Source of the DNA: Candidatus Omnitrophota bacterium
Lineage (GTDB): Bacteria; Ratteibacteria; UBA8468; B48-G9; DTJG01
Assembly (NCBI GenBank): GCA_023484085.1
Contig: JAMDAS010000008.1
Span: 1 to 35,935, forward strand
Length of the DNA: 35,935 nucleotides
Direction of reading: 5' to 3'
Position 1 is the stretch's first letter, and each line of letters begins with the position of its first letter. Below are positions 1 to 35,935 of the stretch, one piece after another. The notes beneath the pieces are model-generated. The model worked only from the letters and a program-made list of their open reading frames with translations, was not told the origin of the DNA and ran no database searches. The position numbers and the translations under genes were made by a program.

Positions 1-639
1 GTGGTTATTTTTAATAAGATAATCCGTAGCGATTTTTCCATATTCTTCAGCTGGAGGTAAAATCTGATAGAGTTCTTCTTCCCCTTTCCATTGTGTTCCA
101 ATGTATCCTATAACTACAAAAGGGGATTGTTGTTTATTTAATTTAAGAATAATTTCAGGATAAACCAAACCAGAAACCAATATACCTGTATATTTCTCTT
201 TCAATATTTTTTCTAATAATTTATCCCCCTGCATATATTTCAAAAGTTTTAATGAAAAATTATTTTCTTTACATGCTTGCTCAACTCCGCTGAATAGTAA
301 AGAACTATATTGGTCAGGAATACGGGCATTGCAGAAAAGAAATAATATCTTGTGGGTATCTGTTATTAAAATCCTGTTTTTTATATTTCCAACAAAAGTT
401 CCTAAACGAGGACGACGATAAATTAATTTTTCTTTTACTAAAATATCCAATGCCTTTTTTGTGGTAATAAGAGAAACATTTAAGTCATCTGCCAATTCAT
501 ATTCTGGAGCAAGATTTGCCCCTTCTTTTAATTCTCCATTCATTATCTTTTCACGGATAGCATTAGCAACCTGAATATATAAAGGGGTAGATTCGGTAAC
601 ATCAATTGTATCTGATAATTTCTTTAATATAGCATTCAT
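1..639 (-). CDS. GntR-HTH / LacI-type sensor transcriptional regulator (partial, C-terminus outside window)
   Basis: The minus-strand frame is open from ATG at 639 to the window edge, giving 213 visible residues. Residues about 15-85 form a GntR-type winged helix: STPLYIQVANAIREKIMNGE, then a LAPEYELADDLNVSLITTKKA-like helix-turn-helix, then a wing ending YRRPRLGTFVG. From residue about 95 a periplasmic-binding/LacI-like fold begins (KILFLFCNARIPDQYSSLLFSGVEQA, followed by GILVSGLV and PFVVIGYIG). This is the GntR-DNA-binding plus LacI-ligand-binding architecture known from AraR-like sugar regulators. It is divergent from the M24-like gene at 831, so it may control that gene and itself. The ligand is unknown but probably a sugar. 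The domain call is firm; the ligand and targets are inferred. Confidence 0.85.
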   Translation of the reverse strand, partial: MNAILKKLSDTIDVTESTPLYIQVANAIREKIMNGELKEGANLAPEYELADDLNVSLITTKKALDILVKEKLIYRRPRLGTFVGNIKNRILITDTHKILFLFCNARIPDQYSSLLFSGVEQACKENNFSLKLLKYMQGDKLLEKILKEKYTGILVSGLVYPEIILKLNKQQSPFVVIGYIGTQWKGEEELYQILPPAEEYGKIATDYLIKNNH

Positions 640-731
640 ATTTTTATCTATAACATTATTTGTATAATTAAGATAACTGCATAACCGTTTGGAGTATCCA
701 ATTTATTATATTATTTATAATTATAATATTT

Positions 732-759
732 ATTATATTTCATATATTTATTTTGTCAA
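732..759 (-). promoter_or_regulatory. Consensus sigma70-type promoter of the GntR/LacI-like regulator
   Basis: Read on the minus strand there is TTGACA (754-759), a 16-base spacer and TATAAT (732-737), both perfect consensus hexamers. Transcription would start near 725, about 85 bases before the regulator ATG at 639. A perfect 12-base palindrome TTATAATTATAA (715-726) covers the predicted start and could be an operator, although palindromes are common in such AT-rich DNA. I see no comparably good promoter for the plus-strand gene at 831. Confidence 0.6.
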
Positions 760-830
760 ATAAAAATTTTAATAAGAAAAAATTATTTTTATATGGTATT
801 ATTTAGTAAAATTGAATATCAATAAAAACT

Positions 831-2234
831 ATGCATAAAGCAGAAAAAGTTTGTTATGGAAAGATAGAGAATCCCTATTTCCCGATTCATCTTGATTTAC
901 CGGAAATACCGGAAAAGGTTTACAGAAAAAGGGTCGCACGACTTACGGAAAAAATCAAACAGCGGAATTTAACACATGTTGTTATCTATGGAGATAGAGA
1001 ACATAATGCTAATTTTTCCTATTTTTCAGGATTTGATCTTTCATTTGAAGAAGGACTTCTTATTATAGATACACAAAACAATGTGTCCGCCATACTTGGA
1101 AATGAATGTTATAATTTATCAAAATATAAAAACATTATTCAGAAAACCTTCCTTTCCCAGAGTTTCAGCTTGCCGGGACAGCCCCGTGCGCAAAGTGATA
1201 AACTAAAAAATATTCTTGCTAAAACCGGCATACGAACCGGTTCTAACATTGGAATAATAGATTGGAAATATTTTTCTAAAGAAGAAACTGAAAACCCTGA
1301 AAATACATTTTTTATGCCCCACTGGATAGTAGAAAATATTGCGGATATAGCAGGAGGAAGGGACAGACTTCATAACGTCACTGATATTCTCATGCATTCT
1401 GAATATGGTATGCGGACAGATAATGAAATAGAACAGCTTGCGCGTTATGAATGTGCATCTTCAGTTGTATCCTCCGGAATATCCAATCTTCTTGAAAATA
1501 TAAAATCGGGTATGAGTGAGATAGAACTTGGTTTCTATCTTAATAACTATGGCATCCCTTTATCATGCCATAAATTTATCGCGACAGGGGAAAAAACAAA
1601 ATATACCCTTGCAAGACCTTCTAATTTGAGAATAAAAACCGGGGACCCTTTCACTGTGGGCTTTGGCGTATTCGGCGCGCTTTCATGCAGGAGTGGATAT
1701 GCCGCGACTAACCCGGAAGAAATAGAACACTCTTCAGGACAACAGTATATTGAAGAAATAGTAAAACCATTTTTTGCTGCAGTATCCAACTGGTATGAAA
1801 CAATTGGAATAGGTATTACAGGAGGGAAAATTTATGACATCATAGAGGAATGTCTGCCACAAAAGCAATTTGGATGGTTTCTAAATCCCGGGCATCTTAT
1901 TGCTGAAGATGAATGGCTGAATTCACCTATCTTTCAAAATTCTGACATCAAAATTAAAAATGGAATGGCACTGCAAATGGATATAATACCGGCACCAGAG
2001 AACCTTTTCCACTCCACCAATGTAGAAGATGGGATACTTATCATGGACGAATCCCTCTGCAAAGAAATGCAGAAAAGATTTCCCGATATATGGAATAGCC
2101 TAATACGCAAAAAGCAATTTATGCGGGAAAATCTTGGTATTTCACTTAAACCTGAAGTATTTCCCGTATCAAACATTCCTGGAATACTAAGACCATTTAT
2201 TTTTGAAAAACATAAAGCAATGATGTTGAAGTAA
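831..2234 (+). CDS. M24 (creatinase/aminopeptidase P-like) family protein, probably metal-site degenerate
   Basis: This 467-residue protein has a creatinase-like N-terminal domain (about 35-180, with VVIYGDREHNANFSYFSGFD) and a C-terminal pita-bread-like domain (about 200-430). Family members are usually Xaa-Pro dipeptidases with five metal ligands (D, D, H, E, E). His355 (NPGH) and Glu399 (NVEDG) sit where the family His and last Glu occur. The segment that should carry the two aspartates (GDPFTVGFGVFGALSCRSGYA, about 270-290) shows no Asp pair. A classical dinuclear metallopeptidase is therefore doubtful; a creatinase-like metal-free hydrolase or a non-enzymatic role is possible. No Shine-Dalgarno precedes the ATG, so the exact start is uncertain. 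It lies next to a sugar-type regulator and a GH5-like gene. Confidence 0.75.
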   Translation: MHKAEKVCYGKIENPYFPIHLDLPEIPEKVYRKRVARLTEKIKQRNLTHVVIYGDREHNANFSYFSGFDLSFEEGLLIIDTQNNVSAILGNECYNLSKYKNIIQKTFLSQSFSLPGQPRAQSDKLKNILAKTGIRTGSNIGIIDWKYFSKEETENPENTFFMPHWIVENIADIAGGRDRLHNVTDILMHSEYGMRTDNEIEQLARYECASSVVSSGISNLLENIKSGMSEIELGFYLNNYGIPLSCHKFIATGEKTKYTLARPSNLRIKTGDPFTVGFGVFGALSCRSGYAATNPEEIEHSSGQQYIEEIVKPFFAAVSNWYETIGIGITGGKIYDIIEECLPQKQFGWFLNPGHLIAEDEWLNSPIFQNSDIKIKNGMALQMDIIPAPENLFHSTNVEDGILIMDESLCKEMQKRFPDIWNSLIRKKQFMRENLGISLKPEVFPVSNIPGILRPFIFEKHKAMMLK

Positions 2235-2279
2235 TCTGCAGGATTATTTATTTTATTATATTTTTTAGTGAGGTGAAAA

Positions 2280-3557
2280 ATGACTGTAATTCCCGAACAT
2301 CTTCCCGGGAAGATGACAATCTGTAGCTGGATTTGGGCATGGCTTGCACAGGCCGGTCCTGATGAACCCTATGGAGATATTGAGAAAACCATGATAGAAA
2401 CAAAAGAGCGTGGATTTAACTGCATTCGGCTTGATGCCGGATTAAACTGGTGTTTTGACATGCAGGGTAATCCACGAGGTGAGGTTGAATTTTGTCAATG
2501 GATAGAAGGTTATAGCAGTAATCTTCGCATTGTAAATGCCAAAGGCGGAGTGAAGTATAAAGTGCTTGATAGAGTTCTGCAGATGATGGAACTTGCAAAA
2601 AAATACAATATATATGTTATTCTTACAAGCTGGGAATACCAGGATAGCACATGGCATATTTCAGACAGAAAAATCCGGGATGAAGTGATGGCAGTTCCAA
2701 TCAATGACAGACTTATACGCCTGGCACATCAACACGACAGATTGATAAAGATTTTGAAAGAACGAGGACTTGCAAAAAACATAGCCTTCATTGAACCTCA
2801 TAATGAACTCAATGCAAGTGATTTCCCCGGTGCAGAAGAAAACAAACGAGTTCATACCGAAGCGATATCTTTTTTAAGGGAACGCCATCCGGATATACTT
2901 GTAAGTGCCGACCTGGTAGGCCTTTTAGACGGAAGTTTTAGTTTTATTCCTGATAATACCCAGGTATTTGATATGCATATGTATCCTGGATATAATGTAT
3001 ACGGCGGAAAGGTTCCATTCGCAGGAATATATTCATCAACAATATGGAATCAGGAATTTGACCCTAAAAATCCAAGAAAAATCCCCTTAATGAATAAACT
3101 TCTTAAGGAACATATCATTTCGTGGGATGTTTTTATGAAAAAAGCAGAAAATGTCAGAGAATTCTGGGGACCCATTAATTGGTTTTATGAAAACTTAAAT
3201 AATAAAGAATGGGATACATGGATGCTTGACCATTTTGATGAATTCTGGCCAATAGTAAAAGATACAGCCAAAAAAAGTTTTATCTTAAATGGTGATGAAT
3301 TCAGGCGCCGGGATATTCCCGCTGTTTTAGATGAAGGCGGATGGTTTTATCCTCCTTTGGGCTCACGGTTTGAAGAAATGGATAAGGGTATGAGATTATT
3401 TGACCTTATGTGTGATGAAGCTATCAAACAAAACTATTGGGGGTTTATGAACTCAACCTATAATGGGCCCGAACAACCTATCTGGACAGCGAGACCCGAT
3501 TGGCTGAAAACAATTAACGAACGGTTCCAGAAAAGTATAATACTTGAAGTAGAATAA
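2280..3557 (+). CDS. GH5/cellulase-like glycoside hydrolase (TIM barrel), cytoplasmic
   Basis: This 425-residue clan GH-A type TIM barrel shows RGFNCIRLDAG (about 45), LTSWEYQ, the acid/base motif IEPHNEL with Glu176 after Asn, DMHMYPGY, and a candidate nucleophile Glu352 in LDEGGWFYPP. The family retains the two-glutamate mechanism of GH5-like enzymes and is often annotated as cellulase-like. Substrate cannot be read from sequence. There is no signal peptide, so it probably acts on imported oligosaccharides. GAGGTG lies 6-11 bases before the ATG, and the gene is 45 bases downstream of the M24-like gene, probably in the same operon. Confidence 0.8.
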   Translation: MTVIPEHLPGKMTICSWIWAWLAQAGPDEPYGDIEKTMIETKERGFNCIRLDAGLNWCFDMQGNPRGEVEFCQWIEGYSSNLRIVNAKGGVKYKVLDRVLQMMELAKKYNIYVILTSWEYQDSTWHISDRKIRDEVMAVPINDRLIRLAHQHDRLIKILKERGLAKNIAFIEPHNELNASDFPGAEENKRVHTEAISFLRERHPDILVSADLVGLLDGSFSFIPDNTQVFDMHMYPGYNVYGGKVPFAGIYSSTIWNQEFDPKNPRKIPLMNKLLKEHIISWDVFMKKAENVREFWGPINWFYENLNNKEWDTWMLDHFDEFWPIVKDTAKKSFILNGDEFRRRDIPAVLDEGGWFYPPLGSRFEEMDKGMRLFDLMCDEAIKQNYWGFMNSTYNGPEQPIWTARPDWLKTINERFQKSIILEVE

Positions 3558-3572
3558 CAAGGAGTTATCATA

Positions 3573-3656
3573 ATGTTTGAAAACTCAAAATATATTAATA
3601 TAAAAAATAAAATCCGGCAAATTTCATTGGATTCGTTTTTATTGTACTTGATATGA
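3573..3656 (+). pseudogene. 27-codon truncated ORF after a good ribosome-binding site
   Basis: AAGGAG sits about 8 bases before an ATG at 3573, exactly where the next operon gene should begin after the GH5-like gene. The reading frame (MFENSKYINIKNKIRQISLD...) stops after 27 codons. Its last few codons overlap the 3' end of the minus-strand gene at 3639. It looks like the start of a gene whose remainder was lost when the coiled-coil gene arrived. It could also be the 5' end of the GH2 gene whose remnant lies at 4546-4615, but similarity to the intact GH2 N-terminus is too weak to claim. Confidence 0.4.
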
Positions 3657-4343
3657 CCAGATTACTTTAATGTTTTTTGTTTTTGCATATTCTTCTATTT
3701 CTGGTTCTGCTGAATATGTTACTACTAACAAAAATTTGTTTTTTGAAATTATATTATTAATCTCAAGGCGATTTATCAATTTTATAAATTTATCTATGTC
3801 TTTTCTGGAAAGTTGGGATTTTGCTTCTCCTATTATAGATATTTCTTCTCCATTCTTTTTACCTGTTCCATATATGTTTATTTCATCTTTAATGCCATTA
3901 TATTTAACAAATTTTCTTACGAGTGAATTCTCAATTATTATTTGATATTTATCTTTTAAAAGTTCAGGAAGGTATTTAATCGCTTTGTCTTCAAGTCCAT
4001 ATCCAACAGTATCAGATAATCCTCCAACCATTTTGCGGGTATCTTCAAGAGATTCCGCCAATTTCCTTACTTCTTGTTCCGTTCTTTTCTGTGCTTCTGC
4101 CAATTCCTCAACTCTTTGTTCCGTTCTTTTCTGTGCTTCTGCCAATTCCTCAACTCTTTGTTCCGTTCTTTTCTGTGCTTCTGCCAATTCTGCTACAATA
4201 TACTTTAATTCCTTAAATTCTTCTTTTGTAACAGTGTTAACCACTTCTTCATGGATAGCACCCAATATCTCTGCTATTTTTTTTGCAGCAGAAGGATCCA
4301 TTGTTTCTTTTAATTCATCAAATATTTTTAGTGTATCTATCAT
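3639..4343 (-). CDS. Coiled-coil protein with C-terminal PD-(D/E)XK nuclease-like domain (DUF3782 / 'chordopoxvirus fusion protein'-like)
   Basis: The N-terminal half is a coiled coil built from near-identical 14-residue units ELAEAQKRTEQRVE (about residues 53-100). The C-terminal half (about 115-234) carries a PD-(D/E)XK-like pattern: GLEDKAIKYLPELL, then KDEINIYG, then IIGEAKSQLS with the E-x-K pair, then a C-terminal LLVVTYSAEPEIEEYAKTKNIKVIW strand-helix-strand. Such proteins are widespread and uncharacterised. The ATG at 4343 is preferred because GAAGGA lies just upstream; a TTG at 4355 is an alternative. The gene opposes all its neighbours, which are sugar-catabolic, and is flanked by a truncated ORF and a GH2 remnant, so it looks like an insertion. 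Nuclease activity is inferred, not shown. Confidence 0.75.
   Translation of the reverse strand: MIDTLKIFDELKETMDPSAAKKIAEILGAIHEEVVNTVTKEEFKELKYIVAELAEAQKRTEQRVEELAEAQKRTEQRVEELAEAQKRTEQEVRKLAESLEDTRKMVGGLSDTVGYGLEDKAIKYLPELLKDKYQIIIENSLVRKFVKYNGIKDEINIYGTGKKNGEEISIIGEAKSQLSRKDIDKFIKLINRLEINNIISKNKFLLVVTYSAEPEIEEYAKTKNIKVIWSYQVQ
4077..4190 (-). repeat. 42-bp in-frame tandem repeat (about 2.7 copies) encoding the coiled coil
   Basis: Units 4077-4118 and 4119-4160 are identical 42-base copies, followed by a 30-base partial copy to 4190. Each encodes a 14-residue coiled-coil unit on the minus strand. The exact nucleotide identity suggests recent slippage or unequal recombination, and the copy number probably varies between strains. 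Confidence 0.9.
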
Positions 4344-4545
4344 AAATTCCTTCAATTTTTATAAATTAATCTACTATTTGTCTGTTTTTGTGTAATATAT
4401 TAGTTTCAAAAAGTCAAATTTATTTTTAGTTCTTCAAAATCTAAGTATGTTAAAGCATAGCATAAAATTAAATTCTGCGCAAGTAAATTTTTAAAAATTA
4501 CCAAAAAGAAATCTATCCGAAGTGCTATTTACGAAATTATATAGG

Positions 4546-4615
4546 TGTAGTAAACTATTTATGCAAGGTATGATATGGATTAATGAAAAAAAGATTGGTG
4601 AATGTAAAGGTAGAT
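4546..4615 (+). pseudogene. Remnant of a GH2 glycosidase jelly-roll domain, frameshifted
   Basis: Bases 4549-4572 match 8801-8824 inside the intact GH2 gene exactly over 24 bases (encoding VNYLCKV). A 5-base duplication (TATGATATG) then shifts the frame. The similarity continues in the new frame as WINEKKIGECKGR, against WINGHMVGNHKGG in the intact gene. This is the GH2 N-terminal sugar-binding domain signature, so a GH2 paralogue once lay here. Its sequence now supplies the 5' leader and ribosome-binding site of the UroD-like gene that starts at 4618. Confidence 0.75.
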
Positions 4616-4617
4616 AT

Positions 4618-5673
4618 ATGATAACTGAACGAGAAAACATATTGCGTTGCATACGATTTGAAAAACCGGAATTTATCCCGATGAGATTCAGCATTAACGC
4701 CGCGTGCTGGCATCACTATAATCAGGAAGACCTGAAGGATTTGATAGAAAGTCATTCTTTTCTTTTCCCAGGTTATATACGGCCGTCAGGAAAGGTAAGA
4801 CCTGATTATCTGCTTAACGCCCATGCTGGCAAACCTTATAAGGACCCGTGGGGCTGTGTTTGGGAAACCACAGATGACGGTATTACCGGTGCAGTACACG
4901 GACATCCACTAAAAACATGGGATGATTTTTCCAACTATTTACCACCGGATCCGGAAATAACCGATGGCACTTATCCTATTGACTGGCAAAACATCGCAGA
5001 GAATATACGAAAAACCAGGGATGCAGGGAATCTGTTATGGTCAGGACTTCCTCACGGGCACACCTTTCTTCGTCTCCAGGATATACGGGGATATATAAAC
5101 CTGTTGGGCGATATGGCCGACGGGTCTTCCAACCTTCTTAAACTAATCGGTATGGTTGCGGATTTCAATGAAAGGTTTGTCATCAGGTGTTTGGCTCTGG
5201 AGCCGGACATTTTTTGTTACGGTGACGATCTTGGAATGCAGATTGGACCTATGATTTCACCTGAACATTTCAGAAAATATATCAAACCTGTTTATAAACG
5301 TCTGATGAAACCTGCTCTGGACAAGAACTGTATTGTACATATGCACTCAGATGGAGATATCAGGACTCTTGTGGATGACCTGGTTGAAGCCGGAGTTCAG
5401 GTGATTAATCTCCAGGATATGGTTAATGGCATTGACTGGATAGAACAAAGGTTCGCTGGACGGGTTTGCATAGATCTTGATATTGACCGGCAGAGTGTCA
5501 CGCGCTTCGGCAGCCCAACCGATGTTGATGCCCTAATAAGGGAAGAAGTTAAGAAATTGGGTTCTGCAAAAGGCGGTTTGATGATGATATATGGCATGTA
5601 TCCCGGTATACCGCTGAAAAACGCAAAAGCGCTGATGGATGCGATGGAAAAGTATGCGGGATACTGGTCCTAA
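4618..5673 (+). CDS. Uroporphyrinogen decarboxylase-superfamily protein (MtaA/UroD-like), copy 1
   Basis: This 351-residue protein has the UroD-superfamily start MITERENILRCIRFEKPEFIP, the GDDLGMQIGPMISPEHFRKYIKPVYKRLM block, and HMHSDGDIRTLVDDLVEAGVQVINLQ. In MtaA-type corrinoid methyltransferases the last block carries an H-x-C zinc site; here it is His241-Met-His243-Ser-Asp-Gly. Neither haem synthesis nor CoM methylation is implied. The start at 4618 is chosen because the family N-terminus begins there with AAAGGT upstream. A longer reading back to 4522 only translates the GH2 remnant. The gene is adjacent to the GH51 gene. Its substrate is unknown; action on a sugar methyl or acid group is speculative. 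It appears richer in G+C than its flanks. Confidence 0.8.
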   Translation: MITERENILRCIRFEKPEFIPMRFSINAACWHHYNQEDLKDLIESHSFLFPGYIRPSGKVRPDYLLNAHAGKPYKDPWGCVWETTDDGITGAVHGHPLKTWDDFSNYLPPDPEITDGTYPIDWQNIAENIRKTRDAGNLLWSGLPHGHTFLRLQDIRGYINLLGDMADGSSNLLKLIGMVADFNERFVIRCLALEPDIFCYGDDLGMQIGPMISPEHFRKYIKPVYKRLMKPALDKNCIVHMHSDGDIRTLVDDLVEAGVQVINLQDMVNGIDWIEQRFAGRVCIDLDIDRQSVTRFGSPTDVDALIREEVKKLGSAKGGLMMIYGMYPGIPLKNAKALMDAMEKYAGYWS

Positions 5674-5728
5674 AATATTTGTAATAGCCGAAGTGGTCTA
5701 CTTTTACTACGTAAATATTTCAATAGAA

Positions 5729-5781
5729 TTGACAAGACAAAAATTAAAAGTAAAATATATAACGATGAATAATAAAACGAT
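5729..5781 (+). promoter_or_regulatory. GH51 promoter with AACGAT direct-repeat operator
   Basis: TTGACA at 5729-5734 is followed after 18 bases by AAATAT (5753-5758), a weak -10. AACGAT occurs at 5761-5766 and again at 5776-5781 (9-base gap), covering the predicted transcription start. Nearly the same block (ATATAACGATGAATA, then AAACGAT) recurs at 11432-11454. Placement over the start point suggests repression by a LacI-type regulator. Confidence 0.55.
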
Positions 5782-5800
5782 AAAAGGGATTAAGGCGGAA

Positions 5801-7339
5801 ATGAGTAAAGATAATCTAAAAGCATCTATAACAGTTAACATGGAAAAGATTATTGGAATCTTATCCCCCAATATTTTCGGATATGGCATTGAACATGTAT
5901 ACAGATGTGTTTATGATGGGGTATATGATGATAATTCTAAATTTTCAAACAAAGAAGGGATACGCAGGGATGTAATAAAATATGCATCTGAATTGAAGCC
6001 CGCGGTTTTACGATGGCCTGGCGGGAACTTTTCCTCATGGTATCACTGGAAGGATGGGATAGGACATAAAAGAAACAGGCCTAAAAAGCTTTCTTATTGC
6101 AATGAAATTCTTCAGGAGGAAAGTAATCTGTTTGGAACGGATGAATATATTTCTTTCTGCCGTAAACTCGGTGCAGAACCATATATCACAATCAATGCAG
6201 GAAATGGGTCACCTGAGGAAGCGGGAGATTGGGTTGAATACTGTAATGGAACCACTGACACTTTTTACGCTAATCTTAGAAGAAAAAATGGCAGGACAAA
6301 ACCATATAATGTCCAATTCTGGGAGATTGGAAATGAAATTTATGGGGATTGGCAGCTCGGAACAAAGACTGTTGAAGAATATGGTAAATTCTGTCTTGAA
6401 GCAATCAAGGCAATGAAACGGATTGACCCGACAATTAAAATTATTGCTGTTGGTATGGGTAATCATGACCCTGATTGGGATAAAAAACTTCTTAATATTA
6501 TTGCAGCTCAAATTGATTATCTTTCTGTTCATATATATATCGGCCGGCATAGCTATCTTGATTCATTCGGACAGATAGAGGTGCTTAATGACCATTTTAA
6601 AAAAATGCAATCTGATATTCAATCAGTACGTATGAAAAAAAAGATAGTAAATGATATCAAGCTCGTTCTTTCAGAATGGGGCATCTGGTATAGAAAAAGC
6701 CATGATGAGGGATTAGAGGAAATATTCAATCTAAAGGATGCTCTTGTTATCGCTTCAGAACTGAACATGATTATCCGTTGGTGCAATTTTGTAGATATAA
6801 CCACATATTACTCTCTGGTAAACTGTATATCTCCAATTTTAACCGGTTCTGCCGGATTATTTTTGCAATCAATTTATTATCCATTAAAAATTTTTGCAAA
6901 TGAAACAGGTCATGTTGTACTTGCTCCTGAAGTTATTTCAGAAACATTTTCCTGCCGTGATTATAGATACTTTTCATGGCCAATATTTGATATTGTAAAA
7001 GATAATTTTAATTTACCGGAAAAAGATACCCCTTTTATGGATGGGATTCCTTATCTTGATGTTTCTGCAACAACAAATGATACCAAAACCCGGATTACCC
7101 TCATAGTAGTAAATAGACATCCGGAGCAGGCGATTGAAACCTTATTGAAATTACCAGGATTCAATCCATCTGAAAATGTATCTGTATGGGAAATCAATGG
7201 CAAAGACATTTACAGTGAAAATAGGTTTGGACAGGAAAATGTCTCTGTTAAAAAAAATTCTCTTGATTCTATATCTGAGATATATTCTTTTCCTGCGCAC
7301 TCTATCACGATTTTAAAATTTTATGGGAAATGCTATTGA
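5801..7339 (+). CDS. Alpha-L-arabinofuranosidase, GH51 family
   Basis: This 512-residue cytoplasmic-type enzyme should release terminal alpha-L-arabinofuranose from arabino-oligosaccharides. It has the GH51 N-terminus (ITVNMEKIIGILSPNIFGYGIEH), LRWPGGNFSSWYHW, the acid/base motif WEIGNEIYG with Glu179, the nucleophile motif VLSEWGIWY with Glu292, and a C-terminal beta domain ending in FPAHSITILKF. Length is normal for GH51. The ATG at 5801 is preferred over 5765, because 5765 lies inside the operator and 5801 has AAGG upstream. A reading from 5639 would overlap the UroD-like gene and cross the promoter. Confidence 0.9.
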   Translation: MSKDNLKASITVNMEKIIGILSPNIFGYGIEHVYRCVYDGVYDDNSKFSNKEGIRRDVIKYASELKPAVLRWPGGNFSSWYHWKDGIGHKRNRPKKLSYCNEILQEESNLFGTDEYISFCRKLGAEPYITINAGNGSPEEAGDWVEYCNGTTDTFYANLRRKNGRTKPYNVQFWEIGNEIYGDWQLGTKTVEEYGKFCLEAIKAMKRIDPTIKIIAVGMGNHDPDWDKKLLNIIAAQIDYLSVHIYIGRHSYLDSFGQIEVLNDHFKKMQSDIQSVRMKKKIVNDIKLVLSEWGIWYRKSHDEGLEEIFNLKDALVIASELNMIIRWCNFVDITTYYSLVNCISPILTGSAGLFLQSIYYPLKIFANETGHVVLAPEVISETFSCRDYRYFSWPIFDIVKDNFNLPEKDTPFMDGIPYLDVSATTNDTKTRITLIVVNRHPEQAIETLLKLPGFNPSENVSVWEINGKDIYSENRFGQENVSVKKNSLDSISEIYSFPAHSITILKFYGKCY

Positions 7340-7367
7340 CAAAAAATGAATAAAAGAAAGGAAAATT

Positions 7368-8492
7368 ATGGGTATTAAGGTAAAGGCACATATATTGAAA
7401 AATATTTCAAAACCTATTGCCAACTGGCAGAAAGAGTTTAACACAATACCAAGAAGCTATAAAGAAAACTCCACTGAGATAAATGCAGAGTATTATCATA
7501 ATCTTATTTCTTTCACAACCGTTGAATATAATCCCAATAATGGACTTATCTATTGCGGAATTACCGCAGCAGATAATGATATTCTCTGGACATTTGACCC
7601 GCAAACAAAAAAGTTTAAATCCCTCCATTATGAAAAAACGGGTGAAAAGTTTGATATTAAAATACACAGGTCCCTTATATTGGATGATACCGGTATTATT
7701 TATGGCGCAACGGCTGGATTGATTGAACCCTTTGAGTATTTACAGGCACCTGGAGGAAAAATATTTTCAATCAATCCTGATACAGGTGAAATAAAAATTC
7801 TTTCAATTCCGGTTCCGCATGAATATATTCAGACAATTGCACTGGATAAAAAAAGAAAAATTATTTATGGATTTACATGGCCCTCGCACAAATTTTTCAG
7901 ATATGATATACAAACAAATATCTCAGTAAATTTTGAAACAATAGGTTCACATCCTCATATTCCTGCAATAGATGATGATGGAAATTTATGGGGACAATGG
8001 TCACTCTTTGGAAACGCTCCTGCATATCTTCTTAGATACTGTCTGAAAGAAAACAATATCCATTTTTTGCGGGAAGGTTTGCCAAAAATGCATACCACAG
8101 ATACAGGCGCAATTGATGGTATGCTTAATGGAGGAGATGGTTATATTTATATCGGAACTGTTTCAGGGGGGTTGATAAGACTAAACCCTCAAAATATGGA
8201 AATTGAATACCTGGGAAAACCATATCCCGGAACGCGACTGGCAGGACTGGTTATTGGCAAAGATGGATTGATTTATGGCGGAGGCGGGGAAAATTATAAT
8301 ACTTTTCTTTTTGCATATGACCGTGAAAAAAAGAAATTTCATAATCTTGGGCGTGTATATGACCCTGATATTAATGATAGCTGTGTTATTGTTCATCATA
8401 TTACTATTACAGAAAATAAAACAATCTATGCTGCTGAAACAGATAATCTTGAACGTTCCGGATTTCTTTGGGAATGTAAGGTGAACATATAG
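7368..8492 (+). CDS. Beta-propeller protein of unknown function
   Basis: This 374-residue protein has no signal peptide. It is built from repeated strands of the pattern GxIYxGTxxGxLIRxNPxTGEI: YCGITAADNDILWTFDPQTKKF, IFSINPDTGEIKIL, YIGTVSGGLIRLNPQNMEIEYLG and FLFAYDREKKKFHNLG. This indicates a six- to eight-bladed propeller. Related propellers act as lactonases, lyases or binding proteins. I see no decisive catalytic signature. AAAGGA precedes the ATG, and the gene lies between GH51 and GH2 genes in one apparent operon, so a role in processing the same oligosaccharide is likely. Confidence 0.6.
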   Translation: MGIKVKAHILKNISKPIANWQKEFNTIPRSYKENSTEINAEYYHNLISFTTVEYNPNNGLIYCGITAADNDILWTFDPQTKKFKSLHYEKTGEKFDIKIHRSLILDDTGIIYGATAGLIEPFEYLQAPGGKIFSINPDTGEIKILSIPVPHEYIQTIALDKKRKIIYGFTWPSHKFFRYDIQTNISVNFETIGSHPHIPAIDDDGNLWGQWSLFGNAPAYLLRYCLKENNIHFLREGLPKMHTTDTGAIDGMLNGGDGYIYIGTVSGGLIRLNPQNMEIEYLGKPYPGTRLAGLVIGKDGLIYGGGGENYNTFLFAYDREKKKFHNLGRVYDPDINDSCVIVHHITITENKTIYAAETDNLERSGFLWECKVNI

Positions 8493-8537
8493 AGTAATAC
8501 CAGATTATGACTTAAGAATTATTACCTTGGGAAAAAT

Positions 8538-11345
8538 ATGTTGCTAAATGTTCAGCGTAACAAAATTTGTGATTTAAGCGGAAAATGGCAATTTATTATT
8601 GACCCTCAAGAAGAAGGCGAAGAAAAAAACTGGTATAGCCTTCAAAATGAAAAACAGGCATTCAGAACAATTGATGTTCCTTTTTGCTGGCAGACACAAT
8701 TTGAGGATTTACAGGATTATATAGGTTCGGCATGGTATAAGAAGACTTTTATTATAGATGTGCATCTTAAAAATAAACAAATATGGATTGTTTTTGGAGC
8801 AGTAAACTATTTATGCAAGGTATGGATTAATGGGCATATGGTTGGTAATCATAAAGGTGGAACCTCACCATTTTTTTTTAATATTACTAAATTTATTCAA
8901 TTTGGAAAAGAAAATTTTGTCGCTGTAAAAACCACAGATTTACAGGATATCAGTGAAATTCCCCACGGCAAGATTGCATATTATTCCCGTATGAGCGGCA
9001 TCTGGCAAAATGTATGGCTGGAATCAAGAGGACAAACCTATATTTCGGATATTTTTATTAAATCTGATATAGATAATTCTCAAGTAGAAGTGAACAGTGA
9101 AGTTATATCATCTGAATCTTTAAAAAATTTAAAATTAAAATGGATAATTAAAACTCCTGATGGAGGAAAAATTATCCATAATGTGCCGATAAACTTTTTA
9201 AAAAACACACAAAATATCAAAAGTGTTATAAAAATCAAAAATCCACTTCTCTGGAATATTGAAACACCAAATTTATACCAGATAACAGGATATCTAATTC
9301 ATAACAGAAATATTATTGATGATTGTTTAACATTTTTTGGAATGAGAAAAATATCAATAAATACTGATAAAATTTATCTTAATAATGAATTAATTTATCC
9401 CATAGGTGTGGGAAATAATCAGGTTACTCCTCAAGGAATATACACCCAGCCTTCAGAAAAATTTATTAAAAAAGAGCTGAAGAGGATTAAAAAGATGGGG
9501 TTTAATCTTATTCGTCAACATGTATTTCCTCCGGACCCCCGGTATGCATATTGGGCGGATAGATTAGGGATCCTACTCTGGCAGGAGCCGGCGCCTTTTA
9601 CTAAATTCACAGGAGAGTCTTTTCAGAATTTCAAAGAAGAACTTGCAGCAATGATTGTCCGTGACCGTAATCATCCTTCAATTATTATGTGGGGACTTTT
9701 TAATGAATGCTGGGGCGTTGGAAATCTTACAAGGACAAAATTAATTTCATTAATTAAAAACTTATATGGAGATATAAAAAAATTAGATTCCACAAGATTG
9801 ATTTTAGACAACAGTGGAGGAGTTCTTTTTATGGATAGGGAAATAAATGTTTATCATTCCTCATCATTTACATCTTTGGACCCTTCTTATAATTATAAAG
9901 ACAATCATTGTAAAACGGACTTAGAGGATATACATGGTTATGTCCAAATGCCATGGAAATGGAAATGGTTTAAAGGTTGGGTAGCCAACATGAAGAGTTA
10001 CAGAGGCAAACCTTTTTTAATCACTGAGTTTGGTTCCATGCTTTTTCCTGATATGACAAAAATAAAAAAACATGGGAATGGGAAGATACCTGCATGGTGG
10101 AATTTATGCAAAACGATAAAAAGAAATTATACTGCTGACTGGACACCCAAACAATTAATGCTTGAATATGAAGATATTTTCTATAAATGGCATCTTGATA
10201 AAATTTATGGTGATATGACTAATTTTGTAAATATCCATAATAATTATTTTTTTTCCGGATTAAAATATCAGATAGAACAATTTAGAAAGAATGGACATTT
10301 AAACGGTTATCTTGGATTAAGTGTACGAGATTCTTTTTGTGAACCTTTTGGTGTCCTTGATTATTATGGTGAAAAAAAGGTATTTAATAACAAACTATCT
10401 CAAATTCAAAAACCATGTTTACTTTTTCTTGACTGGGAAAAATTAAATTTCTGGTCCGGAGATAAATTTATCAGTGATGTTTATTTATCCAATTATGATA
10501 AAGAGTTCTTTAAAGAATGTGTTGTAAAATGGAATCTTGAAAATTTCACTTCTATATCAGGAATGATAAATAATATTTCTATAAACAAAAAAGGTGTTAA
10601 TTTACTTGGAGAAATTGATTTTACTATTCCAGATGTAAAAAACAGTATCAGTACAAAAATCAAAATAATACTTGAAAAACATAATAGGATTATTTATAAA
10701 AATGAACTTGAAATATTTATTTTCCCGCAGGAATATAAAAATTTAACAATAAAAAATATTTCTATTTATGACCCGACAAAGGTATTATATGAAAAACTAC
10801 TCAAACAGAATTGTGAAATCAAAGAAGATTTATCATCTCAAACATCTTTTCTTGTTTCCACTTTATTTGATAAAAATATAAATGATTATCTTATTAAAGG
10901 CGGATCTGTTTTACTTTTAGAGGATACCCGTGCTGATTATCTTGATATTAAGATTGGTACTTTGTGGCCTCTTTATGGTATTGCACATTATGCCAACAAA
11001 CAAAAAAGTAGAATAATTTTTAATCGTATACCTTATAAAAATCCATTAGACTGGCAGTTTTATCAGATCTTTCCTGATTGCGGAATAACAGGAATAAAAC
11101 CTGTTGAACAGGATTCAATATTAACTGGCTGTTATTCTACAGGATGGTTTAAAATGCAGACTGTTAATCCTTCAGGATTAACAAATGAGGAGATAGTGGC
11201 TACTACTGCAAAATTTAAGATAGGTAAAGGAAATCTTTTATTAACCACATTCAAGTTGATTGATCATATTGGAGATGACCCTGTAGCAACAATTATGTTT
11301 GATAATTTGATAAATTATATATGTGGATATAGTAGAAATGGATAA
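8538..11345 (+). CDS. Glycoside hydrolase family 2 (beta-galactosidase/glucuronidase-like)
   Basis: This 935-residue protein shows the GH2 order: an N-terminal jelly roll (about 1-165, with VNYLCKVWINGHMVGNHKGG), an Ig-like sandwich (about 170-275), a TIM barrel (about 280-600), and extra C-terminal beta domains. The acid/base is Glu390 in MWGLFNECWG and the nucleophile is Glu497 in LITEFGSM. There is no signal peptide, so it probably acts on imported oligosaccharides. The exact sugar (galactose, glucuronate, mannose or arabinopyranose) cannot be decided. The tail includes a ThuA/GATase-like stretch (FLVSTLFDKNINDYLIKGGSVLLLED, about 770-795). A degraded copy of its jelly-roll region lies upstream at 4546-4615. 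Confidence 0.88.
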   Translation: MLLNVQRNKICDLSGKWQFIIDPQEEGEEKNWYSLQNEKQAFRTIDVPFCWQTQFEDLQDYIGSAWYKKTFIIDVHLKNKQIWIVFGAVNYLCKVWINGHMVGNHKGGTSPFFFNITKFIQFGKENFVAVKTTDLQDISEIPHGKIAYYSRMSGIWQNVWLESRGQTYISDIFIKSDIDNSQVEVNSEVISSESLKNLKLKWIIKTPDGGKIIHNVPINFLKNTQNIKSVIKIKNPLLWNIETPNLYQITGYLIHNRNIIDDCLTFFGMRKISINTDKIYLNNELIYPIGVGNNQVTPQGIYTQPSEKFIKKELKRIKKMGFNLIRQHVFPPDPRYAYWADRLGILLWQEPAPFTKFTGESFQNFKEELAAMIVRDRNHPSIIMWGLFNECWGVGNLTRTKLISLIKNLYGDIKKLDSTRLILDNSGGVLFMDREINVYHSSSFTSLDPSYNYKDNHCKTDLEDIHGYVQMPWKWKWFKGWVANMKSYRGKPFLITEFGSMLFPDMTKIKKHGNGKIPAWWNLCKTIKRNYTADWTPKQLMLEYEDIFYKWHLDKIYGDMTNFVNIHNNYFFSGLKYQIEQFRKNGHLNGYLGLSVRDSFCEPFGVLDYYGEKKVFNNKLSQIQKPCLLFLDWEKLNFWSGDKFISDVYLSNYDKEFFKECVVKWNLENFTSISGMINNISINKKGVNLLGEIDFTIPDVKNSISTKIKIILEKHNRIIYKNELEIFIFPQEYKNLTIKNISIYDPTKVLYEKLLKQNCEIKEDLSSQTSFLVSTLFDKNINDYLIKGGSVLLLEDTRADYLDIKIGTLWPLYGIAHYANKQKSRIIFNRIPYKNPLDWQFYQIFPDCGITGIKPVEQDSILTGCYSTGWFKMQTVNPSGLTNEEIVATTAKFKIGKGNLLLTTFKLIDHIGDDPVATIMFDNLINYICGYSRNG

Positions 11346-11369
11346 TTATAAATCTTACCGGAAATTATT

Positions 11370-11416
11370 GACAATTTAAAATTGCTATTGACAAAAAAAT
11401 TATTATCAGGTATATT
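11370..11416 (+). promoter_or_regulatory. Promoter module A of the pseudopilin/secreted-hydrolase operon
   Basis: TTGACA (11388-11393), a 17-base spacer and TATATT (11411-11416) form a strong promoter. Just upstream is the 13-base inverted repeat CAATTTAAAATTG (11372-11384). Bases 11370-11401 are identical to 15880-15911, so an activator site or UP-like element is shared by the two promoters. Confidence 0.7.
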
Positions 11417-11434
11417 ATATTAAGTTAAATATAT

Positions 11435-11454
11435 AACGATGAATACAAAACGAT
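11435..11454 (+). promoter_or_regulatory. AACGAT-N8-AACGAT candidate operator
   Basis: Two AACGAT copies 14 bases apart lie 18 bases downstream of the -10 element of the 11388 promoter. The second copy also forms AAAAC-GAT-GTTTT. The same pair with the same spacing occurs on the minus strand at 24488-24507, and with one extra base at 5761-5781. Confidence 0.5.
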
Positions 11455-11477
11455 GTTTTTCATTTTTCCGGGGACAC

Positions 11478-11498
11478 TGGCAGACAATTTTTCTGCCA
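11478..11498 (+). other. Hairpin in the 5' leader of the first pseudopilin gene
   Basis: TGGCAG and CTGCCA form a perfect 6-bp stem around a 9-base loop, about 47 bases before the ATG at 11546. The dimensions match the hairpins inside the leaders of the other two pseudopilin genes, though the sequence differs. Confidence 0.4.
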
Positions 11499-11545
11499 TT
11501 CTCTGATTATATAAAAATTATAAAATATTCATACGGAGGTGCAAT

Positions 11546-12421
11546 ATGAAATGTAAAAAGAACGGAAGAAAAGGCTTTACGCTTATAGAGCTCCTGGTTG
11601 TAATAGCCATCATAGCGATCCTTGCAGCAATGTTACTGCCAGCGCTGGCAAAAGCAAAAACAAAAGCTCGTATTGCTATAAGTCTAAATAACCTTCATCA
11701 GTTAAGTCTTGCAATGATAATGTATACCAATGACTGGAATGGTTATTTCCCGCCAGTTCCGTCCACTGCACATGAAAATGGTGGTTATTGGTTTTGGGAT
11801 TGTGGTATTGACCCATTGACAGGTGCAATTGAATCAGGACTAAATCCCAGTGTTTGGTCAATAGGTGCAAATGGTCAGCCACTTGCAAACGGAAACCCTA
11901 ACGGGGAATTTTGGGCAGGTGGGGGAAACTACTGGAAATGGTTGTTGATACATCTTCATTATTTATCTGAGGGTAAAACAGGTTCTATAGCTTTGTACTA
12001 TGGGTGGGGAACTGTGCCTGTTTATTGGGGTTCTCCCAGTTATATACGATATGATATAGGTACTGACTTAAATTCATTTGGATTTAACTACTTGTTAACA
12101 TATTGGCCTGCCGCGGGTGTTGCAAATGAGGCTGTTAGTATTCAGAGAGTAACGCATCCGAGTGAAACAATGATGATGATGGATGATGTTCAAGCTTGGG
12201 GCGGTAACTATGTTGAAGCTGAGAATACAATTAATAACGGCAGAAATGGAGGTGCTGGGAATGATTTAACGGGACCAAACTTTAAAATGGGGAGTTGTCT
12301 TGGATTAACTGCGGCATTTGTGGATGGACATGTAGCGTTTTTAACTAGTCCTACCCAATGGGCAGGGGCATGGAATAGTTCAAATCCATATTATCCATTC
12401 TGGGACCCTGTAACACCATAA
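11546..12421 (+). CDS. Pseudopilin-like surface/secretion protein, prepilin N-terminal motif (copy A)
   Basis: This 291-residue protein has a short basic leader, a Gly|Phe processing site and the prepilin motif [26 protein letters not shown] (about 10-35) that forms the membrane helix. It then has [33 protein letters not shown], typical of the PVC-style pseudopilins. The C-terminus contains the DG-type motif [11 protein letters not shown]. Members are processed by a prepilin peptidase and are thought to form short pseudopili or to sit at the envelope; function is uncharacterised. CGGAGGTG precedes the ATG. It is the first gene of an operon with a second pseudopilin and a secreted glycosidase-like protein. 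A role in binding or exporting that hydrolase is inferred. Confidence 0.85.
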
Positions 12422-12468
12422 TAATATATAAGTAAGAACATAAAATTGAAAGAGAGGAGGACAAAACA

Positions 12469-13239
12469 ATGCGAAATGTAATGTGCGGAGTGAAACGAAG
12501 CATCCGCCAATCTTTATGGCGGAAAGAAGCAAGAAAACCTGGTTTTACACTTATAGAGCTGCTGGTGGTAATAGCCATCATCGCGATTCTTGCAGCAATG
12601 TTACTGCCAGCTCTGGCAAAAGCAAGAGAAAAGGCAAGACAGATAGTGGATATGAATAATTTACACCAGATTGGGATCTCTCTGATGATGTACAAACAAG
12701 ATTATGGACGTATTCCTTATGCTGGAATAAATTATGCTCCAAATAGTTCTGGACTGTTTGCTACTGGATTAATGTATCATGGATACATAAACAATACCAA
12801 AGTTTTTTATGACCCTGATGACACTCCCAGTAGTGTATATGAAAATCTCACAACTATTGGAGATGGTACTCTTAACTGGGAGTATTTAGGTAAGATGTAT
12901 ACACTTAGTTATAATATTCCAATGTGGGGGGTGAAAACAGGAAGTGCGTTTAAACAAACACTTGATTTATCTAAGACCATATTATGTGCTGATTGGAACC
13001 ATGGATATTATTCTATTATGTATCATTATTGGACTCCCTATCCACCTCCTCCCCCAACAGGTACAGGTGGTAATGGTGCGTTTGGAGACCATATATCTTG
13101 CAGGCACTCTGACGGAGCAGATATTCTGTTCTGGGACGGACATGTTGCATGGGAACCTGAAAACATAGTTGACTCAGATAGTCCAGAACAACTTACGCTA
13201 GCAAATATTGGCTATTGGGTATTACCAAATGCCAAGTAA
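12469..13239 (+). CDS. Pseudopilin-like protein, prepilin N-terminal motif (copy B)
   Basis: This 256-residue protein has a 26-residue basic leader ([13 protein letters not shown]), then [24 protein letters not shown]. It then has [35 protein letters not shown]. The C-terminus has the full H-X9-DG motif ([22 protein letters not shown]). AGGAGG lies 8 bases before the ATG, 47 bases after copy A. The DNA encoding the leader holds a perfect hairpin at 12503-12523 that is related to hairpins in the leader of copy C (18266), so the leader may carry an RNA function as well as the peptide. Binding partner and substrate are unknown. Confidence 0.85.
12503..12523 (+). other. Hairpin module TCCGCC-N9-GGCGGA inside the pseudopilin B leader
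   Basis: A perfect 6-bp stem encloses a 9-base loop (AATCTTTAT) and is followed by AAGAAG. The surrounding bases (GTGAAACGAAGCAT before, AAAGAAG after) align with 18282-18302 and 18320-18340 in the leader of pseudopilin C, with G-U pairs keeping the stem at 18320. Confidence 0.6.
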
Positions 13240-13305
13240 ATAATTCATAGAAACATAATGCCATATTAAACTGAACTTATCCCTTAAATTTTACAGGAGA
13301 CCATA

Positions 13306-15756
13306 ATGAAAAGATGGGTATTGATATTGGGAATGATTTTAATGGGATGGTGTTTAGCAAAAGCAGCAGAACAACAGCCCAAAAACATTTATATCAGATT
13401 TAAGCCGATTTCTACAGGTGGAGTATATGCCACAGTCAGCACAGTAATTCATCATGACCCGTGGTGGGTAGGATACCAGACAATGCCCCGGTCAGGCGAA
13501 ACTTATGCACGTCTGCGTATCCAAAAGGATACATATTCAGGCTGGGAAAAGATTGCTCCTGATTGGGGAACAATCGTACTCAGAATATTCAATCCACAGC
13601 CGGTAAAACAAATAACACTTCAATTACAGCTCGCTAATCATCCAAATGCCTCTGCAGTATTCAAAACAATGAGGACAACCCAGACAGGCAATATAGTGGG
13701 TATTGTTTTACCTGCGGATTACCGGGAAAATCCTTCTCATATTATGACAATCAAACAAAATTCCGAACAACACCTGAAGATGGCAGAATCCCTGCATCTC
13801 AGCCAGAAAAATCTTCCCCAAAAATTCTCATTTTATACTTCTGCAGCAGGTGGATTTAACTCATTATATACAGACCCGCAGATACTAAAGAATGAACTGA
13901 TGACAATTAAACTTCTCGGAATAAATGGAGTGCCATATCCCGGCGATGAGCAAATATTAAAAATTGACCAGGAGCTTGGATTTTCACGATATGATGATAA
14001 TAACTGGATGGCAGACCCCAGTACCATAAAAAGAGACAAACGAATATCCAAAGGATTCCCTTCCGCGTTCAAAAAAATTCAGATGGTATGTCTTATGGAT
14101 GAGCCCGGTCATGCAGGTGTATCCTCTATTAAGCCTGGTGAATTTCATAAATATCTTCAATCACAGGGATTAACTCCAGCAGATTTCAATACAGATAACT
14201 GGAATTCTGTTAAACCTGTAACAGACCGGCAAAAAATAAAAGATATTGCATATAACTGGGGTAAAAAATATGGAGATGCAGCAAAAAAGGAATATTACTG
14301 GACAGCCCGATACCTTGAATATATCACAGCAATGGGTTTTAAAAATGCCACTGGCAGGGTAAAGAAATATTATCCACCAGGTACACTTACTTTCACAAAT
14401 TTTACAGACCATCCGCTTATTCTTGGCGGAAACATGATGAACAGCATAGACTGGTTTAACCTCGGATTAACAGATGCAACAACACTGATGTGGAGTGAAG
14501 ACTGGTTATATGAGACTATTACATCCTGGGGGAATGGATTATTCCAGAGACTGGGATTTATTTGTGATACATTGCGTAGTGCAGCCAGTATATATCATCA
14601 GCCTCTTGGATATTATAATACAATGGATGCAAATAAGAATCTGTTAATGAAAGGATTGATTGTAATAGGCCATGGAGTAAAGACAATTTATTATTTTGAT
14701 TACGGGCCCACATACGCTGCAACAGAAAACTACTGGTCAGACAGTCTTGGGGAATATAAAGGGGTAGCAAAACTAATCAGGGATGTTGGGAAAGCAGAAA
14801 GTCTTTTATACCCGGGTCAGCCAGTCCCGGCCAAGGTTGCAATACTATACAGCACAACAAATGAAATCTGGGATACAGGCGGATTTAATGGACAGGAAAA
14901 ACAATTTTTATATATAGCCCTTGCGCAAGAACAATATCCTGCTGATATCTTAAGTGATGACGAGCTTTTAATGGAAAAGGATAAAATGTCAAGTATACTA
15001 TCCCAATATAAAGTTATTTACTTGGTGGATGAGAGACTTCCAGAATCTATATATCCTGAACTTAAACAATATGTAAAAAATGGAGGAATACTTATAATGG
15101 ACCCAATGGCAGGGACAAAAGATGAATATAACAATCCATCGCGCATTCTTCCGCGATTAATAGGAGCAAAAGAAACACTTATTCAGACAGGAGATGAAAA
15201 AAAGGGAACAGATACACTGACTTTAACTTCTGAAACAGGGATATCCAAAGAAGTTCCAATCTCTTTATACAGAAAATGCTCTTTTTCAGATGTAAAAGGG
15301 GATGTTTTAGGGAAATTTTCAGATGGTTCACCTGCGATACTCAGTAATAAAGTAGGCAAAGGCATGGTGATTACATACGGATTTATGCCGGGCTGGAGTT
15401 TTTTTGACAGGACAGCCCAGGCAAACCCTGTTCCGCATTATGTTACAGATTTTCCTGTTGGGGGTAGGAACCTGATAGATTTCCCATGTAAGATTGCAAA
15501 AGTAAAAAGAGATGTCCTGCTTGACACAGAAAAAGCCTTTGAAGCAGACCTGTTGGTTTCCAAAAAAGGTGCGGCTCTGGTGCTGATAAATCTTTCACGA
15601 AAACCTGTTTCTCATCTGACAGTATCAGTTGCAGAGAATGGAATAAAATCAGTTTCTTCAATAAAACAAGGAGCAATTTCTTTTAAAAAAGACAATGGCA
15701 GAATTGTATTTACTATTCCTATAAACCTGACTGACATTATCCTTCTGAAAAAATAA
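13306..15756 (+). CDS. Secreted GH42/beta-galactosidase-like protein with GATase-like domain
   Basis: This 816-residue protein has a Sec signal peptide (MKRWVLILGMILMGWCLAKA, cleavage near residue 20). Next come a beta-rich domain (to about 165) and a TIM-barrel-like region (about 180-495) with FKKIQMVCLMDEPGHAG and TLMWSEDWLYETITSWGNG. A Rossmann/GATase-like segment (about 505-620: KVAILYSTTNEIWDTGG, VIYLVDERLPESIYPELKQYVKNGGILIMD) resembles the GH42 beta-galactosidase trimerisation domain, and a beta C-terminal domain closes the protein. I cannot place both catalytic glutamates with confidence, so the enzyme class is tentative. CAGGAG precedes the ATG. It is the last gene of the pseudopilin A-B operon and probably acts in the periplasm or outside the cell. 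Confidence 0.65.
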   Translation: MKRWVLILGMILMGWCLAKAAEQQPKNIYIRFKPISTGGVYATVSTVIHHDPWWVGYQTMPRSGETYARLRIQKDTYSGWEKIAPDWGTIVLRIFNPQPVKQITLQLQLANHPNASAVFKTMRTTQTGNIVGIVLPADYRENPSHIMTIKQNSEQHLKMAESLHLSQKNLPQKFSFYTSAAGGFNSLYTDPQILKNELMTIKLLGINGVPYPGDEQILKIDQELGFSRYDDNNWMADPSTIKRDKRISKGFPSAFKKIQMVCLMDEPGHAGVSSIKPGEFHKYLQSQGLTPADFNTDNWNSVKPVTDRQKIKDIAYNWGKKYGDAAKKEYYWTARYLEYITAMGFKNATGRVKKYYPPGTLTFTNFTDHPLILGGNMMNSIDWFNLGLTDATTLMWSEDWLYETITSWGNGLFQRLGFICDTLRSAASIYHQPLGYYNTMDANKNLLMKGLIVIGHGVKTIYYFDYGPTYAATENYWSDSLGEYKGVAKLIRDVGKAESLLYPGQPVPAKVAILYSTTNEIWDTGGFNGQEKQFLYIALAQEQYPADILSDDELLMEKDKMSSILSQYKVIYLVDERLPESIYPELKQYVKNGGILIMDPMAGTKDEYNNPSRILPRLIGAKETLIQTGDEKKGTDTLTLTSETGISKEVPISLYRKCSFSDVKGDVLGKFSDGSPAILSNKVGKGMVITYGFMPGWSFFDRTAQANPVPHYVTDFPVGGRNLIDFPCKIAKVKRDVLLDTEKAFEADLLVSKKGAALVLINLSRKPVSHLTVSVAENGIKSVSSIKQGAISFKKDNGRIVFTIPINLTDIILLKK

Positions 15757-15824
15757 AAAAAACAAAGATAATTCAAGGTTTTCATTTTTGTTCTCTAAAA
15801 GTGGTAAACTCAGGAGTGAGCCAG

Positions 15825-15926
15825 AACTTATTTCCTGTTTTAGTTCAATATATAAATATTTCTTATATCGGAATTTCAGGACAATTTAAAATTGCTATTG
15901 ACAAAAAAATTTTCATATAGTATAAC
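15825..15926 (+). promoter_or_regulatory. Promoter of the second UroD-like gene with shared upstream element
   Basis: TTGACA (15898-15903), a 17-base spacer and TATAAC (15921-15926) form the core. Bases 15880-15911 are identical to 11370-11401. Further upstream, AACTTATTTC (15825), ATTTCTTAT (15858) and CGGAATTTCAG (15869-15879) recur in the same order at 29614-29660 before the nagB-like gene. The blocks look like pieces of one dispersed regulatory element. Confidence 0.65.
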
Positions 15927-15930
15927 AAAT

Positions 15931-15949
15931 CATATGAAACAAAACATAT
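15931..15949 (+). promoter_or_regulatory. ATATG-N8-CATAT candidate LacI-family operator
   Basis: ATATGAAACAAAACATAT (15932-15949) starts six bases after the -10 element and covers the predicted transcription start. The identical 18 bases occur at 17089-17106 in front of the LacI-type gene. The inverted ATATG/CATAT ends suit a dimeric repressor. Confidence 0.6.
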
Positions 15950-15982
15950 CAGTAAAAACAGCCTTAAAAAAGAGGTAGGAAA

Positions 15983-17035
15983 ATGACACCGAGAAAAAGG
16001 GTTGAAGCAGTACTAAGACATGAAAAACCAGATAAGATTCCACTCACAATGTATGAAAATAAAATCCCTCAGTGTTCTGTTGAAAGACAACTGAGAAATG
16101 ACGGTCTATGTATAGTTAATAGAACTTATCCTGTTTTTAAAACAAGTTCTACAAATGTAAAATGTAAAACATATATTTATTATGAAAATGGAGAAGAATA
16201 TAGAAAAAATACAGTAAGTACTCCTGTTGGAGAATTATCTACAGTTGATAAGCCGGCAGGATTTACATCCTGGCATATAGAAAAAATTTTTAAAACTCCA
16301 GAGGATTATAAACCACTTTTATTTATGGTAAAAGATATAGTATTTGAACCTTGCTATGAAATTTTTGCAAAAGCAGAAAAACAATCAGGCGAAGACATAA
16401 CATTAAGAGTTGCCATAGATAATACTCCGTTACAACAAATAATGGTTAACTGGATGGGAGTTGAAACCTTTGCAGTTGAGTGGTCAGAAAGAAGAGATGA
16501 AATAGAAAAAATTTATAAAGCAATGGTTGAAAATCATAGAAAAATATATCCCATAATAGCAAAATCACCTGCATTACATGTAAACTATGGAGGGAATGAA
16601 ACAGGTGATTTAATGGGAAAAGAACGTTTTGAAAAATATGTGTTACCACTCTACAATGAGGCAGCAGAAATTTTACACAAGTGTGGAAAATTAATTGGAG
16701 CTCATCTTGATGGGAACAATAAAATTTGGGCTGACCTTCTGGCAGAATCAAAATTGGATTACATAGAAGCATTTTCACCTTCACCTGATACTGATATGAC
16801 AATACAGGAAGCTTTTTCTGTATGGCATAACAAAGTTCTCTGGATAAATTTTCCTTCTTCTCTGCAGCTTGCCAGTATAAAAAAGATAGAAGAAACAACC
16901 AGAGAAATAATAGAATCTTCACTTCCGGACAAATTTTTTATTATAGGTATTACAGAAACAATTCCTGAAGATAGATGGCAGGAAAATATGCTGGTTATAT
17001 CGCGAATAATAAATTCTATTCACCTTTTAAAGTAG
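15983..17035 (+). CDS. Uroporphyrinogen decarboxylase-superfamily protein (MtaA/UroD-like), copy 2
   Basis: This 350-residue protein begins MTPRKRVEAVLRHEKPDKIPL, the standard UroD-superfamily start. It contains NYGGNETGDLMGKERFEKYVLPLYNEAAEILHKCGK and the block LIGAHLDGNNKIWADLLAES with His241. The H-x-C zinc motif of MtaA-like methyltransferases reads GAHLDG here, so methyl-CoM chemistry is unlikely. AGGTAGGAAA lies just upstream of the ATG. It is separated from LacI gene 17144 by about 100 bases, and both promoters carry the same 18-base palindrome. The gene is therefore probably the main target of that regulator, and its substrate or product may be the inducer. Function is unknown. Confidence 0.8.
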   Translation: MTPRKRVEAVLRHEKPDKIPLTMYENKIPQCSVERQLRNDGLCIVNRTYPVFKTSSTNVKCKTYIYYENGEEYRKNTVSTPVGELSTVDKPAGFTSWHIEKIFKTPEDYKPLLFMVKDIVFEPCYEIFAKAEKQSGEDITLRVAIDNTPLQQIMVNWMGVETFAVEWSERRDEIEKIYKAMVENHRKIYPIIAKSPALHVNYGGNETGDLMGKERFEKYVLPLYNEAAEILHKCGKLIGAHLDGNNKIWADLLAESKLDYIEAFSPSPDTDMTIQEAFSVWHNKVLWINFPSSLQLASIKKIEETTREIIESSLPDKFFIIGITETIPEDRWQENMLVISRIINSIHLLK

Positions 17036-17051
17036 AAATTTCGCTGATGTA

Positions 17052-17106
17052 TTTACATTTTATTTTTTTAAGGGTATATTATAACAGAATATGAAACAAA
17101 ACATAT
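17052..17106 (+). promoter_or_regulatory. Promoter and operator of the LacI-type regulator
   Basis: TTTACA (17052-17057), a 17-base spacer and TATATT (17075-17080) are followed by ATATGAAACAAAACATAT at 17089-17106. The operator covers the predicted start point, indicating autorepression. An ATG at 17105 overlaps the operator end. Confidence 0.6.
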
Positions 17107-17143
17107 GAAAGAAACTATAACACTTAAAAAAAGCGGTTTGGAA

Positions 17144-18205
17144 ATGGTTCGTAATAGAGCAGTAACCCTTAAAGATATATGCAGAAAAACAGGTTATGCT
17201 GTTTCAACTATTTCTTCTGTTCTAAATAATGATGTTTCCTGTTTTGCCAGTCAAAAAGTAAAAGAAGAAATTCTTAAAACAGCAAAAGAATTTGGATATC
17301 ATCCAAATCTTCTTTATCGCGGTTTAAAAAAACAAAAAACCAATGTTATAGGTTTAATTGTTCCAAGTTTACGCACCCATATTACAAGGAGCATCACTGA
17401 ACTGATTGGTTCTTTTGCAGAAAAAGCAGGATACCATATCTTTATTGGATATAGTCATAATGATGTTGCAAAAGAAGAGATGCTTTTAAGAGATTTTGTC
17501 AGCCATAGGGTTGATGGAATTATACTCATTATAGCAGAAGAAGGAAAAAACAGGCAGGAGCTACAATATATCCTCAACCAAAATCTACCTTTTGTGACTA
17601 TAGGAAAGCTGAAAAGTTTTCCTTTTTCTTTTGTTTCAACAGATTACTATCTTGGGGGGCAATTAGCTGCATCTCACCTTGCAGAACTTGGACATAAAAA
17701 GGTGGGAATAATCTATTTGAGTGCAAGTGAGACAATATCCCAAAGAATAGCAGGATTTAAAGATACTGCATATAGATATATGATGAAAGTGGAAGAAATT
17801 CCTTTACAAAAAAATAAAAGAAGAATTTCAAAAGAAGAATTTGAAGAAGAAAAACTTATCCAGGAAACATGTGAGTACGCAAAAAAAGTTTTACACAAAA
17901 AAGATAGGCCTACTGCTATATTTGCCGGTAATGATGAAATAGCAGTGGGTGTTATAAAGACTGCTATAGAATCAGGTATAAAAGTCCCTGATGATTTATC
18001 GGTAATGGGATTTGATGATTCTTTGTCAGCTATATTCTCACCGGTTCCTTTGACTACTATCCGCCAAAAAAGACATGAAGTGTCTGAAATGGCAGTTAAA
18101 ATACTACTGAATAAAATTAACACAGGCACAGAAGAACAAGTTGAAAAATGGATTCCTACTGAACTTATAATTCGTTCTTCTACTGCTAAAGTCAAAATGG
18201 ATTAA
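17144..18205 (+). CDS. LacI-family transcriptional regulator 1
   Basis: This protein of about 353 residues has an N-terminal LacI helix-turn-helix (VTLKDICRKTGYAVSTISSVLNND, about 6-30), the hinge HPNLLYRGLKKQKTNVIGLIVP, and a periplasmic-binding-fold effector domain (about 60-350) with VDGIILI, LAELGHKKVGIIY, AIFAGNDEIAVGVIKTA and VMGFDD. The start at 17144 matches the usual LacI N-terminus. An ATG at 17105 is possible but has no ribosome-binding site and lies in the operator. It probably represses itself and the UroD-like gene at 15983 through ATATG-N8-CATAT. About 60 bases downstream comes pseudopilin C. The effector is unknown. Confidence 0.88.
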   Translation: MVRNRAVTLKDICRKTGYAVSTISSVLNNDVSCFASQKVKEEILKTAKEFGYHPNLLYRGLKKQKTNVIGLIVPSLRTHITRSITELIGSFAEKAGYHIFIGYSHNDVAKEEMLLRDFVSHRVDGIILIIAEEGKNRQELQYILNQNLPFVTIGKLKSFPFSFVSTDYYLGGQLAASHLAELGHKKVGIIYLSASETISQRIAGFKDTAYRYMMKVEEIPLQKNKRRISKEEFEEEKLIQETCEYAKKVLHKKDRPTAIFAGNDEIAVGVIKTAIESGIKVPDDLSVMGFDDSLSAIFSPVPLTTIRQKRHEVSEMAVKILLNKINTGTEEQVEKWIPTELIIRSSTAKVKMD

Positions 18206-18265
18206 TGGGGTAACTAAGAATATATTTTATATTGGGAAAAAATGCTGAGGAGGAGGTGAATAAAA

Positions 18266-19225
18266 ATGAGAAATACGATAGTCCGACAAGTAGTGTGGCG
18301 GAAAGAAGTGAAACGAGCATTCGTCAATCTTTTAGGCGGAAAAGAAACAATAATCGGCATTGATGCCGAAAAGGAGGGAAATAAAATGTCTATAAAACAG
18401 ACAAAAGCAAGGAATACCAACGGAATAGCCGCGTTCACATTAATAGAATTACTGGTGGTAATAGCAATCATTGCTATTCTTGCAGCAATGTTACTGCCAG
18501 CTCTGGAGACGGCAAGAGCAAGGGCAAGGGCAATAGTAGGATTAAATAATTTAAAAGAGATAGGTCTGGCTGTAATAATGTATACCAATGATTATAATGG
18601 TTTTTTCCCTGTCCAAAGTGGTTGGAACGCATGGGTGCAGGGAACGGCTGAATACTGGAACCAATACGGCCAGGGTTGGGGACCATATATATCAGGACAG
18701 AATCAATTATTCCCTTATATTTTTGGAAACCGCACAGGAGCGCCGGGAAGCAATAGTACTGTTAGTCTTGCAACCTGTGCGAAATATTTTGCTTCGCCTA
18801 ATTATATTGCTGAAGAAGGTATCGGTTCAAACTGGTGGCAATTTTCCAGCAGTTGGGGCAGTGGTAGCGCTGGTACGGGTTTTGAGAGGAGTATGATACC
18901 CGGCCAGGCTTTTGCCCCTGGAATGGGTCATCAATGTGTTTTGATACAAGGTGTTCCTATGCCTTCTCAGGCGGTTTATATGTGGGATAATATAGGGCAT
19001 TATTGGGGAGATTTTAATGAGTCAGGCCCCGAGGGAAGCACTCAATTCACACTCAATCGTTTATATGTGGATGGACATGTGTCAATGGATCAGTTTAATA
19101 AAAATTCCCCATGGAAAAATCTATCAAGTGGGATTGGAGATGGTAGAGATTTTAGTATTTCCAATTGGTATAATCCCGGACCAGGTGGTGGCACATCTGC
19201 GGCAAGAATTGAATGGGGCTGGTAA
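18266..19225 (+). CDS. Pseudopilin-like protein, prepilin N-terminal motif (copy C), with two possible starts
   Basis: The mature part begins at the prepilin motif [26 protein letters not shown], with Ala rather than Gly before Phe. It continues [36 protein letters not shown] and ends with the DG-type motif [11 protein letters not shown]. Two in-frame starts are both strongly supported. ATG 18266 has AGGAGGTGA 7 bases upstream (319 residues). ATG 18386 has AGGAGG 8 bases upstream (279 residues, a 15-residue leader). The 120 bases between them encode MRN...WRKE..., similar to the copy B leader, and contain three hairpins. The long leader may therefore be regulatory. The next gene, 12 bases downstream, is a secreted DUF4838 protein. 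Confidence 0.85.
18282..18369 (+). other. Three hairpins in the pseudopilin C leader, the last abutting a second ribosome-binding site
   Basis: Hairpin 1 (18282-18302): TCCGAC-N9-GGCGGA, with one mismatch. Hairpin 2 (18320-18340): TTCGTC-N9-GGCGGA, all pairs formed with two G-U. Hairpin 3 (18354-18369): TCGGCA-TTGA-TGCCGA, a perfect 6-bp tetraloop ending two bases before AGGAGG of the 18386 start. The first two share their flanks with 12503-12523 and with each other. Confidence 0.6.
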
Positions 19226-19237
19226 AATAAACAACAA

Positions 19238-22200
19238 ATGAAAATTTTACAATATTTTATAGTAAGTGCTATTTGTGTGATTTTTGTGGATATGCTTCTT
19301 TCTGTTCAAACGCAAGCAAAAGAAAGAACTATTGTTTTTCAGAATGGGTTTAATGGATACAATGGCACTTCTGAAACTATTATAAAGGGAAATCCGTCTT
19401 CTGAGGAAATAATGAATTTTGGAGGTGAAGACGAGATGATAATTTCAGGAGTGCCATGGGGCGGATGGGAAGATATGGGTTTGATTAGATTTAAGAATAT
19501 TATTGGTAATTCCACTAATCAAATTCCTGTAAATGCAGATATAGTTTCAGCACAATTATTGTTATACAAAACTGCTGATCAGCCCACTGATGCAGGACAA
19601 TATAAAAATGATTACATAGATGCATTTATGATGATTAGCCCATGGAAAGCAGGCACCCAGCAAGATAAACCTCAAAAAGGAGCTTCTTGTTTTCTCTACC
19701 GCATATATAGTCCAGAACTTTCAGAATACTGGGGGAATAAAAATGAAAATGAGAAAGGGCCCGTTAGAAATGTTGATTATAGCATAAAAGAATATGCTAC
19801 AGCGCCGTTGGTTCCTAAAAAGACCAATACATGGATATCATGGAATGTAACACAAATAGTTAAGAAATGGGTTAAAGGGGGAAAAAACTATGGGTTTTAT
19901 CTTGTCAGCAGTGGTTTCTGGGTAGGCGCACAGGTTATCTCATCTAAGTTTGAAAATCAGACACTGAGGCCAAAGTTAGTGGTAACCTTTAAAGATACAT
20001 CTTATGCAAAGACGGGTGGCACTCTGGATCTGATTGCCCCTGTGAAAATGCCGCCTACTATTGTTATCAGTGTCAATGCGACTGCATCAGAACAGTTTGC
20101 GGCGCAGCAGCTATCTGAGTATTTAAAAAGAATTACAGGGCAAAAAGTTCCCATTATTACAGATAATAATACAAATTCCGTAAAAAGTATCATTATTGCA
20201 GTGGGGAAAAACAAGCTTACAGAGTCTATTTTTAAGAATGCTCATCTCGGTGTGGAACAGTTTATTATTGATGTAAAACCAGATATGCTGATTATTGTTG
20301 GTGGTATGAAACCGCCAATAACAAACAGTAATGGCCAGGTTTTTGTCAGGGATAGAGGAACCCTTTACGGCGTGTATCATTTTTTAGAACGTTTGGGTGT
20401 AAGGTGGTATAGGCCTGAATCCTGGGGTACATATATTCCAAAAGAAAAAAAGATTGTTCTGAAATTAGGTGAAACAAAAGAATCTCCTGGTTTTGCATGG
20501 AGATGGGGTATTAATGATTATCAGTGGTGGCAGCATGAGACATTATATCAGAGACAAAGAACTCATTTATGGGCAGTAAGAAATGGAGAAAATGTTGACC
20601 TATGGACTGGCCCAAAACTTGGTGGATACAGATATATAAGTTTTGACCAGGATATATCACGTTTTGTTCCTGCAAGTCAGTACTATGCCAAACATCCTGA
20701 ATATTTTGCATTGATAGATGGGAAAAGGAACAATAGCCCTTATAATCAGTTAAGCTTTCCCAACCCGAATGTTCAAAGATTAGTAGCACAAGGGATTATT
20801 GCAGAGGCAAAAAGCAATCCTGAGGTAGAAGTGCTATCTATTTCACCGAATGATGGGTCAATGTGGTCTCAGGGTAAAAAATCCATGTCATGGGATAATC
20901 CACACCAGTTAACACCCTGGAGCACTGTTTCAATGAGTAACAGGGTATTCAGGTTTGATAATATTATCGCAAAGATGGTGGCAAAAAAATATCATGATGT
21001 TAAATTAGGGACTCTTGCTTATTATGATACTGCTGAACCGCCTACCCTTGTTAAAAAAATTCAGTCTAATATTGTAGTTCAATTATCTCCTTATGGATCT
21101 GCCTATAGTGATTATTCCAGACCTCTTTACGATCTGCATTCAGTGCAGAATCATCGTTTTCTTAAAGCATTACTTGGATGGATAAAGATCCTTGGCAATC
21201 CAAAACGGTTAAGCACCTATGAATACTGGAGTGGTTATGACTGGTATGGGCCCTTGCCAGTTATTCAGACCATGGTAGATAGATTAAGAGCATACCATAA
21301 TCTGGGTTTAGCAGGAGTTTATAACCAGGCAGGTGGAAATACAAGCTGGGGACCTCAGGGATTGGATTATTATATGTTTACAAAACTGATGTGGAACCCG
21401 AATATGAATGTTAAAAAAGAACTGAATCTTTACTATCACAACTATTTTGGACCTGCTGCAGCAGCAATGAAAAATTATTATCAAACAATGGAAAATGCAG
21501 CGCAAAAAGGTCCTTATTTTGGGTCAGGTGGATATGATGTCTGGAATCTTTTTACTCCTGAGCTACTCAATAAAATGGGTATGTATATGACAGAGGCAAA
21601 AAAATTAGTAGCAGGAAAACCTTTATATGAGAAACGGTTTGAAGGAGTCTGGGCGGGATATGAATTTGACAAAAAATATCAGAAAATCCATAAACTAATT
21701 AATGAAAACAAGTTGCCCGAAGCTGGTAAAAAAGCAAAAGAATTGATAAATTTTGTAGAAAGTTTTAAGGATGGTTGGGTATTTGATAATGGGGTAAATC
21801 CGGATGCTGAACCACTGGGGCATCTGAAATATGAGTTTAAAAAAATAATTCAATTGCAAAGTTATGAGTCTGTTTTTCAAAATCCTAAGGTTTTACAGGT
21901 TCTTAATACAGGATGGTATTTTAAAACAGACCCACAGAATATTGGATTAAAAAATGGCTGGGAGAAATCTAACTACTCTCTAAAAGGATGGGCAATTCTT
22001 AACGCAACTGAACATTATAATAGTCAAGGGTATCCTAATTATTATGGTATATCCTTTTATAGACATGCTTTTAGGTCTCCTATCGTAAAAGTGGATGAGC
22101 ATATTATACTTTTTTTTGGCGCAGTAGATGGAGATGCAACAATATATATCAATGATAAAAAAATTGGATTTCATGCAGGAAATAATGCTAATGGATGGGA

Positions 22201-22357
22201 TAAACCATTCTGGTTTGATATTACAGATTTTGTTAAAAAAGGTGATAATGATATAAATTGGCTCGCAGTTCGTGTGAAAAAAACTTCTTTCCTGGGGGGT
22301 ATCTGGAAAGGGGTTCAGATTATGAAAGTATCCGGTATACGGGAAACAACAAAATAA
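19238..22357 (+). CDS. Secreted DNRLRE / DUF4838 (alpha-glucuronidase-like N-terminus) protein
   Basis: This 1039-residue protein has a Sec signal peptide (MKILQYFIVSAICVIFVDML..., cleavage near TQA, residue 28). A DNRLRE/CBM96-like jelly roll follows (about 30-250: MGLIRFKNIIGN, SAQLLLYKTAD, WNVTQIVKKWVKGGKNYGFYL, LRPKLVVTF). A GH67-type N-terminal domain (about 265-400: EQFAAQQLSEYLKRITGQKVPII) leads into a DUF4838 catalytic-like barrel (about 415-720, with VEVLSISPNDGSMWSQG). The C-terminal jelly roll (about 890-1035: GDATIYINDKKIGFHAGN) resembles GH2 sugar-binding domains. DUF4838 enzymes are poorly characterised; alpha-glucuronidase-like activity is plausible but unproven. The 12-base gap and missing ribosome-binding site suggest coupling to pseudopilin C. 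Confidence 0.75.
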   Translation: MKILQYFIVSAICVIFVDMLLSVQTQAKERTIVFQNGFNGYNGTSETIIKGNPSSEEIMNFGGEDEMIISGVPWGGWEDMGLIRFKNIIGNSTNQIPVNADIVSAQLLLYKTADQPTDAGQYKNDYIDAFMMISPWKAGTQQDKPQKGASCFLYRIYSPELSEYWGNKNENEKGPVRNVDYSIKEYATAPLVPKKTNTWISWNVTQIVKKWVKGGKNYGFYLVSSGFWVGAQVISSKFENQTLRPKLVVTFKDTSYAKTGGTLDLIAPVKMPPTIVISVNATASEQFAAQQLSEYLKRITGQKVPIITDNNTNSVKSIIIAVGKNKLTESIFKNAHLGVEQFIIDVKPDMLIIVGGMKPPITNSNGQVFVRDRGTLYGVYHFLERLGVRWYRPESWGTYIPKEKKIVLKLGETKESPGFAWRWGINDYQWWQHETLYQRQRTHLWAVRNGENVDLWTGPKLGGYRYISFDQDISRFVPASQYYAKHPEYFALIDGKRNNSPYNQLSFPNPNVQRLVAQGIIAEAKSNPEVEVLSISPNDGSMWSQGKKSMSWDNPHQLTPWSTVSMSNRVFRFDNIIAKMVAKKYHDVKLGTLAYYDTAEPPTLVKKIQSNIVVQLSPYGSAYSDYSRPLYDLHSVQNHRFLKALLGWIKILGNPKRLSTYEYWSGYDWYGPLPVIQTMVDRLRAYHNLGLAGVYNQAGGNTSWGPQGLDYYMFTKLMWNPNMNVKKELNLYYHNYFGPAAAAMKNYYQTMENAAQKGPYFGSGGYDVWNLFTPELLNKMGMYMTEAKKLVAGKPLYEKRFEGVWAGYEFDKKYQKIHKLINENKLPEAGKKAKELINFVESFKDGWVFDNGVNPDAEPLGHLKYEFKKIIQLQSYESVFQNPKVLQVLNTGWYFKTDPQNIGLKNGWEKSNYSLKGWAILNATEHYNSQGYPNYYGISFYRHAFRSPIVKVDEHIILFFGAVDGDATIYINDKKIGFHAGNNANGWDKPFWFDITDFVKKGDNDINWLAVRVKKTSFLGGIWKGVQIMKVSGIRETTK

Positions 22358-22407
22358 CCATATAAAAAATAAAGTGGTAAATTGTTAACTTTATATAGGA
22401 GAAAACA

Positions 22408-24336
22408 ATGAAAAAACGAATGTGGGATAAAATAGTCATGCCTATTAAAAACAAGGATCATTTGTTGACGGGCAAAAGATATGAAGCATCAGTGCCTGAT
22501 ACGCTGGATCTTACTGACAGGGCTGAATTCGCCATCAATGCTTTAACCGGCATCATAAACGAAAAACAGAATTACGAATGCCTCTGGAGATGGAAATACG
22601 TTCCGCTGACTCTTTTCCACCATTCCAACGAATGGAACGACTCCAACCCCCGGTCAATAGAAGCGCTTACTTTACTGCGATTGGTAACAGGGAGCAATTA
22701 TAAACTCGCCGTTGAAGAAACAATGCTGGATTCAGTGTTTTCCCGTATAGGCGACGACGGCCTGTTTTATAATGCGCCGTACCGGCCGGATGCGCCTTGG
22801 CGCAGTGGCGGCTATGCCAGGGTAAAGACGTGGCGGACCGATGAAGATTACAGTTCGGTTCCGGGAAGTGCACAATTGCTTATTGCTTTGCTGGCACGAT
22901 ATCAGGCAGAGCACGATTCAAGATTACTGAAGCATGCGGAGAAACTTGTCGCGGCTTTGCTCAGAATTGCTGTTTATAAGGATGATTATGCCTACTATCC
23001 GATGACCACCGAAACCGGGTTTGACTGCGGATACTTTAAGAAAACAGGCTGGCCGGATACGAAAGAACCACTCAATGAGTTTGGAAGTCCTGAAGGCTGT
23101 GTCAATCCCTATTATGCCATAATTCTGCGGGCGCTTTCCCGTTGGTATGCCCTGACCGGCGATAAAAAAGCCATTGAAACGGCACGGAAATTGACCGGAT
23201 ATATGCTCAAACCAAACATGTGGCTTGGCAACATTCAGAATTGGGGAACAGAAACTTTTCGGGTCTGGAGCGCTCACGGCGGGCTGCAGAGAAGACCGGC
23301 AGCTCTTTTTAAAGGACATGTTGTAGGTTTGACCTACACTCTCCACGGACTTATAGAGTATGCCCGCATCACCAATAATGCCTATCTCAAAGAGTTTGTG
23401 CGCCAGGGGTATGAGCACATCAGAAATTTCGGTCTTGCCCGCATTGGCATGTACGGAGAGAACATCGCCAACAACCTCATGGCCGCAGTGGCTATCAGGT
23501 TGAGCGATGCCGGAGTAGGCGACTACTGGGAAGATGTTGACCAGCACGTTCGCAACGCCATGGTGGAGGACCAGTTTATTGATGCCGGTATGTTGAGGGA
23601 AATATCCAGGGAAAAAGATCTGCCCGGAGAATATGGAGAGTGGAGCATCGAACGGCTCCTTGGCGCATTGAGGCATGACGGCGGTTTTGGTCCGCACTGG
23701 GTGCTTGACCCTACCAACAACGGAACAGAAGCCTCCGTTTACGTGGAACCTTTTTATTACGTATGGGAAAGTATCACAAGATACAATAAAGAAAACGGAT
23801 ACGTCAATCTGCTCTTGAACCGGGTTTCGCCGTGGTGTGATATTGATAGTCACCTGCCGTACGAGGGGAAAGTAACCCTCCATAACAAAACTTGTCGTAC
23901 CCTGTCGGTAAGGATGCCAAAGTGGGTGGATAAGACCGTGGTGACTTGCCGGATAAACGATAAAGAGGCCCCATTTTTTTGGACAGGGAACTATATGACT
24001 ATGGTTGGTCTCTACGGCAGGGAGAAAATAACCATTAAGTTTCCGATGGTGGAGCGGGTTGAAGAATATTATCTGTTAAAATATGAAGCTGATTCTCTCT
24101 GGTATAAGGAAATAGATTCGCTTCCGCGCTACGTTCTTCATATGAAGGGAAACACTTGTGTCAAGGTAGAGTTTCCGAATAAAGAGAATTTTACGGTTGG
24201 TCGGGAAAAGTGGCCGGACTATGCCAGACCTGTCCCTGAAGGATACCCGGTTTACCAGCGGGACCGCTACCGGAAGAAAAGCGCACCACTGAAAGAAAAA
24301 ACAAGGTATGTTGCCCCCCTCGTGGTTGATTGGTAG
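22408..24336 (+). CDS. GH127-like (beta-L-arabinofuranosidase family, DUF1680-type) glycosidase
   Basis: This 642-residue protein has an (alpha/alpha)6-barrel-like region (about 25-455: SAQLLIALLARYQAEHDSRLLKHAEKLV, YYAIILRALSRWYALTGDKKAIETARKL, HGLIEYARITNNAYL). It then has the beta-sandwich tail typical of GH127/GH146: VNLLLNRVSPWCDIDSHLPYEGKVTLHNKTCRTLSVRMPKWV..., then REKITIKFPM. The Cys-rich zinc site of characterised GH127 enzymes is not evident, so the activity could differ. There is no signal peptide. AGGAGA lies 8 bases before the ATG. The gene is visibly richer in G+C and in GC-ending codons than everything around it, which suggests a separate origin. Confidence 0.65.
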   Translation: MKKRMWDKIVMPIKNKDHLLTGKRYEASVPDTLDLTDRAEFAINALTGIINEKQNYECLWRWKYVPLTLFHHSNEWNDSNPRSIEALTLLRLVTGSNYKLAVEETMLDSVFSRIGDDGLFYNAPYRPDAPWRSGGYARVKTWRTDEDYSSVPGSAQLLIALLARYQAEHDSRLLKHAEKLVAALLRIAVYKDDYAYYPMTTETGFDCGYFKKTGWPDTKEPLNEFGSPEGCVNPYYAIILRALSRWYALTGDKKAIETARKLTGYMLKPNMWLGNIQNWGTETFRVWSAHGGLQRRPAALFKGHVVGLTYTLHGLIEYARITNNAYLKEFVRQGYEHIRNFGLARIGMYGENIANNLMAAVAIRLSDAGVGDYWEDVDQHVRNAMVEDQFIDAGMLREISREKDLPGEYGEWSIERLLGALRHDGGFGPHWVLDPTNNGTEASVYVEPFYYVWESITRYNKENGYVNLLLNRVSPWCDIDSHLPYEGKVTLHNKTCRTLSVRMPKWVDKTVVTCRINDKEAPFFWTGNYMTMVGLYGREKITIKFPMVERVEEYYLLKYEADSLWYKEIDSLPRYVLHMKGNTCVKVEFPNKENFTVGREKWPDYARPVPEGYPVYQRDRYRKKSAPLKEKTRYVAPLVVDW

Positions 24337-24487
24337 ACAGTAGTTACCGCGGGGTTTAGTGGATATTTACTATATTTATTAGATAAGGTCTGTGATATAA
24401 TAAAGATAAGGTAATTTTTTCTTAAAATATATTAAAGCAATGAAAAAAACCAAAAGTCAAAATATCACTGCCCAATAAAATAAACAA

Positions 24488-24523
24488 ATCGTTGTTGATA
24501 AATCGTTGCATTTATAGTAAAAT
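24488..24523 (+). promoter_or_regulatory. Promoter with AACGAT-N8-AACGAT operator before the UroD-Gfo/Idh-UxaE operon
   Basis: TTGATA (24495-24500), a 17-base spacer and TAAAAT (24518-24523) form a plausible promoter. ATCGTT occurs at 24488-24493 and 24502-24507, which on the minus strand is AACGAT-N8-AACGAT with the same 14-base period as at 11435. The operator overlaps the -35 element and spacer, consistent with repression. The rest of the gap 24337-24557 holds only AT-rich sequence without a clear terminator. Confidence 0.55.
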
Positions 24524-24557
24524 ACAAAAATATAAACAATAAAATAAAAGGAATAAA

Positions 24558-25685
24558 ATGACTGAAAGAGAAAGATTTCTTGAAACAGTGTTATTCGGCA
24601 GGCCGGATAAGGTTCCGTTTTCCCCAGGTGTGCCCAGGGAATCCACACTGAAGCGATGGCATAAAGAAGGTTTGCCTTCAGACCGCAACTGGTATGAATT
24701 TTTACTTGAAACCCTTAGTATAAAACAAGAACCGGTAAATTTGAGAGAAAATCTTGATGTTTCTTTTAAAATGATGCCGCAATTTGAAGAGAAAGTTTTA
24801 GAACATAAAGATGGCCATTATCTTATACGAGATTGGATGGGCGCTGTTGTAGAGATTTCCGATAAATATGACTATACGTACATCCGTCAGGCAAAGGATT
24901 TTGTAACAAGAAAGTGGCACAGGTTCCCTGTTGAAAACCATTCTGACTGGGAAAAAATAAAATTCAGGTATAATCCTGATGACCCTGGTAGATTTTCAAA
25001 AGACTTTAGTGAGAAATGCAGCAGGCTTCGCAACAGGGATTATGTTTTTTCCATTGGTTTTAACGGTCCTTTCTGGCAGTTGAGAGAATGGTGCGGATTT
25101 GAGAACCTGTGTATATTGATGGCTGAAGAACCGGATTTTGTTTCTGAAATGACAAATTTCTGGCAGGATTTTGCAGCAAAAATTCTCGGGAAGGTTTTAG
25201 CGGAAATTGTCCCTGACCACGTTCTTATTTCTGAGGACATGGCTTATAAGGAAAAAAGTATGATATCCTCCGGTATGGTTGAAAAATTTCTTATGCCATC
25301 ATGGAAAACATGGCTTGATGTTGTAAAATTATCCGGCTGTCCTGTAGTGGAAATAGATTCAGACGGGTATATTGGTGAGTTACTTCCTTTATGGATTGAA
25401 GCGGGTTTTAATCTCTGTGTTCCTGTTGAGATAGCTGCCGGTAATGACCTGCTCAGATATCGGAAGGAATTTGGTAAAAAAATGGCATACAGGGGAGGCA
25501 TTGATAAAAGATTAATTGCAAAAGGCGGTTCGGCACTTGAAAAAGAAATTAAACGGGTGGTTCCATTTTTACTTAAAGATGGCGGGTACATCCCGGGCTG
25601 TGACCATGGTGTGCCTTCAGACATATCATGGAATAATTTTGTGGAGTATAGTAAACTAATTGCAAAATTAACAGGTTGGATTTAA
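24558..25685 (+). CDS. Uroporphyrinogen decarboxylase-superfamily protein (MtaA/UroD-like), copy 3
   Basis: This 375-residue protein starts MTERERFLETVLFGRPDKVPF. It carries ISEDMAYKEKSMISSGMVEKFLMPSWKTWL and the block PVVEIDSDGYIGELLPLWIEAGFNLCVPVE. At the zinc-site position of MtaA it has Glu265-Ile-Asp267-Ser-Asp-Gly, with no His or Cys, so classical corrinoid methyl transfer is not supported. AAAGGA precedes the ATG. It heads an operon with a Gfo/Idh/MocA oxidoreductase, UxaE and an esterase-like hydrolase, which places it close to uronate catabolism. It is only distantly related to copies 1 and 2. Function is unknown. Confidence 0.8.
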   Translation: MTERERFLETVLFGRPDKVPFSPGVPRESTLKRWHKEGLPSDRNWYEFLLETLSIKQEPVNLRENLDVSFKMMPQFEEKVLEHKDGHYLIRDWMGAVVEISDKYDYTYIRQAKDFVTRKWHRFPVENHSDWEKIKFRYNPDDPGRFSKDFSEKCSRLRNRDYVFSIGFNGPFWQLREWCGFENLCILMAEEPDFVSEMTNFWQDFAAKILGKVLAEIVPDHVLISEDMAYKEKSMISSGMVEKFLMPSWKTWLDVVKLSGCPVVEIDSDGYIGELLPLWIEAGFNLCVPVEIAAGNDLLRYRKEFGKKMAYRGGIDKRLIAKGGSALEKEIKRVVPFLLKDGGYIPGCDHGVPSDISWNNFVEYSKLIAKLTGWI

Positions 25686-25706
25686 GTTGAAAGGGGAAAA
25701 ATTTAA

Positions 25707-26951
25707 ATGAAAAAGTATGTTTTGGCAGGTACAAGTGGACGTGGTCTTTATATGTATGCCATTCCAATAAAGGAAAGATTTAGTGATGTGGCTCAGATAG
25801 TTGGGATATTTGATACTAATCCACTGCGGGCTGAAAAAGTTAAAGAAATAGCCGGGCTTGAATGTCCGGCATATACTGATTTTGATAAAATGCTGAAAGA
25901 AACAAAACCGGACGTTTCTATCATTACTACAGTAGACAGATTTCATCATTTTTATATTATCAAGTCATTGGATTCAGGCATGGATGCCATCACTGAAAAG
26001 CCAATGACCATTGATGCGGATAAGTGTAATGCCATACTGGAAACAGAGAAAAGAACAGGGAAAAAAGTAATTGTAACCTTTAATTACAGGTTTACTCCTT
26101 ATGTAACGTATATCAAAGAATTAATCAGTTCCGGTATAATAGGCAGGATATTTAATATACATTTTGAGTGGATGCTGGATACCAAACATGGTGCAGACTA
26201 TTTTCGCAGGTGGCACAGAATCAAAGAAAATTCCGGTGGGCTACTGGTTCATAAAGCAACCCATCATTTTGACATCATAAACTGGTTTTTGGAAGATGAA
26301 CCTGAAATGGTAATGGCATTTGGTGCATTAAGGTTTTATGGCCATACAAGGGAAGAAAGAGGAGAACGTTGTTTAACCTGTCAGTATAAAAAAACCTGTG
26401 AATTCTTTTTTGATTTAAAATCTGATAGTGTTTTAAATAAACTCTATCTTGAAACAGAAAAAGCAGATGGATATTTCCGGGACAGGTGTGTTTTTGCCGA
26501 TGAGATAAACATAGAAGACACAATGAGTCTGAATCTTCGTTATAGAGGAGGAGCGTTTTTAAGTTATTCATTAATTGCACACAGTCCCTATGAAGGATAT
26601 AAAATGTCCATAAATGGAACAAAAGGCAGAATGGAAATTGCAGAGTATCATAGTGGAATAAAAGTTGGAGAGGCATCAAACATTGTTACTATTTATGACC
26701 GCAAAGGCAAATCTGAAGAACGAATAGTCCCTAAAGTAATAAGCGACCATGGTGGTGGAGATGAAAAACTCCAGAAAATGCTTTTTTACAGAAATATTGC
26801 GGACCCGCTTAATCATATGGCAAGTTCATATGATGGGGCTATATCAATTCTTATAGGTGCTGCAGCCAACGTCTCCATAAAAGAAGGCAGGCCTGTATAT
26901 ATTAGAAATCTTGTACCTCTGGATAAATATCGTCCCGAGCGCGTTCACTGA
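25707..26951 (+). CDS. Gfo/Idh/MocA family oxidoreductase
   Basis: This 414-residue NAD(P)-dependent sugar dehydrogenase-like protein has a variant Rossmann start (YVLAGTSGRGLYMYA), PDVSIITTVDRFHHFYIIKSLDSGMDAITEKPM with the conserved EKP lysine (about 101), and the C-terminal fold with GGLLVHKATHHFDIINWFL. The last segment supplies the family's substrate-site residues (histidines about 191-192). An insertion with a Cys cluster, ERCLTCQYKKTCEFFF (about 219-234), is common in one Gfo/Idh subgroup and could bind metal. It lies 21 bases after UroD copy 3 and 17 bases before uxaE. The substrate is not readable; a uronate or its derivative is plausible. Confidence 0.85.
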   Translation: MKKYVLAGTSGRGLYMYAIPIKERFSDVAQIVGIFDTNPLRAEKVKEIAGLECPAYTDFDKMLKETKPDVSIITTVDRFHHFYIIKSLDSGMDAITEKPMTIDADKCNAILETEKRTGKKVIVTFNYRFTPYVTYIKELISSGIIGRIFNIHFEWMLDTKHGADYFRRWHRIKENSGGLLVHKATHHFDIINWFLEDEPEMVMAFGALRFYGHTREERGERCLTCQYKKTCEFFFDLKSDSVLNKLYLETEKADGYFRDRCVFADEINIEDTMSLNLRYRGGAFLSYSLIAHSPYEGYKMSINGTKGRMEIAEYHSGIKVGEASNIVTIYDRKGKSEERIVPKVISDHGGGDEKLQKMLFYRNIADPLNHMASSYDGAISILIGAAANVSIKEGRPVYIRNLVPLDKYRPERVH

Positions 26952-26968
26952 TTTTTATTATCATAACC

Positions 26969-28396
26969 ATGAACCAGTCTCTTGCAGAAGCATTTGGTGA
27001 AATATCTTCTAAATGTCAGATTTATCAGGAATCATTCAGGGAAAGTTCCGGAAGTTTTTTTGCTATTGCCCGGGACAGTCAGGGTAAATACCTGGCTGTA
27101 AAAGGTAAAAATAACAGGCAGTTTGAGGGCAGGGATATAACTGACAGCATTAGATTGTGTCCGTTGAATTCTATAAATGCGGGTCTTATCAGGGAAATTT
27201 TCCATGAACTTATTCCCGTCCCCTGTTCAAAGCCGGTATCTTTTGGTTTTGGGGACCGGCTTGGTATTGCTACACCCGCTCATGTACAGGTGGTCAAAGA
27301 AAGAAACGTCTTTCCAATTTTTGCACAACAGTCAGTCAGGGAAAACAGCCGGACAGGCAGAAATTTTCAGGAAGTGTTTGATGATGCAGTATGGGGATGC
27401 TTTGAAACAGGATATTCAGGTGGATATGGTGCGGATGCTGACCATTTAAAAGAAGTCCAGTCTCTTAAGGAAGCAGCCAATGCAGGCTGGACAATGTTTA
27501 CTATAGACCTTTCTGATTATATTAAAAATCCCGTGCTACTTTCCTCTGATGAAAAAAACACCTATTGGAAAAATATTCCGAATGCTGACAGTCTGTACAC
27601 GACTTTTTTAAACAAAGAATATACCATTGGTAGCAATGTCCACAGGTTTACAGCTCCAGAAACAAGACGGGTTATTCTTACTTTTGTCAATGGATTACGA
27701 TTTGCAACTGATTGTTATTTATCTCTAAAACAGGCAAAGCCACATTTTGATTTTGAGATTTCTATTGATGAAATTTCAATACCAACCACTCCGTTAGACC
27801 ATATTTTTGTAGTGGAATATTTAAGAAAAAATGGAGTTTTTCCAACCAGTCTTGCACCACGATTTCCCGGAGAATTTGAAAAAGCCATTGATTACAAAGG
27901 TGATGTTCATGAATTTGCAGAATCATTTTATGAGCATAATGAAATATGCAGGTTTTTTGGAGGATATAAAATAAGCATCCACTCCGGGAGTGATAAGTTT
28001 GCCGTATATCCATTTATCAGGAAATATGCTGAAGGTTTTCACATCAAAACAGCAGGCACCAGTTGGTTGCAGGCAGTAAAAACCATTGCTGTTACAAATC
28101 CATCCCTTTATCGCAGGATTCATTCTTGTGCAATAGAAAACGTTCAGAAGGACAGGCTTGGATATGTAGTACATCTTGATATCCAAAAAGTCCCTGATAT
28201 TAAAACTATTTCTAACAATGATTTGCCAAAACTTTTTGAACTGCCGGATACCAGGCAGCTTATACACATTACATATGGTTCTATTTTGAAATCCTTGCGA
28301 AAGGAAATATATGATACGCTTTTTCTGTTTGAAAAGGAACACTATCACCAAGTTTCAGAACACCTATCCAAACACCTTGACCTTCTTGGTGTTTGA
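26969..28396 (+). CDS. uxaE: Tagaturonate epimerase family protein (UxaE)
   Basis: This 475-residue protein matches the UxaE family first described in Thermotoga, which converts D-tagaturonate to D-fructuronate and so joins galacturonate to glucuronate catabolism. Supporting stretches are SFGFGDRLGIATPAHVQVV (about 90-108), GYSGGYGADADHLKE (about 151-165), FDFEISIDEISIPTTPLDHIFVVEYL (about 254-280), SLAPRFPGEFEKAIDYKGD (about 290-309), YKISIHSGSDKF (about 332-343) and FHIKTAGTSWLQA. The conserved His and Asp residues in these blocks suit a metal-dependent epimerase. The ATG has no obvious ribosome-binding site and is probably coupled to the oxidoreductase gene 17 bases upstream. The product feeds the SDR mannonate oxidoreductase at 32417. 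Confidence 0.88.
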   Translation: MNQSLAEAFGEISSKCQIYQESFRESSGSFFAIARDSQGKYLAVKGKNNRQFEGRDITDSIRLCPLNSINAGLIREIFHELIPVPCSKPVSFGFGDRLGIATPAHVQVVKERNVFPIFAQQSVRENSRTGRNFQEVFDDAVWGCFETGYSGGYGADADHLKEVQSLKEAANAGWTMFTIDLSDYIKNPVLLSSDEKNTYWKNIPNADSLYTTFLNKEYTIGSNVHRFTAPETRRVILTFVNGLRFATDCYLSLKQAKPHFDFEISIDEISIPTTPLDHIFVVEYLRKNGVFPTSLAPRFPGEFEKAIDYKGDVHEFAESFYEHNEICRFFGGYKISIHSGSDKFAVYPFIRKYAEGFHIKTAGTSWLQAVKTIAVTNPSLYRRIHSCAIENVQKDRLGYVVHLDIQKVPDIKTISNNDLPKLFELPDTRQLIHITYGSILKSLRKEIYDTLFLFEKEHYHQVSEHLSKHLDLLGV

Positions 28397-28435
28397 GATA
28401 TAATTTAGTCATAGATTTACAGGGAGGATTGACAA

Positions 28436-29470
28436 ATGGGTAAAAGAAATTTTTCCATGCAGGCATACTGGGAAAAAATGGCAGAAGATTGGCAGCCTTT
28501 ATTAAAATTTAAGGGAACTTCACAAAAAGACTGGGAGAAATGGCATCAGCAGGCATATGCAAAATTTGTAGAGTTATTGGGCCCCTTTCCTGAAAAAGTT
28601 TCTCTGGATACAGAAATTGAATCTTCAGTGGAAGATGGGGAATTAATCAGGGAAAGGGTGGTATTTAATTCTGAGGAATTTATGAGTGTGCCATGTCAGG
28701 TTTTAAGACCAAAGAATATGAAGAAAGACAAGTCTAATCCTGCCATATTATGCAGTCATGGTCATGGTCCTTTTGGGAAAGATGCGGTGGCAGGTGTCCG
28801 TTCCAGCAAAGAACATATTAATTCAATAGCAGAGGCAAATTATAATTATGGAGAGCAAATGGCAAAGGCAGGTTTTTTGACAATATCTCCGGATTTAAGG
28901 GTTTTTGGAGAAAGAAGAGACGGAATGGACCCTTTTCCAGGCAGAGACCCATGTAATGTAAATTTTATCAAGGGGGCGCTGTTTGGAATTTATACATTAA
29001 CCTTAAATATCTGGGATATGAAATGCTGTATAGATTATCTTGAAACAAGGGATGAGGTTGACTCTGGTAGAATAGGTATGATGGGTGTAAGCCAGGGAGG
29101 GACAATGACGACGTTTACGTCTGCCTATGATAAAAGGATTAAAGCCGCAGATATTATTGCCTATGTTAATCCCTGGCCTGAATTTGCAATAAAAAGAAGT
29201 AATTTTTGCGGTTCCCAGATAGTCCCTGGTATCTACAGATATTTTGACACTGACGACATTGCCGGTTTGATAGCACCAAGGCCATTACTTCTTGAGATGG
29301 GGATTTATGACAACTGTTTTTTTATTCATGATATGTTAAAAGGATATGAAGGTGTGAAAAAAATATACAAAGCAGCGGGTGTGGAGGATAAACTGTGGGC
29401 AGATATTCATTCCGGTCCGCACGCCTTTGCCGCTAACAAGGCATTTGCTTTTTTTAAACAATATTTATAA
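28436..29470 (+). CDS. Alpha/beta-hydrolase, acetyl-xylan-esterase / dienelactone-hydrolase-like
   Basis: This 344-residue cytoplasmic-type esterase has PAILCSHGHGPFGKD (oxyanion region), GRIGMMGVSQGGTMTTF with nucleophile Ser219, LLEMGIYDNCFFIHD for the acid, and DIHSGPHAFAANKAFAFFKQYL with the catalytic His near 325. The alpha/beta-hydrolase call is firm. Removal of acetyl or other ester groups from sugars is inferred from its place after uxaE and in a polysaccharide locus. GGGAGG lies upstream of the ATG. Confidence 0.82.
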   Translation: MGKRNFSMQAYWEKMAEDWQPLLKFKGTSQKDWEKWHQQAYAKFVELLGPFPEKVSLDTEIESSVEDGELIRERVVFNSEEFMSVPCQVLRPKNMKKDKSNPAILCSHGHGPFGKDAVAGVRSSKEHINSIAEANYNYGEQMAKAGFLTISPDLRVFGERRDGMDPFPGRDPCNVNFIKGALFGIYTLTLNIWDMKCCIDYLETRDEVDSGRIGMMGVSQGGTMTTFTSAYDKRIKAADIIAYVNPWPEFAIKRSNFCGSQIVPGIYRYFDTDDIAGLIAPRPLLLEMGIYDNCFFIHDMLKGYEGVKKIYKAAGVEDKLWADIHSGPHAFAANKAFAFFKQYL

Positions 29471-29510
29471 TAAGTTCTGGATTGCTCTTCTCATCTTTGT
29501 AAATTCACCA

Positions 29511-29591
29511 CGACGCCTGTTTTTACCAAACAGGCAGTCGCTCTCCAAAGAAGGCGGAGAGTATGCACAGGTAGTGCCTGTTCTGTGCATA
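29511..29591 (+). other. Three directly abutting hairpins before the nagB-like gene (leader RNA or structured repeat)
   Basis: Hairpin 1 (29511-29540): CGAC+GCCTGTTT pairs with AAACAGGC+GTCG through one bulged A, a 12-bp stem. Hairpin 2 (29541-29561): CTCTCC-N9-GGAGAG. Hairpin 3 (29562-29591): TATGCACAG-N12-CTGTGCATA. No base separates them. TGCCTGTT in the loop of hairpin 3 (29575-29582) is also perfectly complementary to AACAGGCA (29529-29536) of hairpin 1, so two mutually exclusive folds exist. There is no U-run, so it is not a simple terminator. Confidence 0.6.
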
Positions 29592-29613
29592 ATAAAGATT
29601 CAAAGACAATCCA

Positions 29614-29660
29614 AACTTATTTCTCATTTTGTACAAAGATTTCTTATGCCGGAATTTCAG
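29614..29660 (+). promoter_or_regulatory. Regulatory blocks shared with the 15825-15879 upstream region
   Basis: AACTTATTTC (29614), ATTTCTTAT (29639) and CGGAATTTCAG (29650-29660) occur in the same order as at 15825, 15858 and 15869. The last block ends about 23 bases before the nagB-like ATG and lies just upstream of its ribosome-binding site, so it could act at the DNA or the RNA level. Confidence 0.45.
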
Positions 29661-29683
29661 AAAAATTTTAACAGGAGGAAGAT

Positions 29684-30418
29684 ATGGGGATAATTATATG
29701 CAAAGATAAAAATGAGTTGGGGGAAAAGGCATCAAAACAGGGGGCATCTGCCATAAGAGATGCTATTACAAAAAATGGAAAGGCAAATATTATTGTGGCA
29801 ACAGGAGCATCACAATTTGAAATGCTGGGTAATCTTGTAAAAGAAGACATTCAATGGAATAAGGTTACGGCATTTCACCTGGATGAATACGTAGGGATTC
29901 CTATTACCCATCCTGCATCTTTCAGGCTTTATCTATGGAAACGGTTTGTAAGTAATCTGCCATTTCCTCTGCAGGGTTTTTATTATATAAATGCTGAACA
30001 TAATCCCGGACAGGAATGTAAAAAATTAAATGAAATTATTGTTAATTATCCCATTGACGTTGCATTTATAGGGATTGGAGAAAACGGGCATCTCGCTTTT
30101 AATGACCCGCCATGCAACATGGAAACAGAGGAACCATATATAATAGTAACACTGGATGAAGCATGCAGAAAACAGCAGTTGGGGGAGGGGTGGTTTAAAA
30201 CCTTTGAAGACGTTCCGAAGCAGGCGGTTTCCATGAGCATGAAACACATTCTGAAAAGTAAAAAAATAATATGCAGCGTACCTGATAAGAGAAAGGCAAA
30301 GGCCGTGAGAGATGCTTTTAATGGTCCTGTATCCGTTAATGTGCCTGCTTCTTTTCTTCAAACCCATGATAATGCGGATATTTATTTAGATACAGATTCT
30401 GCGTCTTTATTAAAATGA
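29684..30418 (+). CDS. nagB: Glucosamine-6-phosphate deaminase family protein (NagB-like)
   Basis: This 244-residue member of the NagB/RpiA/6-phosphogluconolactonase sugar-isomerase family has IIVATGASQFEMLGNL (phosphate loop, about 36-51), VTAFHLDEYVGI (catalytic Asp/Glu, about 65) and VAFIGIGENGHLAFNDPPC (about 125-143). It should turn glucosamine-6-phosphate into fructose-6-phosphate and ammonia. Relative to E. coli NagB the active-site NDGHIAFNEP reads ENGHLAFNDP. Asn at the first position is common in NagB of other bacteria, while Asp for the last Glu is less usual, so a related sugar phosphate is possible. AGGAGG lies 7 bases before the ATG. It is separated from the esterase gene by a structured leader and converges with LacI regulator 2. 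Confidence 0.8.
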   Translation: MGIIICKDKNELGEKASKQGASAIRDAITKNGKANIIVATGASQFEMLGNLVKEDIQWNKVTAFHLDEYVGIPITHPASFRLYLWKRFVSNLPFPLQGFYYINAEHNPGQECKKLNEIIVNYPIDVAFIGIGENGHLAFNDPPCNMETEEPYIIVTLDEACRKQQLGEGWFKTFEDVPKQAVSMSMKHILKSKKIICSVPDKRKAKAVRDAFNGPVSVNVPASFLQTHDNADIYLDTDSASLLK

Positions 30419-30427
30419 CGCTAATAC

Positions 30428-31459
30428 TCACAATCTGACATTGACGGAATTTCTGATTACCAATTCTGGGTTGAAAAAAACAGTTTTTAATTTTTTTCGT
30501 CTGCCTTCTATCTTATCCAGTAGAAAATTCAGAGCGGTTTTACTTATTTTTTCAGAGGGATGTCCGACTGTAGTAATTCCCAGTGAAAAATATTCAACAA
30601 ATTCACTGTCATCAAACCCTATGATAGAAATATCCCCTGGAATTTTTATGTTTTTTTCTTTAGCCGCTTTAATAAGTAAAAAAGCAATTCTGTCATTACT
30701 GGCAAATATACTATCAATGTCTTTTTCTTTCTCACTTATAAATTTAATACACTCTGTGTATATTTCTTCTTTTGCATCTTCCTGGTGAAAAAACGTGCTG
30801 GTTATGTTTTTATTGAGTGTTAATCCATATTTTTTTAGTGCATTCTGGTAGCCTATAAACCTTTCCCTGATAGAAAAATATTCAATTGACCCTCCAAAAA
30901 AACCTATCTTTTTATGTCCTGTTTTAATCAGATATTCTGTAGCAATGTATCCGCCTTTTTGATAATCAGGGGAAACAACGTCTATGTTTAAACCCTCTAT
31001 TTTTGTGAGAGAAACGATGGGAAACGATTCTGTCAACAACCTTCTTAAAAAATTATTTTCTCCATTTAACCCCGTAGGAATAATAATAATTCCATCAACC
31101 TGGCGGCTATAAAGTTCTTTTAGAATCGCTTCTTCTTTTTCCCTGTCCCCATATGAATATCCAATTAAAAGACGATAACCTTTTTTCCACGATGTTTTAT
31201 CTATTATTGCAATATCCAGCACAGCAGTATCTATAGTCGGGAATGGCGCGACAAAACCTATGGTATTGGTTTTCTGTTTTTTCAGACTCCTTGCAATAAG
31301 ATTGGGGGTATATCCCACCTTTTGAATGAAGTCCAATACTTTTTGTTTGGTTTTTTTGCTGGCAAAACACGTTGGTTTGTTATTTATAATCGCCGAGATT
31401 GTAGAAGGTGACAGGTTTAATTTTTTTGCAATCTCCTTTAACGTTAATCTATTTTGCAT
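30428..31459 (-). CDS. LacI-family transcriptional regulator 2
   Basis: This 343-residue protein has a LacI helix-turn-helix (LTLKEIAKKLNLSPSTISAIINNK, about 5-28), the hinge TPNLIARSLKKQKTNTIGFVAP, and the effector domain (about 60-343) with VDGIIIIPTG, LIKTGHKKIGFFGG, DSIFASNDRIAFLLIKAA and IIGFDDSEFVEYFSLGITTVGHP. It belongs to the same subgroup as regulator 1 (shared SLKKQKTN hinge). GAAGGAG precedes the ATG. It is divergent from the iolB-SDR-gnd operon. A single AACGAT at its own promoter makes it a candidate to bind the AACGAT direct repeats elsewhere in the locus; that link is inferred. Confidence 0.88.
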   Translation of the reverse strand: MQNRLTLKEIAKKLNLSPSTISAIINNKPTCFASKKTKQKVLDFIQKVGYTPNLIARSLKKQKTNTIGFVAPFPTIDTAVLDIAIIDKTSWKKGYRLLIGYSYGDREKEEAILKELYSRQVDGIIIIPTGLNGENNFLRRLLTESFPIVSLTKIEGLNIDVVSPDYQKGGYIATEYLIKTGHKKIGFFGGSIEYFSIRERFIGYQNALKKYGLTLNKNITSTFFHQEDAKEEIYTECIKFISEKEKDIDSIFASNDRIAFLLIKAAKEKNIKIPGDISIIGFDDSEFVEYFSLGITTVGHPSEKISKTALNFLLDKIEGRRKKLKTVFFNPELVIRNSVNVRL

Positions 31460-31489
31460 TGTTTTATTTTTTCTCCTTCATATATATGT

Positions 31490-31530
31490 ATCGTTTGTTA
31501 TATTATCCTTCATTTTTATTTTTATGTCAA
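31490..31530 (-). promoter_or_regulatory. Promoter of LacI regulator 2 with AACGAT half-site
   Basis: On the minus strand TTGACA (31525-31530), a 17-base spacer and GATAAT (31502-31507) form a strong promoter. Just downstream, TAACAAACGATACATA contains one AACGAT. A site at the start point suits autorepression. Confidence 0.6.
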
Positions 31531-31532
31531 AT

Positions 31533-31561
31533 TTGTCAGATTTTATTTTTTATATTAATAT
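31533..31561 (+). promoter_or_regulatory. Promoter of the iolB-SDR-gnd operon
   Basis: TTGTCA (31533-31538), a 17-base spacer and TAATAT (31556-31561) point rightward. Its -35 element lies only two bases from that of the divergent LacI promoter, so both cannot easily be occupied at once. Confidence 0.55.
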
Positions 31562-31609
31562 ATACGGATAATTTCACTAAAAATAATATCTAAGGGCGAA
31601 AGGATAAAA

Positions 31610-32401
31610 ATGGCGGACCATTTTAAAGTTTTTTCTTACGAGGGATTTCACAAAAAGATTATATCTCCTGCTAATTCTGACCTTAGGTATATTTCTTTCA
31701 GTTATGGTTGGGCCTCCTCATTATTAAAATTTAAAGATAATACCGGAAAAGAGGAATGGCTGTTTGTTATACTGAAAGGAAGGGCGGAATTCTCTGTCTC
31801 TTCAAAAAAATTCGGTGTGCTGGAAAGAAAAAGTGTATTTGATGATGGACCTTCATCAGTTTATATTCCGCCTCAAACAGATTTTGAATTCAGCATGGAT
31901 AAAAACAGTGAAATCCTTGCAGTATCAGCTTACGTATCAGGTGATTTTTCACCATATCTCATTACACAGGACAAAATCAGGAAAAAAAGGGTGGGAAAAG
32001 AGAATTACTTCAGAACTGTAACAGATATATTATATGAAGAATTACCTGCCGGCAGGCTTATAGCAGGGGAAACAATAAATGATGAAGGGAACTGGTCAAG
32101 TTTTCCCCCTCATAAACATGACCGGGATAATCCTCCGGAAGAGGTAAAGCTTGAAGAGCTCTATTTCTTTAAAATAAATCCTGAAAAAACAGGTTTTGGA
32201 GTCCTCAATGTTTATGATAAAAACAAAGAAAATCTGTTTTTATTGAAAAACAATGAGGCGGTTACGATTCCTGGAGGGTATCATCCTGTTGGAGTTATAC
32301 CAGGGCATAAAATATATTATTTCTGGGTATTGGCAGGGGAAATTGAAGGTAAAAGAACAATGAAACCAAATACACATTCAGATTTTAAACATCTTCTTTA
32401 A
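31610..32401 (+). CDS. iolB: 5-deoxy-glucuronate isomerase / KduI-IolB family protein
   Basis: This 263-residue bicupin has the IolB signatures RLIAGETINDEGNWSSFPPHKHD (about 144-166, with metal-binding His), LEELYFFKINPEKTGFGVLNVYD, and VTIPGGYHPVGVIPGHKIYYFWVLAGE. IolB converts 5-deoxy-glucuronate to 5-dehydro-2-deoxygluconate in inositol breakdown; the related KduI acts on 5-keto-4-deoxyuronate. No other inositol gene is visible. The next genes are mannonate oxidoreductase and gnd, so action on a uronate in place of UxaC is a reasonable alternative. AAAGGA lies before the ATG. It is the first gene of the operon divergent from LacI regulator 2. Confidence 0.83.
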   Translation: MADHFKVFSYEGFHKKIISPANSDLRYISFSYGWASSLLKFKDNTGKEEWLFVILKGRAEFSVSSKKFGVLERKSVFDDGPSSVYIPPQTDFEFSMDKNSEILAVSAYVSGDFSPYLITQDKIRKKRVGKENYFRTVTDILYEELPAGRLIAGETINDEGNWSSFPPHKHDRDNPPEEVKLEELYFFKINPEKTGFGVLNVYDKNKENLFLLKNNEAVTIPGGYHPVGVIPGHKIYYFWVLAGEIEGKRTMKPNTHSDFKHLL

Positions 32402-32416
32402 TTATAGGAGAGATAA

Positions 32417-33244
32417 ATGGCTGATTTTTTGGAAGATAATTTTTCACTGAAGGATAAAACAGCGGTTATAACCGGTGGTGCCGGGTCCATTGGATTTTCA
32501 ATTGCAAAAGGTCTTGGAAAGGCAGGAGCAAAAATTGCCATCGTCAGTTTAAGAAATTATGCTCAGGCTGCAAAAAATCTGATTTCTGAAGGAATTGAAG
32601 CAAAAGGATACCAGGCGAACGTTCTGGAAAAAGAGGAAATCATAAAATGCAGTGAAAAAATATTAACGGATTTTAAAAGCATTTCAATACTTGTAAATTG
32701 TGCGGGAGGAAATTTGGAAGAAGCAACAACGTCCCCTGAACTTTCTTTTTTTGATTTACCTTTTAACAGTCTTGAAAAGGTTGTTACGCTAAATCTTTTT
32801 GGTGGTGCAATTCTTCCTTCGCAGGTATTTGGCAGATACATGATAAAAAACAAGGATGGCGGTTCAATTATTAATATTTCTTCAATGAATGCTTTCAGAC
32901 CCCTGACAAGGATACCCGGTTATTCCGCAGCAAAGGCGGCAGTCAGTAATTTTACCCAATGGCTTGCAGTCCACTTTGCACAGGAATATAATAAAAACAT
33001 CAGAGTAAATGCCATTGCGCCGGGGTTTTTTCTTACACGGCAGAATAAGTATCTTTTACTGGATGAAAAAGAAAATCTTACAGAGAGAGGGCACACAATT
33101 ATCAGCCATACGCCTATGGGAAGGTTTGGAGAGCCTGACGATATACCCGGTATATGTGTTTTTCTTTCATCGGATTCTTCAAGGTTTATTACGGGAACAG
33201 TAATTCCTATAGATGGTGGATTTAGCGCATTTTCAGGAGTATAA
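32417..33244 (+). CDS. SDR-family D-mannonate oxidoreductase (fructuronate reductase)
   Basis: This 275-residue short-chain dehydrogenase has VITGGAGSIGFSIAKGLGKAG (cofactor loop, about 18-38), NCAGG (about 94-98), INISSMNAF, the catalytic Tyr169-x-x-x-Lys173 in YSAAK, and IRVNAIAPGFF. The C-terminal stretch HTPMGRFGEPDDIPG...ITGTVIPIDGGFSAFSGV is characteristic of SDR-type D-mannonate oxidoreductases. These reduce D-fructuronate to D-mannonate, the step after UxaE. It lies 15 bases after iolB and is preceded by AGGAGA. This SDR type is non-homologous to the long-chain UxuB of E. coli. Confidence 0.85.
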   Translation: MADFLEDNFSLKDKTAVITGGAGSIGFSIAKGLGKAGAKIAIVSLRNYAQAAKNLISEGIEAKGYQANVLEKEEIIKCSEKILTDFKSISILVNCAGGNLEEATTSPELSFFDLPFNSLEKVVTLNLFGGAILPSQVFGRYMIKNKDGGSIINISSMNAFRPLTRIPGYSAAKAAVSNFTQWLAVHFAQEYNKNIRVNAIAPGFFLTRQNKYLLLDEKENLTERGHTIISHTPMGRFGEPDDIPGICVFLSSDSSRFITGTVIPIDGGFSAFSGV

Positions 33245-33260
33245 ATGGAGAAAAAATAAA

Positions 33261-34760
33261 ATGGGAAATAAAAAATCTGATATTGCCGTAATTGGAATGG
33301 AGGTTATGGGGAAAAGTCTTGCTTTAAACATGGAAAGCAGGGGTTATAGGGTTTCTGTTTATAACCGGACAGGGGAAAAGACAAAGAATTTCATAGAAGG
33401 ACCCGCAAAAGGGAAAAATATCATACTCACCTATGAATTAAAAGACCTTGTTGATTCTCTTGAACAACCCCGAAAGATAATGCTTATGGTAAAAGAAGGT
33501 GAACCTGTAGATAATTTTATAAATCTGCTCATTCCTTTACTGGATAAAGGTGACCTTATTATAGATGGGGGTAATTCTTTTTTTAAGGATACCATCAGAA
33601 GATGTAATTTTTTGAAAGAAAAAGGGATTTTATTTATTGGCACAGGCGTTTCAGGCGGGGAAGAGGGGGCTCTAAAAGGTCCTGCCATAATGCCCGGTGG
33701 TTCAATGGAGGCATATAATCTGATTGCAGAAATTTTCCTGAAAATTTCTGCAAAAGCATATGATGGCCAGCCCTGTGTTGATTATATCGGACCGGATGGA
33801 GCCGGTCATTTTGTAAAAACAGTGCATAACGGGATTGAATATGGGGACATGCAGCTTATAGGCGAGTCTGCATGGATTTTTAAGAGCCTTTTTTCAATGT
33901 CCGATGCTGAAATAGGGGATGTTTTTGAAAAGTGGAATTCAAAAGACGATATTCTCCGTTCATATTTAATTGAGATAACTGCAGATAGTATGAAGGAAGT
34001 GAATAAGGAGAAAAAACAGGAATATCTTGTTGATATTGTTGGAGACATTACACGGATGAAAGGAACGGGTACATGGACAGTCCAGAGTGCACTGGAATTA
34101 GTTGTCCCGATTCCCACGATTGCATCAGCAGTATTTTCAAGAGAAATGTCCCAGGAAAAGGACTTAAGACTTGTGATGTCAAAACACCTTGGAATCAGGC
34201 AGTCAAAATTTGAAGGGAACAAGGAGGATTTTATTAATATCGCCCATGATGCACTATACCTTGCAAAAATTTCATCTTATGCACAGGGATTTGCTTTACT
34301 TAAGGCTGCATCTGACGTTTATAATTTTAATCTTAATTTTGGCAGTATTGCAAAAGGATGGAGGGGAGGGTGTATCATACGTGCCCAGTTCCTGGATGAA
34401 ATTACACAGGCATTTCAGGAAAACCCGGGTCTGCCCAATTTACTGGCATATTCAAAATTTTCCGGGTTTGTCCATAAAAATCTATGGAAATTATCTGAAC
34501 TTATATCTGCCGCTCATAAACTCGGAATTCCTGTTCCGGGAATGTCCACCTCCTATGATTATATTCTGCAATTATCTTCTCCTGTAATGTTTTCGGCACA
34601 GGTTTCAGCTTTGCAGAGAGATTATTTTGGCGCGCACGGGTATTTTAAAATTGGCGGGACTGCTCAACCTGAAATTATAAAAAACGATGAAGGAAAAACA
34701 AGAGAGTTTCACACGGAATGGCTTCTGGAGGGAAGACCGGAAAAAGAAACAACCAAATAA
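33261..34760 (+). CDS. gnd: 6-phosphogluconate dehydrogenase, decarboxylating
   Basis: This 499-residue protein oxidises 6-phosphogluconate to ribulose-5-phosphate and CO2. It shows the cofactor loop IAVIGMEVMGKSLALNMESRGY followed by VYNRT (NADP-type), MLMVKEGEPVDNFI, IIDGGNSFFKDT, TGVSGGEEGALKGPAIMPGG, the active site GAGHFVKTVHNGIEYGDMQLIGE with catalytic Lys and Glu, and the C-terminal RDYFGAHGYFKI. The cofactor loop reads GMEVMG where most family members have a small residue before VMG (for example GLAVMG). Length is slightly above the usual 470-485. The ATG at 33261 is preferred (GGAG upstream, standard family start). A reading from 33213 would overlap the SDR gene. Confidence 0.93.
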   Translation: MGNKKSDIAVIGMEVMGKSLALNMESRGYRVSVYNRTGEKTKNFIEGPAKGKNIILTYELKDLVDSLEQPRKIMLMVKEGEPVDNFINLLIPLLDKGDLIIDGGNSFFKDTIRRCNFLKEKGILFIGTGVSGGEEGALKGPAIMPGGSMEAYNLIAEIFLKISAKAYDGQPCVDYIGPDGAGHFVKTVHNGIEYGDMQLIGESAWIFKSLFSMSDAEIGDVFEKWNSKDDILRSYLIEITADSMKEVNKEKKQEYLVDIVGDITRMKGTGTWTVQSALELVVPIPTIASAVFSREMSQEKDLRLVMSKHLGIRQSKFEGNKEDFINIAHDALYLAKISSYAQGFALLKAASDVYNFNLNFGSIAKGWRGGCIIRAQFLDEITQAFQENPGLPNLLAYSKFSGFVHKNLWKLSELISAAHKLGIPVPGMSTSYDYILQLSSPVMFSAQVSALQRDYFGAHGYFKIGGTAQPEIIKNDEGKTREFHTEWLLEGRPEKETTK

Positions 34761-34847
34761 TAAAGTAACAAAGGCACAAAGTTTTAAGAATTTCATTTTG
34801 GAAAGTATGTATACAAATCAGTAAGTAAGATATAATAAGGATTAATA

Positions 34848-35935
34848 ATGGTAGATAATAACATAACTTTATTCAATTTTAATAGTGATACAAATATAAA
34901 AACAGATTGGAAAAAAGAATCTATAATTAATCAAGATATGTTCTTAGAGGTTTTATCTAAAACTGAAAAATTAGACGAAAATAATAAAATAAAATTTGAG
35001 ATACAAAAAATCATTGAAATTATCCAAAATCCAAGAAGAGATAATTTAGGAATTTTGAATATTTCCTCTAATGGTGGAACTGCAAATATCAACAAAGATA
35101 TTTTACTGAAAGAATTAAATCAAATAAAAGATGCTCAAACGATAGAAAGAAGCAAGTATTATCTTAATAGGTTAAAAAAGGGGATAACAGAAATTAAAAC
35201 CAGTAAGATTAATGATTTGAATTTAAATCGCTGGAAAGAATATGATGATATTTTAACTGAAAGTTTATGGATTTTAGATAAAAGAGATAAATCTGGAGCA
35301 CACAATGCTGGTTACTGGGGTAATTTTATACCACAAATTCCCAATCAGTTTTTAAGAAGATATACCAAACAAAAAGAATGGATTTTGGATGCTTTTTTAG
35401 GAAGCGGAACAACACTAATTGAGTGTAAGAGATTAGGTAGAAACGGAATTGGTGTAGAGTTATTACCGGAAGTGGTAGGATTGGCAAATAAAAACATATC
35501 TTCTGAAGAAAATAAGTTTAATGTTGAAACTAAAGTTATTAATGCAGATAGTACAGAATTAAATTTTAAACAGGAATTGGAAAAAAGAAACATTAAATCT
35601 GTTCAATTCTTGATAATGCACCCACCTTATTGGGATATTATAAAATTCAGCGACAATAAAAAAGATTTATCAAATGTTAGAAGTGTTGAAGAATTTCTAA
35701 ATTTATTTGGTAAGGTTGTAGATAATACCTACGACATTTTAGATAAAGGAAGATACTTTGCCGTAGTAATTGGAGATAAATATTCACATGGAGAATGGAT
35801 ACCACTTGCATTTTATACTATGAATGAAGTATTAAAAAGAGGATATGTTTTAAAATCTACAATAATTAAGAATTTTGAGGAAACAAAAGGAAAAATGAAT
35901 CAAAGGGAATTGTGGAGATATAGAGCTTTAGTAGG
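34848..35935 (+). CDS. Site-specific DNA methyltransferase, N4/N6 type (partial, runs off the window)
   Basis: The frame is open from ATG 34848 to the window edge, 362 visible residues. After a variable N-terminal part (1-150), GAHNAGYWGNFIPQIPNQFLRRYTK forms a motif X-like segment. Motif I is DAFLGSGTTLIECKRLGRNGIGVE (from residue 181) and motif IV is the catalytic MHPPYWD (from His258). The order X-I-IV is typical of many amino-methyltransferases of restriction-modification or orphan systems. His instead of Asp/Asn/Ser before PPY is less common but known in COG0863-like enzymes. It is not part of the sugar locus and may mark the start of a defence or mobile region beyond the window. Confidence 0.85.
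   Translation, partial: MVDNNITLFNFNSDTNIKTDWKKESIINQDMFLEVLSKTEKLDENNKIKFEIQKIIEIIQNPRRDNLGILNISSNGGTANINKDILLKELNQIKDAQTIERSKYYLNRLKKGITEIKTSKINDLNLNRWKEYDDILTESLWILDKRDKSGAHNAGYWGNFIPQIPNQFLRRYTKQKEWILDAFLGSGTTLIECKRLGRNGIGVELLPEVVGLANKNISSEENKFNVETKVINADSTELNFKQELEKRNIKSVQFLIMHPPYWDIIKFSDNKKDLSNVRSVEEFLNLFGKVVDNTYDILDKGRYFAVVIGDKYSHGEWIPLAFYTMNEVLKRGYVLKSTIIKNFEETKGKMNQRELWRYRALV

Follow-up and report, generated by a model that had tools for sequence, protein, structure and literature searches.

The three contiguous hairpins in front of the nagB-like gene probably form the tip of a nested, noncoding, palindromic mobile element that was inserted between this gene and a hydrolase gene. The window (the whole stretch of DNA analyzed, 35,935 nucleotides) carries the element at the positions listed in Table 1. 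Inverted repeats mark the ends of the element, which has dispersed copies in its own genome and is missing from the orthologous gap of a sister species (G001). Its interior, which holds the hairpins and is referred to here as module E, is interchangeable: the same ends may enclose E, something unrelated to it, or nothing at all, and E modules that are almost identical lie within diverged ends. Overall, we regard the feature as an unusual nested, nonautonomous repeat.

The hairpins and their gene context

The first-pass annotation had described three hairpins that follow one another without a spacer. All three are present, with zero spacing, and together they make up the MFE fold of the region. 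The 81 nt from 29511 to 29591 have an MFE of -35.9 kcal/mol (z -4.3), a stability reached by 0 of 200 dinucleotide shuffles and by 0 of 897 81-nt stretches taken every 40 nt along the + strand of the window. The alternative pairing between AACAGGCA in hairpin 1 and TGCCTGTT in the loop of hairpin 3, from which two exclusive folds had been deduced, is likewise exact in the window. As a conserved switch, it did not hold, since the pairing was perfect in only 3 of 17 copies checked. These three (the window copy, L002, and L003) are near-identical, and all other copies checked have mismatches at 2 or more of the 8 positions. No known riboswitch class had been recognized by eye in the annotation, and Rfam gave 0 matches at the gathering threshold in the window and 0 matches up to an E value of 1 at 29450-29690.

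Table 1. Positions of the element, its module E, and the pairings within it
Feature	Position in window	Strand	Remarks
Whole palindromic element (shell S carrying module E)	29471-29619	+	Includes TA at each edge; 145 bp without the TAs (29473-29617)
TA edges	29471-29472 (left), 29618-29619 (right)	.	Possible target duplication, but ambiguous: in longer copies the inverted repeats run on with TA
Left terminal inverted repeat, AGTTCTGGATTGCTCTT	29473-29489	+	57 genome matches
Right terminal inverted repeat, AAAGACAATCCAAACT	29602-29617	+	Imperfect complement of the left repeat
Module E, interchangeable interior	29506-29592	+	Holds the three hairpins; 22 distinct copies in fetched loci
Stem P1, 5′ strand, CGACGCC	29511-29517	+	Faces GGCGGAG at 29553-29559; weakened in the window copy by two G.A mismatches
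Stem P1, 3′ strand, GGCGGAG	29553-29559	+	Covaries across the E family
Hairpin 1	29511-29522 with 29523-29540	+	12 bp, one bulged A, loop of 5; specific to window-type copies; little covariation beyond shuffles
Hairpin 2	CTCTCC 29541-29546 with GGAGAG 29556-29561	+	6 bp
Hairpin 3	TATGCACAG 29562-29570 with CTGTGCATA 29583-29591	+	9 bp
Alternative pairing	AACAGGCA 29529-29536 with TGCCTGTT 29575-29582	+	Exact complement

The leader had been read chiefly as a riboswitch or attenuator that controls nagB through two exclusive folds. The stable fold, the exact alternative pairing, and the location upstream of a glucosamine isomerase gene (Pfam Glucosamine_iso) in the same direction would suit such a function. 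The orthologous gene pair in G001, however, does without such a leader: the hydrolase and nagB genes are conserved there (nagB 85% identical), with a stop-to-start gap of 16 nt and no trace of the element. Since this gap lacks the insert, the window copy most likely splits an ancestral, tight hydrolase-nagB pair. Further, copies of E lie at unrelated genes. The Pfam neighbors of the window copy are an abhydrolase and the glucosamine isomerase; one near-identical copy (L003) is located between genes for PAPS reductase and ATP-sulfurylase, the other (L002) is next to ApbE and an unknown, and a further copy (L004) lies inside an operon, between two subunits of a proton antiporter. These contexts, the G001 gap, the unconserved alternative pairing, and the lack of an Rfam match make a nagB riboswitch very improbable. 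No intrinsic-terminator-like site was present in the element, which argues against a riboswitch or attenuator; an intrinsic terminator was rejected on the same result. The fallback reading of the annotation, a structured intergenic repeat, is borne out by the dispersed copies, which occur at unrelated places without gene association, the very finding that the annotation had named as refuting its main reading. Any effect of the insertion on nagB would be incidental.

The 53 nt that separate the element from the nagB ribosome-binding site (29620-29672) have no counterpart in the sister gap and form part of no repeat recognized here.

For annotation, the lesson is that a convincing riboswitch-like fold before a metabolic gene was best read as mobile DNA and that comparison of one orthologous gap decided the matter.

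A palindromic shell with an exchangeable interior

The three hairpins occupy the inside of a larger palindrome and are enclosed by its terminal inverted repeats (Table 1). The stem formed by these repeats had been overlooked in the first-pass annotation. Folded as one strand, 29471-29620 forms a single long stem topped by the three hairpins (-58.7 kcal/mol, z -8.2). A 104-amino-acid open frame crosses the element; it is not common to the contexts of the other copies and was taken as chance.

The genome of origin (G000) is a 906-kb draft that is 62.6% complete. It contains 62 matches to 29480-29620; three are nearly full copies and the others are partial, many of them ends only. When up to 1 mismatch is allowed, the left end, AGTTCTGGATTGCTCTT, recurs 57 times in the 906 kb, compared with 1 match for the reversed pattern. 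In the fetched loci, the length between the two ends was 33 bp (3 cases), 59 bp (1), 70 bp (36), 71 bp (8), or 145 bp (3), and 13 further left-end rows had no right end nearby. This tally comprises 64 rows, with identical cores collapsed and chance left ends of up to 2 mismatches kept. Among the three 145-bp copies, E differs at 0 to 1 of 88 positions and the ends differ at 3 to 8 of 57. That the ends diverged while E remained near-identical suggests that E was exchanged between different shells or separately placed in them. The draft state of the assembly and the incompleteness of the genome could point to chance or an assembly artifact. The three copies, however, are on different contigs at different genes, and relatives of E are present in an independent genome, so that an artifact is extremely improbable.

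A stem formed by the flanks of E was evident in the window, where the flank duplex reaches -23.2 kcal/mol, and at L002, L003, and L012; in each case, 0 of 200 shuffles were as good. For L004 to L007, no flank stem beyond shuffles was detected (178, 71, 89, and 88 of 200 shuffles, respectively, were as good), and several of the E copies at tRNA genes, described below, were likewise within the shuffle range. Entry of E into hairpin tips would fit the window copy, L002, L003, L012, a copy in a relic tRNA gene (L014), and the copies in T-loops, while the flank-stem test was negative for L004 to L007.

Many shells (L008, L034, L040, L043, and L046 to L048) are in turn enclosed by bigger inverted repeats (GTAAATAYTCA ... 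TGAGTATTTAC). Another palindrome, TCCGCC-AAAAGATT-GGCGGA, turns up repeatedly next to shells or within them, so that repeats are nested in repeats.

An nhmmer search with E recovered 22 distinct copies (identical cores collapsed) in the fetched loci of the own genome and G001, and the fold was compared across this family. Pairs of the long-range stem P1 (CYACKNC with GNCGKAG) plus inner pairs gave a covariation score of 0.263, versus 0.123 in shuffles (0 of 500 reached the score; 18 of the 22 copies). One pair of the P1 fold is CG in 5 copies, GC in 5, UA in 4, and AU in 1. Hairpins 1 and 2 scored 0.117, versus 0.103 in shuffles, with 41 of 500 shuffles reaching the score. The base of hairpin 3 is the counterpart of a stem, P3 (TRTGC/GCAYA), in the tRNA-linked relatives. 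In 11 copies of the tRNA type, P1, the inner pairs, and P3 together scored 0.181, versus 0.118 in shuffles (2 of 500), with a GC-to-AU exchange in P3; the count of further pair types in these 11 copies was within the shuffle range (394 of 500). These scores show that the fold conserved across the family is the long-range stem P1 and not hairpin 1; hairpin 1 and the switch pairing are peculiar to the three young copies. The compensatory changes fit RNA and single-stranded DNA alike, and an RNA function could instead underlie them. Retention of the strong E fold may mean that structure matters for mobility or that the copies are young.

Relatives of module E in arrays behind tRNA genes

Diverged E copies lie directly behind tRNA genes in both the own genome and G001, within the T-loops of duplicated tRNA 3′ ends. 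Of 14 tRNA-associated copies examined, 11 have one strand of a T-arm on each side (most often GTTC|ACC ... GCAY|AATCC). The left strand is GTTC in 9 of them, GCTC in L009, and ATTC in L014, and the right strand is AATCC; the other three copies (L020, L151, and L163) are truncated on the right. L014 (G001:C61, about 44.9 kb) is a relic tRNA-Ser gene with E in its T-loop; 29 of 31 nt are identical (score of 52, versus a shuffled maximum of 22). A tRNA-Ser(tga) gene is present about 1.5 kb from this relic.

In eight related genomes, a second copy of the gene's own 3′ end was found within 300 nt of 43 of 133 tRNA genes, compared with 75 of 16,528 noncognate trials. Duplicated ends were counted at 12 of 22 genes in G000, 17 of 43 in G001, 9 of 24 in G002, 1 of 7 in G006, 2 of 8 in G015, 2 of 10 in G018, 0 of 9 in G011, and 0 of 10 in G014. 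These counts cover tRNAs with a recognizable TTC[AG]A-like T-loop, the rest being skipped; the tRNA matches examined were 24 of 44 in G002, 7 of 42 in G006, and 9, 10, 8, and 10 of 44 to 46 each in G011, G014, G015, and G018, respectively. The duplicated stretch begins at T54+1 to +3 in 41 of the 43 cases, and its distal end varies. The two exceptions (L089 and L127) start upstream of the T-loop, at T54-5 and T54-2.

Between the copies of the tRNA 3′ end are a tRNA-specific inverted T-arm and an insert, which is either E or a member of another family, B. With up to 3 mismatches allowed over 14 positions, the inverted T-arm was detected in 65% of own tests and 7% of noncognate tests. Family B was found in 19 of the 35 genomes of the class. 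Of the scanned GTDB representatives, from which the records of the own genome may be left out, G001 alone has an exact match to the E core pattern. One tRNA-Asp array carries both E and B. Orthologous sites differ in occupancy: with genes matched by eye, the site behind tRNA-Leu(gag), which has the same gene downstream, is filled in G001 and empty in the other three genomes compared (G004, G005, and G006). Behind tRNA-Trp, G001 has a filled site and G002 an empty one.

Arrays were seen at L008, L009, L015, L019, L061, L065, L100, L160, L193, L200, and other loci of G000, G001, and G002. A third type of insert (GAAAAAGAGGCTTTT..., GTAGTAGGGGGAAG...) lies between tRNA 3′-end copies at L089 (G000, tRNA-Arg-tcg) and L127 (G000, tRNA-Ala-cgc). 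At L061:1034-1207 (G000:C4), a 6S RNA gene (RF00013, 62 bits) directly precedes tRNA-Tyr and its array. At L244 (G001:C69:38300-39700), a tyrosine recombinase gene is convergent to the E-bearing tRNA-Ser(gct) array and is located a small distance behind it.

Such an arrangement recalls integrative elements in tRNA T-arms, and E may be a recombination site that a tyrosine recombinase moves, either as a single-strand hairpin or as an attachment site of the tRNA type. The start of 41 of 43 repeats at T54+1 to +3, a typical attachment region, is consistent with this idea, as are the tyrosine recombinases present in 34 of the 35 class genomes and the integrase gene that abuts the tRNA-Ser array in G001. 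However, 28 of the 35 genomes have only one to three tyrosine recombinase genes, a number compatible with housekeeping XerC/XerD, and simple integration leaves the tRNA-specific inverted and direct flanks unexplained. We therefore think a recombination site rather doubtful. The presence of a tyrosine recombinase as such was rejected as an explanation; it does not track the B repeats, since 34 of 35 genomes have such a gene regardless of whether B was detected in them.

The pairing of P1 and P3, kept through compensatory changes, also raises the question of whether E is under selection as a structured RNA, such as a small RNA, a tRNA-trailer element, or an mRNA-end stabilizer, and only hitchhikes in mobile shells. 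The tRNA-linked copies would be cotranscribed with the tRNAs, and in E. coli a small RNA, rttR/RtT, is annotated in an analogous repeat behind tyrV. Against this, orthologous tRNA genes often lack E, many E copies are truncated, and folding of single-stranded DNA would yield the same covariation. We consider selection as RNA unlikely.

Possible routes of movement and comparison with known systems

The preferred reading, a mobile palindromic element with E at its tip, would involve two kinds of movement. The element ends may be moved in trans by a transposase, in the manner of a MITE (miniature inverted-repeat transposable element) and possibly at TA. E, or its single-stranded hairpin form, may be exchanged between DNA hairpin tips or inserted into them, the T-arms of tRNA genes included. 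Searches gave 0 of 2 genomes for the DDE_3 domain and, in the genus (G000 and G001), 0 of 2 for a Y1 (RAYT-type) transposase; no transposase with matching ends was found among the few families searched in these incomplete drafts. The reverse transcriptase domain RVT_1 was present in 0 of 10 genomes of the family and 3 of 35 of the class, and reverse transcription was rejected as the cassette mechanism on these counts. An origin from phages, plasmids, or viruses was also rejected: the element had no match in phages or plasmids, and the exact patterns of E and B had none in viral contigs.

As a tentative and more speculative extension, E and the unrelated insert B could represent a class of tiny noncoding cassettes (about 80 to 110 nt) that colonize the tips of hairpins, chiefly T-loops in tRNA genes. 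Such cassettes would carry or generate a tRNA-specific 3′-end copy and an inverted T-arm, leave the tRNA intact, and pile up behind about one-third of tRNA genes. They would occasionally jump into the tips of MITEs, as in the window, with E. coli tyrT/RtT as a surviving outpost and a new enzyme at work. Movement of cassettes as folded single strands, and the enzyme responsible, thereby become a testable question.

A structured module shared by dispersed hairpin elements and tRNA-anchored repeat arrays links these two kinds of bacterial repeat. As far as the searches went, the tRNA-array layout is known from one E. coli locus, and its scale, the sharing of insert families, and the connection with dispersed hairpin elements are apparently undescribed; no report of these arrays was found among the titles and abstract openings listed in searches of open-license PMC papers.

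Like REP elements, the GTAG/CGTC-tagged palindromes, as outlined in PMC3733652, the element is intergenic, palindromic, and plausibly mobilized in trans. It differs from them in being much longer and composite and, as its sequence reads, in carrying neither a GTAG nor a CGTC tag where the hairpin has its base; the Y1 transposase of REP/RAYT systems, found in 0 of 2 genomes of the genus, is a further difference.

The element shares with MITEs terminal inverted repeats, a lack of coding capacity, multiple dispersed copies, and empty sites. In the traits sketched in PMC4853749, it is similar to Correia-like and IS630-type bacterial MITEs: short, noncoding, with terminal inverted repeats, a large hairpin, TA ends, and dozens of dispersed intergenic copies. 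TA flanks the element on both sides and also continues the inverted repeats, so that a target duplication is ambiguous. The element differs from MITEs in that its interior is an exchangeable structured module that also occurs outside the element, behind tRNA genes; among the few transposase families searched in the incomplete drafts, none with the same ends was found.

The tRNA-linked relatives, as opposed to the window copy, have an analogue in the 178-bp repeats of E. coli tyrT/tyrV, which contain the RtT RNA (RF00391). In both, tandem units that begin within the T-loop (T54+3 in E. coli) repeat the tRNA 3′ end. In NC_000913.3, the 3′ end of tyrV recurs three times downstream with a period of 178 and a left edge at T54+3, and the Rfam RtT model matches four E. 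coli units at 133 to 138 bits. The same model had no match up to an E value of 5 in 7 tRNA-linked loci, and insert B was rejected as a homologue of the E. coli repeat (scores of 14 to 16, versus shuffle means of 14.6 to 15.3). The systems differ in that here many different tRNA genes carry the units and two or more insert families are common to them. Beside such arrays, the odd tyrT/RtT repeats of E. coli gain a possible general context.
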